Virus record (IMG/VR): IMGVR_UViG_3300036398_002819
Coordinates: 1-64,000 of that record
From: a virus
DNA: 64,000 bases
Reading direction: 5' to 3' (one strand)
Positions 1 to 64,000 of this stretch are shown one piece after another. The translations under genes were made by a program, and so were the position numbers. Position 1 is the stretch's first letter. Each line of letters begins with the position of its first letter. Under the pieces are notes generated by a model. The model had not been told where the DNA came from. It saw nothing but the letters and a program-made list of their open reading frames with translations, and did no database searches.

Positions 1-17
1 TTAATAGGTAAGTCCAT
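1..17 (-). CDS. Start of an unidentified downstream gene (partial)
   Basis: The gp43 stop codon overlaps an ATG in a TAATG arrangement, and the five codons left before the window edge read MDLPI without a stop. The same TAATG coupling joins gp43 to the gene before it, so this is probably the start of the next operon gene. Too little is visible to name it. The chance that this ATG is not used is real. Confidence 0.35.
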
Positions 18-2518
18 TAGTTAAAAAATGATTCTAAATTTACAGTATGTTCAGTTTTCCATCCAATTGAATCAAGAATGGACTTTAAAGGTTCTACAAA
101 ACTCTTTTCAAATTGTAGGTCATAATCAATGTATTTGTCAAGACTAAGTTCTTTTGGAAAGTCTTGAATAAATGAAATAATATTCTCTTGAATGATATTC
201 GGTTTTTTCAAGTATATAAACTTAATTTTTTCACCATTACCAATCAAAGAATACTTATTAGTGAGTTTTTTCTCCTTTATATAATGATTAAAAAGAAGTG
301 CTCCACGAATATGAATCGGAGTTTTATGAGCATAGATTGTAGAGGATGATTGATACTTACGCACATCAGAAGCAGTTCTTGGGAAAGCAATTTGCTCTGG
401 TGGAAGTTTTTTGAATTCTGACCGACATTTATCAATGAAGTTAATCACATCATCTTCAGTGCCACTCATCATCAACTTCAAACCATCTTTAATCATTTGA
501 CGGCACGGTGCTGGAGTAGAAGATTTAACTGCTTCAATACCCATCATTTTTAGTTTAGGTTCTTCATATCGAACACCCTCACTGTCCCATACATTGAGAA
601 TGTATCGTTTCTTAGCAGTCCAGATTCCACGCTCAGCAATATTCTCACGCTTCATCTGCATCTTTTGATCATAGGCATTTACATACTCAGCCAATTCTTT
701 GTAGCAACCTTCAATATACTTTTCAAGTTCCACCTTACAGACCTTATCAAGGAACGAAACAATGCCTTCAGTAGTTTTCTCTCTTCCTTTGTATATACAT
801 TCAACCAAAGGGCCCATATTAAGATAAACAGAATCAGTATCTGAAGCAATAACATAATCTTCACTATCCGTTTTTAGAATTTTGTTAAGATATTGATTGA
901 GTTTATTTTCAATCCAGCGGATTGCAACCTGTCCTGAAAGTGTAATTGCTTCAGCATTTGCTAATTTGTAATAACGAAAATACTGATTACCAATGGCACC
1001 ATAAGCAGAGTTAAGTTGAATCTTTCTTGCCATCTGAATATTATTACATCTGGCAATCTCTTTTTCTAATTCCTTAGTTTTTTTCTTTTCATATTCTTGC
1101 TTAGCAGCAAGCATTTTCTTTTTGTAAATCGTGCGATCTTTGTAGATCTTATCCATCAGTTCTGGAAGAAATCCACGCACATCTTTGCGATACATTGCCC
1201 CATTAGCACAGACAGCATAATCTTTATAAAGTTCAAACGTAATTTCTTGATTGAGAATTTTATCAACAGTTACTGTTGGATGTTTTTCCTCAACAAGAGT
1301 TTCTGGACTTACATTAAACTGCATAATCAAATGAGGATATAGAGAGTTTAAGTCAAAGTTGACAACCCAATCATACATTCCAGGTACAGGTTCTTTAACA
1401 TAAGCACCTGCATATTTTGAATCCTTTTCAGACTTTTCTTTGGGAGGAATTACAATATTTTTCTTCTTAAGATAATTGTAAATGATAGTGTCCCACATCC
1501 TAACCTGAGAAAATACATCAGCATAGTTTGCCTTAGCATCATATGCCATTGTAATTGCCAACTCAATGAGTTTCATCTTGTCTTCCAAACGGTCAACAAG
1601 TTCCACGTCAATGATGTTGTATTCTACAAACTTTTGCCAACCCTTAGTATAGAAATCTTTAAAAGTATCAAACTCAGAGTGGTCTAGTTTTTTCTGCCCC
1701 AACTCTACACTTGCGATATAATCAAGTCTATAAGATTCTTGTGCCTTATAGGTGAATTTCTTGTAAAGATTCAGATAATCAAGTTGAGTAATACCACCCA
1801 CATCATATGAAATGTGTTTGCGTCCAGCAATATATGTTTCCCTTTCAGTCACAAGACCCCAAGGAGACAAACGCTTCATCAACTTTTCACCAAGAATCCT
1901 ATCAATTCTACGCACAAGATATGGAATATCGTAAAGTTCACTATTCCATCCAGTCACAACCTCTGGAGTATTTGTTTCAATCATCCACCAATTAATAAAG
2001 TCATCTAACAATTCACGCTCAGTTCTAAAACCTTTATAGATGACATTATCTTGTTTATTTGTGAATGAACCTTTACCCCAAGTGCGAATTTGTTTTGTCG
2101 AATAATCCTGAATAGTAATCAACAATACTTCTTCTGCCGCAGACTCTACATCAGGAAATCCATTTTCAGATGCAACCTCAATATCCAAAGTTGTAATTTT
2201 AACTTTGTTAGTATCAAATTTGATTTCTTCTTCTGGATAGTTTTCTGAAATATATTGATAGATATATCCAGTGTTTCCGTAGATCTTAAAGTTTTCTACA
2301 TCTTCATATTTTTTAATGAATTCACGACAATCTTTAACAGATCCTGGTTGTACTGCTTCAACATATTCACCTTCCAAAGTCTGATATTTAGTTTTTTTAT
2401 TAGAAGGGACAAAAAGAGTCGGGTTAAACTTCTCCTTAGTCATAAAATGGTGACCATTTTCATAACCACGGATCAGGAAGTTATCCCCGACCATTTGCAC
2501 ATTTGTGTAAAATCTCAT
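17..2518 (-). CDS. 43: DNA polymerase, family B (gp43)
   Basis: Replicative DNA polymerase with 3'-5' proofreading exonuclease, 833 residues against about 898 in T4. The exonuclease domain is intact: TTLDIEV gives D112 and E114, WNSELYDIPYL lies at 191-201, and YNIIDVELVD is the Exo III motif. Polymerase motif A (FDLNSLYPHLI), motif B (KIQLNSAYGAIG) and motif C (ASDTDSVYL) are all present, so the enzyme should be active. The ATG start overlaps the stop of the preceding small gene (TAATG), implying coupled translation. It is the last gene of the replisome block that runs gp45, gp44, gp62, RegA. I see no intein or split. Confidence 0.98.
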   Translation of the reverse strand: MRFYTNVQMVGDNFLIRGYENGHHFMTKEKFNPTLFVPSNKKTKYQTLEGEYVEAVQPGSVKDCREFIKKYEDVENFKIYGNTGYIYQYISENYPEEEIKFDTNKVKITTLDIEVASENGFPDVESAAEEVLLITIQDYSTKQIRTWGKGSFTNKQDNVIYKGFRTERELLDDFINWWMIETNTPEVVTGWNSELYDIPYLVRRIDRILGEKLMKRLSPWGLVTERETYIAGRKHISYDVGGITQLDYLNLYKKFTYKAQESYRLDYIASVELGQKKLDHSEFDTFKDFYTKGWQKFVEYNIIDVELVDRLEDKMKLIELAITMAYDAKANYADVFSQVRMWDTIIYNYLKKKNIVIPPKEKSEKDSKYAGAYVKEPVPGMYDWVVNFDLNSLYPHLIMQFNVSPETLVEEKHPTVTVDKILNQEITFELYKDYAVCANGAMYRKDVRGFLPELMDKIYKDRTIYKKKMLAAKQEYEKKKTKELEKEIARCNNIQMARKIQLNSAYGAIGNQYFRYYKLANAEAITLSGQVAIRWIENKLNQYLNKILKTDSEDYVIASDTDSVYLNMGPLVECIYKGREKTTEGIVSFLDKVCKVELEKYIEGCYKELAEYVNAYDQKMQMKRENIAERGIWTAKKRYILNVWDSEGVRYEEPKLKMMGIEAVKSSTPAPCRQMIKDGLKLMMSGTEDDVINFIDKCRSEFKKLPPEQIAFPRTASDVRKYQSSSTIYAHKTPIHIRGALLFNHYIKEKKLTNKYSLIGNGEKIKFIYLKKPNIIQENIISFIQDFPKELSLDKYIDYDLQFEKSFVEPLKSILDSIGWKTEHTVNLESFFN

Positions 2519-2787
2519 TATTCAATAAATTCAAGATACTTTTGAACAACTTCAGGTGTTGGATCAGCAATAGTTAATATATCTTCAGATCTAATCATAA
2601 GTTCTGTTTGATTAGTCGCTTCAATCCATCTTTCCAAATAAAAAGTATCACTATCTTTATCTTTTTTCCATTGACATGGATTAATCAATTTACAATTAGG
2701 TTCTCCAAATTCCGCATCTATTTCAATAACTTCGCTAATTAGAACATTATCAACCTTAGTCAACAAGCACTTCACATTCTTTTCCAT
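2518..2787 (-). CDS. Small conserved phage protein, Sm-like barrel candidate
   Basis: An 89-residue acidic protein of unknown function. Its layout resembles the gene just upstream: a short strand-rich N-terminus (VKCLLTKVDNVLISEVIEI), then a W-containing strand (ERWIEA) and an end of the type DILTIADPTPEVVQKYLEF. This looks like a small Sm-like or SH3-like beta-barrel, which is inference from the pattern only. The ATG has a good GAGG ribosome site and lies inside the previous gene (32-nt overlap), and its stop overlaps the gp43 start. It therefore sits in a tightly coupled trio with gp43. Confidence 0.75.
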   Translation of the reverse strand: MEKNVKCLLTKVDNVLISEVIEIDAEFGEPNCKLINPCQWKKDKDSDTFYLERWIEATNQTELMIRSEDILTIADPTPEVVQKYLEFIE

Positions 2788-3085
2788 TTACTTTTTCCTC
2801 AAACATTGTTTTTAAAGAACTAAGAGGTTCTACAACAGAAACTACCCAATCGGGAGTGACTGCAATATCTTTATCATTAGATAAAATAATCCAAGGAGAT
2901 AAAGTTATATTGATAATATTTTCTTCATCTTGATTTTTATCTTCCATTAAAACAACAGGAGTATTTAAGATAACTCTATGGGGATCGGAAAATACATAAC
3001 CACAAGTTTTTTCATCATACAGCAATTCTTTAATATCTGCAATTACATAATCTCCAGTTTTTAATAATGCCAGTTTTGTTGCCAT
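2756..3085 (-). CDS. Small conserved phage protein, Sm-like barrel candidate
   Basis: A 109-residue protein of unknown function. The N-terminus ALLKTGDYVIADIKEL, a middle LSPWIILSND and the late segment WVVSVVEPLSSLKTMFEE follow the same order of elements as the next gene and the 135-residue gene before gp55. The shared pattern is a KLxxGdxvia turn, a PWI strand and an I/V-x-E-P helix cap. I read these as one family of small barrels; RNA or protein binding would be a guess. It is the first gene after a strong sigma-70-like promoter, with the -10 box about 24 nt before the ATG. Confidence 0.75.
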   Translation of the reverse strand: MATKLALLKTGDYVIADIKELLYDEKTCGYVFSDPHRVILNTPVVLMEDKNQDEENIINITLSPWIILSNDKDIAVTPDWVVSVVEPLSSLKTMFEEKVNGKECEVLVD

Positions 3086-3108
3086 TTTTTGTAATAACCC
3101 TCAAATCT

Positions 3109-3137
3109 ATTTTACCAAAAAAAATGGGAGATGTCAA
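3109..3137 (-). promoter_or_regulatory. Sigma-70-like promoter (TTGACA-17-TAAAAT)
   Basis: On the minus strand a consensus -35 TTGACA (3132-3137) is followed after exactly 17 nt by TAAAAT (3109-3114). The predicted transcript starts near 3102 and gives a leader of under 20 nt before the ATG at 3085. The -35 box lies in the 3' arm of the terminator hairpin that ends the Hsp20 transcript. It would drive the two Sm-like genes and gp43 as a host-polymerase (early or middle) unit. Confidence 0.7.
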
Positions 3138-3160
3138 CTGGATTTTGCCAGTTGCCTCCC
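3117..3160 (-). terminator. Bulged intrinsic terminator after Hsp20
   Basis: The transcript can fold GGGAG with CTCCC as an outer stem and CAACTGG with CCAGTTG as an inner stem, loop CAAAAT, with an asymmetric internal loop (one base against ACAT). It is followed by A and eight T. It lies about 25 nt after the Hsp20 stop and overlaps the promoter of the next operon. Confidence 0.8.
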
Positions 3161-3184
3161 AGCGCCGACGATATTCAGATTTAT

Positions 3185-3619
3185 TTATAGATAATCCTTA
3201 CGAGCGTGATGCTCTGGAATTATTTTCCCAAGTACGATCCGTAAAAGTCCGTCTTCAAATGTGACTTCGCGTACTTCTGTGTCGTCGGATAAAGTCCACG
3301 CTCGTTTAAAACTTCTGCTAGCCACTCCCTTGTGGATAAACGTCCTATCCGATTCGGTATCTGCCTTTTGTCCTTCGACAAAAAGCTTTCCATATTCTGT
3401 GAAAACATTGACTTCTCCTTTCTTGAATCCAGCGAGTGCGAGTTCCAAATGGGATTCAACATTATTTATTTGGACTAGATTATAAGGAGGATAATTTGTT
3501 GTAGTTTCGTGAAGATTGAATAGACGATCAAAATATTCGTCCATTCCAATACTATTGCGGGTGATTCGTTCCATTAAAGCAGGAAGATCCGCAGCAGTAT
3601 ACCTTGTGAGGTTAGTCAT
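3185..3619 (-). CDS. Small heat-shock protein (Hsp20/alpha-crystallin family)
   Basis: ATP-independent holdase chaperone of 144 residues, commonly carried by T4-like cyanophages. After an N-terminal arm ending in DEYFDRLFNLH, the alpha-crystallin domain runs from about residue 35 to 135: NYPPYNLVQIN, a LALAGFKKGEV strand pair, a KLFVEGQK strand, FKRAWTLSDDTEV and the closing EDGLLRIVLGKIIPE (usual family form GxLxIxL). I place the start at 3619 because AAAGGAG lies 7-8 nt before that ATG. An in-frame start at 3670 would add 17 residues with no ribosome site. It is flanked by terminators, so it is probably monocistronic. The likely role is protecting host or virion proteins in infection. Confidence 0.92.
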   Translation of the reverse strand: MTNLTRYTAADLPALMERITRNSIGMDEYFDRLFNLHETTTNYPPYNLVQINNVESHLELALAGFKKGEVNVFTEYGKLFVEGQKADTESDRTFIHKGVASRSFKRAWTLSDDTEVREVTFEDGLLRIVLGKIIPEHHARKDYL

Positions 3620-3679
3620 TATGGTAGCTCCTTTAAAAGCGAGTTTGTGTTTTGTGGACCCTTTCGGCATCCAATACTA

Positions 3680-3685
3680 ATTATA
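3680..3685 (-). promoter_or_regulatory. TATAAT -10 box upstream of Hsp20
   Basis: A perfect TATAAT begins 10 nt after the T-tract of the terminator closing the RegA transcript and 61 nt before the Hsp20 ATG. No recognisable -35 box is at 16-18 nt; that position is in the terminator stem. It resembles the terminator/-10 cassettes before CobS and the VWA gene. Confidence 0.5.
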
Positions 3686-3695
3686 CAACATACAC

Positions 3696-3720
3696 AAAAA
3701 AAGGGAGTGTTGAACTCCCT
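3696..3720 (-). terminator. Intrinsic terminator after regA
   Basis: A 7-bp stem AGGGAGT/ACTCCCT with a TCAAC loop runs directly into a seven-T tract, six bases after the RegA stop codon. It ends the gp45-gp44-gp62-RegA transcript. Confidence 0.9.
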
Positions 3721-3726
3721 ACAAAA

Positions 3727-4167
3727 TTATTCGGTTTCTTCACCCTTTTTTTTCTTAGCACCAATATTGTACTTAGTTTCTAGAATCCAATCACCTTTGT
3801 CCTTATATGCAAGAACTTTGATTTGATTCAAAGGAGCAATATCTTGAATCTTAGTCACATCAACAATCGTAATCAAACCCCAATCAGCAAGAAGTTGGGC
3901 AATACGATTACGACGTTGAACATCATTCACAGTAAGGTTTGCGTGTTTGCCATCCAGAGCAAACAGTTCCTTAAAGTGAACAAGGTAATACCTACCTTGC
4001 TTATGTAAAATATGGCAAGACTGATAGATTTTCTTTTCCTTTCTTGAAGCAACTCCGATTCGGGTCAAAGTCTCACGAACCTTTAAAAAATCATCAGGTT
4101 CATTAAGAATCACTTCTACCATTTGGTCGGGCGTCCACTTCACTTCAGGTTCTTGAACGACACTCAT
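3727..4167 (-). CDS. regA: Translational repressor RegA
   Basis: RNA-binding repressor that in T4 binds the initiation regions of early mRNAs, including those of gp45, gp44 and itself. The 146-residue protein aligns through its core with T4 RegA: EPDDFLKVRETLTRIGVAS, IYQSCHILHKQGRYYLVHFKE, RRNRIAQLLADWGLI and the C-terminal WILETKYNIG. It is somewhat longer at both ends. The start has a strong GGAGG and overlaps the gp62 stop (ATGA). As in T4 it follows gp62 directly. A terminator lies six bases after its stop. Confidence 0.95.
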   Translation of the reverse strand: MSVVQEPEVKWTPDQMVEVILNEPDDFLKVRETLTRIGVASRKEKKIYQSCHILHKQGRYYLVHFKELFALDGKHANLTVNDVQRRNRIAQLLADWGLITIVDVTKIQDIAPLNQIKVLAYKDKGDWILETKYNIGAKKKKGEETE

Positions 4168-4544
4168 TTTGTTCCTCCAGTTTCAAATTTCGATTTTATA
4201 AATGTTAGTTGTTCTTTAGTAAGAATCCTCAAAGCTTGTTTTGCCTTTTCATTACTATAACCATAGTATTTTTTGACATAATCAAGATCTTTGATTTTAT
4301 CTTGTCGGATCCAGGGAGAAAATCTCTTCTTTTTCCTCAGACTATTTAGCAAAAAATCATATTGCATCTTCTTAGATAAAAAATGATATCGATTCATTTC
4401 ATTCGCAAACATAATTGAATCAATATGTCCCGAAAAACATCGATTAATAATATAAGGAGGATATTCTTTTTCAAGTAGAAGATCTTCATCAATCAGATTT
4501 TTCTTTGTCTGATTAATACTGTTCAACCAATCTTTTAGTTCCAT
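4164..4544 (-). CDS. 62: Clamp loader small subunit (gp62)
   Basis: Partner of gp44 in the sliding-clamp loader. The protein is 126 residues, shorter than the T4 protein (about 187), as expected for cyanophages. MELKDWLNSINQTKKNL, PYIINRCFSGHIDSIMFANEMN and YFGYSNEKAKQALRIL-type segments fit the family, and the position directly before RegA supports it strongly. Its ATG is one nucleotide after the stop of the DUF4338-like gene, and its end overlaps regA. Unlike T4, it is not adjacent to gp44: three genes intervene. Confidence 0.9.
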   Translation of the reverse strand: MELKDWLNSINQTKKNLIDEDLLLEKEYPPYIINRCFSGHIDSIMFANEMNRYHFLSKKMQYDFLLNSLRKKKRFSPWIRQDKIKDLDYVKKYYGYSNEKAKQALRILTKEQLTFIKSKFETGGTK

Positions 4545-4545
4545 G

Positions 4546-5610
4546 TTATCTAATAATTTCTAAATCAGATCCTGCAGTCCATAATTCCAAATCTGTTCTA
4601 AGTTTGTTGTCTTGAATTAACTTATTATACCTTCGTGTTGCCTTGATCTTCCACCAATCAATTACTTCTTGAGGTTCATAACCAAACTTAGAAATATAAT
4701 ATCTCTTTTTCTCAGTTAGTGTTTTTGCCTTTCGTATACAAATATTAAAATCTTCCAATTTTTTTTCATCCTTCAATGAGTTTTTAATAATAGAAATCAT
4801 TTTAGTTTGAATCTTTAATTTCTTAGAAGATTTATCTGCAGAGATTAATCTTTCCCCATCATTGGCATTATTATTAAACCACCAAAACATTTCACGAAAA
4901 TAATCATCATGAAACAAAGGTAAAAAATTACTTTCAGTATCTCCTATGTGTCGAAGATAAGGTTTAAGACCATCATACATGGATACTCCTTTTGTTGTAC
5001 CGTATAGTGAAGTTGTTTCAAAGTAATGTAAATCAGTTCCATACTTTGAGTCAAATTGTCTTTTGAGTTCATTAGAAGATGCTAAAAGGGCAAGGAGTTT
5101 TCCACCAAGGTAATTGTAACCAAATGGTTGTACTGGAACAATATTAAATCCCATTACAAACTCATTATTGATCTTTGATAAAGGTAAAACCTCACCAAAA
5201 TAATCATTTCTAGGTTTTGAATTGATCGTTGGAGATCCAAACCTAACTACACCAATAATTTTATTTGTGGTGTCCTCTGTGACAATCCATTTAATAGTTC
5301 TTCCTGGAATTGCTTCCTCAATTGGATTAGATGCAGTTATATTCAAAATTTCAGCATACAACTCCTGATTATACTTTGATTTCGGTTTAGAACTGGTATC
5401 AACCTCATGAATTGTAAATGACATATCATTTGGACTGATACTAAAGTCAGAAAACATTTCATCCTCTGGACCGAATAATTTACCAGAAGAATTGGAGATT
5501 CTACTTTGTTTTACAAATCTAAGATAATCATCAATACGATTGAATTTAGAATAATACTCAATAAATTGATCTGCTGCCCAAATTGCATCTTTTGCGGATA
5601 ATAAACTCAT
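4546..5610 (-). CDS. DUF4338/Mom-like (GNAT-like fold) protein, putative
   Basis: A 354-residue protein. The centre (about 115-215) reads like the DUF4338/DruA and Mom-type GNAT-like group: a strand NKIIGVVRFGSP, then FVMGFNIVPVQPF followed by GYNYLGGKLLALLA where an acyl-CoA-binding turn and helix would be, then DSKYGTDLHYFETTSLYGTT and a KPYLRHIGDT end. The C-terminus (WWKIKATRRYNKLIQ) is basic. Mom-family members modify adenine in phage DNA and DruA belongs to the Druantia defence system; either role here is inference. It overlaps the preceding 196-residue gene by ATGA and is one base from gp62, so it is co-translated with the clamp loader. No catalytic residue can be assigned from sequence alone. 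Confidence 0.6.
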   Translation of the reverse strand: MSLLSAKDAIWAADQFIEYYSKFNRIDDYLRFVKQSRISNSSGKLFGPEDEMFSDFSISPNDMSFTIHEVDTSSKPKSKYNQELYAEILNITASNPIEEAIPGRTIKWIVTEDTTNKIIGVVRFGSPTINSKPRNDYFGEVLPLSKINNEFVMGFNIVPVQPFGYNYLGGKLLALLASSNELKRQFDSKYGTDLHYFETTSLYGTTKGVSMYDGLKPYLRHIGDTESNFLPLFHDDYFREMFWWFNNNANDGERLISADKSSKKLKIQTKMISIIKNSLKDEKKLEDFNICIRKAKTLTEKKRYYISKFGYEPQEVIDWWKIKATRRYNKLIQDNKLRTDLELWTAGSDLEIIR

Positions 5611-6197
5611 ACAACTAAAAACTGCGTTTCATATTCAATAAGTTCTTTTGGAGTTTCAATATAATTGTTAGAAGATTTCATATCTTTCATATACCATTTT
5701 GCACCCTGCGCCTTTTCCAATAACTGAATATTTAAATGTTGATATTTTCTATCAGTATGAGCATAAATCTTAAAATCATTGTCCCTATTTGAAGTTAAGA
5801 ATGAAAGACTTCTATTTTCTTCTGGAGTAACAATGATAGTAGTACATGCCATAATGAATAATTCACGATAAAGATCATAATCATTCAGATACTTATCAGA
5901 ATTATCCATAATCATTCTACCAATAAATTGAGGAGAATAACAATGATCTTTACAAAGAGCCCATTCAGGTTCTTGTTTTTTCTTCTCTACTGCTCCAACA
6001 CTAATTAAACCAGAAGGAACTGAAAGAGAATGTACTGTATTATAGAATGAATGAGTGATTGCGCGAACTGTATCCTTACAATTTCTGTTAGTAAACCACT
6101 CATCAACATTTGCTTTCAAACCATTGAAAGCAATCCTACAATAGGTTTCAACACGATACTTTTGCTTTGGTTGGAGTTTAGAAAAATTAGAATTCAT
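5607..6197 (-). CDS. Unknown protein, partner of the DUF4338-like gene
   Basis: 196 residues, no family recognised. Notable features are a Cys/His cluster (LCKDHCYSPQFIGRMIMDN) in the middle and a hydrophobic RELFIMACTTIIV segment that looks like a buried strand or helix rather than a membrane span. I start at the ATG at 6197, whose first codons overlap the end of the preceding gene; a TTG ten codons upstream is less likely. It ends in an ATGA overlap with the DUF4338-like gene, so the two are probably made in fixed ratio and may act together. Confidence 0.75.
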   Translation of the reverse strand: MNSNFSKLQPKQKYRVETYCRIAFNGLKANVDEWFTNRNCKDTVRAITHSFYNTVHSLSVPSGLISVGAVEKKKQEPEWALCKDHCYSPQFIGRMIMDNSDKYLNDYDLYRELFIMACTTIIVTPEENRSLSFLTSNRDNDFKIYAHTDRKYQHLNIQLLEKAQGAKWYMKDMKSSNNYIETPKELIEYETQFLVV

Positions 6198-6393
6198 AAT
6201 CAGGTTTGTTGTACTTAAGGTACTCAAAAAAGGTAAGTTTCATTTCTTTCTGCGTCATACCACAATGTTTTGCGGCGGCAGGAAGAGTCATTTTAGCACG
6301 AAAGAGACCTTCATTTGCCTCTTTAACATTTTCAGGAGTTGTTTTAACTGGATTCTCCTTTAAACATTTATAATCAATTTTATAAGGGTTCAT
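6187..6393 (-). CDS. Small protein of unknown function next to gp44
   Basis: A 68-residue protein with no confident family. The C-terminal half (MTLPAAAKHCGMTQKEMKLTFFEYL) reads like a short helix-turn-helix, which suggests nucleic-acid or replisome contact but is only a pattern. It begins in an ATGA overlap with the gp44 stop and its end overlaps the next gene by 11 nt, so it is a genuine operon member. Confidence 0.75.
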   Translation of the reverse strand: MNPYKIDYKCLKENPVKTTPENVKEANEGLFRAKMTLPAAAKHCGMTQKEMKLTFFEYLKYNKPDYEF

Positions 6394-7352
6394 CGAAATT
6401 CACACTCGCACATAATTTCAGTAAGAGCAGCAAGAAGATTTATTTCCTGGTCAGCAACGAACGCACATTGGTATTGATACTTAGCAATAACAAGAACGGC
6501 AGCAGGAATAGTTGCGGGTGTAAGGCAATCATAAGCGGCGTCATAAATCCTGCGAAGTAGAACAGGAGCATCGTTGTCAAGGTTGGAGACCACCCACTTA
6601 CGAACTTCTGTGAAGTTTTTGTCTTTAAGGGATTTGATAAGTTCATTTACAGATACATCGGAAAAAGTTGCAAGAATACCAGAGTCAATTTTACCACTAG
6701 TAGAGTAACGTTGAATCTCATTTAGAACTCTTCTGAAATCAGGGAAATGTTTTGATACCAATTCGACAACGACTTTTTGATCGTACTCAATCTTTTCTGC
6801 ATCCAAGATTTGTTGGAGTCTTTTGAAGAAACTTCCTGCAAGTTGGACTTTTTGTTTCCCTTTGATTGTGAAGTCAATGACTGCACATCGGGAATGAAGA
6901 GGTTCAATAATTTTGTTCTTGTAGTTACATGTGAAGATGAATCGGCAGTTGCTATAAAATGCCTCAATATTCGCCCGTAGTAGGAGTTGAACGTCGTTGC
7001 CTGTGTTATCTGCCTCATCGATAATGATGACTTTGTGTTTAGAAGATCCCGTAAGTGAGACGGTCGAAGCAAAGTTCTTTGCTTGGTTCCGTACAGTATC
7101 CAGGAAACGTCCCTCGTCGGATCCGTTGATGACATAATAATCTGCCCCCAATTCATTACATAGTGCTTTAGCAATAGTTGTCTTACCAATACCAGGAGGT
7201 CCTGCAAGAAGAAGATTTGGAATCTCACCCTTCTCTACAAACTCCTTGAATGTTTTTTTAGTTTCATCAGGAAGAATACAATCCTCGATCACTTGAGGAC
7301 GGTACTTCTCCACAAAAAGAAATTCACTTGCCACTTTTCTTACTCCACTCAC
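6390..7352 (-). CDS. 44: Clamp loader large subunit, AAA+ ATPase (gp44)
   Basis: ATPase that loads the gp45 clamp with gp62; 320 residues, as in T4 (319). VEKYRPQVIEDCILP opens the protein, Walker A GPPGIGKT is at 51-58, Walker B IIIDEAD at about 109-115 and the SRC arginine-finger motif follows LHSRC near 154. Start choice: GTG at 7352 gives the T4-like length but has no ribosome site; GTG at 7334 has GGAG eight bases upstream and would shorten it by six residues. Both overlap the end of the small ORF at 7324-7500. It ends in an ATGA overlap with the next gene. Confidence 0.96.
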   Translation of the reverse strand: MSGVRKVASEFLFVEKYRPQVIEDCILPDETKKTFKEFVEKGEIPNLLLAGPPGIGKTTIAKALCNELGADYYVINGSDEGRFLDTVRNQAKNFASTVSLTGSSKHKVIIIDEADNTGNDVQLLLRANIEAFYSNCRFIFTCNYKNKIIEPLHSRCAVIDFTIKGKQKVQLAGSFFKRLQQILDAEKIEYDQKVVVELVSKHFPDFRRVLNEIQRYSTSGKIDSGILATFSDVSVNELIKSLKDKNFTEVRKWVVSNLDNDAPVLLRRIYDAAYDCLTPATIPAAVLVIAKYQYQCAFVADQEINLLAALTEIMCECEFR

Positions 7353-7500
7353 TTTTGATATTCCATTCTGGTCTAATATAGGAATAGTTTAGATAATCCC
7401 AAAATATACCACAATAATCTTCAAAGTCCCATTCAGAGTCAGTTCCATCATAACTCATCAGTTGTTTCCATAATCCATAACATACTCCAAAAAGTTTCAT
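7324..7500 (-). CDS. Small acidic aromatic protein (58 residues), unknown
   Basis: An ATG-started ORF of 58 codons starts three bases after the stop of the previous gene and ends inside the start of gp44. The protein begins MKLFGVCYGLWKQLMSYD and is rich in Trp, Tyr and acidic residues (DSEWDFEDYCGIFWDYL), with a basic tail (SEWSKKSGK). No family is recognised. Its spacing, the absence of any other gene in this stretch and the overlap with gp44 argue it is translated. Its passage may help initiate gp44, which has a weak GTG start. Confidence 0.65.
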   Translation of the reverse strand: MKLFGVCYGLWKQLMSYDGTDSEWDFEDYCGIFWDYLNYSYIRPEWNIKSEWSKKSGK

Positions 7501-7503
7501 AAT

Positions 7504-8016
7504 TTAGACCCAATTAGGTTTGCGTTGTGGCATACGAAGATAGTTGTCAGACACCCAAGGTTTGGATGCGATGTACCTCTTGTATGCTTCAAATGTATCA
7601 ATAGTGTCGTCAAACTTCCATTCCTCAGGCATAGCACGAGCAAATGGAGTCACTTCTGTAATCTTACCCTTTGGAAACAAATAGTATGCATCCACAAGGG
7701 TCTTATAACATGAGTGAGTTTTATTATACCGCAGACAGTATTCATCTGACAAGTTTAGTCCCCACTTAATTAACCAGTAGGCATTATGGATGCTCTCCAG
7801 TGCCCACTTGGTGCAAGGATGATTGCGGAATGCTCCTTTCTCGGTCTTGTATGGGGTTCCATCTGCCTTAGGAAGAGTACCGTACCCATGCCCCCACTTG
7901 TCAGAGGCAACAATAGAGAGCATTTGACAGCACTCTAGGGGCATCTTGACAATATGCTTGTCGGGCAGGCAAATGGCGCTCTCAGCAGGCCAGGGAGAAG
8001 TTACGAAGATGTTCAT
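7504..8016 (-). CDS. Conserved phage protein of unknown function (DKHxVKM motif)
   Basis: 170 residues from the ATG at 8016; the longer frame adds only three residues. The protein carries a pattern I recognise from many tailed phages without a settled function: DKHIVKMPLECCQML near the N-terminus, NHPCTKWA, WLIKWGLNLSDEYCLRY and a KTHSCYKTL segment, then FARAMPEEW. The invariant Asp, Lys, His and Glu residues suggest an enzyme or nucleic-acid-binding protein, but I do not assign one. The start overlaps the stop of the zincin-like gene (TAATG). Confidence 0.8.
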   Translation of the reverse strand: MNIFVTSPWPAESAICLPDKHIVKMPLECCQMLSIVASDKWGHGYGTLPKADGTPYKTEKGAFRNHPCTKWALESIHNAYWLIKWGLNLSDEYCLRYNKTHSCYKTLVDAYYLFPKGKITEVTPFARAMPEEWKFDDTIDTFEAYKRYIASKPWVSDNYLRMPQRKPNWV

Positions 8017-8447
8017 TAGAAGCAATACTTTTGAACTACATATCTTACTTTATCGGGTTTAGTTTCCATCCAAAATGCTTCTCTTTCCATATTAACAATA
8101 GAGGAACCAAAGTTCTTTACTGAAATCTTTAAATCTTTTTCCAAATTTTCAGAAAGACTCATTATAGATGGAGAAATTCCTAATGCTTTAATTTCTCTCA
8201 TATTTTGTTTACATGCCTGAGCAACATGAACAGATTCGTGAAATAAAACCATATTAAAATTGTAATGAGGATTTGGTTTTGAAAGAATCCTATCAGTACA
8301 AAATATTATAGTTTTTGATCGATTGTCATACCAACCAAATATGTCATGTTTTTTACATATTGGTGCATTTTCAACTGCCCGAATTTTTTTGGAGATCATG
8401 TTATAGATCTCCATTCCTTGGGGAGAAAGATAAAGAAGAAAATCCAT
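8016..8447 (-). CDS. Putative zinc metallopeptidase-like protein (HESVH)
   Basis: 143 residues. LFHESVHVAQ at 68-77 is an HExxH zinc-binding motif in a typical hydrophobic context, and MEREAFWME about 50 residues later could supply the third (Glu) ligand, as in gluzincins. The upstream strand SKTIIFCTDRI would fit the edge strand of a zincin. This supports a small secretion-free metallopeptidase or a degenerate zincin-fold protein; activity is not proven. It shares one base with the gp45 stop (TGATG) and sits between clamp gp45 and clamp loader gp44. Confidence 0.7.
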   Translation of the reverse strand: MDFLLYLSPQGMEIYNMISKKIRAVENAPICKKHDIFGWYDNRSKTIIFCTDRILSKPNPHYNFNMVLFHESVHVAQACKQNMREIKALGISPSIMSLSENLEKDLKISVKNFGSSIVNMEREAFWMETKPDKVRYVVQKYCF

Positions 8448-9112
8448 CAGTTAAAGGAAGAGTCTGGTTCCAAGGCAATATAATACTTCAGATTGTACTT
8501 GGAATTCGTGAACTGTGACAGTAATTTTTCTGACACAACCACATCATAGGATCCAGGAATGATCTTAATGTTTTCAACTTTAAAGTTGAACGTAAATTCA
8601 GAATCAGTTTCACCAACAACAATAGCATATTCATTAGAAGTGTCATTTTTCTTATCGCGTACCACCAATTTAATAACACCCGCTTCACCGATAGCAGAGA
8701 GATCAGGGAGTTGATAAACTGCTGCAGCCTTCACCAGTTTTTCCAAAGAAGTGCTATCCAACTGAAAACAAACATCTTTAGAAGGAAGATTGATCTCTTT
8801 CTCTGGAGGAGAAATAATCACATTAGGATCTGCAAAGAAATACTTTACACGTCGCTTACCTTCTTTGATACTTAGATAAGAATCTTCTTTAAAATCCAAA
8901 TCAGGATCATTATGAAGACTCAGACCATTTAGAAATTGATTCAGATCATAAATGGCAAAATCACGAGGAAACTCTTCAGTAATATCTGCCTCTGCCAGAA
9001 TGTTTTTTGCGACAGAAATAGTGCGAAGTTTGTTTCCTTTCTTTACAAGAATAGAGTTGTTAATACCAGCAAAATTCTTAAGAACAGTCAAAGTGTTATC
9101 AGAGAGTTTCAT
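8447..9112 (-). CDS. 45: Sliding clamp, DNA polymerase accessory protein (gp45)
   Basis: Processivity clamp; in T4 it also activates late transcription through gp33 and gp55. From the ATG at 9112 it is 221 residues (T4: 228). The start MKLSDNTLTVLKNFAGINN matches T4 (MKLSKDTTALLKNFATIN), and AIYDLNQFLNGLSL and the C-terminal YYIALEPDSSFN are also conserved. A GTG at 9133 would add seven residues that T4 lacks. It follows the DUF3310 gene and leads the replisome genes. Confidence 0.96.
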   Translation of the reverse strand: MKLSDNTLTVLKNFAGINNSILVKKGNKLRTISVAKNILAEADITEEFPRDFAIYDLNQFLNGLSLHNDPDLDFKEDSYLSIKEGKRRVKYFFADPNVIISPPEKEINLPSKDVCFQLDSTSLEKLVKAAAVYQLPDLSAIGEAGVIKLVVRDKKNDTSNEYAIVVGETDSEFTFNFKVENIKIIPGSYDVVVSEKLLSQFTNSKYNLKYYIALEPDSSFN

Positions 9113-9129
9113 AGTTTTATTTTGAAGTT

Positions 9130-9618
9130 TCACTTGTTTTCAATAAGATTAAGATGATTGATCAGGAGAATAGTGTAATGCAAAACCTTGAAAAGATCTG
9201 CACGAGGAGTTCCTTTAGTATCATATCGATCAATATATTTGGTCACATTACCAGCACAGAAACCTTCTCGACGATTATGCTTGATTTTATCTAGAGTTTG
9301 TTCTTTGCCACCTCCAGTGCGATCAACATAATGTTGTCGATAAGTACTTGCAATATATTCTTCTAGTTGCTTAAGAATTTTATCTTCGTTATATTTCCAA
9401 AAACCGTTTTTGTTTGTATCTTCAGTCATGTTCAAATTAAAAGTAATAGTATCAGGGGAAGTGTAGGGATTTTTAATCAAACCAATTCCATCATATTTCC
9501 AGTAATCTTGCGCCTCTGAAAATGAAATGGTATCAGTTCCAGATCCACCAAAAATTGTGGAAGATTGAGATGTTTTTGGGATTGAACTTTCGTAAGTGCT
9601 CTCAAAGTTTTCAGACAT
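9130..9618 (-). CDS. DUF3310-domain protein
   Basis: 162 residues. The C-terminal 40 residues (EGFCAGNVTKYIDRYDTKG followed by RADLFKVLHYTILLINHL) fit the DUF3310 signature GNAIKYLxRxGxK-DLxKAxxYL seen in many phages, often near nucleotide-metabolism or replication genes. The N-terminal half is Ser/Thr-rich and specific to this protein. Function is unknown. It is the first gene of the gp45 operon, behind a weak hairpin, with no clear -10 box. Confidence 0.75.
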   Translation of the reverse strand: MSENFESTYESSIPKTSQSSTIFGGSGTDTISFSEAQDYWKYDGIGLIKNPYTSPDTITFNLNMTEDTNKNGFWKYNEDKILKQLEEYIASTYRQHYVDRTGGGKEQTLDKIKHNRREGFCAGNVTKYIDRYDTKGTPRADLFKVLHYTILLINHLNLIENK

Positions 9619-9636
9619 TTTGTTTCATAGTAAAAG

Positions 9637-9665
9637 GACAAAAGAGGAGGTACATTAACCTCTTT
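9637..9665 (-). terminator. Possible weak terminator after CobS
   Basis: Stem AAAGAGG/CCTCTTT with an 11-base loop is followed by only four T and then GTCC. It lies just beyond the CobS stop. An alternative GAGGT/ACCTC pairing is possible in the same region, so it may act as a partial terminator or attenuator. Confidence 0.45.
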
Positions 9666-9673
9666 ATATTCTA

Positions 9674-10801
9674 TCAGTTTGCTTGCTGCTCGTCAAGGTC
9701 GTAAGTTACATGCTCACCTTCAGGCATTTTGAAATCCACATCAATTTTATCGTAGAGTTCCATAAATGCTTGCTTGGTCTCATCATCAAACCGATTAATA
9801 CAAACTTGAAGTGCTTTTGCTTTATCCTTGAAGATACTATAGGCGCGGATAATATGCACCAGGCGGCGGGTACTGATGATTTCCTCAATACCACCATCAT
9901 AGAACGTCTTACGGATCACATCAGACCAATCGCAAAGACGTTTGCAGAAATCGCGGTCTTCCACACCCAAGTCCAGAGCAACCCCCTCAAGGATCTTCTG
10001 CTCAGTGGCAGGAGCAGGATAGGACTGCTCAAAGGTCACAGGGAAACGCTCAAGGAATGCCTCATTGAGCACGTTGGTGCCGATGAAGCGCCCATCATCA
10101 CTACCCTTACCTTTGGTGTTGGCAGTGGCGAATACATTGAATCCAGCAGAGGGTTTTACATAACGACCAATCTTTTTCAAGAAGACACCTTTACCTTCCA
10201 GAACAGATTGCAGACACAGAATCTTGTTGGAAGCAAGGTCAATCTCATCCAAAAGGAGAATAGCACCACGCTCAAGTGCCTCAACCACAGGACCATTATG
10301 CCAAACAGTAGCACCATCTACAAGACGGAAACCACCGATAAGATCGTCTTCATCAGTTTCAATAGTAATGTTTACACGAATCAGTTCACGCTTAAGTTGA
10401 GCACACGCTTGCTCCACACTGAACGTTTTACCATTACCCGAAAGACCCGTAATGAATGTCGGATAAAAAAGATTGGACTGAATAATTTTTTTAATATCGT
10501 TAAAGTTACCAAACTTGACGAAGGTATCATCTTTATCGGGAATGAGGTTTTGTTCTACTACAGGAAGAACTGAAGGTGCTTGATAAGAACGCTCAATTTC
10601 TTCAACACGCTCTTGAGTCACTTCAAGATTCCAACGACCACGATCAGTTTTAAACTTCTCAAGGCGACTAGTAACAGTGGGATAAGAAATGCCCTTAGAA
10701 GCACAATAACCACGAACATCACCAGCAGAGAACTCTGTACCAAACAGAGATTTAAGATCGGAGATGAGTTGTTCGTCAGTCACAGAAATTTTACGAGGCA
10801 T
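9674..10801 (-). CDS. cobS: CobS-like MoxR-type AAA+ ATPase
   Basis: 375 residues. CobS is the ATPase of the aerobic cobaltochelatase CobNST and is a well-known auxiliary gene of T4-like cyanophages. An N-terminal DNA-binding-like part (1-75: FSAGDVRGYCASKGISYPTV) precedes the AAA+ core: Walker A GLSGNGKT at 119-126, Walker B ILLLDEID at 181-187, sensor FNVFATANTKG, then the FLERFPVTF arginine region and STRRLVHIIRAY. Since the next cluster gene is a zincin-VWA protein, a MoxR-VWA chaperone pair is as plausible as cobalt insertion. It has its own -10 box and is followed by a weak hairpin. Confidence 0.88.
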   Translation of the reverse strand: MPRKISVTDEQLISDLKSLFGTEFSAGDVRGYCASKGISYPTVTSRLEKFKTDRGRWNLEVTQERVEEIERSYQAPSVLPVVEQNLIPDKDDTFVKFGNFNDIKKIIQSNLFYPTFITGLSGNGKTFSVEQACAQLKRELIRVNITIETDEDDLIGGFRLVDGATVWHNGPVVEALERGAILLLDEIDLASNKILCLQSVLEGKGVFLKKIGRYVKPSAGFNVFATANTKGKGSDDGRFIGTNVLNEAFLERFPVTFEQSYPAPATEQKILEGVALDLGVEDRDFCKRLCDWSDVIRKTFYDGGIEEIISTRRLVHIIRAYSIFKDKAKALQVCINRFDDETKQAFMELYDKIDVDFKMPEGEHVTYDLDEQQAN

Positions 10802-10835
10802 GATGTAGTTAGGTGGTTTTGTTTTGAACTCTCAT

Positions 10836-10841
10836 ATTATA
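10836..10841 (-). promoter_or_regulatory. TATAAT -10 box upstream of cobS
   Basis: TATAAT follows the terminator T-tract by 5 nt and lies 35 nt before the CobS ATG. No good -35 exists at 16-18 nt because that region is the terminator hairpin. Confidence 0.5.
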
Positions 10842-10846
10842 CTCAC

Positions 10847-10872
10847 AAAAAAGGGGCAGGTAAGTGCCCCTT
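10847..10872 (-). terminator. Strong intrinsic terminator after the 342-residue gene
   Basis: Perfect 8-bp stem AAGGGGCA/TGCCCCTT with a CTTACC loop followed by six T. It separates the 342-residue SEEWKQ gene from cobS. Confidence 0.92.
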
Positions 10873-10896
10873 GTGACGGTTTGGAAAGTGGACTCA
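10873..10896 (-). repeat. Copy 1 of a 24-25 nt leader repeat before a terminator
   Basis: Read on the minus strand, this begins at the TGA stop and runs TCCACTTTCCAAACCGTC into the terminator. The same element, with few differences, occurs at 14311-14335 in the same position relative to a stop codon and terminator. Confidence 0.6.
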
Positions 10897-11922
10897 ACGC
10901 CCAAAATTAGGTCCAGGATTTCTATTTTTATTCTCAAGATTTTTAGCACCTTGTTGCATAACCTGAGAACGGGTTTTACCTCCTCTTTCTGCTGCTGCTC
11001 CACCACCAGCCCCATAAGTTGTCAATCTGCCACTGTCATTTGTACTTGCTGGTTTAGCAAATGGTGAAGAAACGGTTGGACCTGGTTTTGGTGTTGGTTT
11101 TGAAGATTGCATCTGTGCTGCTCTACTTGCACGAGCTTTGTCTCTTAAACCACCAAACCACTCTCCTGGTGCTTCAACGATACTCTGCTTCCACTCTTCA
11201 CTCATATTTGCCATAATAGCAAGTGCTGCCTGATTAGTATCGGCATAACCTTCGGCAACCAGATACTCAAGAATAACATCAAAGTTATCAAATTCTTCAT
11301 TAGCAAGAGACTTTAATCCATGCTTCTTAACATGCTCACCTGCACGACGACCTGCTTCGTGAGTTACTGCTGCTGCCTTTGCAACTGTTTTACCAGTTTC
11401 TCTGGCAAGTTCCATTGCTTTACGATGACGCTCCATACCAGCAAGAACTTGTCTTGCGATCGCATCACGAATTGGTCTTTTCTTTGGTTGTTGTGCCTTT
11501 GCTTCAGTATCAGCACCTTTTGATTCTGGTTCTTTTTTCTCAGTTTCAGTTCTTTCTTGTGCTGCTTCAGATGCTTTCTTTTTTGCCGCTTTCTTTGCTG
11601 CTTCTTTTCTATCAATTTCTGCTTTTACTTCTTCATAAGACTTTCCACCAGTTCTTTTCTTCGCTGCTCTTGCTTCAGTAAGAACTGTAAGATCTTCAGA
11701 AAGACTATAAACAAATTCAACAAAATTATCAAGACCAACCTTTTCAATCAGAATATCAATACCATCTTCATTGAGTCCATAAGTGTAAAAGTATTCGGTT
11801 GCAACTTCTACAATGTCCTCATCGAAGACAGTATTATTATACTCTTCTGCTTGCTCTCTAAGATTTTCATCATAAACCGCATGATAAAGAAGTCTTAAAT
11901 CGGATACTTGTTGCGTATTCAT
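10894..11922 (-). CDS. SEEWKQ-domain protein (342 residues), likely virion-associated
   Basis: No known function. From the ATG at 11922 it has an acidic helical N-terminus (1-85), a long Ala/Lys/Glu-rich coiled region (90-195), then a compact domain ILEYLVAEGYADTNQAALAI running into MANMSEEWKQSIVEA (about 215-250), and a Gly/Ala/Pro-rich tail. The same compact domain is in the 193-residue protein at 14333-14914, making them partial paralogs. An exact AATAAATA late-promoter box 24 nt before the ATG suggests late expression and a virion role, which is inference. The frame could be extended to 11979, but that would overlap the 41-residue gene. Confidence 0.8.
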   Translation of the reverse strand: MNTQQVSDLRLLYHAVYDENLREQAEEYNNTVFDEDIVEVATEYFYTYGLNEDGIDILIEKVGLDNFVEFVYSLSEDLTVLTEARAAKKRTGGKSYEEVKAEIDRKEAAKKAAKKKASEAAQERTETEKKEPESKGADTEAKAQQPKKRPIRDAIARQVLAGMERHRKAMELARETGKTVAKAAAVTHEAGRRAGEHVKKHGLKSLANEEFDNFDVILEYLVAEGYADTNQAALAIMANMSEEWKQSIVEAPGEWFGGLRDKARASRAAQMQSSKPTPKPGPTVSSPFAKPASTNDSGRLTTYGAGGGAAAERGGKTRSQVMQQGAKNLENKNRNPGPNFGR

Positions 11923-11944
11923 TTTTTTTCTTTTTATTATAATT

Positions 11945-12070
11945 TTATTTATTATCTTTACCTTTCTTCCGCTTACCAATATCTACGACTTTATCAGGAT
12001 TAACATCTACTTTTTTTTCTTTAACAACTGGTTCTGGTTTTGGTTGAAATAAGTCGGTGAATCTACTCAT
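11945..12070 (-). CDS. Tiny basic-tailed protein (41 residues), unknown
   Basis: An ATG-started ORF of 41 codons fills the gap between the zincin-VWA gene and the SEEWKQ gene. It reads MSRFTDLFQPKPEPVV, then a Lys-rich stretch, then VDIGKRKKGKDNK. The Pro-rich middle and basic tail suggest a small unstructured binding peptide; I recall similar short proteins in other cyanophages but cannot name a family. A GATAAATA late box lies 29 nt upstream. Confidence 0.6.
   Translation of the reverse strand: MSRFTDLFQPKPEPVVKEKKVDVNPDKVVDIGKRKKGKDNK
11946..11953 (-). promoter_or_regulatory. T4-type late promoter box AATAAATA
   Basis: Matches the NATAAATA late consensus of T4-like cyanophages. It lies 24 nt before the ATG of the 342-residue gene and overlaps the stop of the 41-residue gene. 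Confidence 0.65.
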
Positions 12071-12098
12071 TGGATAATTGATCGAATTCATTAAAAAT

Positions 12099-12106
12099 TA
12101 TTTATC
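12099..12106 (-). promoter_or_regulatory. T4-type late promoter box GATAAATA
   Basis: Exact NATAAATA match directly after the VWA gene stop and 29 nt before the ATG of the 41-residue gene. Confidence 0.6.
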
Positions 12107-14255
12107 ATGCGACCAACTTTATAAATTCACCCAAAATTTTCTTATTCATTTTTTTAGTTTTAAGACTCTTAGCAAAGGCAGATTTAATCTGTGCTTTTGT
12201 AGCATCCTCTGCAACAGAGAATTCAGATTCCTGTGAAAGAGAATTTGCAGAAAGACCAAAATAAGAATGATATCCAGACTTCTTGATGGTAAATGCCTTC
12301 TCTTTTTTCCAAGAATTCATCACTTTATCATATTCATCACCATAATATCCATAGTAACGGCGAATAAAGTATCCAGCATCACGAGACTCAAGAACACGAA
12401 TACCAATAAAGTTGATGTCAGTAAACTTATCCCTCAAATTACGAAGAAGAACATCAGTAAAATCATGATATTCCCCATCACAAGAGTAAGTCATTCCAGT
12501 CTTACGATCCCGAATAAAGGCATTTTGTCCAATATGTGCAGTTCCCATATAAGGTTCTTCTTCCCATCGGCGTTGAACTTCATGATGATATCTAAGAAGG
12601 CATCCCTCACCATCAGTTAAAACAACACACTGAACCTTTTGAAGTTTGTTTTCTTTCTGAAATTTAGGAAGAATTTGATGCAGAGCAATCAGCGATTCAT
12701 TCAAGGGAGTTCCAGAAAGAGTCAAACCTGGAGGAGTGCTGTAATAACAGTGGGAATTATAAGCAAAAGAAACTGCAAGACGAAATACATTTTTCATTTG
12801 CTCTTCAAGAGTTTTGCCATTCACTTTACTAGTAAGAAGGTTCATCAAAGAGAACCATTCACCAACCTGAATAAGTCCATCTTTCTTTTCGTAAGAAAGT
12901 TGACGCATATTTGCTTTACCATTCTCATCATACTTCACTAAAGGATAATCAGAAGTAAAGGCATAAACCTCAAAAGGAATAGAAACCTTTTTACAAAACC
13001 ACACAAGATTAAAAAGTTGCTTGATGGTATCTTCCATCACATTTGACATAGATCCAGACCAATCAAGAATAAAAACCAGTCCATGGTTTTTGCCATCAGA
13101 AAGTGTAGTTACTTTCTTAAACAAATCTTCATTATATTTGTAGGTATGAAGTTTAGAGCAGTCGAGAACGCCAGTGCGAGAAGTTGTAGCACGAGCATAA
13201 GAATCTGCTGCCTTACGACATTCAAACTCTTTCACAAGATAGTTGACTTCCTTTTGAGCAGAACGCTTAAACTCGGCAAACTTTTTATCAACTGCAGCAA
13301 AAATATCCTCATATTTCCATCCTTGTTCCTCAACATAATTTTTCCAATATTGCTTGCAATTAGAATGAATTTCTTCATTTGGGACAATGACTTTATTCAG
13401 GTCAAGTTGAGGCAATTCAAGATAGACATTCTCATATCCATCGTGATTGACAAGTTCTTTCAGTGCTTCTTCCAGAGAGTCCATCGTTTTGACTTCAGGT
13501 TCTTCATCCTTCTCGACACCCTCATTTGTGGGTTGTTGTTGCTGTTGAGAATTCTCATCAGAAGAAGGAGCACCATCAGAAGATTCGGACTCAGGTTGGT
13601 CGTTTTCACCCTCCTGCTGATCAGAAAAATCAGAGGCAGGTTGCTGACTCGCACCACTATCCTGAGACTCCAGATTATCCATAGGAGTCTTGGTTTCTTC
13701 CTGTTGCTTTTGCTTACAATACTTGTAGAGTGCCTCTGCTGCAATTAGAACATCGGCAAAGGTCTCAGTATCGGCAATCAGATTGATGATTTCAGTCTCT
13801 TCACCACGCTCAATCGGCACATCAACATAGTTACCAATCTTGAACCACAGGTTTGCACGGTCAGCAAGGTTATAAGTTTCTACATTATCATCTTTGATTT
13901 GAAAGAAGTCATCATCGGCAAGTTCCTTGTAACCGTTATAGAAGGTCTTGGCGAGACCAGCATAACGACGCTTCATCAGTTTCTCAATGCGAGCATCCTC
14001 CACCACATTCACAAACTGTGGAGGAATCTTGTGTTCCTTCAACCAATCCTCATCAGGAGTATAAAGTGCGTGACCCACCTCGTGACCCACCAGAAGGTCA
14101 TAGACGGTGTTGCTTGCCTTCTCCCACATCGGCAGAGTCAGCACACGAGTATGAACATTGAAGCAGGCAGTCTCTACTTTCTTGTGCTCAACCACAAGGT
14201 CTTCGGTAGCAAGAAGTTTGGCGAGTTGAGACTTGATTTCGTGGCGGACAGTCAT
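12105..14255 (-). CDS. Zincin-VWA protein, CobT-like
   Basis: 716 residues from the ATG at 14255; a longer frame has no support. Domains in order are a zincin-like N-terminus with HEVGH at 58-62 and EDARIE at 86-91 as probable third-ligand motif, a Gln/Ser/Glu-rich disordered linker (about 182-258), a helical middle and a C-terminal VWA domain. The VWA MIDAS is complete: DWSGS at 398-402, then SGTPLNES and LTDGEG. Acidic linker plus VWA is the CobT layout, and CobT pairs with CobS, whose homologue is two genes downstream. Cyanophage homologues are often labelled peptidase. It has its own -10 box behind a terminator. Confidence 0.85.
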   Translation of the reverse strand: MTVRHEIKSQLAKLLATEDLVVEHKKVETACFNVHTRVLTLPMWEKASNTVYDLLVGHEVGHALYTPDEDWLKEHKIPPQFVNVVEDARIEKLMKRRYAGLAKTFYNGYKELADDDFFQIKDDNVETYNLADRANLWFKIGNYVDVPIERGEETEIINLIADTETFADVLIAAEALYKYCKQKQQEETKTPMDNLESQDSGASQQPASDFSDQQEGENDQPESESSDGAPSSDENSQQQQQPTNEGVEKDEEPEVKTMDSLEEALKELVNHDGYENVYLELPQLDLNKVIVPNEEIHSNCKQYWKNYVEEQGWKYEDIFAAVDKKFAEFKRSAQKEVNYLVKEFECRKAADSYARATTSRTGVLDCSKLHTYKYNEDLFKKVTTLSDGKNHGLVFILDWSGSMSNVMEDTIKQLFNLVWFCKKVSIPFEVYAFTSDYPLVKYDENGKANMRQLSYEKKDGLIQVGEWFSLMNLLTSKVNGKTLEEQMKNVFRLAVSFAYNSHCYYSTPPGLTLSGTPLNESLIALHQILPKFQKENKLQKVQCVVLTDGEGCLLRYHHEVQRRWEEEPYMGTAHIGQNAFIRDRKTGMTYSCDGEYHDFTDVLLRNLRDKFTDINFIGIRVLESRDAGYFIRRYYGYYGDEYDKVMNSWKKEKAFTIKKSGYHSYFGLSANSLSQESEFSVAEDATKAQIKSAFAKSLKTKKMNKKILGEFIKLVA

Positions 14256-14276
14256 AGATTTGTTGCGTATGAAGTC

Positions 14277-14282
14277 ATTATA
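14277..14282 (-). promoter_or_regulatory. TATAAT -10 box upstream of the VWA gene
   Basis: TATAAT starts one base after the seven-T tract of the preceding terminator and 22 nt before the ATG, so the leader would be very short. No recognisable -35 box. Confidence 0.5.
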
Positions 14283-14283
14283 C

Positions 14284-14310
14284 AAAAAAAGGAGGTCTTG
14301 CGACCCCCTT
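14284..14310 (-). terminator. Strong intrinsic terminator after the 193-residue gene
   Basis: A 9-bp stem AAGGGGGTC/GACCTCCTT (one G-U pair) with a stable GCAA tetraloop, then seven T. Confidence 0.93.
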
Positions 14311-14335
14311 GGTGGACAGTTTGAAAAGTGGATCA
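14311..14335 (-). repeat. Copy 2 of the leader repeat before a terminator
   Basis: From the TGA stop, TCCACTTTTCAAACTGTCCA runs into the terminator stem. It aligns with 10873-10896 at about 20 of 25 positions and occupies the same place between a SEEWKQ gene stop and a terminator. Confidence 0.6.
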
Positions 14336-14914
14336 ATTTGGGCGGCGCTTTTGCATCATAGCATCATTTTTTTTATCACCAACACCAAGAACTGTCTTTG
14401 CAGCACCTTTTATGGTATGTCCTACAGGATCTGCAAGATTCCTTTGAAAATTTCTAGCACCCTGTTCAGGTGTTGTTCGTGGATTAGAAAGAAGTTTTCC
14501 GGCAAGTTTCGATGCTCCTACACTCAATCCCATACCTTCAATAATTGTTTGCTTCCACTCCTCACTCATAGCACCCATGATTGCTTCTGCGGATTTCTCA
14601 TCAGATGCAAAACCTTCATCAAGAAGATAATCAACTAAAACTTCTTCACGAACTGAACGAGGATTAAAACCAGAAGATGATCCACTTCCACCCATCAAAT
14701 GTTGGGAATAACCATAACCAGATGAACCTCTACTTGCTCTTGCTGCTTTTTCTTGCTCATATTTTTCAGCAGGAGTTAATGGTTTTTTATTTGCCTTTCT
14801 TGCCGCTGCTCTTTCTGCCTTTGCTGCATCTCTGTCAGCAATTTCTTTTTTTAATTGCTCAACAGTTTTTTTTGATTTTCTTCTTCTTGCTGGTCTTCCT
14901 TGATCTTCTACCAT
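14333..14914 (-). CDS. SEEWKQ-domain protein (193 residues), likely virion-associated
   Basis: Unknown function. A Lys/Arg/Ala-rich helical N-terminus (1-65) and a Gly/Ser linker precede the domain LVDYLLDEGFASDEKSAEAI followed by MGAMSEEWKQTIIEG (about 95-128), which is paralogous to residues 215-250 of the 342-residue protein. The tail is basic (QKRRPN). A perfect TATAAATA late box is 20 nt before the ATG, so it is probably made late and could be a structural or internal head protein. A leader repeat and a strong terminator follow the stop. Confidence 0.8.
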   Translation of the reverse strand: MVEDQGRPARRRKSKKTVEQLKKEIADRDAAKAERAAARKANKKPLTPAEKYEQEKAARASRGSSGYGYSQHLMGGSGSSSGFNPRSVREEVLVDYLLDEGFASDEKSAEAIMGAMSEEWKQTIIEGMGLSVGASKLAGKLLSNPRTTPEQGARNFQRNLADPVGHTIKGAAKTVLGVGDKKNDAMMQKRRPN

Positions 14915-14933
14915 TTTATCAAAACTTTTTAAG

Positions 14934-14941
14934 TATTTATA
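14934..14941 (-). promoter_or_regulatory. T4-type late promoter box TATAAATA
   Basis: Perfect TATAAATA immediately after a terminator T-tract and 20 nt before the ATG of the 193-residue gene. Confidence 0.75.
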
Positions 14942-15074
14942 AAAAAGAAGCGTCTCCGCTTTGGAGACGCTTCTTGAGTGCTTGGCGTCGTGCCTTTGCT
15001 TGTCGGAGTGCTTGTGGTTTGAGTTTCCGCTTTTGCTCTTTTTTAGAGTGATGCTGCCAATTTGGAAGTTTCAT
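14937..15074 (-). CDS. Tiny very basic protein (45 residues), unknown
   Basis: An ATG-started ORF of 45 codons begins one base after the dehydrogenase stop. The product (MKLPNWQHHSKKEQKRKL, then an Arg/Lys/Gln/Ala helix) is strongly basic and would bind nucleic acid or act as a helical peptide. Its last codons and TAA stop lie in the terminator hairpin and T-tract, so translation could melt the hairpin. No family recognised; a real gene is likely from spacing and helix-like composition, but not certain. Confidence 0.55.
   Translation of the reverse strand: MKLPNWQHHSKKEQKRKLKPQALRQAKARRQALKKRLQSGDASFL
14941..14975 (-). terminator. Strong intrinsic terminator, 13-bp stem
   Basis: Stem AAGAAGCGTCTCC/GGAGACGCTTCTT with an AAAGC loop and a T-tract; the strongest hairpin in the window. 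It lies inside the 3' end of the 45-residue ORF and ends the gp55-gp46-dehydrogenase transcript. Confidence 0.93.
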
Positions 15075-15075
15075 T

Positions 15076-15864
15076 TTAGGTTACAGACCAGTCTATGACC
15101 GTGCGAATTTGTTGGTTATATGACCATACAGATTTTAGCATATCAGCGTTCACTCCGTTCGCTTCCATCTGAACTATGAGGGAATTCAGATCTTTCGGGA
15201 AACAGGTGCCTCCAAATCCACGATCATTATCAATTCCGGGAACCTGTGCATGAGATTTACCAATTCTGCTGTCAGAAGTCACACCATCACAAACTGTTTC
15301 ATAATTCATTCCAACTGCTTGACACATATCATACATCTTATTAAAGTATGCTACTTTAAAAGCAAGGAAACTATTGGCAAAATATTTAATTGCCTCACTT
15401 TCATCTGATGTAGTTATAACACTTGGAATTTCTGGAAATACAGTCTTAAAGAAATTTACAAACTGTTGACAAAGATTTTTATCTCCACCAACAACATTTC
15501 TTTCAGAATTTCTAAAATCTTCAACTGCGTTTCTAGCAGTCAAAAATTCTGGATTATGAATTACTTTATATTGTTTAGAATATTTTTTAGTTGTTCCAAC
15601 AGGTACTGTTGATTTAATTATAAAAATACCATCAATAGATTTTGGAAGATTTTGAAAAAAATTATCTAAAATGGAAAGATCACACTCTCCAGTTGATTTC
15701 ATAGGAGTTGGGAGGCAAACAAAAATAAATGCTTGCTTTAAAACTTCTTCCAATGTATTAAATGATTTATTTTTATCAACATCAAAAACTTTACAAGTTA
15801 CTTTGTCTCTTAAATTTTGATATACAGCATTTCCGACAAATCCGTTTCCAATAATTCCAATCAT
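15076..15864 (-). CDS. Nucleotide-sugar (UDP-glucose/GDP-mannose) dehydrogenase, short form
   Basis: NAD-dependent oxidation of a nucleotide sugar to the uronate. The Rossmann GNGFVG is at 6-11, FVCLPTPM and STVPVGTT are family motifs, HNPEFLTARNAVEDF precedes the catalytic region, and GFGGTCFPKDL holds the catalytic Cys at about residue 220. At 262 residues it lacks the C-terminal nucleotide-sugar-binding domain of the usual 390-450 residue enzyme. It may be a minimal phage form or need a partner. It overlaps gp46 by ATGA. A role in modifying surface sugars or host metabolism is inference. Confidence 0.9.
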   Translation of the reverse strand: MIGIIGNGFVGNAVYQNLRDKVTCKVFDVDKNKSFNTLEEVLKQAFIFVCLPTPMKSTGECDLSILDNFFQNLPKSIDGIFIIKSTVPVGTTKKYSKQYKVIHNPEFLTARNAVEDFRNSERNVVGGDKNLCQQFVNFFKTVFPEIPSVITTSDESEAIKYFANSFLAFKVAYFNKMYDMCQAVGMNYETVCDGVTSDSRIGKSHAQVPGIDNDRGFGGTCFPKDLNSLIVQMEANGVNADMLKSVWSYNQQIRTVIDWSVT

Positions 15865-17573
15865 ACGCTCATCCTACTAAATCCTTTTACTTTATCAAAT
15901 TTTACCACATTTTGAAACTTATCTTCAAGTCCAGTCTTGTGAGAAATCACAAAAACATTAGCATCTTTAATCACATAACGAATAATCTTCAGGAACTCAT
16001 CGGTTCCGAATCCATCAAGTGAAGAATCAAATACTTCATCCATAATTAGCAAATTAGTATTAACAGAATTTTTTAACTTAGCAACTTCTCTCCAAGTAAA
16101 AAGAAGTGATAGGTCAACTCTCATTTTCTCACCTTCCGAAAAAGATGAATATGAAAAGTTTTCATGAATTGGAGATTTAATTGTTTCATCAAATTCTTCG
16201 TTTAAATGGAAATTAATATAAAAATCCATCATTTGAAGATAACGATTCACCTGCTGATTTATGAACGGAAGATACTTCTTGATTATCTTCGTTTTAACGC
16301 CATCATCCTTAAGTAAGGAGTAGGCAAAATCGTAATAAACGATTTGTTGTTTTTTATCTGAAAGATCTTCGATTGTTTTTTGGAGATTTTCTTTGAATTC
16401 TTCTAGTTTCTCATGTTCAGTATTTCGGTTTTCAAGTTGTTCGGTAATTGTTTGAATTTCAGTTTCAAGATCTCGGATTTGTCTCTGGTTGAGGGAAATC
16501 CTAGTATTGTTTTGAGAAATCTCATGGTTGAGTTTCGTAATCTCCTTAGATAGAGCAATAAATTGACGCTCTCGTTCATGTTCTATCTTTATAGTCTCTT
16601 CCAGGTCTTCATAACCTTTCTTGAGTTCCTTTGCTTTATTTTGAGCGTCTGTAATTCTATTTAACCGAAACTCTTCTTCAATTGTTTGAGTACAAGTAGG
16701 GCATACCGTATTTTCAGTAAAAAACTTATGCTCTTTCGTAATAACAGATACTTTCTGGGAGATTTTACCTTTAAGGTTGTTTAGTTTTACTAACTTATCA
16801 CCAGCACCAACAACTTCTTCCTGCTCCTTCGTATATTGAATAATACCTTCCTCGGTCTTAGCATTTTCAATCATATAAATGCCAACTTCTTTGTCTAGAT
16901 TAGCAATCTTTTCTTTGTTGGCGTTTATATTGGCATTTCCACGATTCTCAAGTTCTTCAATAAAACTTTCTTGCATACTAATTTTATCTTTAAGATTATC
17001 TCTTCTTAAATTTAAAGTTTTAATCTCTTCCTTCTCTTCTTTAATTTTTTCCTTTATGATACTTCCCATGGCAGAAAAAACACGAATGTCTAAAAGGTCT
17101 TCAATTACTTCACGACGATTTGAAGAGGTAAGTTGCATAAAGGGTACAAAATTACTACTACCCAATATCACAATTTGAGTAAAAGATTTATAATTTACTT
17201 TAAGAATGTTTTCTTCTAAGATTTTTTGATTAGCACGATCATCTGATTCTTTATGAAGAAGAACTCCATTTACTTCAATATCAAAAATATTTGGTTTAAT
17301 TCCACGACGAACCAAATATTTTTTATTATTAACTGAGAATTCAATTTCAACTACACAATCCTTTTCATTTACACTATTAACGAGTTGTGGTTTTGTAATT
17401 CCTCTAAAACTTTTATTAAAAAGGACGAATGTAAGGGCATCCAACATAGTTGACTTTCCTGCCCCATTTGTACCAATTATAAGATTTGTACTACTTTTTT
17501 GAAAATCAATTTCGGTAAATTGGTTACCAGATGAGAGAAAATTTTTATATTTGATCTTATGAAATAACAACAT
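15861..17573 (-). CDS. 46: Recombination endonuclease subunit, Rad50-like (gp46)
   Basis: SMC-type ATPase that with gp47 resects DNA ends for recombination-dependent replication and host DNA breakdown. 570 residues (T4: 560). Walker A GTNGAGKS is at 34-41, a long coiled coil is interrupted by the zinc hook CPTC at about 293, and the signature SEGEKMRVDLSLL and Walker B NLLIMDEVFD lie near 470-515. It overlaps the DUF3110-like gene by 17 nt and the dehydrogenase by ATGA. Confidence 0.97.
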   Translation of the reverse strand: MLLFHKIKYKNFLSSGNQFTEIDFQKSSTNLIIGTNGAGKSTMLDALTFVLFNKSFRGITKPQLVNSVNEKDCVVEIEFSVNNKKYLVRRGIKPNIFDIEVNGVLLHKESDDRANQKILEENILKVNYKSFTQIVILGSSNFVPFMQLTSSNRREVIEDLLDIRVFSAMGSIIKEKIKEEKEEIKTLNLRRDNLKDKISMQESFIEELENRGNANINANKEKIANLDKEVGIYMIENAKTEEGIIQYTKEQEEVVGAGDKLVKLNNLKGKISQKVSVITKEHKFFTENTVCPTCTQTIEEEFRLNRITDAQNKAKELKKGYEDLEETIKIEHERERQFIALSKEITKLNHEISQNNTRISLNQRQIRDLETEIQTITEQLENRNTEHEKLEEFKENLQKTIEDLSDKKQQIVYYDFAYSLLKDDGVKTKIIKKYLPFINQQVNRYLQMMDFYINFHLNEEFDETIKSPIHENFSYSSFSEGEKMRVDLSLLFTWREVAKLKNSVNTNLLIMDEVFDSSLDGFGTDEFLKIIRYVIKDANVFVISHKTGLEDKFQNVVKFDKVKGFSRMSV

Positions 17574-17826
17574 TTTTAGGAGGGATTACAATATCATCGG
17601 GGGTAATTATAGAATACTTGTAATTATACATTTTACAAGTTTTTATGGCGAGTTCAGCATCAACTTCAACTACATCCATCTCAGCATCTTCTTGGTCTTC
17701 TAACATTAAAGCATATCGAGTAGCATCATCTTCTTCCTCAAAAAGAAATAAAACTTTATGCCCATACTGATCTTGGACAGCATATGCTCCATCATCTTTT
17801 CTATCTTTAAGAGTTAGAAGAAACAT
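17557..17826 (-). CDS. DUF3110-like small acidic protein
   Basis: 89 residues. The central segment VLFLFEEEDDATRYALMLED closely follows the DUF3110 pattern (FEDEDDATRYALLLE) of cyanobacterial and plastid proteins of unknown function. This points to a cyanobacterial origin. It occupies the place of the small genes between gp47 and gp46 in T4 and is one base from the gp47 stop, so it is co-translated with the nuclease pair. It may be a modulator of gp46/47, but that is a guess from position. Confidence 0.8.
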   Translation of the reverse strand: MFLLTLKDRKDDGAYAVQDQYGHKVLFLFEEEDDATRYALMLEDQEDAEMDVVEVDAELAIKTCKMYNYKYSIITPDDIVIPPKNVVIS

Positions 17827-17827
17827 T

Positions 17828-18868
17828 TTACTCTACTTGCGATGCTTGCTGATAAAGATCTTGAATGATCGTTTTAATAATAGTTTTATCAAGGTTAAAT
17901 TCAGAATCATCTATATAACGATTTAATACAGAAAGAGTATTTTCGTCTTCATCTATTTGAAAATCTTCATTTTCCTGAATTTCAAAGTTTTCAATAATTT
18001 TTAATTCTTGAACACCAACATTATAAAATTTATCAATAAATTTTTCAAAATCTTTTGGTTTAGATTTTTTACGAACAATTACTTTGACAATTTTGTTTTG
18101 ATACTCTGTTGCATCAAATAATTGATATGGAGTATCTTCATAATAAATGTTATAAAATAATTTATAAGGATTATTAATTGGAGTGTGCTCTAATGTTTCT
18201 GTATCAAAAATATGGAAACCACGAGTGTCATTCACATCAGTCCAATACATTTCATAGGGATTTCCTAAGTAGAAGATTGTTCCATTAGTCGATCGAGTGT
18301 GATAATGTCCCGAGTAGACCCTATCGAACTTGTCAAATAATTCGCTCTCCAAACCATGTTCCATGATGAGTTGTCGATTAACTCTAAATCCTTGACATTC
18401 AAGGTGCCCCATCGCACACTTGCAAGTCGTCTTTTCAATAAGTTTAAAAGTAAGTTCTTCATTTTCTTGATTAATCCAGGGTAAAAATAAAATATTCAAT
18501 CCACCAAGATTTACTTCAGTTGGTTTACTATAAGTTTTAATATTTGAATAAGTTTGAAGAAGAAGTTCTGGAGAATTTACGTTATTAGTATTCTTAAAAT
18601 ATACATCATGGTTTCCTGTGACCAAATGTATGTTTATTCCCATTTCAGCAGCAGGGTCAAACACAACCCGTTTAGACCACTCTAATGCTTTAAAATCTAT
18701 AGATTTTCTATTATCAAAACAATCTCCCATATGAATAATTGTTTTGATATTCTTTTCATTTAAAGTTGGAAAGAATACATTTTTATAAAATAATTCAAAA
18801 TAATCGTGAAGATGTTGGGAAGTCTTTTTTGCACCGTAATGTGTATCACAAATTAAACCCACCTTCAC
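17828..18868 (-). CDS. 47: Recombination nuclease subunit, Mre11-like (gp47)
   Basis: Metallophosphoesterase nuclease partner of gp46, 346 residues (T4: 339). Metal-binding motifs are in order: D8 and H10 in ICDTHYG, GDCFDNR at 48-54, GNHD at 85-88, MGHLECQGF and SGHYHTRS. The start is a GTG that overlaps the HNH gene stop (GTGA), an unusual start, but DxH spacing from it fits the family exactly. Confidence 0.96.
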   Translation of the reverse strand: MKVGLICDTHYGAKKTSQHLHDYFELFYKNVFFPTLNEKNIKTIIHMGDCFDNRKSIDFKALEWSKRVVFDPAAEMGINIHLVTGNHDVYFKNTNNVNSPELLLQTYSNIKTYSKPTEVNLGGLNILFLPWINQENEELTFKLIEKTTCKCAMGHLECQGFRVNRQLIMEHGLESELFDKFDRVYSGHYHTRSTNGTIFYLGNPYEMYWTDVNDTRGFHIFDTETLEHTPINNPYKLFYNIYYEDTPYQLFDATEYQNKIVKVIVRKKSKPKDFEKFIDKFYNVGVQELKIIENFEIQENEDFQIDEDENTLSVLNRYIDDSEFNLDKTIIKTIIQDLYQQASQVE

Positions 18869-19500
18869 TTTTGTTGTCTCCTACTATTTTCTTTTGCGGT
18901 TTTCATAAGATGCTCTTCGCGTGTAATAATTTGAAGATTGTTGGGATGATGCAACCCACCCTCAAATAAGGGAATAATGTGATCTACATCATACTGCATA
19001 CCAGTAGTAAAAGTCAAGTGTTGTGCTTGCTGATATATGTCCTGAATTTGACGAAGTTCTTCTTCAGTAATTTCTATCGGTATTCCTTGTTTTAATCTAG
19101 CAAATCTTCTTCTTTGTTTTTCACAATTTACTGCTTTTCCTCTTTCACTTTTAGAATATTTTCTTTTAATTGAATTTACTAACTCTCTATTATCCTCATA
19201 ATATTTTTGTTTCTTTTCTTTTGTTCTATAAGAAGACATCAACTCTTTATTGTTAAGTTTTTCCAATCCCTTTGATATAGCACAAGGGACACAGTTATAA
19301 CTACTCACATATTTTTCATAACTACCACAATGTTTACAAGCAGTAGAACCAATATAAGTTTTTTTACCTTCCTCAATTGCTTTCTCCCGAGCAGCACTTT
19401 TTTGAGTATACCCTTTTAATTTTGCCCTTTCTTTATTCTTCAATAGATTTTCCGCCATTATTTTTTTTCGTTCTTCTGGCGTGTATTTTGGTTTAGTCAT
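18865..19500 (-). CDS. HNH endonuclease (free-standing, homing-like)
   Basis: 211 residues from the ATG at 19500, which has GGAG at 12 nt; an in-frame TTG at 19518 is less likely. A basic N-terminus (PKYTPEERKKIMAENLL) precedes a four-Cys zinc-ribbon-like CKHCGS...CVPC (57-78). The C-terminal HNH motif is YDVDHIIPLFEGGLHHPNNL with REEHLMKT (about 160-195). It has its own perfect late box and is inserted between gp55 and gp47, ending in the GTG start of gp47. This is typical of a mobile endonuclease gene. No intron is seen nearby. Confidence 0.9.
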   Translation of the reverse strand: MTKPKYTPEERKKIMAENLLKNKERAKLKGYTQKSAAREKAIEEGKKTYIGSTACKHCGSYEKYVSSYNCVPCAISKGLEKLNNKELMSSYRTKEKKQKYYEDNRELVNSIKRKYSKSERGKAVNCEKQRRRFARLKQGIPIEITEEELRQIQDIYQQAQHLTFTTGMQYDVDHIIPLFEGGLHHPNNLQIITREEHLMKTAKENSRRQQK

Positions 19501-19528
19501 ATCTATTTCTAACTCCAAAGTATATAAT

Positions 19529-19536
19529 TATTTATA
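19529..19536 (-). promoter_or_regulatory. T4-type late promoter box TATAAATA
   Basis: Perfect TATAAATA between gp55 and the HNH gene, 29 nt before the chosen ATG. Confidence 0.7.
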
Positions 19537-19557
19537 ACATTTAGGAGTTAGAAAAAG

Positions 19558-20073
19558 TTACTTATTTCTATATTGAATAGCATCTTTAATACTGTTGTAT
19601 TCACTACTATGCCCAGAAAGCAAGCTATCGTCAACCATCATAACCTCATCAAAACCAGTCTTTTCAATAATTTTAGATTTAATTTCTAATTGACGTTTTT
19701 CTTTACCAATTCTTCTTATAAAAGCATAATGAATAATTTGAGTAAAGTATGAAAATGGATTTGTTGATTTTTCTGGGTCAAAGTTATGAATATACTGAAC
19801 ACAATTTTCTATACCATCAGAAATCATATCCTCACGGAACATATAATTTACAAAATTTGGTTTATATGAAAGATGTGTAGCGATCTTTAAAAAACATTCT
19901 CCAATATAATTTGGAATTGGAGGTTTTCCTTCCCAATGCTTTCCCCTATCCTCTCTAGTTGGAGATCTATTATTTCTCTTAATAAATTCTTCTTCTACTT
20001 TTTTCCTATAAACAATTAAAGACTCTAAAAATTCTTTATTGTTAACATAATGTTCTGACTTTGCTTTAGACAT
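19558..20073 (-). CDS. 55: Late-transcription sigma factor (gp55)
   Basis: Phage sigma factor that directs host RNA polymerase to TATAAATA late promoters, with the gp45 clamp as activator in T4. 171 residues (T4: 185). NYIGECFLKIATHLSYKPNF, REDMISDGIENCVQYIHNFD and NPFSYFTQIIHYAFIRRI are the conserved sigma-2-like helices; the last is the -10-recognition region. It has an extended -10 promoter of its own and precedes the HNH-gp47-gp46 genes, as gp55 does in T4. Confidence 0.95.
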   Translation of the reverse strand: MSKAKSEHYVNNKEFLESLIVYRKKVEEEFIKRNNRSPTREDRGKHWEGKPPIPNYIGECFLKIATHLSYKPNFVNYMFREDMISDGIENCVQYIHNFDPEKSTNPFSYFTQIIHYAFIRRIGKEKRQLEIKSKIIEKTGFDEVMMVDDSLLSGHSSEYNSIKDAIQYRNK

Positions 20074-20110
20074 AAAATTAATTTATATTCGATTTAGAAA
20101 TATTATGTCT

Positions 20111-20119
20111 ATTATAGCA
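20111..20119 (-). promoter_or_regulatory. 55: Extended -10 promoter upstream of gp55
   Basis: TGCTATAAT is a consensus extended -10 (TGnTATAAT) 38 nt before the gp55 ATG. There is no good -35. It sits in a 115-nt intergenic region (20074-20188) and probably makes gp55 available before late transcription. Confidence 0.6.
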
Positions 20120-20188
20120 CAGAATAAAAAACTTGACATAAGACTCAAAACCATGTAGACTACCTTTGTCCCGGTTGAAGATGAGGCT

Positions 20189-20596
20189 TTAGCTTTCTTT
20201 AATACCCTTAAAGATTCTTTCGAGTTTCTTTCGAGCATCTTCAACAGAAGAAAGATATCCCATTTTTGATGATGGTTTTACTTGTCCTCCAGGTTGATAA
20301 GTTTCAATGCTATTATCATCTTCGATATAATTATTGTAGATGTCAATCATTTTATTGTCTTTAGTTTCTGTCATTGTAATAATTTTATCAAGTTTTATAA
20401 TAAAGAAATCATCATCCGACATTTCCATCCATGATTTAACTTTAATATATGTTCCCTGATGATTTGTAATCATTTTCATAGTGATTGGATTTTGGAGAAC
20501 TAAAACTGGATCTCCATCATTTTCATCTACCATGACTAAAGACATAATCTCTTCACCAGAAACTAATTTTATGATTGCGTAAAAATCTTCTCCCAT
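20189..20596 (-). CDS. Conserved small phage protein, Sm-like barrel candidate
   Basis: 135 residues, function unknown. FYAIIKLVSGEEIMSLVMVDE, then LQNPITMKMI, YIKVKSWMEMSDDDFFII and KIITMTETKDNKMIDIYNNY follow the same strand order as the two small genes before gp43. I see them as a divergent family of small beta-barrels of Sm/SH3 type (inference). The ATG overlaps the UvsW stop (TAATG). A short acidic linker and a basic C-terminal helix are extra relative to the other two. Confidence 0.75.
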   Translation of the reverse strand: MGEDFYAIIKLVSGEEIMSLVMVDENDGDPVLVLQNPITMKMITNHQGTYIKVKSWMEMSDDDFFIIKLDKIITMTETKDNKMIDIYNNYIEDDNSIETYQPGGQVKPSSKMGYLSSVEDARKKLERIFKGIKES

Positions 20597-22059
20597 TAGT
20601 TTTTAAAAGGTATGTTTACAATGTCATAGTTGAAATTTTCTTCATTATAGACTTTAATCCTTTCGATTAAGTGATTAAGAGTATAATTCTTTCTTGATTT
20701 ATAACTGATATCATCGGCAATGTCATATAAAGTTGCTTTTGTCTTATTATTTCCTTTTCTTAGGACTCTACCAATTGATTGGAGATTACGGATTCTAGAC
20801 TTCGAAGGTGATGCAAAAATAACATTATGTAAATTCTTGATGTTAATTCCTGTACTAAACGTTCCATAGGATGCCACAATAATCGCATTATTTTCCTTTT
20901 CAGTAATTTCTCTTACTTTCTCACGATTTTCAGTATCAACTCCACCATGCACAAAAAATACATGACGATCATCATTAGTACTCTTATTTATTAATTCATA
21001 TAAAGGTTGACCGTGACCTTCAACACGGGCAAAGAGAATCAAAGTGTTTCCTTTGAGATCAAGAGCAAGATTCTTGATAAACTTATTTCTTTTTTCGTGA
21101 TTGATGATATACTGGACTTCATCTTCAAAAGTCTCAAAACGATTCGGTGGGTGTTTCAATAGAAGAATGTTGATGTCTAATGTGGCAACGTGACCTTTCT
21201 TCATTAACTCATCAGTTTTAATAATCTTATATGAAGGACCAAATAAACCCTCTAAAACCCACTTATGAGTTTGACTTCCATCAAGTGTTCCTGTAAATCC
21301 GAAACGATATTTACAATCAGAAAGTTTTGTCATTATAGATACTAATGACTTTGATTTAAACTGGTGTGCTTCATCTCCTACGACCACATTAAATCTTGAG
21401 AAATATTGTCGAGGAAGTTTGTAGATGGACTGCCAGGTAGTAATGATTACCTGAGAGTCTGTTTCTCTTTCTTTCCCAGCATAAATCTTGTGGCAGTATG
21501 ACCCCACATCAAACCCATAATCTTCAAAATCTTTATACATCTGCTCTACAAGGGATGTCGTTGGGACAACTACGAGAATATTTTGTCCTTTCTCAACGTA
21601 GTATCGGACAATCGAATATATCATCAATGACTTTCCAGAAGCAGTTGGAGATATCAACAACTTTCTATTATGTCTTAAAGCGTCGTATACTCCCTCAACT
21701 TGGTAATCGCGGGGAGAGTACTTGCAAATAGAATTCATATAATCTTTTACACCTTCCTTTGAGATATTCTCATTTATCTCAAATGGAAGACCATAATACT
21801 TATTGTTTCGAAACTCATAAGTGTAATCGTGTTGTTCACAAAATCTTATGAGTTTATCTAATAGACCAACATATATTTCTTGCGTATTGATATTGAACAG
21901 GTGAATGTAACCATCCCACCACTTATTCTTGTAAGCAGGTGCAAACTTGGCGTTTGGTACTTCAAATTGAAATGCGTCTCTTAATTCATAGTAGACGTGT
22001 GGTTCTGCTTCAACTTGAAGAAATACCTCATTCTTCTTTGAAATAATCAAATGTGACAT
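20596..22059 (-). CDS. uvsW: ATP-dependent helicase UvsW
   Basis: Superfamily 2 helicase that remodels branched DNA and R-loops and shifts replication from origin- to recombination-dependent mode. 487 residues (T4 about 500-590). An N-terminal domain (1-110) precedes Walker A SPTASGKS at 137-144, DEAH at 229-232 in VVGDEAHQFKS, motif III FGFTGTL and motif VI QSIGRVLRKG. An AATAAATA late box 22 nt upstream fits the late timing known for T4 UvsW. Confidence 0.96.
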   Translation of the reverse strand: MSHLIISKKNEVFLQVEAEPHVYYELRDAFQFEVPNAKFAPAYKNKWWDGYIHLFNINTQEIYVGLLDKLIRFCEQHDYTYEFRNNKYYGLPFEINENISKEGVKDYMNSICKYSPRDYQVEGVYDALRHNRKLLISPTASGKSLMIYSIVRYYVEKGQNILVVVPTTSLVEQMYKDFEDYGFDVGSYCHKIYAGKERETDSQVIITTWQSIYKLPRQYFSRFNVVVGDEAHQFKSKSLVSIMTKLSDCKYRFGFTGTLDGSQTHKWVLEGLFGPSYKIIKTDELMKKGHVATLDINILLLKHPPNRFETFEDEVQYIINHEKRNKFIKNLALDLKGNTLILFARVEGHGQPLYELINKSTNDDRHVFFVHGGVDTENREKVREITEKENNAIIVASYGTFSTGINIKNLHNVIFASPSKSRIRNLQSIGRVLRKGNNKTKATLYDIADDISYKSRKNYTLNHLIERIKVYNEENFNYDIVNIPFKN

Positions 22060-22080
22060 TCATAACATATCAGTTATGAT

Positions 22081-22088
22081 TATTTATT
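22081..22088 (-). promoter_or_regulatory. T4-type late promoter box AATAAATA
   Basis: NATAAATA match between uvsY and uvsW, 22 nt before the uvsW ATG. Confidence 0.65.
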
Positions 22089-22092
22089 TCTG

Positions 22093-22524
22093 TTAATTAA
22101 ACCCCGCTTGGAAACGATTCCATTCAATTGCATTCTTGATTTGAAAAGTTCTATTGGAAACTGTCTTGATAATCTCCTCAAGAAACTTCAACATAATGTC
22201 ATAGTATCTAATTTTAAGGTCTATTTTATTCAGTCTCTCATCAGCGTCTAGATGCCTCTGTAACGCCTCTTTGTCTCTAACTTTATATGGGAATGGTTCT
22301 TCAACATAAACCTCTGCTGGTGCCTTTCCTGTATAGTAGTTGTATCTTTCTAGTTTGACCCTACTATAAGTTTCTCTTGCCTTTTCTCTAAGAAGAGTAA
22401 TTGTATTGTATATGGTATAATATTTGGAATGAAGTTGTGGAATTTTTAAAGATTCATCGTGCAAATTATCAGGATCAATGACAGAATCTCTCTGCCACAT
22501 CTCCTGGATTTCATCAAGTGTCAT
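22093..22524 (-). CDS. uvsY: Recombination mediator UvsY
   Basis: Loads the UvsX recombinase on single-stranded DNA coated with gp32. 143 residues (T4: 137). MTLDEIQEMWQRDSVIDPDN at the start, PQLHSKYYTIYNTITLL, the YYTGK segment and the C-terminal NRTFQIKNAIEWNRFQAG are the family hallmarks. The start overlaps the previous structural gene (ATGA), linking recombination to late genes. Confidence 0.94.
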   Translation of the reverse strand: MTLDEIQEMWQRDSVIDPDNLHDESLKIPQLHSKYYTIYNTITLLREKARETYSRVKLERYNYYTGKAPAEVYVEEPFPYKVRDKEALQRHLDADERLNKIDLKIRYYDIMLKFLEEIIKTVSNRTFQIKNAIEWNRFQAGFN

Positions 22525-23066
22525 AAAGGTTTGTTTTGCATATTTAAGATGTTATAGATAGTATACTTGAAAGACACCTCTGCTGTAAAGTAATTAATAT
22601 CAGTATCCGTAGCAGTAAAATCCAAAGAAGTTAAAGAAACTGGAAATAAATCTTTAAATCTAACTTGAACCTTGGGATTATAGTTGCTGTTTAATATAAT
22701 CAAAGTAGCATCACTAAAAAAATTCAAAGGATCTGAAACACCAGATTCCATCAATTTATCATCAAATTGTTTAGGTGTTTCTGGAAATCCAAGTGCAGTT
22801 AACCAGTTATGAATTGTTGTATAATTAACTAGATCTTCATCAACTAAAAATCTTAATTTTAAATCTTCATACTCTAATTGATCTCCAGGAACATCTATCC
22901 TTTTTAAATAAGTTGATTGTGTCTCAGTTTGTAAAGTTATTTGAGGTATTTTTGCAGAATTGCAGAAAAATGAAACTTTTGGATACTTAGATAAGGTAAA
23001 TTGAAACCCTACAGGAGATAAAAAGTTTCTATTTGATATTTGTTTAGCAAATGGAGAAGTTGCCAT
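22521..23066 (-). CDS. Tail-tube-like virion protein
   Basis: 181 residues from the ATG at 23066; a longer frame to 23102 would overlap the gene before it. FAKQISNRNFLSPVGFQFTL, then FFCNSAKIPQITL and RIDVPGDQLEYEDLKLRFLV fit a tail-tube (gp19-type) beta-barrel, with LDFTATDTDINYFTAEVSFKY near the end. I recall this as a conserved cyanophage virion protein. It could be a second tube-like protein, a tube initiator or a head-completion protein, so no gene symbol is given. It is coupled to uvsY. Confidence 0.75.
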   Translation of the reverse strand: MATSPFAKQISNRNFLSPVGFQFTLSKYPKVSFFCNSAKIPQITLQTETQSTYLKRIDVPGDQLEYEDLKLRFLVDEDLVNYTTIHNWLTALGFPETPKQFDDKLMESGVSDPLNFFSDATLIILNSNYNPKVQVRFKDLFPVSLTSLDFTATDTDINYFTAEVSFKYTIYNILNMQNKPL

Positions 23067-23070
23067 TATT

Positions 23071-23307
23071 TTATTGAGGGGAGAACATAGTGCTTCCAAC
23101 AAATCTCTTTACAAATTTATCAGAATAAGATGAATTTTGTTTTGGATTTTGTTTTTTTGGTTTTAGAGATGAAATAGGAGAAGGCCCTGCAACTCTCATA
23201 GCAGATTGAATATTTTTTTGAACCGTTGGATCACTAAGTTTATATACGCTATTTGGACTTATTGGATCTCCAACTGCTTCATTCATGAATTGTTGAAAAG
23301 TTTTCAT
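23071..23307 (-). CDS. Small basic protein with capsid-targeting-like N-terminus
   Basis: 78 residues. MKTFQQFMNEAVG is nearly the T4 capsid-targeting sequence MKTYQEFIAE, which brings internal head proteins into the prohead and is cut after Glu by gp21. Cleavage after MKTFQQFMNE would leave a 68-residue basic protein (SLKPKKQNPKQN, KFVKRFVG). This suggests a DNA-associated internal head protein, by analogy with T4 IPI-IPIII. It lies just after gp23 and its terminator; a TCTAAATA box, one step off the late consensus, is 19 nt upstream. Confidence 0.7.
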   Translation of the reverse strand: MKTFQQFMNEAVGDPISPNSVYKLSDPTVQKNIQSAMRVAGPSPISSLKPKKQNPKQNSSYSDKFVKRFVGSTMFSPQ

Positions 23308-23325
23308 TCTTTTTATTTTTATTTT

Positions 23326-23333
23326 TATTTAGA
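23326..23333 (-). promoter_or_regulatory. Degenerate late promoter box TCTAAATA
   Basis: Differs from NATAAATA at one position (CTAAATA) but is well placed: just after the gp23 terminator and 19 nt before the next ATG. A similar ACTAAATA overlaps the gp19 stop upstream of gp20. Confidence 0.35.
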
Positions 23334-23334
23334 T

Positions 23335-23360
23335 AAAAAAAGACCCCCTTTCGGGGGTCT
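23335..23360 (-). terminator. Strong intrinsic terminator after gp23
   Basis: Perfect 8-bp stem AGACCCCC/GGGGGTCT with a GAAA tetraloop and seven T, about 20 nt after the major capsid gene. Confidence 0.95.
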
Positions 23361-23380
23361 GATAGATATGGGAATCGAGA

Positions 23381-24790
23381 TCACATAAGGTTAGTAACCT
23401 TGACTCTTCTGTAGTAGGTGTTGGTGTTACGGCTAAGAGCACCTTGACCCTGAGTAATACCTTCAGCAAATGGGTTAGCAACAAGACCGTAACGGGTCTT
23501 AAAGCCAATCTTGGGCTGGAAGGTGTTCTCACCAACTGCACGTACCATCTGGAGAGGTACATATGGGCAGTAGAAAAGACCAGCATCATAAGGTGAAGAA
23601 CCCTTATAACCTACAACGTAGAACTGGTTAGCAGAAACGTTTGCAGCATAAGGATCGATATAAACACGATACTTACCTTGCAGAACACCAGCGAAGGTGT
23701 TGCCAGTGTCATCAACGTTCAGGTTAGCGTTCAGAGCAGGGGTATAATCCAGAACACCTGCCATGGTGAGTGCAGAAGCAACGTCAGCAGAGCAGAGAAT
23801 CATATTACCCTTTCCTCTACGAGTTTGCTGTGCAATTGCGTTTGCATCGCGCTCGATTTGGAAGATAAGACCCTTAAACTTCTCAACAGACCAACGACCG
23901 TTGGAGTCAACGTCGAGGTCGAAAGTACCAGAAGTAGCAACGTTTGCTTGAGCACCAGGCTTAGCAACGTTATAGATGGTACGGATGATTTCGCGGTTGA
24001 TTTCAGCAAGAATCTCAGTTGAGAGAATATTTGCTAACTCAGCCTCAGCATTCAGACCATGAATTGCCTTCAGGTCTTGTGCGAGTTCGAGTGAGTACTC
24101 AGCCTTCAGTGCGCGTGACTTAGCGGTTACGGTGACTTTCTCGATTGAGAATGCCATCTGGTTGAAATGATCACCGCTGCCATCACCAAGGTTTTCTGCA
24201 CTGTCGGTACGCATACCTTGACCTACGTTGTAGGTGGTTGCATCACCAGTTGCAGGTGCAGTACCGTCAAGAAGACCAGGATTAGTACCTTGCTGTGCAG
24301 TAGTACCCATACCAACAGTACCATTGGTGAATCCACTGGTAACATTGAATCCTGAATCTTGTCCAGAGAATGCCGAATCTACTTCGTTGTAGAATGTTTC
24401 GTTTCCACTCTGGTTGTTATAACGAGAGCGCATTGCAAAGATGAGTCCAGTAGGACCGTTCATTGGTTGAACGCCACACAGATCATAAGCGACCAGATTT
24501 GGCATTGAACGGCGGATAAGACTGATCAGAACAGGATCGAAACCTGCGGTAGGACCAGCACTGAATCCTTGTGCGCTACCACCAAATCCAGCAGCACCAG
24601 CACTAGATGCGGTGAAGTTGGTTGGTGATTCATAAAGGAACTCGCGTGATTCGCGGAGTTCTTTTTCTTGGTTTTCGAGCAGGATAGCGGTTACAGCTCT
24701 ACGATGTGAATCTTTGATTTCATCGAGTCCTGAGTAGTCCAGGATAGGTGCCCACTTCTCCTGCAAATATTCTGCATTGAACATTTGCAT
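23381..24790 (-). CDS. 23: Major capsid protein (gp23)
   Basis: Forms the hexamers of the head shell. 469 residues (T4: 521). MFNAEYLQEKWAPIL, SLIRRSMPNLVAYDLCGVQP, MSRYNNQ-like FAMRSRYNNQSG and QMAFSIEKVTVTAKSRALKA match the T4-type HK97-fold capsid family. The likely gp21 cut is after E54 in FLYESPTN (L-x-E motif), removing the scaffold-facing N-terminus. AGAGG eight bases before the ATG at 24790 supports that start. No exact late box lies in the 49-nt gap upstream, so it may be read through from gp22. Confidence 0.97.
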   Translation of the reverse strand: MQMFNAEYLQEKWAPILDYSGLDEIKDSHRRAVTAILLENQEKELRESREFLYESPTNFTASSAGAAGFGGSAQGFSAGPTAGFDPVLISLIRRSMPNLVAYDLCGVQPMNGPTGLIFAMRSRYNNQSGNETFYNEVDSAFSGQDSGFNVTSGFTNGTVGMGTTAQQGTNPGLLDGTAPATGDATTYNVGQGMRTDSAENLGDGSGDHFNQMAFSIEKVTVTAKSRALKAEYSLELAQDLKAIHGLNAEAELANILSTEILAEINREIIRTIYNVAKPGAQANVATSGTFDLDVDSNGRWSVEKFKGLIFQIERDANAIAQQTRRGKGNMILCSADVASALTMAGVLDYTPALNANLNVDDTGNTFAGVLQGKYRVYIDPYAANVSANQFYVVGYKGSSPYDAGLFYCPYVPLQMVRAVGENTFQPKIGFKTRYGLVANPFAEGITQGQGALSRNTNTYYRRVKVTNLM

Positions 24791-24839
24791 TTGTTTTACC
24801 TCTTTTAAAAAATTTAGTTTGATTAATATAATTTAAAAA

Positions 24840-25973
24840 TCACTTTTTAGCGACTCTGCTAAGAGTCTGAAGATATGCTCCCATCATAGGAGATACAGAT
24901 TCGGTTAAATCTGAACCATAAGAAACATCTTCAGATAAAGTTTCAGAGTCATCTCTTTGAGTACCAGCAGGTCTGGTTGGGAAATATGATTCCCTCAGAG
25001 TTACCAGTTTCTCACGATAGTTCTCTTCACTATCAAACTCAACATTTTCTGCAAGAGAAGCGAGTTTGTCCTTCTGAGAAAGTGCGAGACCCTCAGCGAC
25101 ATCTGCAAAGATTACATCAGCAACCGACTCAGCTAATCTTCTGTTGAGAGCAACGTTTCTTTCGATTTGCTCGTTGAGTTTTGCTTCCATTTCATCAAGT
25201 TTATCTACCATACTCTCGATTACATCATATCTATCTTCAGGGATTGAAACATAATGATCTTCAAAAAGACCTTTCATTCCTTGAATGAAAGATTCAGTCA
25301 TTTCGGTCTTAAGACCATGTTCAATAGCGAGTGCATTTTCATTAATCCACTCGTCACAAACATATTCAAGATATGTATCTAAACGCTCAGTAAGTTCGTG
25401 CTTAATAAATTGAACTTCTTCGATAAGAGCATTCTCATATGTTTCTTGAAGTTCTTCTTTAATTTCAGAAACTTTTGAACGAATAGCAGCTTCAAAAATA
25501 GTACGTGCTTTTTCTTGAAACTCTTCAGAAAGTTCTTCACCAGCAAGAAGAGCATTGACATCTTCTTCGATGTTAAACTCCTCTTCTGCAACTACACCTT
25601 CTTCTTCGTCCTCTTCTTCTACACCTTCTTCTTCGTCCTCTTCTTCTACAGATTCATCTTCAACAATTACTTCTTCTTCATCTTCTTCAGAAATAATTTC
25701 AGATTCTTCATCTTCAGTCTCTTCTTTAACTGAAGCTGCTTTAGCGTTAACAACATTCTTTACCTGAGCAAGAGTTGTTGCAGGATCTTTGAGTTTTGCA
25801 GAATCGTCATCTGGACGATAGTTTTCTGGAGTAGGGCCACCTAAATCTTCCCATGCACCAGTTTGCCCAGGTGTTACGACACCAGAAGCATTTCCAGATT
25901 GCAATGGTTCTGCAGGTTTTGCGCCTTTGGTTACTACGTTTTCCATTTCTTGTAAATTTCTACCAACGGACAT
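24840..25973 (-). CDS. 22: Prohead core scaffold protein (gp22)
   Basis: Main scaffold around which gp23 assembles, later degraded by gp21. 377 residues (T4: 269). After a Pro-rich N-terminus comes a highly acidic stretch (about 85-140) with a perfect 27-nt tandem duplication. Helical coiled segments follow (FQEKARTIFEAAIRSKVSEI, VDKLDEMEAKLNEQIERN). Many L/I-x-E sites suit gp21 digestion. Located between gp21 and gp23 as in T4, with a perfect late box 33 nt upstream. Confidence 0.93.
   Translation of the reverse strand: MSVGRNLQEMENVVTKGAKPAEPLQSGNASGVVTPGQTGAWEDLGGPTPENYRPDDDSAKLKDPATTLAQVKNVVNAKAASVKEETEDEESEIISEEDEEEVIVEDESVEEEDEEEGVEEEDEEEGVVAEEEFNIEEDVNALLAGEELSEEFQEKARTIFEAAIRSKVSEIKEELQETYENALIEEVQFIKHELTERLDTYLEYVCDEWINENALAIEHGLKTEMTESFIQGMKGLFEDHYVSIPEDRYDVIESMVDKLDEMEAKLNEQIERNVALNRRLAESVADVIFADVAEGLALSQKDKLASLAENVEFDSEENYREKLVTLRESYFPTRPAGTQRDDSETLSEDVSYGSDLTESVSPMMGAYLQTLSRVAKK
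25594..25647 (-). repeat. Perfect 27-nt tandem duplication in gp22
   Basis: Two identical 27-nt units (25594-25620 and 25621-25647) encode the nine-residue unit EEEDEEEGV twice in the acidic arm of the scaffold. The frame is kept, so it is a coding length polymorphism, probably from slippage. Confidence 0.9.
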
Positions 25974-26005
25974 TTTTGTTTAGATATTTGTATATAATCT
26001 ATATT

Positions 26006-26013
26006 TATTTATA
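26006..26013 (-). promoter_or_regulatory. T4-type late promoter box TATAAATA
   Basis: Perfect TATAAATA just after the gp21 stop and 33 nt before the gp22 ATG. Confidence 0.75.
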
Positions 26014-26015
26014 AA

Positions 26016-26666
26016 TTAAAGATTTGAAAGAAACTCTTGGAACAATTGTACTTTGTTCTCCTGCAATATTCTTTCATCAACTAATGTATTAATTTTACGC
26101 TGAGTTGATTCTGCAAGTTTTTCACGAAGAATTCCTCCATCCCAAATCCACTCTTTTCCTTCCATAATTCCCTGAACAAAAGCATCAGGAGCAGAAGGAT
26201 CCGCTACAATATCAGCAGCGGTAGCGAGCATAAAATCTTCACCAACAATTTTATGACCTTCATTGGTCATCTTAAGTGAACCAACACCACGAGAAGAGAC
26301 TCCTAAGCAGACACCTTCATCAATAAGTGATTTTGCAATCTTACCCATCGGAGTTTCAAGAAGTTGTGCCTTACCTCTAAAGTTTGATCCTTCTTGAGTG
26401 AGAGAAATAATCTTGTGAGAAACTCTGTCAAGGTTTACAGTTGGACCGTCTGGGTGTCCAAGTTCTCCAAGAGCACGACCTTTATTAATAAATGCCTCAG
26501 TATATCTCTGAACTTCACGAGAAAGGGTATCCATAGGATACATTCTACCATTGCGGTTGCAAATGTCTCCCTGAAGAAATACACCTTCAATATACATTTT
26601 CTTTTGAGATCCTTTTCCTTCGGTAATAAATTTTACCTTTGAAATTTCTTCTGTGATGAGTTTCAT
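26016..26666 (-). CDS. 21: Prohead maturation protease (gp21)
   Basis: Serine protease of the herpesvirus-assemblin-like fold that cleaves scaffold and capsid proteins at L/I-x-E sites. 216 residues (T4: 212). The conserved ALGELGHPDGPTVNLDRVSH holds the likely catalytic His71, and LGVSSRGVGS (121-130) the Ser. The following AADIVADPSAP is typical. It lies between an 88-residue gene and gp22, near gp67, as in T4. Confidence 0.95.
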   Translation of the reverse strand: MKLITEEISKVKFITEGKGSQKKMYIEGVFLQGDICNRNGRMYPMDTLSREVQRYTEAFINKGRALGELGHPDGPTVNLDRVSHKIISLTQEGSNFRGKAQLLETPMGKIAKSLIDEGVCLGVSSRGVGSLKMTNEGHKIVGEDFMLATAADIVADPSAPDAFVQGIMEGKEWIWDGGILREKLAESTQRKINTLVDERILQENKVQLFQEFLSNL

Positions 26667-26670
26667 TTGT

Positions 26671-26937
26671 TTAATTTGTAAATCCTACTTTTGTACCTTT
26701 AACTTTATTGCTATCAGCATATACACAATGATTTGCTGTTTTAACAATTTGTTCAACAGTTCCTCCTGGCATTGTTATTGATCCAATACCAGTTCCATTT
26801 TGAGATTCTACAACTGTTATAATATGTGAAGCAGTATCTGTGTTCACAAGACGAACAACTGTTGCAGCACTAAAACTCGTGGCTGTTCCAGTAGTAATTG
26901 GCAAATTTAATTCATCTGCTAAAATTTTGGTTGTCAT
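26671..26937 (-). CDS. Small beta-rich protein, probable virion component
   Basis: 88 residues, no characterised family. It is rich in Thr, Val and Ile with alternating strands (ATVVRLVNTDTASHIITVVE, IGSITMPGGTVEQIVKT) and ends KVGFTN. A small beta-sandwich, for example a decoration or internal head protein, would fit its place between gp67 and gp21. Its ATG overlaps the gp67 stop (ATGA) with AAGGAG close by. Similar proteins occur at this spot in cyanophages to my recollection. Confidence 0.75.
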   Translation of the reverse strand: MTTKILADELNLPITTGTATSFSAATVVRLVNTDTASHIITVVESQNGTGIGSITMPGGTVEQIVKTANHCVYADSNKVKGTKVGFTN

Positions 26938-27125
26938 TCTCCTTCTTCCTGATCTTGTGTATGATCTTGATCTTCAGAATCTTCAATACCAAAAAGTGCA
27001 TTTGCAACATATGGTCGAATCTGATCAATTTTTTCTGCAGATTTTGCAAAAAGTGCTGATCTAATGCTGTCAGAAATTTCTGATGGTGAAGAATCCATCG
27101 CAATCAAATCTATAATGTTATCCAT
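26934..27125 (-). CDS. 67: Prohead core protein (gp67)
   Basis: 63 residues. A helical head (SDSIRSALFAKSAEKIDQI) followed by a very acidic tail (EDSEDQDHTQDQEEGE) matches the T4 gp67 plan, and the position between portal gp20 and protease gp21 is that of T4 gene 67. It helps form the prohead core and head length. A perfect late box lies 25 nt upstream. A slightly longer ORF in another frame of this region is a shadow. Confidence 0.85.
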   Translation of the reverse strand: MDNIIDLIAMDSSPSEISDSIRSALFAKSAEKIDQIRPYVANALFGIEDSEDQDHTQDQEEGE

Positions 27126-27149
27126 AAATTTAATTTATTACTATAAGAT

Positions 27150-27157
27150 TATTTATA
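27150..27157 (-). promoter_or_regulatory. T4-type late promoter box TATAAATA
   Basis: Perfect TATAAATA overlapping the gp20 stop codon and 25 nt before the gp67 ATG. Confidence 0.7.
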
Positions 27158-28805
27158 TTTTACCACCTTTCGGTTTTACAACTTCTGGTTGAGTTGGAAC
27201 TTCTTCTTGAGGTACTTCTTCTGGTGAAACTGCATCTTGTGGAATTTCTTCTTCAGGAATTGGATTTCCCATTTCATCTACAGGAATATTTGGATTTGGA
27301 AGAATTCCCTTTTCAATTTCGTCTTGAATTTGTCCATCAATTTCTACAATTTCTGAATCAGTTTGTCTAAGAATTTTTTTGCGAACATACTCTGTAGAAT
27401 AATATTTTCCAACGTAGGGTTCTACAGTGGTTGCTAGAGTAAGTCTATTAGTCAACAATTCTGCTTCTTTCAATTCTGCAAAATGATTGTCATATAAGAA
27501 ATCATATTGAATATGATCACTCATTTTATCCCAATCTTCTGGAGTAACAATATTTTTTAAAACAAGTTGTGTGCGTAGAATATCGTTAAAGAGATTTGCA
27601 AAACGTTTTCTTAAACGACCTACGAATTTTGAAAACTTTAATTCATCACGAAGAATTTCTGAAGATCTTCCTAAATTAAATCCATCTCCACCCCCAGCAA
27701 TTCTAGATTCTGGAACACCTAATGCTCTGTAAAGTTTTTTCTGAAAATATTCAATATCAGCAAGTTCACCAAGATTTTGTCCTCCGGGAAGAGTAGTAAT
27801 TTCAGTTCCTCTACCACCTTCTCTTCTGGGAAGCCAAAAATCTTCAAGCATACTCATAAACTTACGGTCATCACGAACCTCTCCAGTGTTCGCATCGTAA
27901 ACTAACTTATTACGATAACGACTCATAACTTCTTTTAAATATTGCTCTGCTTTTACCTTCGGAAGATTTCCCACATCAATATAAAAAATTCTTCTTTCTG
28001 GTGCTCTTGATAGTCTATAAATTACGAGACTATCCTCAATCATTCTAAGTTGATTGAGTGCTTTAATCGCTTTATGAAGATATGAAAGAACGGTTCCTTT
28101 ATTTCTATCTACAAGACCTGAATTACAATATGAAATAGAATCTTTAGCAATTTTTACTCCCTTTTTAGACCCACCACTAATTGTACCAGCTGGAAAGTTT
28201 GGAGTAGGAGTGTATATAAAATACTCTTCAATTTCTGGAAATTTATTTTCTTCTAATCCTTTGTTTATAGTAACATATCCGTTATTATTTTCTCTTTTTT
28301 CTTGTCGAATATGCTTTAATTTCATTGGATCAATATATCTCAATTCCTGAATGCCATCTTCAGGTTTTTTAAGATCTATAACTTTTAAATAATAAAGTCT
28401 TCCATCAATATACCAATTTCTAAAAATTTCATGGCATTTTCTATCAAAATCCATGATCTCTTTAATATACTTAAATTCTTCTCTAATAATTTCTTTTAAT
28501 CTATCACTAGCATCTAAATTAGTTAATTCAATTTCTACAGGAGAATCATAAAGATCACTTACAATAGCTTCATTTACAACATCTTCAATGGCACCATCAC
28601 ATTCTGGGTGTAGTGCCATTTCACGATATCTACGAATTAAATCATATTCAGTCCTGTATACACCTTCAATGTCTACATATTGACCATAAAATCCTGATTG
28701 AATAAAATGATCAACCCCGTCCTCATTATTAGGAGGAACGGGGGAAACTATAGACTTAGATTTTTTATTATCATTTTCAATCGAAAAACCAAAAAGTTTC
28801 GCCAT
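27153..28805 (-). CDS. 20: Portal vertex protein (gp20)
   Basis: Dodecameric portal that nucleates head assembly and is the DNA channel. 550 residues (T4: 524). YRTEYDLIRRYREMALHPEC and DGAIEDVVNEAIVSD near the N-terminus, FRNWYIDGRLYYLKVID, LRYIDPMKLKHIRQ and YRLSRAPERRIFYIDVGNLP are strong family signatures. The C-terminus is Pro/Glu-rich and probably flexible. Follows gp19 and precedes gp67 as in T4; a degenerate ACTAAATA box lies 29 nt upstream. Confidence 0.97.
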   Translation of the reverse strand: MAKLFGFSIENDNKKSKSIVSPVPPNNEDGVDHFIQSGFYGQYVDIEGVYRTEYDLIRRYREMALHPECDGAIEDVVNEAIVSDLYDSPVEIELTNLDASDRLKEIIREEFKYIKEIMDFDRKCHEIFRNWYIDGRLYYLKVIDLKKPEDGIQELRYIDPMKLKHIRQEKRENNNGYVTINKGLEENKFPEIEEYFIYTPTPNFPAGTISGGSKKGVKIAKDSISYCNSGLVDRNKGTVLSYLHKAIKALNQLRMIEDSLVIYRLSRAPERRIFYIDVGNLPKVKAEQYLKEVMSRYRNKLVYDANTGEVRDDRKFMSMLEDFWLPRREGGRGTEITTLPGGQNLGELADIEYFQKKLYRALGVPESRIAGGGDGFNLGRSSEILRDELKFSKFVGRLRKRFANLFNDILRTQLVLKNIVTPEDWDKMSDHIQYDFLYDNHFAELKEAELLTNRLTLATTVEPYVGKYYSTEYVRKKILRQTDSEIVEIDGQIQDEIEKGILPNPNIPVDEMGNPIPEEEIPQDAVSPEEVPQEEVPTQPEVVKPKGGKI

Positions 28806-28836
28806 TTTATAAACTTAAACTGCTTGTATAATTTAT

Positions 28837-29427
28837 TTAGTTAATGTTAATACCACCAGCATCAGGAGAATCTCCTTTAATTGCTTCCCACCAGAGAACT
28901 TGAAGTTCTACTTGAAATTCTTCAATACCAGATTGATCATAAGAAACTTGAATAGCATTTGTTGATGTTGGGAACAAATCATACATGTGATAAGCTCTCA
29001 AAGATTTTCCGTTTCTATCTAACTGATAAACATAAGCATCTGATGTATACGTTGATGGATTGGTAGTTCCACTTCCATCTGAAACACGATTCATTTTATT
29101 GATCCAATTTTCAAATGCAGATCTAATAGAAAAGTCTGCATCATTTATAATTGTTATTGTCCAACTTTCAAAAGACCTATCACCAGCAACTTTTAAAGTA
29201 CGACCTCTAAATGGAACATCTAAAAAAGCAATTTGAGATGCTGGAAGAGCTGCTGCCTTAACTAAAAATCTAGATTTTTCTAAAACCCCATTGGCGGCTT
29301 TTGCAATATCTGGAAAAGTAAGTACCACTTCGAAAAGGTTACTTCTTGCTCCACCTCCAGTTAACTGACTTTTGAAGTCAGTAATTTTTCTAAGAGGAGG
29401 TGGATTAAATTGATTTCTTGTTGCCAT
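28837..29427 (-). CDS. 19: Tail tube protein (gp19)
   Basis: Stacks as hexameric rings into the inner tail tube. 196 residues (T4: 163). RSNLFEVVLTFPDIAK, RFLVKAAALPASQIAFLDVP, RTLKVAGDRSFESWTITIIN and the WWEA end are characteristic. It sits between sheath gp18 and portal gp20 in T4 order, with an 18-nt gap to gp18 and no own late box, so it is probably co-transcribed with gp18. Confidence 0.96.
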   Translation of the reverse strand: MATRNQFNPPPLRKITDFKSQLTGGGARSNLFEVVLTFPDIAKAANGVLEKSRFLVKAAALPASQIAFLDVPFRGRTLKVAGDRSFESWTITIINDADFSIRSAFENWINKMNRVSDGSGTTNPSTYTSDAYVYQLDRNGKSLRAYHMYDLFPTSTNAIQVSYDQSGIEEFQVELQVLWWEAIKGDSPDAGGININ

Positions 29428-29445
29428 TTTTGTTTAACCTCTAGA

Positions 29446-31896
29446 TTAGAAATTTCCGATTACTTCTTCAAAAGCAACACCTGTTCTGGTGGCAATGAAG
29501 GTCAGACCAATGAAGTTGATACTTCTTGCTGGTTTAATATAGATGTCTGCAACGAACTCGTTTGCATCAATAATTGCTGGTGTGTTATTTGTTTCATCAC
29601 AAATAACAACATAATCATAAATACCCCTCTTAGATTGAACATCTCTTAAGAATGGTTCAACAATATTGACAAAATTAGTTCTAGTTATTTCATCATTAAA
29701 TTCAAATAATTGATCCTTAGCGGCAGCAGCAATAGCATTTTCTAAGTAAATAAAGAGTCTACGAACATTGATTCTATCAAAGGCAGACGATTTACCGTAT
29801 CCAGTCTTATCACCAAAAAGAATAATACCTGCACCTGGAGAAACAATAACTGGATTGATTCTATTTGTGTAAAGTTTATCTCTTTGTTTTCTACCTGGAT
29901 TATATGCTAGTTTGACAGAGTTTAAGATTGTACCTCGGCTAGTACCACCAGGAGAATACCATGGGAAATTATTTACATCATTTCTTGCACAACAACCAGC
30001 AATATCACCATTTAATGGAACATACCTAAAAGTATTATTAAATCTATCATACATGTATTTGTATCCACTATCAAAAACTGCGTATGAAGATGATGGTACA
30101 GGAGCATAAAAACTCACAACGTTATCTGTAATAGTATCAACGTCTCTGATGGTTGTTGCAGTTTGTGTAGAAGTATCCGTAATCGCAGATCCTCTATAGG
30201 GGGAAATGAATGCTACAGTATCCTTTCTTGCTTCTGCAACTGCTATCATCTTACTCGCCCATGCTTGGCAATCAGTTTTATCATACCCTGCAGATCCCAT
30301 TAATAAGAAATCAATATCAATTTCATCTTCATTTAAAAATTCATCACATGCAGTAATTATGTCTCCCAATTCTACCTCTAGAGATCCTTCAGAAAGAATA
30401 TCTGTACCACCGTCATAATTTCTACCACCAGTTAAAGGCATATCTAATGCTCCACAACAACCAAAAATAATGTCTTGAGTATTTTGATCCCAATCATTAT
30501 CTGTTGATAATTCATAATTTTCAGATTCACTAAATCCAGTAGTTACAATTCCTACAGGAGTTGAACCTGCAAAAATGTATTGAGATGCTGTTGTTAAATA
30601 TTTTCTCCAGTATGATGGACTACCGGAAGAATATAGTGCATCACTAGCTTTAGAAAGCGATAAATGCTTTTCTAAAATTGTACCGGAATTACCCGTTATT
30701 TTTCCTTCAGCATCAATAACTATAATATGAACCTCATCAAATCTAGAATTTCTTTCTGCAGCAAATTCTGAAGTTCCTGGTCTTGGTGCTAAAGCATTCC
30801 AATTTACTCTTGTTGGAGCATTATTTTTTGTTGTTTGAATTCCGATAATACAAGTTTGTTGATCAAACCAATCTAGTTCATTTGCATAAGATACACTTCC
30901 ATAAGAAGATGTTGATCCAGTTGTGTGTATTGCTACAATTCCATTATCTGCAAAATTATATACACCTCTAAGCTGGTAATCAACAGGTCTTTCAGTTCCA
31001 GCAGCTGATACATGAGTAAGAAGTTTAACATCAACAGTGCTTGCACCTATTCCGGTAATTATTCCTTTTAAATAACCATCTAGGCGTTCTGTTGTACCTA
31101 CTCCTGGAGAAAGGGTATTAATTGCTTGAGTTACTGCATAACCAACTTGAACAGGAGTGGAAACTATTGTTGTAGAATAAGAACCAAATGAAAGTTGAAC
31201 ATTATCCAGTGCAACTGCATTTAATGTTGATTTATTGAGGTATACTGTTCCTACTCCTATTGATGTAACAGTAGTTCCGGATCCAATTACTCCTGAAAGT
31301 ATTTTAAGAGTTTGTCCAGATGCAATTCCTGTAGTTGTAATACCAGTTATTGTTGTTGTAGTGATTCCAAGATCACCATCTGATGCAGTTGCAACTCCAA
31401 CAAACGCTGTTACTGATACTCCAGTTGTGTTAAAACCAGTTAAAATTTGATCAGCACGAGCATCAATCATGGCAACAGAAACACCATTTGCCCAAGATCC
31501 TGGATTTTGTGCCATTACAGTAACGTCTGTAAGTGGTGCATCCAAATATCCAAGTTCAGTATAATGCTCCAGACTTTTAACTTTAAGATCTGTCGCTTCA
31601 CCATAAAATGCTGTTTTTAAATTCTCATCATCAGTTCTAACAATTTGCATTGTTCCACCATACGCCAAATATGATGATGCAACCATCCAATGCTCGTAAT
31701 GTTTATTTACTGAATAAGGCTTTCCAAAAGTATTTAAAAGATCATTTTCATTTTCAATAAACTTTGGTTCAAGTACAGGGCCTCTGGCGAATGGTGCAAC
31801 AAGTGCTCCGATAGAAGCTGATACTGGATCTATTCTTCCAATAGTTAAATCAACTTCTCTTATTAAAATTCCAGGAGATGCTAAATTTAGTGGCAT
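29446..31896 (-). CDS. 18: Contractile tail sheath protein (gp18)
   Basis: 816 residues, longer than the 659 of T4. The N-terminus LASPGILIREVDLT and the C-terminal FVADIYIKPARSINFIGLTFI are the conserved sheath ends. Extra length includes an Ile/Thr/Gly-rich insert at about residues 165-235 that contains IGVGTVYLNKSTLNAVALDN. A near copy of this insert is in the gp7-position giant protein, so the insert is a mobile structural module on an otherwise standard sheath. A perfect late box lies 36 nt upstream. Confidence 0.96.
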   Translation of the reverse strand: MPLNLASPGILIREVDLTIGRIDPVSASIGALVAPFARGPVLEPKFIENENDLLNTFGKPYSVNKHYEHWMVASSYLAYGGTMQIVRTDDENLKTAFYGEATDLKVKSLEHYTELGYLDAPLTDVTVMAQNPGSWANGVSVAMIDARADQILTGFNTTGVSVTAFVGVATASDGDLGITTTTITGITTTGIASGQTLKILSGVIGSGTTVTSIGVGTVYLNKSTLNAVALDNVQLSFGSYSTTIVSTPVQVGYAVTQAINTLSPGVGTTERLDGYLKGIITGIGASTVDVKLLTHVSAAGTERPVDYQLRGVYNFADNGIVAIHTTGSTSSYGSVSYANELDWFDQQTCIIGIQTTKNNAPTRVNWNALAPRPGTSEFAAERNSRFDEVHIIVIDAEGKITGNSGTILEKHLSLSKASDALYSSGSPSYWRKYLTTASQYIFAGSTPVGIVTTGFSESENYELSTDNDWDQNTQDIIFGCCGALDMPLTGGRNYDGGTDILSEGSLEVELGDIITACDEFLNEDEIDIDFLLMGSAGYDKTDCQAWASKMIAVAEARKDTVAFISPYRGSAITDTSTQTATTIRDVDTITDNVVSFYAPVPSSSYAVFDSGYKYMYDRFNNTFRYVPLNGDIAGCCARNDVNNFPWYSPGGTSRGTILNSVKLAYNPGRKQRDKLYTNRINPVIVSPGAGIILFGDKTGYGKSSAFDRINVRRLFIYLENAIAAAAKDQLFEFNDEITRTNFVNIVEPFLRDVQSKRGIYDYVVICDETNNTPAIIDANEFVADIYIKPARSINFIGLTFIATRTGVAFEEVIGNF

Positions 31897-31931
31897 CTTT
31901 ATTCTCCGTGCTATCCAGAATTATCTAAAAA

Positions 31932-31939
31932 TATTTATA
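31932..31939 (-). promoter_or_regulatory. T4-type late promoter box TATAAATA
   Basis: Perfect TATAAATA in the gap between gp17 and gp18, 36 nt before the sheath ATG. Confidence 0.75.
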
Positions 31940-31958
31940 AGTTCCTTCCTTTTAAAAA

Positions 31959-33656
31959 CTACCTATATTCCCACATATAAGACCTGTCCCCATATTCATC
32001 AATATTCCATACTTCCATGGCATGATTATTTTTATCTGATCCAGCCCAAATCCACCTATCACCATTATTCTTATCGACAATCGTTTCAAATTCATCTAAT
32101 CCATCTGATATAAATCCAAATGGGGACATATCCTGTTCGATTTGGTTTTTTTGTTCTTCATAAATTCTTTTGCGAACATCATTATCAGTCATTTCCTTAA
32201 AATAAGGTTGTGCGACTAACCAAGAAAAAATAACAAGACACATTGCCAAATCATCATTGCAACCTTCTTCTGCCTCAAAAGAATTATGTCTCTGTGCAAA
32301 TGTTGTTAATTCTGATATGATATCATAATCAATTGTTATTAATTTATCATCTTCCATTAATGTTTTTAGATTAGAACATCCCAGTTTTTTAACTGCAGAT
32401 GTCATTCTTATTCCAAGTTGAGATTTTCTACCACTAAATCCAGTTCCAACAATTTGTCCAGCACGTCCTCTCATAGCACACATGAGAACGTTATCATATT
32501 CTAAGTCAAAATGTAAGATGTTAGCAACTTGATCACCAATATCATTAACTTCAACTAATAACCAAGCATCATTATAACCTCTTGCCACTTCATTAATTAT
32601 ACTTGGAAATAACATTGGTTTTATTTCATTATTTCTATATTTTCCAACCACTTTATATGGAAAATTTGTAATATCAAAAACGACAAACGCTGAATAATCA
32701 TTACCCATACCGCGAGCAACATCAACGGTCATCAAATAATTATGATCTTTTTTTGGATGTTCATAAATATCCATTCCTGCATTTCTTTTTATAGGATCCT
32801 CATAAACTAAGTTCCTAAGTTTTGATGGATTAATAAGAGTATTAACCGATCCTAAGAATTCACATTCAAACTCAACTTTAAATTGTTGTTCTGAAGTGTT
32901 AGCAATCGTCTGCTCCTTCCAGGCAGCGTCTCTACCAGGTACTTCCGACCAATGAACATCTGTAGGTACATATTCATTCTTGCCCCTTTCAGCGTCATGC
33001 CACATACGGTAGAAGTGGTTCATACCTCGTGGAGTAGAAACGATAATTACTTTCGTGCTCTGTCCAGAAGAAATAGTAGGATAAACAGAGGCAAAGAAGT
33101 CATCAGCAATGTGATTCGGGATGAAAGCGAACTCGTCAAGAAAGATGACATTATAGGATCCGCCTCGGACAGCAGATGAAGAAGTAGAGTTAGATGAAAT
33201 TTTGGATCCATTTTCAAGTTCTAGACTACCTTTATTCCATGATATAATACCCTGTTGCATCCACTTTGGTAGATTCTCGTAAGCAAGTTGTAATCTTCCA
33301 AGCAAGTCTCTAGCAGTAGATGCTTTGTTTGCTAAAATAGCTATATTAACATTGTCGTTAAAGACGGCATAATGTAACAAATATGAAACACAAGTAGTAG
33401 ATTTACCAGTCTGGCGGGGCATCTTGCAGATATTAAATCTGTTCTTATGAAAATTGTCAATTAATTTCTCTTGAAATGGATACATCTCAAAGGGCACTAA
33501 ACCATGATCAAGAGAAACAATCTTGATATAGTTTCTAGCAAAATAAACAGGATCCTCTTTGCACTTTAAGAACTCAATAACTTGATCTTCAGTGAATTGA
33601 ATTTGGGTATTCGCTTTTTTTAGATTGGGGTTACCAAGATATACATTATCACTCAT
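31959..33656 (-). CDS. 17: Terminase large subunit (gp17)
   Basis: DNA packaging motor ATPase and headful nuclease. 565 residues (T4: 610). Walker A MPRQTGKST at 79-87, Walker B VIFLDEFAF at 170-178 and the coupling motif VSTPRGMNHFYR are present. The nuclease acidic residues are in TVDVARGMGNDYS, LLVEVNDIGD and GCNDDLAMCLVI. It is not next to gp16: three genes lie between, unlike T4. Confidence 0.97.
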   Translation of the reverse strand: MSDNVYLGNPNLKKANTQIQFTEDQVIEFLKCKEDPVYFARNYIKIVSLDHGLVPFEMYPFQEKLIDNFHKNRFNICKMPRQTGKSTTCVSYLLHYAVFNDNVNIAILANKASTARDLLGRLQLAYENLPKWMQQGIISWNKGSLELENGSKISSNSTSSSAVRGGSYNVIFLDEFAFIPNHIADDFFASVYPTISSGQSTKVIIVSTPRGMNHFYRMWHDAERGKNEYVPTDVHWSEVPGRDAAWKEQTIANTSEQQFKVEFECEFLGSVNTLINPSKLRNLVYEDPIKRNAGMDIYEHPKKDHNYLMTVDVARGMGNDYSAFVVFDITNFPYKVVGKYRNNEIKPMLFPSIINEVARGYNDAWLLVEVNDIGDQVANILHFDLEYDNVLMCAMRGRAGQIVGTGFSGRKSQLGIRMTSAVKKLGCSNLKTLMEDDKLITIDYDIISELTTFAQRHNSFEAEEGCNDDLAMCLVIFSWLVAQPYFKEMTDNDVRKRIYEEQKNQIEQDMSPFGFISDGLDEFETIVDKNNGDRWIWAGSDKNNHAMEVWNIDEYGDRSYMWEYR

Positions 33657-33662
33657 AATAAA

Positions 33663-34976
33663 TCACCTACTAATTTCTTCCCAGTCTAATGATGCAAAGA
33701 CATCAGCACCAGCAGTATCAGATGCACATACCAGTGTCAATTCATAAGGAGTTCCAGTCAATCCATTTCTTTCTAACTGAAACTTAAATAATGCTTCTTT
33801 TAGAATATCAACACTTGCAGAAGATTGATTTGCTGATGTAAAGAAACCAGATGCTAAAATTCTTCCACCACTTACGGTTCCTCCATCAATTTTATATTCT
33901 ACAGCACTATCTACACCTGCACTTACCCAAGTTCCGCCAGTAGTAGTTGCTGATGCTCTCAACTGCCAATTATATTGTGGACCATTTCCTGTTCCCATCA
34001 GTGATAGTGCGGTCATAATTACAATCGCATCTAATCTATTTGGAGAAGATTTGAGACGAATAGAAATGACAGGATAATAAGTTCCAGCAGGAGTTGGTAA
34101 ATCTACTGGTGCTGTAATTGGTGTTTGAACTGCTTGTTGTAATCCACGCAATTCATAACCACCCTCTGAAATCACAGAAGAACAAACTTGTTTGAGTGTG
34201 CTGGAACTAGTTGTAATTCCAGTATTAGCAATCTCATATCTCAAAGGAAGTGATGCTGTTGTAATATAAGTTGATTGAATTAAGTTTGCGTGATGAAACG
34301 AATGAGCATGAATAAATTTTCCATCAATTATAAATCCCATTCTTACTGTGCCAAGACCTAACCACTCAATATCCATCCAAAGAATTTGTGCTTTGCTAAT
34401 ATCTAATGTAATACCAGAAACTCCTGTTCCATCTAATTTATCAATATTCCAATCAGATTGTGCAACAGCATTTTCAGTTCCTATAGATAAACTTCTTTCT
34501 ACAAAATAAGGTGTTGTTCCATTAATCTCAAAATACATTCCATTGTCGGCACCAAAATATCCAACTCTTTGTCTTAAGTTTGTTTTTGGTGTTGCTGGAA
34601 CAAAAGTATTCAATACAAGCAAAGATTTACCCGGTTGATATGAGAATGTTTTGGTAGTTTCTCTAATAACCGAATCACCACTTGTAGTTCCAATACCAAT
34701 ATTAACTAATCCTTGAGTTGTTACAAAACCAACAGTAGAACCAGTTCCTACAACCAAACTCTCCCAAAGATTATTGTCTCTATATCTGTGAGATGAATCA
34801 AATAGTGTAAGAGGATTTGATACTCTTGTTCTACCAAAAGCATCGGGATTTACACTCACCGGAAATCTATTGATATTATCAACAATTTTTCCATCCCTTG
34901 TTGCAGCGCCAAAAATCTCAAAAAGAGATCTTTCTTGATTTAGATAATCTTGAGTTTGTATATTCCACTGTGCCAT
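33663..34976 (-). CDS. Conserved cyanophage virion-type protein of unknown function
   Basis: 437 residues. It starts MAQWNIQTQDYLNQERSLFE and carries PDAFGRTRVSNPLTLFDSSH, a motif I associate with cyanophage structural proteins without a known role. The rest is beta-rich with Gly/Thr-rich strands, as in fibres or head decorations (YFGADNGMYFEINGTTPYF, MDIEWLGLGTVRMGFIIDG). No catalytic motif seen. It follows the 102-residue gene by two bases and precedes gp17 by six, so it belongs to the head/packaging operon. Confidence 0.75.
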   Translation of the reverse strand: MAQWNIQTQDYLNQERSLFEIFGAATRDGKIVDNINRFPVSVNPDAFGRTRVSNPLTLFDSSHRYRDNNLWESLVVGTGSTVGFVTTQGLVNIGIGTTSGDSVIRETTKTFSYQPGKSLLVLNTFVPATPKTNLRQRVGYFGADNGMYFEINGTTPYFVERSLSIGTENAVAQSDWNIDKLDGTGVSGITLDISKAQILWMDIEWLGLGTVRMGFIIDGKFIHAHSFHHANLIQSTYITTASLPLRYEIANTGITTSSSTLKQVCSSVISEGGYELRGLQQAVQTPITAPVDLPTPAGTYYPVISIRLKSSPNRLDAIVIMTALSLMGTGNGPQYNWQLRASATTTGGTWVSAGVDSAVEYKIDGGTVSGGRILASGFFTSANQSSASVDILKEALFKFQLERNGLTGTPYELTLVCASDTAGADVFASLDWEEISR

Positions 34977-34978
34977 TA

Positions 34979-35287
34979 TTAGTCAGTCCAAGTTAATCTT
35001 TCTGGTTGATATCTTTGTGCGTTTTTGATTCTTGATGTATTTACCTGAGCAGGATAAACATTATGAACGATTGCTCCAGGATACTCTCCTTGAATTTGTT
35101 CTGCAAGTTCATTCTTAGGAAGCATTTTTCCTTCTATTTCCATACGATATAATTTTCCTTCCCAAACTACATCTGCAAAAAAAGATTCAGTTGCTTGTTC
35201 TGGTTGAGAACTCCCTACATTTAGGGTTCCATTGAAGTCTCCATTAATAGTAATACTTTCTGAAATAAATTGTTGAAAGGATTTCAT
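34979..35287 (-). CDS. Small protein with capsid-targeting-like N-terminus
   Basis: 102 residues. The N-terminus MKSFQQFISESITI matches the T4 capsid-targeting pattern (MKTYQEFIAE) and has an I-x-E site for gp21; cleavage would leave 92 residues. The body FFADVVWEGKLYRMEIEG, then NELAEQIQGEYPGAIVHNVY is a small alpha/beta domain of unknown function that I recall in other cyanophages. It may be an internal head protein. It is two bases from the genes on each side. Confidence 0.75.
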   Translation of the reverse strand: MKSFQQFISESITINGDFNGTLNVGSSQPEQATESFFADVVWEGKLYRMEIEGKMLPKNELAEQIQGEYPGAIVHNVYPAQVNTSRIKNAQRYQPERLTWTD

Positions 35288-35288
35288 T

Positions 35289-37079
35289 TTAGTTACAGTT
35301 CCAACGACGTAGGGCTTTGTTGATTCTTGAATCTGGATCTCTTGCAGTTTTTGCAGAGGTTAGTTTTTTCTTCATCCCAGACATACGACGACAGAATGAA
35401 GCACGGCGCTTTGCTCTTTTTCCCTTTGGTTTCTTTTCAGTTACTGCGGTTTGTAATTTTGAACCAGGATTCTCACGACGGTATGCTTTAACCGCAGCAG
35501 GACTTAATCCATCAGTTTTGTCTTGACGATTGACTTTTTGCCAATCTTCCGATAACCCAAAATCTGCTCTCCAATTAGAAAATTCTTCTTTTTTTACACA
35601 GTTTGGATATCTCTTTCCAAACATTGTCTTCATACCTTTTTTCTTATATCCATCCCAACACTTCTCATCAAGTTGATCACCTTCTGGTTCATAATGTGAT
35701 ATTTGCATTTCTTTTTTAATTTTTGCTTTTGCTTTTTTAACAAATCCAGAGAATTGTGGTAGTTGAGGTTCTTCTCCAGGTTTTCTTGGAATTGGTTCTT
35801 GTCCCTTTGGATATGATTGGACTCCACCACCTAATCCAGATCCTGGTTTTAATTTGACTGATGATCCAACGCTTTCATCCACATCTTTTATTGGATATGT
35901 TTTTGCTGCTTTTCTTAATATTTCTATTTTTGTTTTTGGATCAGATGGTACACCTGCAGCATTAACTAATCTTGAAAATTTATCATAAGGTCCTTCTAGT
36001 GGTTTTACTTGCTCTTTCATTTCACCACTATCAACATAATCTGCTGCTGAATCAAGATAATCTGCTGCCTTAGTTATCTTTGATTGAACCCAAGCTTCAA
36101 TATTACCTTCACCTTTTACTTTTTTACGAAGTCTTTTTGCCGCTGAAATGATTGTAGAAATTTCAGATCTTGCCATTGAATGTTCATGATCTTTTGATTC
36201 TGGCATATTTCCTGGATGTGGAGTATTGGGTGTGTAGTCTTTTAATTTGATTGGCATAGAATACATGTCCCAAAACTTCTCACCATATTTACATTCTCTA
36301 CGTGTCTCTTCTTTTTTACATTTTGGACAATATCTAATCATTTCTACAGATTCTCCCCAATTTGAAGCACCAACTTTACGACACTTAACTAATGCTCCAG
36401 AAGCATAAGCACTTGGCCAAACACTATATCTAGATTTAACTTTATGATAACAAGCGTCTTTACTACCACTACCTTTTCCAGGTTTGTCTTTTCTTGCTTC
36501 GTTAAGTTCCATTGATTCTTTAATTCCTGGTTCTGCCTTAATATAGTTAGGATCTTTTTTTCCTCTAGCGAAAGTTTTAACCATTGTTGGTTCTGCTGCT
36601 CCAGACTTTGACTGTTGATTTTTATCCTTTTCCCTTTTACGACGAACAGCAGATCTAATTAAAGATTTACCTTTTTTACCTTTTTTCTTCAATGCTTTAA
36701 GTCTTCCACTGCTAAAACACTTTGGTGTTTTAGTTTCACCAGGTTCATTTGCACATGGAGAACCATCTGCCTGAACCCAACCAGGTTTTCCATCTTTCGA
36801 TTTAGAACCTTTAAACCAATGATGAAGAGTTCCTTCAGAAACATCCTTAAATTTTTTATGTTCTTTTTTAGCAGATAATTCCATTTTTTTCAATCTTGTA
36901 TAATAATCTGGAATTTCATCTAAATGTTGGAGTGCAATATCAGTAGCAAGATCCTTATCCTTTGTGTGCTCATATTCAATGGGAATACCCATTTTAAGTT
37001 GATTAGATACAAAAGAAACTTCAAGACGATGTTTCTTTGCAATCTGCTCAACTGTTTTGTGGGACTTTATTTTATGCAC
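35289..37079 (-). CDS. Multi-domain Lys/Cys-rich protein, putative head-associated
   Basis: 596 residues from a GTG start. Modules in order are a DUF5661-like part (1-72: YEHTKDKDLATDIALQHLDE), a DUF5872-like GWVQADGSPCANEPGETK with a basic arm (90-165), a Cys module DACYHKVKSRYSVWPSAYAS (205-245) and a zinc-ribbon-like YCPKCKKEETRRECKYG. They are followed by a helical stretch, EKCWDGYKKKGMKTMFGKRY, and a C-terminal DUF6321-like SFCRRMSGMKKKLTSAKTAR. Module names are from memory of such motifs in cyanophages and giant viruses. Strong basicity suggests nucleic-acid contact. Several L/I-x-E sites (IKES, LNEA, LDEK) would suit gp21. It lies between gp16 and gp17. Confidence 0.7.
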   Translation of the reverse strand: MHKIKSHKTVEQIAKKHRLEVSFVSNQLKMGIPIEYEHTKDKDLATDIALQHLDEIPDYYTRLKKMELSAKKEHKKFKDVSEGTLHHWFKGSKSKDGKPGWVQADGSPCANEPGETKTPKCFSSGRLKALKKKGKKGKSLIRSAVRRKREKDKNQQSKSGAAEPTMVKTFARGKKDPNYIKAEPGIKESMELNEARKDKPGKGSGSKDACYHKVKSRYSVWPSAYASGALVKCRKVGASNWGESVEMIRYCPKCKKEETRRECKYGEKFWDMYSMPIKLKDYTPNTPHPGNMPESKDHEHSMARSEISTIISAAKRLRKKVKGEGNIEAWVQSKITKAADYLDSAADYVDSGEMKEQVKPLEGPYDKFSRLVNAAGVPSDPKTKIEILRKAAKTYPIKDVDESVGSSVKLKPGSGLGGGVQSYPKGQEPIPRKPGEEPQLPQFSGFVKKAKAKIKKEMQISHYEPEGDQLDEKCWDGYKKKGMKTMFGKRYPNCVKKEEFSNWRADFGLSEDWQKVNRQDKTDGLSPAAVKAYRRENPGSKLQTAVTEKKPKGKRAKRRASFCRRMSGMKKKLTSAKTARDPDSRINKALRRWNCN

Positions 37080-37092
37080 ACCAATAAAAATA

Positions 37093-37533
37093 TTACTCTT
37101 TATTATTTAGAAAACCTTGTTTTAATAACTTAGACAATTCTGAAGTAGATCCAACAAATACAGCATTATTTGTAACATTATTAGTAGTTTTTACAGACTC
37201 GTCTTCAATATCTTTTAATTTTTTTTGAAGATCTATAAGTTTATCAGTAACATCACCAACACTTTTGATAAGTTGTCCTGCTACTTCATATGCTCTTGGA
37301 CTTCCACCTTCACCGGCAAGTTCCATTATTCCATTAATTGCCTCTTGACCTTTTTCAATTAATGAATAAAGATTTGCTCTTGTGTATTCATAATCTTTTT
37401 GTATATCTACAGTAGATTGTGTGGTAGTTTTTAAATCATCACCCATAGAAACTGCCAATGGTTCTTCACAAATTTTAATTTCATTGGAAGTATTTAATGC
37501 ATCATTTAATTGGTCAAAATTTTTGGAATTCAT
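37093..37533 (-). CDS. 16: Terminase small subunit (gp16)
   Basis: 146 residues from the ATG at 37533 (T4: 164); an upstream in-frame TTG is less likely. DIQKDYEYTRANLYSLIEKG, then QEAINGIMELAGEGGSPRAY and EVAGQLIKSVGDVTDKLIDL are the conserved coiled-coil core that oligomerises and regulates gp17. It follows gp15 as in T4. Confidence 0.94.
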   Translation of the reverse strand: MNSKNFDQLNDALNTSNEIKICEEPLAVSMGDDLKTTTQSTVDIQKDYEYTRANLYSLIEKGQEAINGIMELAGEGGSPRAYEVAGQLIKSVGDVTDKLIDLQKKLKDIEDESVKTTNNVTNNAVFVGSTSELSKLLKQGFLNNKE

Positions 37534-37538
37534 ATTAA

Positions 37539-38336
37539 TCAAATATCAATTTTTTGAACAGGACTATAAAGTTTGGCATCTCCGAAAAATTCCCAATTTT
37601 CATTGAATCCAAAATCATCATCTGGTTCGGCATCAATGGGATCTGGAGTAACGGTATACCTCATTTCTCTTCTTGCACTTTGTACATCTGTAGATGTATA
37701 CATATCTACTTGAACTTTGCGAATAAGTCCGCTTGTACTGTCTGAAATTGGTCCGAAAAGATAAGTTTTTGCAGTAAATTGTAAAGTATATAATAATATT
37801 CTTCTTGTTGAAAAATCACCTTCATAATCGTCTCTAAATGAAATATCATCTAAAACAATTGGTATATCTTTTTTTTCTCCAATAGTATCAACCATATCTA
37901 TTGTTACAGTAAATGCTGGTTGAAAAAATGGTAAAATTTGCTCCAAAATTTGAAGAACATCATCATTCAATTTTGACATGATATTTAATTCAAATCCAAT
38001 ATTATAAGGGACTGGCATATAAACTTTTTTAATATTGTTACCATCAGATGCCTTGAAAGATTGAGTTACCCCAGATTTTCTTGTAGAATCATATTTTATA
38101 GAGTTCATTTCAAAAGACATTCTTGGTAAAGTTATTGCAACAGGTTTGTTTAAATTTGCTTGTTGCTCTAATCTGGCAAGAAATTTTTGGGTAGGTCCAT
38201 AAGCTAATGGCACTCTTAAATCACTATAATCATTTCCATCACCATCTTTATGTTTTATAGTTATATTATTAAATAAATTTCCAAAAGAAATAATTGTCTT
38301 TCTTATATTTTGGTGATAAAAATAATTTCCTAACAT
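37539..38336 (-). CDS. 15: Tail sheath stabiliser/terminator (gp15)
   Basis: Caps the tail and joins it to the neck. 265 residues (T4: 272). MLGNYFYHQNIRKTIISFGN aligns with the T4 start, and LPRMSFEMNSIKYD, PVPYNIGFELNIMSKLNDD, LEQILPFFQPAFTVTID and DDYEGDFSTRRILLYTLQF follow. The ATG overlaps the gp14 stop by one base. Confidence 0.95.
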   Translation of the reverse strand: MLGNYFYHQNIRKTIISFGNLFNNITIKHKDGDGNDYSDLRVPLAYGPTQKFLARLEQQANLNKPVAITLPRMSFEMNSIKYDSTRKSGVTQSFKASDGNNIKKVYMPVPYNIGFELNIMSKLNDDVLQILEQILPFFQPAFTVTIDMVDTIGEKKDIPIVLDDISFRDDYEGDFSTRRILLYTLQFTAKTYLFGPISDSTSGLIRKVQVDMYTSTDVQSARREMRYTVTPDPIDAEPDDDFGFNENWEFFGDAKLYSPVQKIDI

Positions 38337-39733
38337 TAGTAGTTACCGAATAAATTAGACTCTGAAAAATCGACGATAGAATCTGACTCTTCTTGTATTT
38401 CGTCATTTTGTTCATATTTATCATATAAATCTGGAATTTCATACTTATGCAAAGGATATCTGGCAGATGATATCGAACCAACTATTATTTCCCCAGGAAT
38501 AAAGTCTTTACTTGTTACTCCAACTTTTAATGTGTTAGTAAGTGAATCCCAAGACTTTACCCTACTCTTTGCTCCAGATTGCTCTCCAGTAACAACTTCA
38601 TTGAAAATATAAGTATTGATTCCTACAAGTAATGGTGGATTTTGCATTGTTATACTGGGACTAGAAGTGTATCCAATTCCAGCATCAGAAATTAATACCC
38701 TACTAATAATTCCATTGGTATTTACAAATGCTTTAGCTTTAGCAGTAACTCCAATTCCAGGAATTGGAGCAGAAAAACTTACTAAAGGTGGGTTAACATA
38801 TCCATCTCCAGGATTTGAAATAATAATACTACCAATACCTGAATATGTTTTTTCAATTATAGCTTTTGCTGTTGCTCCTATTCCTGTAGAACTTATTATA
38901 GTAACAGTTGGAGCAACTGTATATCCTGCTCCAGGATTTATTAATAAAATTTCTTTAACGGAACAAAAATTTCCTATACATGAAGTAATAGCTACAGCTT
39001 CTGCATTTACTCCTCCAACGGGAGCAGAAGATATTGCTACTGTTGGTGTGGTTTTATAATTATATCCATCATTAATAATATCTATTTTTCTAACATATCC
39101 AGAAACTGTTGAAGTTCCTACAATAGATACAGTCCCTACAGGAAATAGTTTAAGTGTTGTGATATATCCTTGATTTTCTAATGTCTTATCAATTTCTTCA
39201 ACTGTTGTATTTAAATTATCCCATCCACCAACATTATCGGAATATTCAAACAACTCACAATTCAACTCATAAACATAATTTTTTCCCAATTGATAAAATG
39301 GTTTTTCATGCTCTACAAATTTTATTTCAAATAATCTTTTACCTAAAGGAAAATATATTAAATCACCTTCTCTTGGACGACTTGATACTATTATTTCATC
39401 AGAATCCATATCTGATAAAAATGGAACGATAAAATCATCAAATCTCTCTTTTGATATAATTAATGTTAATTCATCCTTTAAATTCATTCCAAATTTTGAT
39501 AATATATCTCCAGACCCAGTATAACCATCAAAGTTACTTACATAAGCTTCTATAGAAAAATTCTGATTAAACTTTGAAGCGGTAACTTCCCTAAGAATTG
39601 TTTCTTTTTTAACAAATTTTTGAGGTATGTATGAAACTTCCACACCATAAATTTTTAATTGCTCATTAATTAGTTGTTGTATCAAGTTTTGTTCAGAATC
39701 AGAACCTTGTAAAAAAAATGGATTTAGTGCCAT
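38336..39733 (-). CDS. 14: Neck protein gp14 with inserted GxGY-repeat region
   Basis: Head-tail connector component. The first ~200 residues (NPFFLQGSDSEQNLIQQLIN, VSYIPQKFVKKETILREV, YELNCELFEYS) and the last ~50 match gp14, which is 256 residues in T4. Between about 205 and 350 lie repeats of the form GxGY-x-x-P with Ile/Val strands and an Ala-rich turn (NPGAGYTVAPTVTII, NPGDGYVNPPLVSF, GIGYTSSPSITM). This explains the length of 465. Similar repeats occur in gp8 and the two giant proteins. Confidence 0.93.
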   Translation of the reverse strand: MALNPFFLQGSDSEQNLIQQLINEQLKIYGVEVSYIPQKFVKKETILREVTASKFNQNFSIEAYVSNFDGYTGSGDILSKFGMNLKDELTLIISKERFDDFIVPFLSDMDSDEIIVSSRPREGDLIYFPLGKRLFEIKFVEHEKPFYQLGKNYVYELNCELFEYSDNVGGWDNLNTTVEEIDKTLENQGYITTLKLFPVGTVSIVGTSTVSGYVRKIDIINDGYNYKTTPTVAISSAPVGGVNAEAVAITSCIGNFCSVKEILLINPGAGYTVAPTVTIISSTGIGATAKAIIEKTYSGIGSIIISNPGDGYVNPPLVSFSAPIPGIGVTAKAKAFVNTNGIISRVLISDAGIGYTSSPSITMQNPPLLVGINTYIFNEVVTGEQSGAKSRVKSWDSLTNTLKVGVTSKDFIPGEIIVGSISSARYPLHKYEIPDLYDKYEQNDEIQEESDSIVDFSESNLFGNY

Positions 39734-39735
39734 AA

Positions 39736-40563
39736 TTATCCTATAAAATCATAAGGAGGTAACTCATATTCAGATGCCATTTTTTGTTTTAAATTATCAA
39801 GTTCCCTTTGAGCATCATCATAAAGTTCTCTACCATTTAATTCAACTCCACCAGGTAATTTAACACCTCTAAATTTAATCAAGTTTTGTCCCCACTGTCT
39901 TTTAATTAAAGATGTTAAGTATTGCTTTAAAAAACTATCATTATAAACTTTTGTGAAATCATTTGGGTCTAAAATTCTATAACAATCTATAACTAAAAAA
40001 TTTCCAGCAGATTGTGCTCCCCATTCAATATCAAGATACATTCTATTTTGTCTTTTATTAAATCTTATTTGCTTATCTGTAGTGAGTAAAAAATCAATAT
40101 CTTCTAAGTATGATTTAACCATAGCATATTGTAGTAACTCAACTGAGTTAAAATAATACAAATCATTTAGAAATAGTTGATATTTTATACTAAACATTCC
40201 ACCTGATATTGAACTGGTATCAAATTTAAATACTTTTTCTATTCCAATTACTGAATCGGGAATTTGTATATAATTGGAAGTTTCGTAAAAATTAAAAGAT
40301 CCAACACTAGAAGTTGCAGTACTAGTAACTATTCCAGAACCACTTGATCCTTTTGCTTTACCTCTATCAATATCACTTTGAGTTATTTGATATTTAAGAT
40401 ACATTCTTTCAACACCATCAAAATGGCGCTCATGAAAATATTGTAAAGCATCATCTACTAAATCATCTATTTGATCATCATCTACATTAATTTCTAAAAC
40501 TGGAGCACCAAGTCTTCTTAAACAATAATCAATTAATTCTTGTCTTGTTGATGGTTTTGCCAT
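39736..40563 (-). CDS. 13: Neck protein gp13
   Basis: Head-completion/neck protein that binds gp14. 275 residues (T4: 309). STRQELIDYCLRRLGAPVLE, DDALQYFHERHFDGVERMYL and LTSLIKRQWGQNLIKFRGVK with a C-terminal helix (ARRELDNLKQKM-like) are conserved. Two bases separate it from gp14, four from the gene before. Confidence 0.95.
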   Translation of the reverse strand: MAKPSTRQELIDYCLRRLGAPVLEINVDDDQIDDLVDDALQYFHERHFDGVERMYLKYQITQSDIDRGKAKGSSGSGIVTSTATSSVGSFNFYETSNYIQIPDSVIGIEKVFKFDTSSISGGMFSIKYQLFLNDLYYFNSVELLQYAMVKSYLEDIDFLLTTDKQIRFNKRQNRMYLDIEWGAQSAGNFLVIDCYRILDPNDFTKVYNDSFLKQYLTSLIKRQWGQNLIKFRGVKLPGGVELNGRELYDDAQRELDNLKQKMASEYELPPYDFIG

Positions 40564-40567
40564 AATA

Positions 40568-40918
40568 CTAACTGTCTCTCGTTATACTTCTAGAAACTAT
40601 TGCAAATCCTTCTGCCACTCTAGTTTTTTCTCCAGTGCTATTGTTAGTGATAATAATATCATACAAATATCTTCCAGACTTTAAGTTATTGGTTGAATTT
40701 GGACTTAATTCAATTTTTATAACTCCAGAGGACAATGGAGAAATTGCAGTAGAAATAAAATTTACATAAGAACTGCTCTGTGAGCTTTTTCTCAATTGAG
40801 AATTAATAGTATAATTTGTAAGATTTAAGTTAGTCCCATTATCATTAACAATAGAAAAAGTTTTAGTAAATGATGTGCCAGTATTTATTGATAAATTAAC
40901 TACATATGGGGGTTTCAT
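40568..40918 (-). CDS. Small Ig-like/BppU-like virion protein
   Basis: 116 residues. TFSIVNDNGTNLNLTNYTIN followed by SQLRKS, a Ser-rich turn and LKSGRYLYDIIITNN with TRVAEGFAIV resembles the BppU N-terminal type of beta-sandwich used in phage baseplates and fibres. This is pattern-based. It starts the gp13-gp14-gp15-gp16 group and has a CATAAATA late box 27 nt upstream. Confidence 0.7.
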   Translation of the reverse strand: MKPPYVVNLSINTGTSFTKTFSIVNDNGTNLNLTNYTINSQLRKSSQSSSYVNFISTAISPLSSGVIKIELSPNSTNNLKSGRYLYDIIITNNSTGEKTRVAEGFAIVSRSITRDS

Positions 40919-40944
40919 TTACTACTAAAGAAGTTGCTATAAGT

Positions 40945-40952
40945 TATTTATG
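40945..40952 (-). promoter_or_regulatory. T4-type late promoter box CATAAATA
   Basis: NATAAATA match one base beyond the stop of the 54-residue gene and 27 nt before the Ig-like gene ATG. Confidence 0.7.
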
Positions 40953-41117
40953 TTATTCGAATAGTGATACAACTTCTTGTTGCTTCAAGTATAATTTAAG
41001 ATATAATTTTGAAAAAATTTTCAATTCATCTTCGGATAATTCATCTATAACTCTACAATGTTTTTCATATTCAAATAATTTGTTTATGTCATTTAAACTA
41101 ATGTCTTCTGGTTTCAT
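40953..41117 (-). CDS. Small helical protein (54 residues), unknown
   Basis: ATG-started ORF of 54 codons overlapping the end of the 71-residue gene by 20 nt in another frame. The product (EDISLNDINKLFEYEKHCR, then LKIFSKLYLKLYLKQQEVV) is almost all helix; I recall similar FEYEK...LKLYLKQQE proteins in cyanophages, function unknown. Without it the 41097-40919 stretch would be empty. Confidence 0.7.
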   Translation of the reverse strand: MKPEDISLNDINKLFEYEKHCRVIDELSEDELKIFSKLYLKLYLKQQEVVSLFE

Positions 41118-41313
41118 TTAATAATTCCTTTAATAAACATTTAATTTCACTAACATCATTTTTTAAATTTTCAATTTCTTTTTTAGTATTCATTCTATTT
41201 GAAACTGCGCTTAAATATTGTTCATATTCTAAATTATTGCAATTTACTATTGCTCCAGTTTTTTCATCGCGGTATAAATTTGAATGTCCTTGTACAGATA
41301 TTAAATCTTTCAT
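41098..41313 (-). CDS. Small protein (71 residues), unknown, coiled-coil C-terminus
   Basis: The N-terminus ISVQGHSNLYRDEKTGAIVN is a motif I recognise from cyanophage and T4-like proteins without a known function. It is followed by EYEQYLSAV and a heptad-like coiled coil (KEIENLKNDVSEIKCLLKEL). It is one base after the DUF4815 gene stop, so it is co-transcribed and may be a virion or assembly factor. The ribosome site is weak. Confidence 0.75.
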   Translation of the reverse strand: MKDLISVQGHSNLYRDEKTGAIVNCNNLEYEQYLSAVSNRMNTKKEIENLKNDVSEIKCLLKELLNETRRH

Positions 41314-41314
41314 A

Positions 41315-44300
41315 TTATCCTAAAGCAATCGCTCTAATATCTTTTAGTCTTGGATATTTATCTTGTCTTGTACCTGACATAATTATTTTAATAGTAAATC
41401 CAATGAAAGGACCAACATTTGCTGCAGTATATTGATATTCTAAAAATTGATTATCCAAACTATCTGGAACAAATATATCAGGTAAACCATCATTCTTAGA
41501 TTCATCAATTACATCCAAATATCCGTCCAAATTATTATCAGAGGTTAAATTATTATATCCTGGGAATAAATTAAATGAAGAATTGGATTGTTCTGAACTA
41601 GGTCTTATCAATGAATATAAGACTCTAATATCTGCTGAAGAATGACGATACGCTGATAAAAATATTTTAAGAGTATTTGATGGTTGTGTCAATCTAATCA
41701 CTTTAGAAATATATGTTGCTGCATGAGGATCTTCTATTATTCCATTAACTCTTCCATCAGATGCAAAATCTGATATAGGTCTATTTAATCTGCAACTATC
41801 ATATTCAGTAAAAGTAGTATCTAAGAAAATTATTGGAGATAAATTATAATTTGTAGTGGACATAACTATTGCAGTCGTCATAGATTTATTCCTTGGCATA
41901 TTTCCTAGATATGTGTCGGAATTTACTTTAGATGCAATCAAACGTAAAGAGTTTAGTTTATTTGGAACATTTAATTCTATTGGTTCATATCCCAGATCAA
42001 CAAATGATTCCTCATTTCCACTAGCACTTGTTCCACTTATCGTTCTTATTAATCCTCTTACTTTAGTAGATTCTCCTGGAAGTCCTATGTCATAATGGGG
42101 AATAATAGTATCATAAACTATATTTTCTGATGCATAAACTGAATTAGATCCAACACTTGTTTCCTCATTAAAACTTAGTAATGGATAAGTTCCATTATCC
42201 GAAGTTCTAGACTCTCCAATATTTTGATCATCAATAAGGCCACCACGATCTATTTGTATATAATATGAATCAAGATCTATTGAATTGTCTACTATATTGT
42301 GTTTAATGTTATTAATTCTTCTTAATGAAACTCCACTCAATTCATATTTGTAGACTAATGATCCTGACTGATGTTCTAAAGATATTGTATTATCTATTGA
42401 TCTTTCTGATACTGTAATTGTACCTGATTCAGTTATTGCAGTGTATTCTAAAATCTCATTATTAATTAAAATATATCCAGGGTATGTTGGGCTAACATTT
42501 GCACCTTCAAATGTCTTGAATTTGGATACATCTCCAGAAGGAATATTTAAAGATGAATCTGTTATTGACATTGTAGAAGTTAATCTAGCACCTGCAGTAT
42601 TTGGAAAAACACCTGTGATCTGAACAACATTATTTGCAGCATACATGCCATGAGTAAAATGATCAACTTTAAAATATGATCCATTATAAAATTCTCCACC
42701 ATATTGAGAAGAAGATGTGATTGTTGCTATTGCAATCGGAGTTCTTGATCCCAAATTATTAAAGTATTCTATTTTAGAACCAGAACCAATAGTAAATCCA
42801 TTGGCCTGAGCATTTGTTAAGTATAAAGTATCAACACTATATTCATTTGCAGATGATATTGTAATTTGTGCGTCTGTACCTTTGGCGGAATTGCTTGTTC
42901 CTGTTACTGTAGATGTAACAATTCCAACAACATCACCCACAGAATATCCAGATCCTGGATTGAGGATGGATACTGAAGATACTGATCCACTTGATCCTGC
43001 AGTTACTTGTAATTGAAGTCCAGTTCCATTTCCATTAATATTAAATGTTTGTACAGTAGAAATTCCAGAAGGATAATTATTTCCACCTGTAGTAATTGCA
43101 ACATTTACAACAGAGCTTCCAGTACCCACAATATATGCATATCGATAAGTATCAATATTTTCAGATACTTTTCTTCCTGCTGTTAAAATACCAGTAATTG
43201 TTCCACTATCATGAATTGTATGTATGCCAACTCTTAATTTTCTGGGTAATGTTCTTATTGGATTTGATACTAATTTTCTAATATAAGTATTATTTTTATT
43301 TAAAGTTGGATTTTGGAAATAAGCTATTCCTTCTGAAGTATTGAATTTTGCCTTGTATAATTTAAATTTCATATCTTCATATTGATCTGCACTCCAAATA
43401 GAACCATTTTGTGATTTAAATAAACTACCTATAGCAAATTGGCGAGTGTATCTAACACTTTCTGAGTCGGGGAGATTTGCAGTATTAACTGTCTTTTCTC
43501 CCATACGAGCACACCATACCTCATATTGATCACTTTGAGGTGCTAACAATACAATAGAATATTCTTGATTTGGGGCTAAAAATATTGGATATGGAAATGT
43601 TACCTTTGTTGCAATGGATGCATCACTAGATACATTAATTTGATCTGGTCTTAAAGTAACTGAGTCTCCTATTACAACTAAACTGGGAGTATCATCTACA
43701 GGTCTTATTTGAACAGTTACTGGAGCATTATTAGAATCTTTTTTTGCAAAGAAAAGATCTATAGAAGTTAAAAACACACCATTAGCATCATCAAAGAATG
43801 AATTTAATCCTCGACCATTTCCAACTAAGAAACTTTGAGCTAAAGGGTCTGTTCTAATTTCATAAGTTATAAAGTTTCGTGTAATATTCCTTACATTTCT
43901 AGTAACATTAGTAACATTAGTAACATTAGTAGTATTTGTTATATTATTATTTGTTATATTGTTCGTGGTATTTGTAATATTATTTACGACTGGGGGAGGT
44001 AAATTTATACTAGTAATAGATTCACTTCTTGTTTCAGTCAAAGTTCTTGACATAATATTATTACTAGTTGTTAGACTAACATTAACTCTAGATATTCTAA
44101 CAATATTTTGATAACTTTGTACCGAACCCTCTGCAGTATATGTAGTTTCTGCTGAAGAGACATCAGAGTTATTTAATAGTCCATTTTGATTGGTAGGACT
44201 AGAAGATAATCTAAAACTTTTAGTACCAGTTTTAAATCTAGATATTGGTGCTGGAATATTATTTGGATTTTGTATGAAAAATGATCCAATCAAATCTCCA

Positions 44301-47300
44301 TAATTGTCAGTTACTAGTCTAATGTCTTTTACAAAAGCAATAGCGTTACTTGTTGCTCCAATTATGATTGAACCTGCCTTTATAAACCCAGAATAATCTC
44401 CTGATGCTTCTTCCGAAAGAGCAAAAGTATCTACATTTAATATTGGAGTTGAAGAACTGTATTGAGAGGGTAAAGATGTATCTCTTTGATATGGGTTTAC
44501 TTGAAATGTCTGTGTAGGATTGTTGTGAGGACCAAACTTATGATTTGGTGCAGCAAGTCTAAATGTTAAAATAGGATCAGAAATATTAATATCTCTAGCA
44601 AAAACATAAACAACTTCTCCAACTCTAAAAGAACCGTCTGTACCTGGATTTAATAGATTTCTATCACTAGTAACTTCTATTAATTTTGGTACAATATCAA
44701 TTGTACTTAAACCATCAAAAAATGGATAATATCTTGTAAATGATTTTAAGTTAGAAACTGAAAACTCAACATTTCTAGATCTAATATATTCTTCTAAATT
44801 ACTTTCAACAAATGCTCTCTCTGTACTACTTGACTCTGAAGAATCTGAAGATGTGAAAGATTCAGATCTTGCAGGACGAGCATCACTTAAACTGAGACTT
44901 GTAAATGTATCAACAGAGGTGAGAGACCCAGTATTACCACCGCCACTAGTTCTTGCTCCAGAAGTATTATCAACACGATTTAACGTTAATCTTTCAGTTG
45001 TAACTTGACTTTGCAAATTTAAAGAATTATTTTGAACAATAACTCTATCAGGAAGTTCAACAGTTCTAATCCAGGTATCTCTAGTTGGATTTAACTTAAT
45101 ATCTCCAACATATTGTATAACATGGAATGGATTTACGTTATTGACTCTAGTTGCCAATGATTGCTCTATCCAAGGAATTTCATCATAATCTAAAGTGACT
45201 ATTCTACCTCTTTTTTTAGTACGTACATCAGTTAAAACAAAATCTGTTGATAAATCTAAAGATTCGTTAGATATTGAATCAGTTGGAATTAACAAATTTT
45301 TTAAAGTATTTCTAGATTTTAAAGGTATTAACTCATTGTTTTCCTCATCTCTTTGCGACAAAGATAATGATAAATTTATAAATGAATCATCCTTTAAAGA
45401 GTCTGCAAAAAATCCTGTTTTAAATCTATCAATACCATCAGCATCTTTGATTTGCAATGTCTGAGTTTGCAATTCTAATAATGATAAAGAAGTTACTCTT
45501 TCCAAATTTTCTACTCTATTTTCAATTTTTCCAATATCCTTCATAGTATATCTTTTATTCTCTACCATAGTAACTTTAGCGTCACTAGGATCGTACAAAT
45601 ATGGAGGTAAATTTATTGATGCAATTTCTAATAATTCATCAGAAACTAAAGGTTCTGATGGTTTTAAAGATGAAACACCTTTTTTAATTGTAAATGCACC
45701 AAGACTGTCTAAACAAATCTTATCAATTCTACCCAAATATACGTTATATGATATCAAAGATGCTTCATTTGGTGTAATAATAACTTTTATAGAATTATCA
45801 AAATTTCTAGAAGAAAAACTAAAGGGTGATGATAAATTTCCACTAAAATATGAAACTCTTGGTCTAAAATCTAAAGTATCTGAAGATCTAATATTTAAAT
45901 ATCCAATTTTTGGAATATCTTTATTATAAGATTCAGAAGGATAACTTAAAATTGTGAATACATCTCCAATATCTGTTGAAGGAACATCAAAATAATCAAA
46001 AACAACTTTTAATCTTCTTGATGGTTCTGGTTGATTATTATTTCTTATTAACCTTGAATAATCGCAAAACTCATTTCTGTGTCCTTTATCAAGTTTAAAT
46101 GCATAGGTAATATTTTTATATTTACCAAATGCAATTGATTCTATTGGTGCTGATATATTTGAAGATTCAAATGTTACATCTTCTCCAATTTCAAATTTAT
46201 TTGCGTTTAAGTATATAAATTCTACAGTGTTTGATGATTTTCCAACAATTCTTCCTATAGCATTACTATTGGATCCTATTATATTTTCTCCAATTATGGA
46301 ATTTGCATTAACACTATATAATGAAGAAAAATTCAAAGAATCGAAAGATGGAGATCCTTCATCTAATGATTCATAAACAGCTAAAACATTAGTTACATCT
46401 GGATATCTTAAACATATTTCATTATCTTGAACTCTAAGACCATAATATTGATTATAAGTTAATCCATCACCAATTGAAGAACTTGTATTTATTCCAGACT
46501 GGGGATACTTTGAAAGATTTACTTCTAAAATGTTGCTTTTTTTATAAATTTTTGTTTTACTTTGAATACCTGTTTTTATAAAAGTTCCATTTACTAAGGC
46601 AAGAGTTTTATTTTGTATACCAGTAAATGTAATTGTAGTATAATCAATATTAAAACTTACTTGATCATATCTTAATCTTTCTGTTGTACCATCGCTATAA
46701 TGTATTGAATATTTTTCTACATCAAAGGTATCAAATTTTACTGCACCATAATTTTGAGGTAATGTAAAATCAGCAGTTGATAAACTTAGTGAATTGTTTG
46801 TTACTGTTGTATTAAGTATTGCTTGTGAACAAAAAGTTAGTTGAGATGTAGACAAGTCTACACTTTCTATATTTGTATTTGGTAATACTGAATACAAATA
46901 AGAAGAATTTTGATTGAGTATTTTTGATGTTCCACTTACAAGTCTAACTTTTACATCAGAGCTTGGCAACGCACCATCACATACTCCTTGAATTGTGGTA
47001 ATACCAGCAACTGTAAATGATAATTGATTGGGAGATATACTAGTTACTACATTATATGTTTCCGTACTAAATCCAGATATAGAATATTTTATAATTGCTC
47101 CAGTAGTAATTCCACTAACTGGTTTATTTACTGGAGTTACCAAACCAGAAGAACTTATAGTAACTTCATCTAAAGTACTAAATCCTGGTGGAACAACTGA
47201 AGAAAGTTCTGCATCTGCAATAAAATCTACGCTAGATGAAGGATCATTTTGATAAACTGATTTAATATCAGATTCTTTATATTCCTTTACATTTGCAATT

Positions 47301-48895
47301 GATCTTGATATTGATGTAACACCATTTATAATTAAGGATTCATTCTTTAAAAATTTTCCAGATATTTGTCTAACACTAATATCTTTGTCCGTTGATCCTG
47401 AATTTACAACATATCCAATTGCACCACTACTGCTACCAGTTACTATAGATGATGCTGGTAATTCTGATGATGATATAGAATTATTTAATGTAAGTATTGT
47501 ATAGAATTGTGGATCATAAAAATATAAATCCCACAATGAACTGGAACTAGAATATGGAGAATCTGTTAATCTAAAACAATAAACTCTAGCTTCTCCTACT
47601 TTAATTCCCTGTGGTGTAGATAAATCATTATTTCTTCTTTGATCGTAAAAAGATACTACAGAACGATTAATTGGAGCTCCATAGACATTATTAACTCTTA
47701 TAATATTTCCCATTGTAAATGGGACGACAACATTGGAAATTTTTTCTACATCTCTTGGTTTGTCTACATCTAATATAGTAGTTCCTACTTTTGTAATATC
47801 ATATCCTTTGACATATGCTTTTCCTGGGTCAATGGATATACACATTATGTCATCATTTGGTGTATTTCCTTCGTTAGTAAATTCATTACTTAAAAATAAT
47901 CCATTATTTCCTAATAAATTATTTAAAGAATTATTTACTGAAACTTTAAAAGGAGTAACAGTATAATTGCCAGATTCATCGTAAGTTCTTTCTGCAATAT
48001 AGTCTTTAATTTTATTATAATCTGTTTGAGTTTGTAATTTTTTCAAAAAACCATCTTCAACTCTCATTAATTCTATAAAATCAGTATCATTTTCATTATT
48101 AGTTAATGGTTTTTTTACTAATGTTAATTTTAAACTAAATCTATCTGCTCCAGGGGCTGCAAAATTAGTAAATCCTTTAGCGTTGTCATAAAGCGAAGAG
48201 TCTTCTTTTGCAGTTACTACAGATTCAGATACTCTAAAACCAACTCTATAAGATGGAGTGTTTGTATAATAATCTAAAATTAAAGTTTGTTTTGATACAT
48301 TAACAAAAAATCCTCTAACAAAATAAGCACCATTATCTACAGATGCTGAAGAACCAACAGCAGTAGCGTTTTCTGAAATCAAAGATGCAAATGCTACACC
48401 ATCAGCAATAACTACATTATTAATTCCATATGAAATTGGTTGTGTTGATAATAAAGATTCTCCGTCACTAAAACTAGATCTATCAAATTCAGAATTAGAG
48501 TCTAAGTATTTTACATATAATGTAATATATTCTACTTCTTCATTATTTGGAAAAACAACTTGTTTTACTACAGCACTAACACCAGACACCTCTCCTCTAA
48601 TAACTGACCCTACATACTTTTCAATATATAAGGATATATCAACACCAAAAGAAAATTGATTTAATTTAACGGCACAATAATCTTGATCATAAGAAATTCC
48701 TGATACTAATGGAGATCCTTCTTTAATATAATTACTTCCAAAAGTTTCTATTTGATTTTGTAATATAGCCTGAACAGTGTTTAATTCTCTAGCTTGTACT
48801 GGTTTTCCTGGTTTGAATAAAACTTTATAAAAGTTTTTGTTCGCATCAAAGTCATCAAAATATGGATTTACGTTGAGATTAGTTTTTTGTGCCAT
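41315..48895 (-). CDS. Very large DUF4815-type baseplate/tail-fibre protein
   Basis: 2526 residues. The N-terminus NPYFDDFDANKNFYKVLFKP and VQARELNTVQAILQNQIETF is a DUF4815 signature found in large virion proteins. Positioned after gp8 where T4 has gp9-gp10, it may replace the upper wedge/short-fibre attachment parts (inference). Ser/Thr/Asn-rich beta regions include an Asn-Thr repeat (about 1637-1670) followed by YEIRTDPLAQSFLVGNGRGL, and a GxGY repeat (SILNPGSGYSVGDVVGIV) in the last third. No enzyme motif seen. One base from the next gene. Confidence 0.88.
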   Translation of the reverse strand: MAQKTNLNVNPYFDDFDANKNFYKVLFKPGKPVQARELNTVQAILQNQIETFGSNYIKEGSPLVSGISYDQDYCAVKLNQFSFGVDISLYIEKYVGSVIRGEVSGVSAVVKQVVFPNNEEVEYITLYVKYLDSNSEFDRSSFSDGESLLSTQPISYGINNVVIADGVAFASLISENATAVGSSASVDNGAYFVRGFFVNVSKQTLILDYYTNTPSYRVGFRVSESVVTAKEDSSLYDNAKGFTNFAAPGADRFSLKLTLVKKPLTNNENDTDFIELMRVEDGFLKKLQTQTDYNKIKDYIAERTYDESGNYTVTPFKVSVNNSLNNLLGNNGLFLSNEFTNEGNTPNDDIMCISIDPGKAYVKGYDITKVGTTILDVDKPRDVEKISNVVVPFTMGNIIRVNNVYGAPINRSVVSFYDQRRNNDLSTPQGIKVGEARVYCFRLTDSPYSSSSSLWDLYFYDPQFYTILTLNNSISSSELPASSIVTGSSSGAIGYVVNSGSTDKDISVRQISGKFLKNESLIINGVTSISRSIANVKEYKESDIKSVYQNDPSSSVDFIADAELSSVVPPGFSTLDEVTISSSGLVTPVNKPVSGITTGAIIKYSISGFSTETYNVVTSISPNQLSFTVAGITTIQGVCDGALPSSDVKVRLVSGTSKILNQNSSYLYSVLPNTNIESVDLSTSQLTFCSQAILNTTVTNNSLSLSTADFTLPQNYGAVKFDTFDVEKYSIHYSDGTTERLRYDQVSFNIDYTTITFTGIQNKTLALVNGTFIKTGIQSKTKIYKKSNILEVNLSKYPQSGINTSSSIGDGLTYNQYYGLRVQDNEICLRYPDVTNVLAVYESLDEGSPSFDSLNFSSLYSVNANSIIGENIIGSNSNAIGRIVGKSSNTVEFIYLNANKFEIGEDVTFESSNISAPIESIAFGKYKNITYAFKLDKGHRNEFCDYSRLIRNNNQPEPSRRLKVVFDYFDVPSTDIGDVFTILSYPSESYNKDIPKIGYLNIRSSDTLDFRPRVSYFSGNLSSPFSFSSRNFDNSIKVIITPNEASLISYNVYLGRIDKICLDSLGAFTIKKGVSSLKPSEPLVSDELLEIASINLPPYLYDPSDAKVTMVENKRYTMKDIGKIENRVENLERVTSLSLLELQTQTLQIKDADGIDRFKTGFFADSLKDDSFINLSLSLSQRDEENNELIPLKSRNTLKNLLIPTDSISNESLDLSTDFVLTDVRTKKRGRIVTLDYDEIPWIEQSLATRVNNVNPFHVIQYVGDIKLNPTRDTWIRTVELPDRVIVQNNSLNLQSQVTTERLTLNRVDNTSGARTSGGGNTGSLTSVDTFTSLSLSDARPARSESFTSSDSSESSSTERAFVESNLEEYIRSRNVEFSVSNLKSFTRYYPFFDGLSTIDIVPKLIEVTSDRNLLNPGTDGSFRVGEVVYVFARDINISDPILTFRLAAPNHKFGPHNNPTQTFQVNPYQRDTSLPSQYSSSTPILNVDTFALSEEASGDYSGFIKAGSIIIGATSNAIAFVKDIRLVTDNYGDLIGSFFIQNPNNIPAPISRFKTGTKSFRLSSSPTNQNGLLNNSDVSSAETTYTAEGSVQSYQNIVRISRVNVSLTTSNNIMSRTLTETRSESITSINLPPPVVNNITNTTNNITNNNITNTTNVTNVTNVTRNVRNITRNFITYEIRTDPLAQSFLVGNGRGLNSFFDDANGVFLTSIDLFFAKKDSNNAPVTVQIRPVDDTPSLVVIGDSVTLRPDQINVSSDASIATKVTFPYPIFLAPNQEYSIVLLAPQSDQYEVWCARMGEKTVNTANLPDSESVRYTRQFAIGSLFKSQNGSIWSADQYEDMKFKLYKAKFNTSEGIAYFQNPTLNKNNTYIRKLVSNPIRTLPRKLRVGIHTIHDSGTITGILTAGRKVSENIDTYRYAYIVGTGSSVVNVAITTGGNNYPSGISTVQTFNINGNGTGLQLQVTAGSSGSVSSVSILNPGSGYSVGDVVGIVTSTVTGTSNSAKGTDAQITISSANEYSVDTLYLTNAQANGFTIGSGSKIEYFNNLGSRTPIAIATITSSSQYGGEFYNGSYFKVDHFTHGMYAANNVVQITGVFPNTAGARLTSTMSITDSSLNIPSGDVSKFKTFEGANVSPTYPGYILINNEILEYTAITESGTITVSERSIDNTISLEHQSGSLVYKYELSGVSLRRINNIKHNIVDNSIDLDSYYIQIDRGGLIDDQNIGESRTSDNGTYPLLSFNEETSVGSNSVYASENIVYDTIIPHYDIGLPGESTKVRGLIRTISGTSASGNEESFVDLGYEPIELNVPNKLNSLRLIASKVNSDTYLGNMPRNKSMTTAIVMSTTNYNLSPIIFLDTTFTEYDSCRLNRPISDFASDGRVNGIIEDPHAATYISKVIRLTQPSNTLKIFLSAYRHSSADIRVLYSLIRPSSEQSNSSFNLFPGYNNLTSDNNLDGYLDVIDESKNDGLPDIFVPDSLDNQFLEYQYTAANVGPFIGFTIKIIMSGTRQDKYPRLKDIRAIALG
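43890..43985 (-). repeat. Asn/Thr/Val short-repeat tract in the DUF4815 protein
   Basis: Imperfect 9-nt repeats, including four near-identical copies around 43900-43935, encode NITNTTNNITNNN then TNVTNVTNVT. Frame is kept. The tract links two large parts of the protein and may form a thin trimeric beta-helix or linker. Confidence 0.8.
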
Positions 48896-48897
48896 TT

Positions 48898-50487
48898 TTA
48901 AAATTCTAGAATAATTTTAATATCTTCTTTTTGTCTAGAGTTCCTTTGTATTAAAGGTCTATTGTCTAGGTAAATAATATCTCCAGATGTTTTATTTATT
49001 TCAGGATTTGCCATGCCTCCAACAATACTAACATCTAATGATATTACTTTATTTTGAAATGTTGTTGTTATTCCAGTAAAAGAAGAATCTATTGAAGCAA
49101 TAAAATTAGAACTGAGCCCCTTAATATTTCCAGATCCCACACTGGTACTAAATTGTAAAGTTGCATTACCTATTGAACTAACTCCAACATAATCTGTCTG
49201 ATCATATAAACTGGGATTATAATAAAGAGAACGATCTCTAAAATATTTTAAAACATTTGTATCTTTATCAAATGATGCAACATAAGCAACAGATTTTGAC
49301 CCATCTGACAATACTTGTTCTATTTTTTCTCCAATTTGTGGGTACTGTTGATTAGTTAATATTATTTTTAAAGATCCTAAAGCAGAAAATCTATCATCAG
49401 TATATAAATCAGTCGAACTATATTCTGTAGGATTTTTTATTATTCCTATCTCACAAAATTTAGTATCTGTGGGAAAATCTTTTACAGAATCATCAAATCT
49501 GGAATATAATAAAACTTTATCAGCTCCTAGTTCTGAATACAAATCATATCCATGACCCTTTGACGGTGGTATAATTGGAATTAGTTTTGCAGGATTTATA
49601 AGAGTATCTGATGACTGTAAAGGACCAAGATCTACCATTGCATAAGAATAACCACTTCCTCCTACAGTTACAGTTGTGTTTATAATTTCACCTTCTTCAT
49701 TGGTTTCAATAAATACTCTTCCACCAGATCCATCCCCTACTATATTGACCTCTCCTGTATAATATCCAGAACCAGGATTATCAATATAAACAAATTTTAT
49801 TTGATTATTATTGATAGTAGAATCGCCATTTTCTCTTACTGATACTATTTGAGGAAGAGTAGATGTAGACCAATTATTTGGTATAGGAATAAATTCGGTA
49901 GAATCAAATTTAATTATATCTCCTGGCGGAACAGTAAATAAATACTTCCAAACATAACCATCACCACTAACTCCAGCTTTTGATGGTTCTAAATCTGTAA
50001 ATAGTGGTTGATCTTGAGATTGATTTCCAGTAGAATTTATTCCAGTCGATCCATTACTTATACATATATAAACTTGGTATTCACTGTTCATTACATAATA
50101 GTTTGAATCATATAATCTACTTCTATCTGTCACTCCAGTAGTATTTGAAACACTATAATCATGACGATACATGTCATATTTTACACCTTGACGCCATTCT
50201 ATTTTTCTAATACATCTTCTTACATTTTCCGAGACAACTCTTTTTCCATATAACATAGTATTGCCATAATGTGGCAAATAATCAAAATTATCAGTTGGAT
50301 TAGGTAAAACTGCATTTTGTGGATTTATTAAATCTGGTCCATCCCAATTTACATCTCTACCAAATCCCGGTGTATTGGGATTTGGTAGTCCAACAAAAAT
50401 ATAATAATAATCTTCTGCATTACTTATAGAATTGACAAAATTTGTCGTATTTATAATTCTAAATTGATCTGTAACAAAAGCCGCCAT
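48898..50487 (-). CDS. 8: Baseplate wedge protein gp8, enlarged
   Basis: Dimeric wedge component of the baseplate. 529 residues against 334 in T4. VTDQFRIINTTNFVNSI aligns with the T4 start, GDGYVWKYLFTVPPGDII with the T4 GDGYVWEYLFEIPPD, and GDIIYLDNRPLIQR with QKEDIKIILEF matches the T4 C-terminus. The added length lies mainly in an insert with GxGY repeats (DNPGSGYYTGEVNIVGDG, TVGGSGYSYAMVDL). Perfect late box 19 nt upstream; two bases from the DUF4815 gene. Confidence 0.95.
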   Translation of the reverse strand: MAAFVTDQFRIINTTNFVNSISNAEDYYYIFVGLPNPNTPGFGRDVNWDGPDLINPQNAVLPNPTDNFDYLPHYGNTMLYGKRVVSENVRRCIRKIEWRQGVKYDMYRHDYSVSNTTGVTDRSRLYDSNYYVMNSEYQVYICISNGSTGINSTGNQSQDQPLFTDLEPSKAGVSGDGYVWKYLFTVPPGDIIKFDSTEFIPIPNNWSTSTLPQIVSVRENGDSTINNNQIKFVYIDNPGSGYYTGEVNIVGDGSGGRVFIETNEEGEIINTTVTVGGSGYSYAMVDLGPLQSSDTLINPAKLIPIIPPSKGHGYDLYSELGADKVLLYSRFDDSVKDFPTDTKFCEIGIIKNPTEYSSTDLYTDDRFSALGSLKIILTNQQYPQIGEKIEQVLSDGSKSVAYVASFDKDTNVLKYFRDRSLYYNPSLYDQTDYVGVSSIGNATLQFSTSVGSGNIKGLSSNFIASIDSSFTGITTTFQNKVISLDVSIVGGMANPEINKTSGDIIYLDNRPLIQRNSRQKEDIKIILEF

Positions 50488-50505
50488 TTTGATAGATTTT
50501 TTTAC

Positions 50506-50513
50506 TATTTATA
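50506..50513 (-). promoter_or_regulatory. T4-type late promoter box TATAAATA
   Basis: Perfect TATAAATA directly after the stop of the giant gp7-position gene and 19 nt before the gp8 ATG. Confidence 0.75.
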
Positions 50514-53500
50514 TTATGTTATTAAATCTTTTTTAAGAGCACCAGTATTTCTTAATCCATATCCTCTTCTTTGAATTGTTGGATATGTGGATAAACCAGA
50601 AGAAACATTATAAGAACTAATTGCTATAGATACTGGATTTGATGATCTACTAAATCCACTAATTTTTCCCCAAGAGAATTTGCCAATTTGCAATCCAGTT
50701 GTTGCAATTCCAACAATATTTGTTTCATTTGATACATTGCAACTAATTACCCTAGAAACATTGTTAAGATTTTGTATTCTATGAACATAGTAAATATTAT
50801 CCAAATATTGTGTTGAAATACCTATTTTTATGTTTTCTGAACTATCAATAGAAGTAACACCACTACCAACTTTAGTATCAAAAACATAAATTGGATAACC
50901 AGTTTGTAATCCAGTATATTGATTGTTTGAAGTTTTTATTTCAAAAGTTATTGCTAAAGAAGTTCCAATACCTGCAGTAGTTCCAATACCAATTATAGAT
51001 CCAGAAAAACCTTCAAAGACGTTTGCTCCTGTTATTTTTTCTGTCATAAATTTAGGATTACTGACCAATACCTGAGGTGGATTTGTATTAGTGTAACCAA
51101 ATCCAGAATTTACTACGGATGCATTTTGTAATGAACCATTATTTACATTTATAGATAAGACAGCAGTTGTACCTACACCAACTCCAATTCCATAATATGG
51201 GTTTGAAATTTTAATAGTTGGTGCTTCAGTATATCCAAATCCAGGATTTACTATTGAAAGAGATTGTATAGTACCTGCTGAAGATACTATAGCTGTTACT
51301 ATACCAGATAAAATAGATTCATACGAAGGTACTATGAGAATATCTGCTTTTTCTATTGGAAATTCTTCTTCATAGTTAAAAATAGAAATGTCATCAACAA
51401 ATAATTGAGTATCTGTTGATGTAAAATCTTTAATTATCTTTGAAGTTGGATAAACTTGAGGTTCTATTGAATCTCTAGATTTTGAATATACAATATCATT
51501 TATTCTTAAGTCTTCTTTTTGTTTAATCCAGAATAAAGGTTTATAATTTTGATCATCAATGCCTTGCTCTGAATATATGTTGGTTTCCATTAAATCTGCA
51601 GATGGGAAATTAAATACTGTTCTTGTATTTTGAGTAACTGTGTTATTTAAATTGCCATTATTACTATAAATTTGTACAGTATCACCTATTTTAATTGTTT
51701 CATTAACTTCAATTCTTCTAGAATCTTGATTTCTTGTTCCAGCATAATAATATATTTCAACTAAATCATTTTCTTTTGGTGGAGATGTAAATCTTACTAC
51801 AGAACCTCCATTGAATTCATATGAAATTTTAGGTTCTTGTAATATTCCATTTATGAAAATTACAAGTAAAGAATCAAAATCTATAAGTAGAGAATCTGGA
51901 TTTTCTTGATTTTTTTGGAAACTTAAAAGTTCTCCATTATAATATAATGGATAATTTTGCCTCTTTCCATCTTGGAATCTTTTTATAGAATCTAACAAGT
52001 TAATCTCACCAAATTGCCATGAAGCAAAAGAATCATTATATATTTCTAAAACAAATAATCTAAATTCTTCAATAGGACTATTAAATCCTTTTGCAGTAAC
52101 TAATCCAACGGGAGTAAATACATCTCCTCTTCTAAAATTATAACCAGGTCTAGTAATTTTAAAAGATCTGACTTGGAATAAAGTAGTACCAATACCAACT
52201 AAGTTATTATTATCTTCAAAGTAATATCCAAAATCAAAATTTATATTTGTAAATGCTACAGAATTCAATGATGATTTGTTTAAGTATACAGTACCAATTC
52301 CTATTGATTTTATTCTTGTGCCAGTTCCAATAACACTAGGAATAATTTTAATTGTATTTCCAATTCCAAGATTACTGGTATTAATTCCGGTAATTATTGT
52401 AGATGTTATACCTATGTTTCCAGTTTTTGAGTAATTTATATTAAAGAATGTATTATTTGGATTATCTTTAGGTCCTACTTCAACATTCATTAATAGACCA
52501 ATACCCGTATCAGTTGTATTACCAATACCAAGTCTAGAAACACCTTTTATTGATAGATTTTCATAATTTGGTGTTGGTATTTTGATTATAGGATCTACAT
52601 AATTTGTACCACCATTAATTATATTAAACGATAGAATTCCACCATCGTTGACTGTGGCAGTTATTTGAGCTCCACTACCAACCATAGATCCAACACCAAC
52701 ACTAATAGTATTTTCGGTATAAGAAATAATTGATGTAGGTATTCCAGCAATAGGATCTGTTGCTCTAGGGTATGCAATTTGATTAGTGTAATTATCAGAC
52801 GAACAAGAAAATACTATAGATTCAGTATCAATGGTAATTTGATCACTTGTTGTTAAACCATGATCTTTAATTGTTAACGTTAAAATGCCTGTAGATGGAC
52901 TATAAACTGCATATGAAGGGGTAAAAGAATCTCCAGAAGGATATTCTTGTACAGAATCTTGTTGAGAACTTACAAATTTATGAACATAATTTGCAGCATC
53001 ATCTGATACCTCAACATTAATTTGTCCTCTGTATCCAGAACCAAATGATAATGTTTCATACCATGGATATATTGTTCCATAACCAACATAATAACCAGAA
53101 ACAGTACTAGTTCCTACTTGAATTGAGAAAGAAGTTGTTCCAACACCAACAACATTAAAAGAATAATCGTCATTTGGGAAATATGAAACTATACCAGGAT
53201 TAGATGAATAAGTAAATCCAAGTCCAACGAGTTTTACTTGATTTACTCCTCTAAGTGGATATGTAGATGGAGTATATACATTCATTATTCCTGTTATATT
53301 ATTATAGGAAATAGTTGTAAATCCTATTTTACTTCCAGTTGTTGCAATTCCAACAATTCCTGAAATCGAACCGTTGTTATTTAAAACCGCTCTTACATTA
53401 GCACCAACAAGAGGAGCATATCCTAAACCAGAAGTTGAACCAAGAGAAACAATTATTCCACCTCTTGGAATTTGATTTTTGTTGACATCCGCTTCTGAAA

Positions 53501-56500
53501 TGGTGATATTGTCCAGTTCATCTCTAATTCCACTAAAAACTACGCTACTGATACCAAGAGTTGTATTTTCAACAATTCTAAAATTATAATTAGTAATATT
53601 TTCCGTAAGTGGTGTTTGATAAATTCCATTAATTAATACAAATCCATTACCAGCAGTTGTACCAAGTCCAACTGTAGAAATACCTTGACGTTTCAAACTA
53701 AATGTTTGGGCAATACCAGTAAACTCTTCTGAAACATCATCAAAAATAAGATTAGTACTATAATCTTGTCTTAAAAACACTCTTCCTGTAAATTTTGCCC
53801 TTGCTCTAGGTAAATTTCTTTCATCATTAGTAACTAAATCAAAAACGTTACCTCTGGGGGGTTGTGTAAAATAAATTTGATCTTCGGATATATTATATGA
53901 TCCTCTATACAGGTAAACGGGTGTTCCATCTGAATGTGTTGTTGCTGATGACCCAACAAATCCCCTCTCAACTTCAACAATATTTTTATCTCCACTATAA
54001 AATAATATTGGTCCTGTATTACTTGTTCCAATACCAACATTTAAAACTTTCATGTATTCATTGTCAATTTTAAGTAAATCAGTTGGTTTTACTGAACTTA
54101 TTCCACTTAAAGTAAAGAATGTATTTGCTACTCCTATTTGCCCATTATTTCCCGAAAGATAATGAGTTACGTTTGAATAACGTATTGGATATTGTATTAA
54201 ATTATTAAGAGTAATTATAGTTTTTTCATTTTTCTTTTCCATTTCAAACATGTGAGCATTACCCTCTCCCAAATTTGTAAAAACGACTCCTATACCAGAT
54301 AAAGAATTTTGTTTATTAGAAGCTACTTTAAAATGATCATTATCAATCTTTATAGCATAAACTGTTGAAGGAAGTTTATTAGTAGAAATTCCATTTTCAT
54401 CAACAGATGAAACTATTCCCATAGAACTTTGACCAACACCAATGTAAGTTGATTTTGGTTTGTAAAATAGTTTTTCTCCAGTGCTAAAGAAATGATTTGG
54501 AATTGTAAAAGTTCCTGTCTGGGAATTTAAAATATTTGAATCATTTGGATTAAAAGTTTTTGCAAAAATTGGATCATCTTTATAATATAATTTGAAATTA
54601 AGTCTATTGATTGATTTGGAATTTAAACCAATATATTTTGATACACCAAGGTCTTCATAAAGAGGTTTAATGTCCAAAGGTAAAGTACTATTAATTTCAT
54701 CTAAAAATGTATAAAATACTTCATTATAATATTTAATTGAAATGTTTGATCCAACAAATCTTGCTTCTGGATAAAAATTGATATCAATTGTATCTGAATT
54801 TAATTTAGCACCAAAAGTTCCTATACCAATATTGTCGTCTGATAAAATCATTGGATATTCTACAAAATTACAATTTTGAGAATCTTGAATAAGTGCTAAC
54901 TGATGTAATGAAAATGTATTACCGATACTAACATTAACAATAGATTTAATAGTAGAAAATAAATCTCTATCATAACTTACAATTGTTGATGCTGAAGAAA
55001 CTACAATAGTATTAGAATCATAAATTACAGAACGTTCAGATTCATCTAACTGAAGGGAAGATTTGAATCTATATTTTTCCGAATTACTTGTATTATTAAA
55101 TGCAATTGTTTTTATACTAACAGTTATGTCAGAGTCTAAAATTTTGTTAAGACAATTTAAACTAACAGTTCCATTAGAAACCGTCAAACCAAAAGATCCT
55201 ATTGTTCCATAACTATCGGGTGCATCTTGAGAATTAAAATAATAATCAGAATAGTAAACATTTTGTACATCATTTATTGCATATAGTTCAACATATTCAG
55301 TATCAAATGTGTTTTGATTAAAAATATGAATTTCTGAATAAAATGCACTATAATTTGATGATGATAATGAAAGAATTGTACTAGTTGTATTTTTTGTTAT
55401 GTTTAATACTTTATTTAATATATTAGAAGAACCTATTACTTTTGATGATTCTGCAGGTAATGATGTGGAAAATTCACTTTTTAAAATCTTAATTTCATAA
55501 TCTATATCATAAGGATTTTCTGGTATAAATTCAATATAATAATTTCTAGATTCATCTATAGATGGAACTATATCAACAAATTTAGTGTCTTTATTCGACA
55601 AACTATTTTTTTCGAGATAATATACTTGATCCTTTTTCTTTATTGCAATGAATTCTGTAAATTGTAATTGATTTACATCATTAATTGAGGATGATTTTAT
55701 TTGTATTCTAAATTTAGTGCAAAGTTGCCTTGGAGAAAGCACTGATATTATTTTTCTTAATGATTTTTGATCATCATCAGAACTTGAAAATTCGCCACTA
55801 ATATCATCAATTTGCAAAACTCTGTTTGTATTAGATTCAAAATAATCTATTAATTTTAAATTTTTAAATTTTATTAAATTTGATTTATTATTAAAAATAT
55901 TAAAGTCTTTTGTTAGATCAAAATTTTTAATAACATCAACTCTAGATTGTGAAATATAACTTGTAATTATATCAACATAAGATTCCGTGCTTATTCCCGC
56001 AGTAACTATTCCAATAGAAGATATTTGAGTATCTGCGAAATTTTTTGTACCTATTGCATGTACTGTAGAATTTACAACTGGAGATATTTCGTTCCAAGTT
56101 TTTACACTTTTTATGGTGTATGATAAATTTTGGTAATAGTCATTATCTGGAATAAGTTGAAGATCATTACTAGTTTGTCCAGTTTCCTTTTCCCATCCAA
56201 AAGATTTTTCATTTATTCCACTAGTAACAAAAGAAGAATTTAAATAATTTAAACTTTGAATTGTTGCTTTATAACCTTTTGAAGATCCTAAAATAACATC
56301 TCCTACAGATAATTTATATTTTCCAATATACTTTATATGATTCTTTTTAGATTTAGTTATTATTAAATCTGTTTTTACAATACTACCATCGTCATTTACT
56401 ACTGAAAGATTTTCTCCAATAGAAAAAATTGCATATTCTTGTTCGGAAGAAAATATTGGATAATTTGATTTTTTTACTATCGATGGGAAAGTATCATTTT

Positions 56501-59500
56501 GGAAGGTAACTGCAACACCTGGATTTCCATATAATTCTGGTATTTTTAGGACTAATTTGCCAGGATTTGATCCTTGCTCATAATCAATAACTTTAAAAAA
56601 TTGATATCCATGATTTCTTGAATTAAACCCTATTCCTGTTCCGGGAACATTTTCAATATTATCAACAAAAACATCTTCATTAATTTGGAAAGGATTTTGA
56701 ATAAATCCTAAAATTGGAGTTTTTATTAAACATGTCATTATTCCTCCAGAAGATGAAGTTATTCTGTCAATTATAATTCCATTAGAATTATTTACAGCTT
56801 TTATTTCAACTGGATTAGATGGTAAACCATTAAATGGAATACTAATTAAAACACTATTTACATTAGAAGTCCCTGTCTTGCCACTCATTTGAGCAACTAA
56901 TAACCCACCAAAAATTTCTTTCTTTGAATCACTATCAATTACAACTAATTCTGGAGGAGAAGGATAATTTTTTCCTCCATAAATTACATTCACTTTAGTT
57001 AAAACATTTGAATTTTCTATATCGGATCTAAATGGAGTATAAACTGCTGGCAATAAAGTACTATCAGAAGAATATTCAAATAAATTATTTTTTAATTTTA
57101 TACTATTAAGAGCACCAATAGTATTGGACTCGGGAATTACATATAATCCATACCCAAATTTTGATGAAGAATTTTTATAATATGGTATATCAGAATAATT
57201 ATTTCCTTTGTCAGTTATTATTACTTTACTTACTGGACCATCTGTTGTAGATGATGTCGTAGTGTATGATATATCAGTGCAATCTTCAAATAGGTATAAA
57301 TCCTTTTCTGGAGTTTTATCTAAATTAATATCAAACGTTGTGTTAGTAACATTAAAAATATTATATTTTTTTGAATAAGAACTGTTAATAAAAGATATTT
57401 TTGATGAATTTGGTATAGTATCTATTGGATTAATATTCGCACCTTGTTTCTCTAAGGTATAATATAGTTCATTCGGTAAATTGTCATCATATTTTAAAGT
57501 ATAAAATGCAGTCGTTGAAATTCCTACAGTACCTAAACCACTTAAAATGTAAGAATTATCATTCTTTTTAATAAAAGAGAATTCATTTTTAAAATCTTTG
57601 TCATAATATAATTTTAAATTATATCCTTCCAATGAAGAATCTGTTAAATCAAATATTAAGTTATCATTTTTAGTAACTTTTATTTCAGGATATACTAAAT
57701 GCAACTCTTGTGTGCCAATTCCACTAGACCCAAAATTTACAAAAACTGGTGGTTGTGAGACAGAATCTGTATAAGTTTCCGAAAGTCTGATATTATTAGA
57801 ATCAATTTTATTAACATAGTATAAATCTGTAGATAATCCACTTATTATCGAAGTTGAGATATAATAGACTGCATCACCCTCATTAAATCCATGATTAATA
57901 ATATTTAATGTATCTTGTGATACATTAACATCACTTGAACTAAAATACAAAGATTTTGCTATTAGTGATTTTATTGAATCGATATATTTTAATTTAACAG
58001 GATTAGTTCCTATTCCAACAGTTTTATTTGATATTATATTAATTTCTATTAAATCATCATTTTTTAAATTATGTATAGTTGATATTGAAACAGTAGATAC
58101 TAAATTTTCAACATTACATAATACTTCATTAAAAGTTGATTCTAATGAATATGTGTAAATATCAGAACCTGCATTTGTACCAGTGTCACTTGGAAAATAT
58201 AATCCATTTGTATCAGATATTCTTGCTGGATTTGTTACAATACCTATCAAATCTTTACTTTTTGAAATAATATATACTGTTTCCTCTGATTGTCCAGCAC
58301 CAAGTAAGTTAAATGGTGAACTATCAGGATTTAATTGTACTTGTATTGCAGCTGCACCAGTAACAGGTCTTTTCAATATAACTTTTTGATTTGTTTTAAA
58401 CCCATGATTAGGTATATAAATTGATTGAGTAGGTATTGAAATATTTTGTGGTATTGTACCAATATAAAAAGACTTACTAGTGATCACACCAGAATAAGTT
58501 CCAATTCCTAAAGAAATTCTAGGATTAAAATATCTTGGATAATTTTCGGGTTCAGTTAATTTTGAAATTGATTCTTGTCCAATTATAACATCTGATAAAA
58601 ATGTAACTAAAGATCCTTGTGTACTAAGTCCAGCAGAAGTATTTTTAACTCTTAATGTATTTAAATCATTAAAACAATTTAAAACAGTATAATAAACATT
58701 ATAAGACTGTCCAATAATTTTTATAGAACTTCCTATTGATACTCTTGATGGTATACTTCTTACTATAATATCAGTAACTACTCCAACATTCGTATATTGA
58801 TTATTTTGAGTTAGTGTAGTAGTAAAATTCTCAAATATTATATTATGAGTCTTATTAATAGATGAATATTCGGTGGATAAACCACTTATTTTAATTTTAG
58901 CATTATTTGGAATATCAAAATTCGGTAAATATTTGACATAAAATTGATCATTGCCATTACTGTAAAATTTAGCATTTTCAAAGATCTTAACCTTAGATTG
59001 TATAGATTCTATTTTTTTTCCTTCGATTTCACTAACATAAGCACTTAATCCGTATCCATTTTCACTATTGTCCTGCCCCTCAAAATATAATAAATCACCT
59101 ACTTTGTATTTTTCTCCTTTATTTACAATTTTAATAGAATCTATATTTCCAGTTAATTTTGAATCAACTTCACAAATTTGTTGCAAAGATTGGTCAAAAA
59201 ATTCATAATTTGCATATAAGTCTGAGGATTTATAAGGTAAGGTATTTCTAAGTAATTTGGAATTTCTAAAGTTATAATTTTGATTAAATTGTTGTGATAT
59301 ATTTTCACTAATAACACTAGATCTATATTTCAATCCAATAAAATATGGAAATACACCAATGTAATTAGTATTGGAATTGAGTATAGAAGTTGCAAAGTAA
59401 GCATAAACACCATCAGGAAAATCAGGAGTTTTACAAAATCTTCCATTATATTGATCTAGATCTCCATTATTCGAATAAATGTAATCATCTATAAAATATC

Positions 59501-62500
59501 CGAGAGGGAATAAATTAGTGCTCGGTCTATTTTCTACATTTGTTGATGAATATCCAGAAGTTAATAATTTTACTGGAGAGGAAGAATTTGTTGGATCTGA
59601 ATAACCATAAGGACCATAAATTGGATTTCCATCATAAGACCATCCTATAATTTTAGAATGTTTTGCAGAATCTTCACCAAAAATAGTTTTCAATTTATCA
59701 AAATAACCAATTACAGTATATTGTAAATTGTTTTGTTTTGTTTTATATAATAAATCTGAAGATGGATCTCTATAATTTGATTTTTGACTACCATACTTAT
59801 ATGAATTATTTAAAGTTAAACTTCTAATTTTTGGATTAAGAGTGACATTTTTTCCTGTATTAACTACTCTTATAAAAGTATCTTCTGATTTATAATTATA
59901 TCCTGAAGATAAAATAATAACCTTTGATATCTTACCATTTTTTATTTCACATCTCAATCTTGCTCCAACACCAGATTTAGTGTCAATTTTTAATTCTGGT
60001 ACAGAATTGTAGTTAACACCAGCGTAAGAAATAATAACACTGGTAATTTTGCCCCCAGATATAACAGGTGTTACCTCACCATTTTGCCCATCTAAAATTT
60101 TTATATCTGGTTTAGACTCTAAATTTACCGTAGTTGACCCATAATTTGAACCTTTTTCATATAGATAGATATCACTTATTTTACCTCTTACGATGGGAGT
60201 TGCTGTTATTTCTTTTAGTTCTTGCCCATCTTGCAAGTACTTTACTGCTGCCGTTATTTTTGGATAACTAAAGTATTGGTATCCACTACCAGTACTCTTT
60301 AATTTTTCATATTTCTTTCTTAAATAATTTGTGTTATTTGTTCCACCAACACCAATATTACACAGTCTAAAAGAATCATTATTTACTCTCAATACTTGAT
60401 ATTGTACGGAAGTTGAGAGTCCTGTTATTGGAGATGTTTCATATTCATAAGTTACTACTTCACCAGTAGAAAATCCATGATTTGGAAAAGAAATAGTGTT
60501 AGAGTAAGTTGATATACCAGATTGTTTTACTATTAATTTTCTATTAGTAAATCCTTCCCCACCATTTAACACTTTAACAGAATCTAATACTGTTTTTGGT
60601 TCAGTTTTGAATTTATGAATACCAAAATTTCCAATAGTTGTAAATCCTACTGTGTTTATACCTGATCTAAAATCTGAAAGAGTCGGATAAAGTCTAACAG
60701 TTTTACTGTTAATTACTTTCACATAAAACGGAGTATTATTTCCTAAAAGATTTCCTGTACTTAAATTACTTCCTTGATAAGGTCCTATTCCTATTTTTTC
60801 ATTATTAATATTATTAATATCGTAAATAACTTTTTGTCCATCAGTAAAGTTATGATCTGTTAAAAATGTTACAGTTTCAGAATCAATACTTAATCCACCA
60901 CCTTCTTCTAGTATTCTTGCATCAAAAAATACTTCTCTGGATCTTTTTCTAATTACAGGTTCTGTGACAAGATTTTTGCCATTACCACCAGTTACAACAA
61001 TATTAATTGGTTTTTTAATATCAAATTCTTGAGGATCGATTAAAATTTCTTGAATAGATCCTTCAAGTACAGGTTGAATTTTTGCAGATCCAGAAGAAAA
61101 TACAAACCTTGGTGGATTAATTACATCATAATTTTCACCAGAATTTATAATTTGAACAGACTCTAATGGTCCATAATAAATTTTATCCTTTGATTTATAA
61201 CTAAGAATTTCTACACCATTTGCAAGTATTCCAATTGTCTCTGTTCCAATATCTGTTCCAATCTCTTTTTGTTGATTCTTATTTAATTCAAATTTTTTAA
61301 AAATCTTTTGAGGATAGATTTTTTTATCATCTACTTGTTGAGAAATCAAAGTAAAACTGTGCTCACTTTGAACTATTGAAGTATAAGACTGTGACCCAAT
61401 ATATACAAATTTATCTAAATCTATAGATGATTTTGAAATATATAACTTGATTTTTTTGTAATCACTAGAGACTTTAACGTAATAGTATCCTTTTTCTAGT
61501 CCCTCTATTGGATTGTTTTCATAGTTATAATAAACTCTATCACCAGTTATAATAGATAATTCAGTGTCAAATTCTAAACTAGAATATTTTTTTTCTATAC
61601 CATTAAAATCTACCAAAAACTTTGGAAAATATTCAAATATATTAGCATCTATTTCATAAGATGGTAGTGAATTGGATGCTACATAAAGATTATCATCATC
61701 TTCACTGTATAAATTTGTTACATCAGAAGTAATGTCTTTATATTTTAATGGTATTAATGAACTAGAAGCAAACACAATTTTTCTTCTAATATCATACTGC
61801 TTCAAAGAATTCAAATCTAATAAATTCTTATTAAATTGTATTCTTCCAATATTAACATCAATAGATTCTATTCTTACATTACTTAAGGACTCTACTTTGA
61901 TATCAGATACTACACCAGTTGTTGTTCTTTCTAAAAATTCTACATAGTCACCCACTTTTAATGATGATGGTTCTATTTTACTCAAAGTTGTAGCTGTATT
62001 TGAATTTCTATCAAATTGATACAATTTATATCTACAACTAGTGTTATAAATTAAACTATTTGATAAAATTTCTTTATTAGATTTGTTATTTTGTGGATTT
62101 TCAATAAAAGTTCCTAGATTTTTTACATATATACTCTCACCTTCATCAAATGGATAATTATTTTTTTGATCAGTTTGTAGTGATACTCCAGATATTACGT
62201 TAATTAAACGGAAAATAAGTTTATTATCTTCAGTTTGAATTCCACCTTGATAACCATAATATGTGTCATTGGAAACTATAATAGATTTTTTTGGTATATC
62301 GAGATCTATATAAGTTTTATTTTCTGTATAACATCCAAATAATTGATTTACGCTTTTTTCTGTGTAAAAAATTTCATTATTATTATAGTAAACACTTCCA
62401 GATTTTGGAAAATTAATAGTAGAATCTAAAGTGATAGTATTTGCATTGTCTGAAGATAATATAGAATGAACTATTTTGCTAGAGGAAGTTGGAATAAATT

Positions 62501-63407
62501 CCCCAGAACTTTCACTATTACTTTCATCATATCCAATGAATATTAAAAATTTATAGTATATTTTATTATTTCTTGTGAATATTTCTATATCTGAAATGGA
62601 ACCAAAAGTTAAAGGATCATTTGATTTATAAATTTGATTTCCAAGTAAAAGAGAAGGATCTTTGTCTACTGACAAATTTTCAAGTAATAATTCTTTTCTT
62701 CTAATATGTTCTCCATCAGATGGTTTAATTAAAAAAGTTTCAAGATCAATAATACTTGGTTTTATTCCATATAAAGCATTAAATAGTATTCTAAAAGATT
62801 CTTTAGTTCCTTTTGTTTGATATAATGACTTACTATTTTTGAGAAAATTATTTACATTTAAATCTGCATCTAAACTTATTTTTGATAATTCCGGCAATAA
62901 AGTATACTTAATCTTACTATAAAATTCTTGTAAGAATAATACACTTAAATTTTTTACAGATGATCCTGTTAAATGGGAGGATGCCAAAGAAGAATCGAAA
63001 ATTAATTCTTGGGCATATTGTTTAATCCCACTAAATCCACGAATACAATCAATAAAAGAATTTGAAGTTTTTTCTTTATATGTAATAATTTCGTCACCAA
63101 TTTCAATTAATCCATAAGAATTTGGAAATCCTTTAGTACTTTCAACTTTTATAGTTGTACTATTTGAAGTTATATTTTCCGATAATATCGTTTTTCCATC
63201 AATTATATCTGGCGTTAAATTATCTAGTTTTAGATACTCGTCTATGTTATCTAAAATGTTTACAGAAGAACTTTGATATTCTTGAGAAATATAATACTGT
63301 TTTAAAAATTCAACAAATTTTGGATTTTCGTCCAATATGAATTCTGGAACTTGATTTTGAACAAGTTCTTGAATTTTTATCTTATTTTCAAACCCTGTCT
63401 GTATCAT
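50514..63407 (-). CDS. Giant baseplate wedge protein (gp7 position) with YHYH domain
   Basis: 4297 residues, the largest gene here; T4 gp7 in the same place is 1032. The N-terminus MIQTGFENKIKIQELVQNQV and VEFLKQYYISQEYQSSS is the cyanophage signature of this protein. A YHYH-type domain lies at about 1250-1345 (IIGWSYDGNPIYGPYGY to YFATS). The rest is many beta modules, including repeated GxGY-type units (NPGFGYTEAPTIKIS near 4056) and an IGIGTVYLNKSSLNSVAF unit near 3700 shared with gp18. The ATG overlaps the gp6 stop (ATGA). Homology to gp7 itself is inferred from order only. Confidence 0.85.
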   Translation of the reverse strand: MIQTGFENKIKIQELVQNQVPEFILDENPKFVEFLKQYYISQEYQSSSVNILDNIDEYLKLDNLTPDIIDGKTILSENITSNSTTIKVESTKGFPNSYGLIEIGDEIITYKEKTSNSFIDCIRGFSGIKQYAQELIFDSSLASSHLTGSSVKNLSVLFLQEFYSKIKYTLLPELSKISLDADLNVNNFLKNSKSLYQTKGTKESFRILFNALYGIKPSIIDLETFLIKPSDGEHIRRKELLLENLSVDKDPSLLLGNQIYKSNDPLTFGSISDIEIFTRNNKIYYKFLIFIGYDESNSESSGEFIPTSSSKIVHSILSSDNANTITLDSTINFPKSGSVYYNNNEIFYTEKSVNQLFGCYTENKTYIDLDIPKKSIIVSNDTYYGYQGGIQTEDNKLIFRLINVISGVSLQTDQKNNYPFDEGESIYVKNLGTFIENPQNNKSNKEILSNSLIYNTSCRYKLYQFDRNSNTATTLSKIEPSSLKVGDYVEFLERTTTGVVSDIKVESLSNVRIESIDVNIGRIQFNKNLLDLNSLKQYDIRRKIVFASSSLIPLKYKDITSDVTNLYSEDDDNLYVASNSLPSYEIDANIFEYFPKFLVDFNGIEKKYSSLEFDTELSIITGDRVYYNYENNPIEGLEKGYYYVKVSSDYKKIKLYISKSSIDLDKFVYIGSQSYTSIVQSEHSFTLISQQVDDKKIYPQKIFKKFELNKNQQKEIGTDIGTETIGILANGVEILSYKSKDKIYYGPLESVQIINSGENYDVINPPRFVFSSGSAKIQPVLEGSIQEILIDPQEFDIKKPINIVVTGGNGKNLVTEPVIRKRSREVFFDARILEEGGGLSIDSETVTFLTDHNFTDGQKVIYDINNINNEKIGIGPYQGSNLSTGNLLGNNTPFYVKVINSKTVRLYPTLSDFRSGINTVGFTTIGNFGIHKFKTEPKTVLDSVKVLNGGEGFTNRKLIVKQSGISTYSNTISFPNHGFSTGEVVTYEYETSPITGLSTSVQYQVLRVNNDSFRLCNIGVGGTNNTNYLRKKYEKLKSTGSGYQYFSYPKITAAVKYLQDGQELKEITATPIVRGKISDIYLYEKGSNYGSTTVNLESKPDIKILDGQNGEVTPVISGGKITSVIISYAGVNYNSVPELKIDTKSGVGARLRCEIKNGKISKVIILSSGYNYKSEDTFIRVVNTGKNVTLNPKIRSLTLNNSYKYGSQKSNYRDPSSDLLYKTKQNNLQYTVIGYFDKLKTIFGEDSAKHSKIIGWSYDGNPIYGPYGYSDPTNSSSPVKLLTSGYSSTNVENRPSTNLFPLGYFIDDYIYSNNGDLDQYNGRFCKTPDFPDGVYAYFATSILNSNTNYIGVFPYFIGLKYRSSVISENISQQFNQNYNFRNSKLLRNTLPYKSSDLYANYEFFDQSLQQICEVDSKLTGNIDSIKIVNKGEKYKVGDLLYFEGQDNSENGYGLSAYVSEIEGKKIESIQSKVKIFENAKFYSNGNDQFYVKYLPNFDIPNNAKIKISGLSTEYSSINKTHNIIFENFTTTLTQNNQYTNVGVVTDIIVRSIPSRVSIGSSIKIIGQSYNVYYTVLNCFNDLNTLRVKNTSAGLSTQGSLVTFLSDVIIGQESISKLTEPENYPRYFNPRISLGIGTYSGVITSKSFYIGTIPQNISIPTQSIYIPNHGFKTNQKVILKRPVTGAAAIQVQLNPDSSPFNLLGAGQSEETVYIISKSKDLIGIVTNPARISDTNGLYFPSDTGTNAGSDIYTYSLESTFNEVLCNVENLVSTVSISTIHNLKNDDLIEINIISNKTVGIGTNPVKLKYIDSIKSLIAKSLYFSSSDVNVSQDTLNIINHGFNEGDAVYYISTSIISGLSTDLYYVNKIDSNNIRLSETYTDSVSQPPVFVNFGSSGIGTQELHLVYPEIKVTKNDNLIFDLTDSSLEGYNLKLYYDKDFKNEFSFIKKNDNSYILSGLGTVGISTTAFYTLKYDDNLPNELYYTLEKQGANINPIDTIPNSSKISFINSSYSKKYNIFNVTNTTFDINLDKTPEKDLYLFEDCTDISYTTTSSTTDGPVSKVIITDKGNNYSDIPYYKNSSSKFGYGLYVIPESNTIGALNSIKLKNNLFEYSSDSTLLPAVYTPFRSDIENSNVLTKVNVIYGGKNYPSPPELVVIDSDSKKEIFGGLLVAQMSGKTGTSNVNSVLISIPFNGLPSNPVEIKAVNNSNGIIIDRITSSSGGIMTCLIKTPILGFIQNPFQINEDVFVDNIENVPGTGIGFNSRNHGYQFFKVIDYEQGSNPGKLVLKIPELYGNPGVAVTFQNDTFPSIVKKSNYPIFSSEQEYAIFSIGENLSVVNDDGSIVKTDLIITKSKKNHIKYIGKYKLSVGDVILGSSKGYKATIQSLNYLNSSFVTSGINEKSFGWEKETGQTSNDLQLIPDNDYYQNLSYTIKSVKTWNEISPVVNSTVHAIGTKNFADTQISSIGIVTAGISTESYVDIITSYISQSRVDVIKNFDLTKDFNIFNNKSNLIKFKNLKLIDYFESNTNRVLQIDDISGEFSSSDDDQKSLRKIISVLSPRQLCTKFRIQIKSSSINDVNQLQFTEFIAIKKKDQVYYLEKNSLSNKDTKFVDIVPSIDESRNYYIEFIPENPYDIDYEIKILKSEFSTSLPAESSKVIGSSNILNKVLNITKNTTSTILSLSSSNYSAFYSEIHIFNQNTFDTEYVELYAINDVQNVYYSDYYFNSQDAPDSYGTIGSFGLTVSNGTVSLNCLNKILDSDITVSIKTIAFNNTSNSEKYRFKSSLQLDESERSVIYDSNTIVVSSASTIVSYDRDLFSTIKSIVNVSIGNTFSLHQLALIQDSQNCNFVEYPMILSDDNIGIGTFGAKLNSDTIDINFYPEARFVGSNISIKYYNEVFYTFLDEINSTLPLDIKPLYEDLGVSKYIGLNSKSINRLNFKLYYKDDPIFAKTFNPNDSNILNSQTGTFTIPNHFFSTGEKLFYKPKSTYIGVGQSSMGIVSSVDENGISTNKLPSTVYAIKIDNDHFKVASNKQNSLSGIGVVFTNLGEGNAHMFEMEKKNEKTIITLNNLIQYPIRYSNVTHYLSGNNGQIGVANTFFTLSGISSVKPTDLLKIDNEYMKVLNVGIGTSNTGPILFYSGDKNIVEVERGFVGSSATTHSDGTPVYLYRGSYNISEDQIYFTQPPRGNVFDLVTNDERNLPRARAKFTGRVFLRQDYSTNLIFDDVSEEFTGIAQTFSLKRQGISTVGLGTTAGNGFVLINGIYQTPLTENITNYNFRIVENTTLGISSVVFSGIRDELDNITISEADVNKNQIPRGGIIVSLGSTSGLGYAPLVGANVRAVLNNNGSISGIVGIATTGSKIGFTTISYNNITGIMNVYTPSTYPLRGVNQVKLVGLGFTYSSNPGIVSYFPNDDYSFNVVGVGTTSFSIQVGTSTVSGYYVGYGTIYPWYETLSFGSGYRGQINVEVSDDAANYVHKFVSSQQDSVQEYPSGDSFTPSYAVYSPSTGILTLTIKDHGLTTSDQITIDTESIVFSCSSDNYTNQIAYPRATDPIAGIPTSIISYTENTISVGVGSMVGSGAQITATVNDGGILSFNIINGGTNYVDPIIKIPTPNYENLSIKGVSRLGIGNTTDTGIGLLMNVEVGPKDNPNNTFFNINYSKTGNIGITSTIITGINTSNLGIGNTIKIIPSVIGTGTRIKSIGIGTVYLNKSSLNSVAFTNINFDFGYYFEDNNNLVGIGTTLFQVRSFKITRPGYNFRRGDVFTPVGLVTAKGFNSPIEEFRLFVLEIYNDSFASWQFGEINLLDSIKRFQDGKRQNYPLYYNGELLSFQKNQENPDSLLIDFDSLLVIFINGILQEPKISYEFNGGSVVRFTSPPKENDLVEIYYYAGTRNQDSRRIEVNETIKIGDTVQIYSNNGNLNNTVTQNTRTVFNFPSADLMETNIYSEQGIDDQNYKPLFWIKQKEDLRINDIVYSKSRDSIEPQVYPTSKIIKDFTSTDTQLFVDDISIFNYEEEFPIEKADILIVPSYESILSGIVTAIVSSAGTIQSLSIVNPGFGYTEAPTIKISNPYYGIGVGVGTTAVLSINVNNGSLQNASVVNSGFGYTNTNPPQVLVSNPKFMTEKITGANVFEGFSGSIIGIGTTAGIGTSLAITFEIKTSNNQYTGLQTGYPIYVFDTKVGSGVTSIDSSENIKIGISTQYLDNIYYVHRIQNLNNVSRVISCNVSNETNIVGIATTGLQIGKFSWGKISGFSRSSNPVSIAISSYNVSSGLSTYPTIQRRGYGLRNTGALKKDLIT

Positions 63408-64000
63408 AATTCCCTTATTAATGTACCATTTGAGTAACTTGAAGCATAGTAATCATTGGAAAATAGTATTCCAGATGAACTTTCACCAGAAGAGATTACA
63501 TCTCTAATCATATTTATTTTACTTTTTGAAATGTCTAAAGAAAGATAAAGATCCTTAAGAGCAATAACATCATTTGATTCCGGATATGCCTGAATCTCTA
63601 TTACACTATTTGGTAATTGAGTTTCTGTAATTTTTATATTGTTAAGTCTAATTTCTCCAGTTTCATAATCAACTCTTCCTGCAGATTTAACAACAACTTC
63701 TGGAGAAACTAAGGAAGAGAAAGATAACTTTATTCCACTAAGAGTACCCATTTTTAGATCCTCGTCTGGAATATCTGTCAAATAAAGATACTCACTATCT
63801 GTAGAAATTTTAAATCCCGTTGATTTTATATTACCTCCTTCTTTTCTCACATGAAATTTATTTCCATAACACAATTCATATTCTGCAAATTCATTTAATA
63901 ATGCATTCAAATTTCTTCTAATAATAACTTTGGTTATGTTTGAAGTAATTGCTACATCAGAATTATCAATGATATTCAATAATTTACTATATTTAAATCT
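63404..64000 (-). CDS. 6: Baseplate wedge protein gp6, C-terminal part (cut by window edge)
   Basis: The frame is open to the window end, so the visible 198 residues are the C-terminus of a longer protein; the first in-frame start-like codon (TTG at 63979) is not the gene start. YSKLLNIIDNSDVAITSNIT, YELCYGNKFHVRKEGG, AGRVDYETGEIRLNNIKI and EIQAYPESNDVIALKDLYLS fit the conserved end of T4-type gp6, which forms the dimeric ring of the baseplate wedge. Its stop overlaps the start of the next gene, in the gp6-gp7-gp8 order of T4. Confidence 0.9.
   Translation of the reverse strand, partial: RFKYSKLLNIIDNSDVAITSNITKVIIRRNLNALLNEFAEYELCYGNKFHVRKEGGNIKSTGFKISTDSEYLYLTDIPDEDLKMGTLSGIKLSFSSLVSPEVVVKSAGRVDYETGEIRLNNIKITETQLPNSVIEIQAYPESNDVIALKDLYLSLDISKSKINMIRDVISSGESSSGILFSNDYYASSYSNGTLIREL

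Follow-up and report, generated by a model that had tools for sequence, protein, structure and literature searches.

What is encoded by the small gene that follows the major capsid gene gp23 in this viral DNA, and is its product carried in the head and into the host, as the internal proteins of phage T4 are? An earlier note had proposed that the gene begins with a T4-like capsid targeting sequence (CTS) and that the protein might act early in the host. The DNA analysed (the window, 64,000 nucleotides) is a section of a 69-kb viral contig, and the gene is a minus-strand ORF of 78 codons whose translation is MKTFQQFMNEAVGDPISPNSVYKLSDPTVQKNIQSAMRVAGPSPISSLKPKKQNPKQNSSYSDKFVKRFVGSTMFSPQ. What the ORF encodes is likely to be an internal head protein of T4 type, from a T4-like cyanophage that uses a portable-tag system. 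Packaging of the protein is well supported by indirect evidence, and we infer that it is also cleaved and ejected.

The gene and its neighbourhood

The ORF lies directly downstream of gp23, as had been described, and is followed by a gp3-like tail completion gene, uvsY and uvsW (Table 1). Five IMG/VR contigs (L002-L006) encode the same ORF in the same place, at 77-100% identity, with dN/dS values of 0.17-0.25 between the window and three distinct relatives and of 0.17-0.41 across all pairs; it is therefore a real gene under purifying selection. Its tag codons vary silently among the relatives, with most residues kept. A tblastn search against annotated phages gave no homologue, even at E 10, and a profile search for distant relatives gave nothing new; S-SRM01 gp219 and a protein of contig L085, both shorter and encoded in the same slot, may be divergent relatives. 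An intrinsic terminator separates the ORF from gp23, and a late-promoter-like box precedes its start. The relatives share the two features, but TCTAAATA is not enriched above chance within the window, so the role of the box is uncertain.

Table 1. Features of the gp21-gp3 region and of the second tagged gene (window coordinates)
Feature	Position	Strand	Basis or remark
gp3-like tail completion protein, other slot edge	22521..23066	minus	phrog_45; synteny with annotated gp3 of P-SSM2, S-SM2
CTS-tagged basic protein gene, 78 aa	23071..23307	minus	ORF; relatives L002-L006; dN/dS 0.17-0.25, window vs relatives
Predicted mature protein AVGDPIS..., 68 aa, pI 10.2	23074..23277	minus	no known domain; pLDDT about 52-58
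CTS MKTFQQFMNE, residues 1-10; predicted gp21 cut after E10	23278..23307	minus	T4 IPII/IPIII match; relatives; AF2 helix 4-11
Late-promoter-like box TCTAAATA (CTAAATA), 25 bases before ORF start	23326..23333	minus	kept in relatives; weak
Intrinsic terminator after gp23	23341..23360	minus	kept in relatives; separates gp23 from the 78-aa ORF
gp23 major capsid protein precursor	23381..24790	minus	phrog_138 E=1e-173; 81-83% to P-SSM2, S-SRM01, AG-345-F15
Predicted gp23 propeptide cleavage site FLYE/S, after E54	24626..24640	minus	aligned with T4 FLTE/A
gp22 scaffold, expected CTS docking partner	24840..25973	minus	phrog_237; role inferred from T4
gp21 prohead protease, expected to remove CTS	26016..26666	minus	phrog_207; role inferred from T4
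Second CTS-tagged gene, MKSFQQFISES, 102 aa, phrog_1742 family	34979..35287	minus	adjoins packaging/neck genes

The phage encodes its own T4-type prohead protease, scaffold and capsid protein (phrog_207, phrog_237 and phrog_138). Its gp23 relatives at 81-83% identity (P-SSM2, S-SRM01 and the marine virus AG-345-F15) are all Kyanoviridae, which argues that the host is a cyanobacterium.

BLASTP against T4 IPII and IPIII aligned residues 1-11 only, with 7/11 identical and 10/11 similar, and gave no similarity beyond residue 11. The resemblance claimed between MKTFQQFMNEA and the T4 signal MKTYQEFIAEA was thus confirmed. The CTS of T4 IPII and IPIII was described by Mullaney and Black (1996), according to a review (PMC9026906); residues 4 and 7 serve targeting, residues 8 and 10 processing, and ten residues suffice for packaging (PMC9026906). 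The 78-aa protein fits all four positions, having an aromatic residue at 4, Phe at 7, a hydrophobic one at 8 and Glu at 10. Residue 8 is Met, against Ile in T4 and in relatives L003-L006; about 9% of tagged families likewise have Met at this position. Residues 4-11 form a helix in the AlphaFold model, and this is the best-modelled part of the protein.

As sequence, the proposed gp21-type cut after Glu also holds: the predicted site FMNE/A (slash, cut) resembles FLYE/S in the phage's own gp23 and FLTE/A at the end of the T4 gp23 propeptide. Met at P3 of the predicted site is unusual. The gp23 site was predicted from an alignment of 11 cyanophage gp23 proteins with T4 gp23, in which P-SSM2 and S-PRM1 carry FLSE/A. 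The tag end F-[ILM..]-x-E-[AS] thus resembles the gp23 maturation sites FLYE/S and FLSE/A, and one protease could serve both.

Distribution of the tag and detection of tagged proteins in virions

In a search of 16 phage records with the DNA pattern for [MV]K[ST][FY]xx[FY]xxE, 28 matches were found, against 0 for the reversed pattern. In T4 the pattern found ipII, ipIII and gp61.1; S-PM2, Syn9 and S-SM1 had no strict-pattern tag. T4 gp61.1 (NC_000866 18966-19130, minus; hypothetical, 54 aa) begins with the CTS-like MKTFKEFIKED. When the Glu condition was dropped, 21 distinct tagged N-termini were obtained, and 19 of these carried Glu at position 9 or 10.

The motif MK[ST]FxQFxxE[AS] matched at least 122 ORF starts in IMG/VR, on at least 120 stretches. 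Among the matches listed, the median number of in-frame codons after the preceding stop was 6, with 99% within 30, and the median open frame was 179 aa. Together with earlier searches, the matches listed gave 149 unique tagged proteins, which fall into 49 groups once the first 12 residues are removed; the tag is therefore portable. Domains among the tagged proteins include cytidylyltransferase, GNAT acetyltransferase, DPBB lytic transglycosylase, HiPIP-like, DUF5661, DUF6321 and DUF6267. The HiPIP-like iron-sulfur protein (L031:1501-1701; S-SRM01 NC_070963:47292) has the tag MKSFQEFLFEE. A GNAT acetyltransferase (L083:1012-1530) starts MKTFSQFVQEA and is possibly packaged; similar tagged genes occur in L101 and L201, and its 121-kb record (G001) also encodes an 82%-identical relative of the 78-aa ORF. 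The second tagged protein of the window is acidic, and its S-SZBM1 relative is absent from virion detections.

The gap between gp23 and gp3 is one recurrent site for tagged genes within the sampled phages and contigs. Tagged genes occupy it in the window group, in S-SRM01 (gp219) and in S-PRM1 (gp029), and tagged RlpA/DPBB-type lytic transglycosylase-like proteins lie there in four further contigs (L095:5138-5554, L129, L165 and L186). In P-SSM2 and AG-345-F15 the gap holds untagged genes of the 2OG-Fe(II) oxygenase-like kind, and other untagged genes fill it elsewhere.

Mass spectrometry finds tag-bearing cyanophage proteins in virions, according to three reports (PMC10665884, PMC9146016, PMC3037559). 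The S-CREM2 report gives 52 virion proteins (PMC10665884). The strict motif matches no CDS in S-CREM2; with a looser motif, five of six tagged CDS are in that list (Fisher p=0.003), a test that is not fully independent because the motif was fixed after gp14, one of the six matches, had been seen. The five are the SAM hydrolase gp6 (S-AdoMet lyase by Pfam), gp13, the kinase gp14, gp136 and the cytidylyltransferase gp154. The authors caution that co-purified proteins can enter virion lists (PMC10665884).

Another listed virion protein of S-CREM2, gp12 (L012:7704-10313), has RFASFMAEA about 17 residues in, which suggests that its start is misannotated or that the tag is internal; it is annotated as Cas9, a label set aside here since gp12 has no Pfam match.

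In S-SZBM1 one of three tagged proteins was virion-detected, and the link between tag and detection is not significant by itself. The detected protein is a cytidylyltransferase beginning MRFRQFIIEA; the other two, _191, a relative of the window's phrog_1742 gene, and _192, were not detected. The S-SM1 cytidylyltransferase SSM1_190 begins MKKFSAFLNEA, and its cluster T4-GC190 was reported in the S-SM1 virion (PMC3037559). The S-CRM01 kinase begins MISFDQFLSEK and is placed in virions by PMC10665884. Tagging and detection in virions thus go together, chiefly in a single phage. The reading of the 78-aa N-terminus as a T4-type CTS with a gp21-type site is supported indirectly, by the same tag on virion-detected cyanophage proteins and by the likeness of the tag end to the gp23 maturation site.

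Proposed fate and role of the 78-aa protein

By analogy with T4, residues 1-10 would attach the 78-aa protein to the prohead's gp22 core. Cleavage by gp21 behind Glu10 would then release a basic protein of 68 residues, beginning AVGDP, which would be packaged alongside the DNA and probably be ejected into the host at infection, as happens in T4. The short basic remainder that had been noted agrees with the predicted mature form (68 aa, pI 10.2). In Kyanoviridae and other viral contigs, dozens of unrelated proteins carry the same N-terminal tag. The cyanophage probably delivers a set of proteins along with its DNA, since dozens of unrelated cyanophage proteins bear the tag, including enzymes found in purified particles. 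We lean, with some reserve, towards a wider reading in which one portable tag is a general loading code of T4-like cyanophages for a large, exchangeable, virion-delivered set with cargo slots such as gp23-gp3, so that the tag alone would predict proteins delivered on entry. This set would comprise the SAM lyase, kinases, nucleotidyltransferases, acetyltransferases, lytic transglycosylase-like proteins and many unknown proteins.

Within the T4-type internal head protein there are two sub-cases. The protein may be an injected effector that acts early against a host defence or another host process, in the way that T4 IPI counters the GmrSD nuclease (PMC3012670). Tagged virion enzymes elsewhere have plausible early roles (S-AdoMet lyase, kinase, cytidylyltransferase) and the content of the slot differs between phages. 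Against an effector stands the protein itself, for which no target is known: the 78 residues had no match in PHROGs, Pfam or PDB sequences, neither IPI homology nor another known anti-defence domain was found by Pfam, PHROG or PDB sequence, and the AlphaFold model (mean pLDDT 58.6) is of low confidence beyond the tag.

The second sub-case, a tentative one, is a prohead core or DNA-condensing part that docks on gp22 and aids core assembly or neutralises DNA, with no host activity. The basic (pI 10.2), low-complexity, poorly modelled protein would suit such a role, its gene adjoins gp21-gp22-gp23, and T4 internal proteins touch DNA phosphates (PMC3012670). Related phages have other tagged or untagged genes in the slot, a replacement expected of accessory cargo rather than of a core structural part. 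A core or DNA-condensing protein, or one consumed in maturation, is roughly as good a fit as an effector; an effector role and a passive core or DNA-binding one are both compatible with a body that lacks a known domain or PDB relative and has a low-confidence model.

It is improbable that the N-terminal motif is some other amphipathic-helix signal, for tail or neck assembly or membrane contact, convergent with that of T4. The tagged family phrog_1742 does lie among packaging and neck genes, and some tagged proteins are missing from one virion proteome; against this, the same pattern finds T4 ipII and ipIII, the end of the tag is like the predicted cleavage site in gp23 of the same phage, and tagged proteins are over-represented in the S-CREM2 virion. 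That a short ORF resembles the T4 signal by chance, a reading that would draw on a match of only 11 residues, can be dismissed in view of the 0.0005 matches expected from shuffled N-termini against 3 observed, the 0 control matches and the purifying selection.

Comparison with known systems

The tag itself is known from T4. No description of broad use of the tag by cyanophages was found in the open-access papers searched. If it serves as a head address in cyanophages, the tag would allow the proteins that these abundant marine viruses bring into their hosts to be predicted from sequence, would account for virion-reported enzymes that might have been contaminants, and would offer a tool for delivering test proteins into marine cyanobacteria.

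The closest parallels are T4 IPII and IPIII, which share the 10-11 residue N-terminal tag, the Glu10 cut site, the small basic protein and the gp21/gp22/gp23 head genes; the 78-aa protein differs in its dissimilar body after residue 11 and its Met at 8, and its packaging, cleavage and injection are predicted. T4 IPI, the anti-GmrSD protein, is likewise a small head protein, with a mature form of 76 residues against a predicted 68 here, but IPI* has a compact fold (PMC3012670), whereas the present model is of low confidence outside the tag. The cyanophage virion enzymes (the S-CREM2 SAM hydrolase, kinase and cytidylyltransferase and the S-CRM01 kinase) carry the same kind of N-terminal tag; they are large, have domains and were reported in virions, and the tag is not mentioned in the available parts of their papers. 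The head propeptides of SPN3US and phiKZ are mostly longer, belong to giant phages and, in SPN3US, have an A-x-E motif, but these too are N-terminal, the prohead protease removes them by cleavage behind a Glu, and they include those of ejection proteins (PMC5694885).
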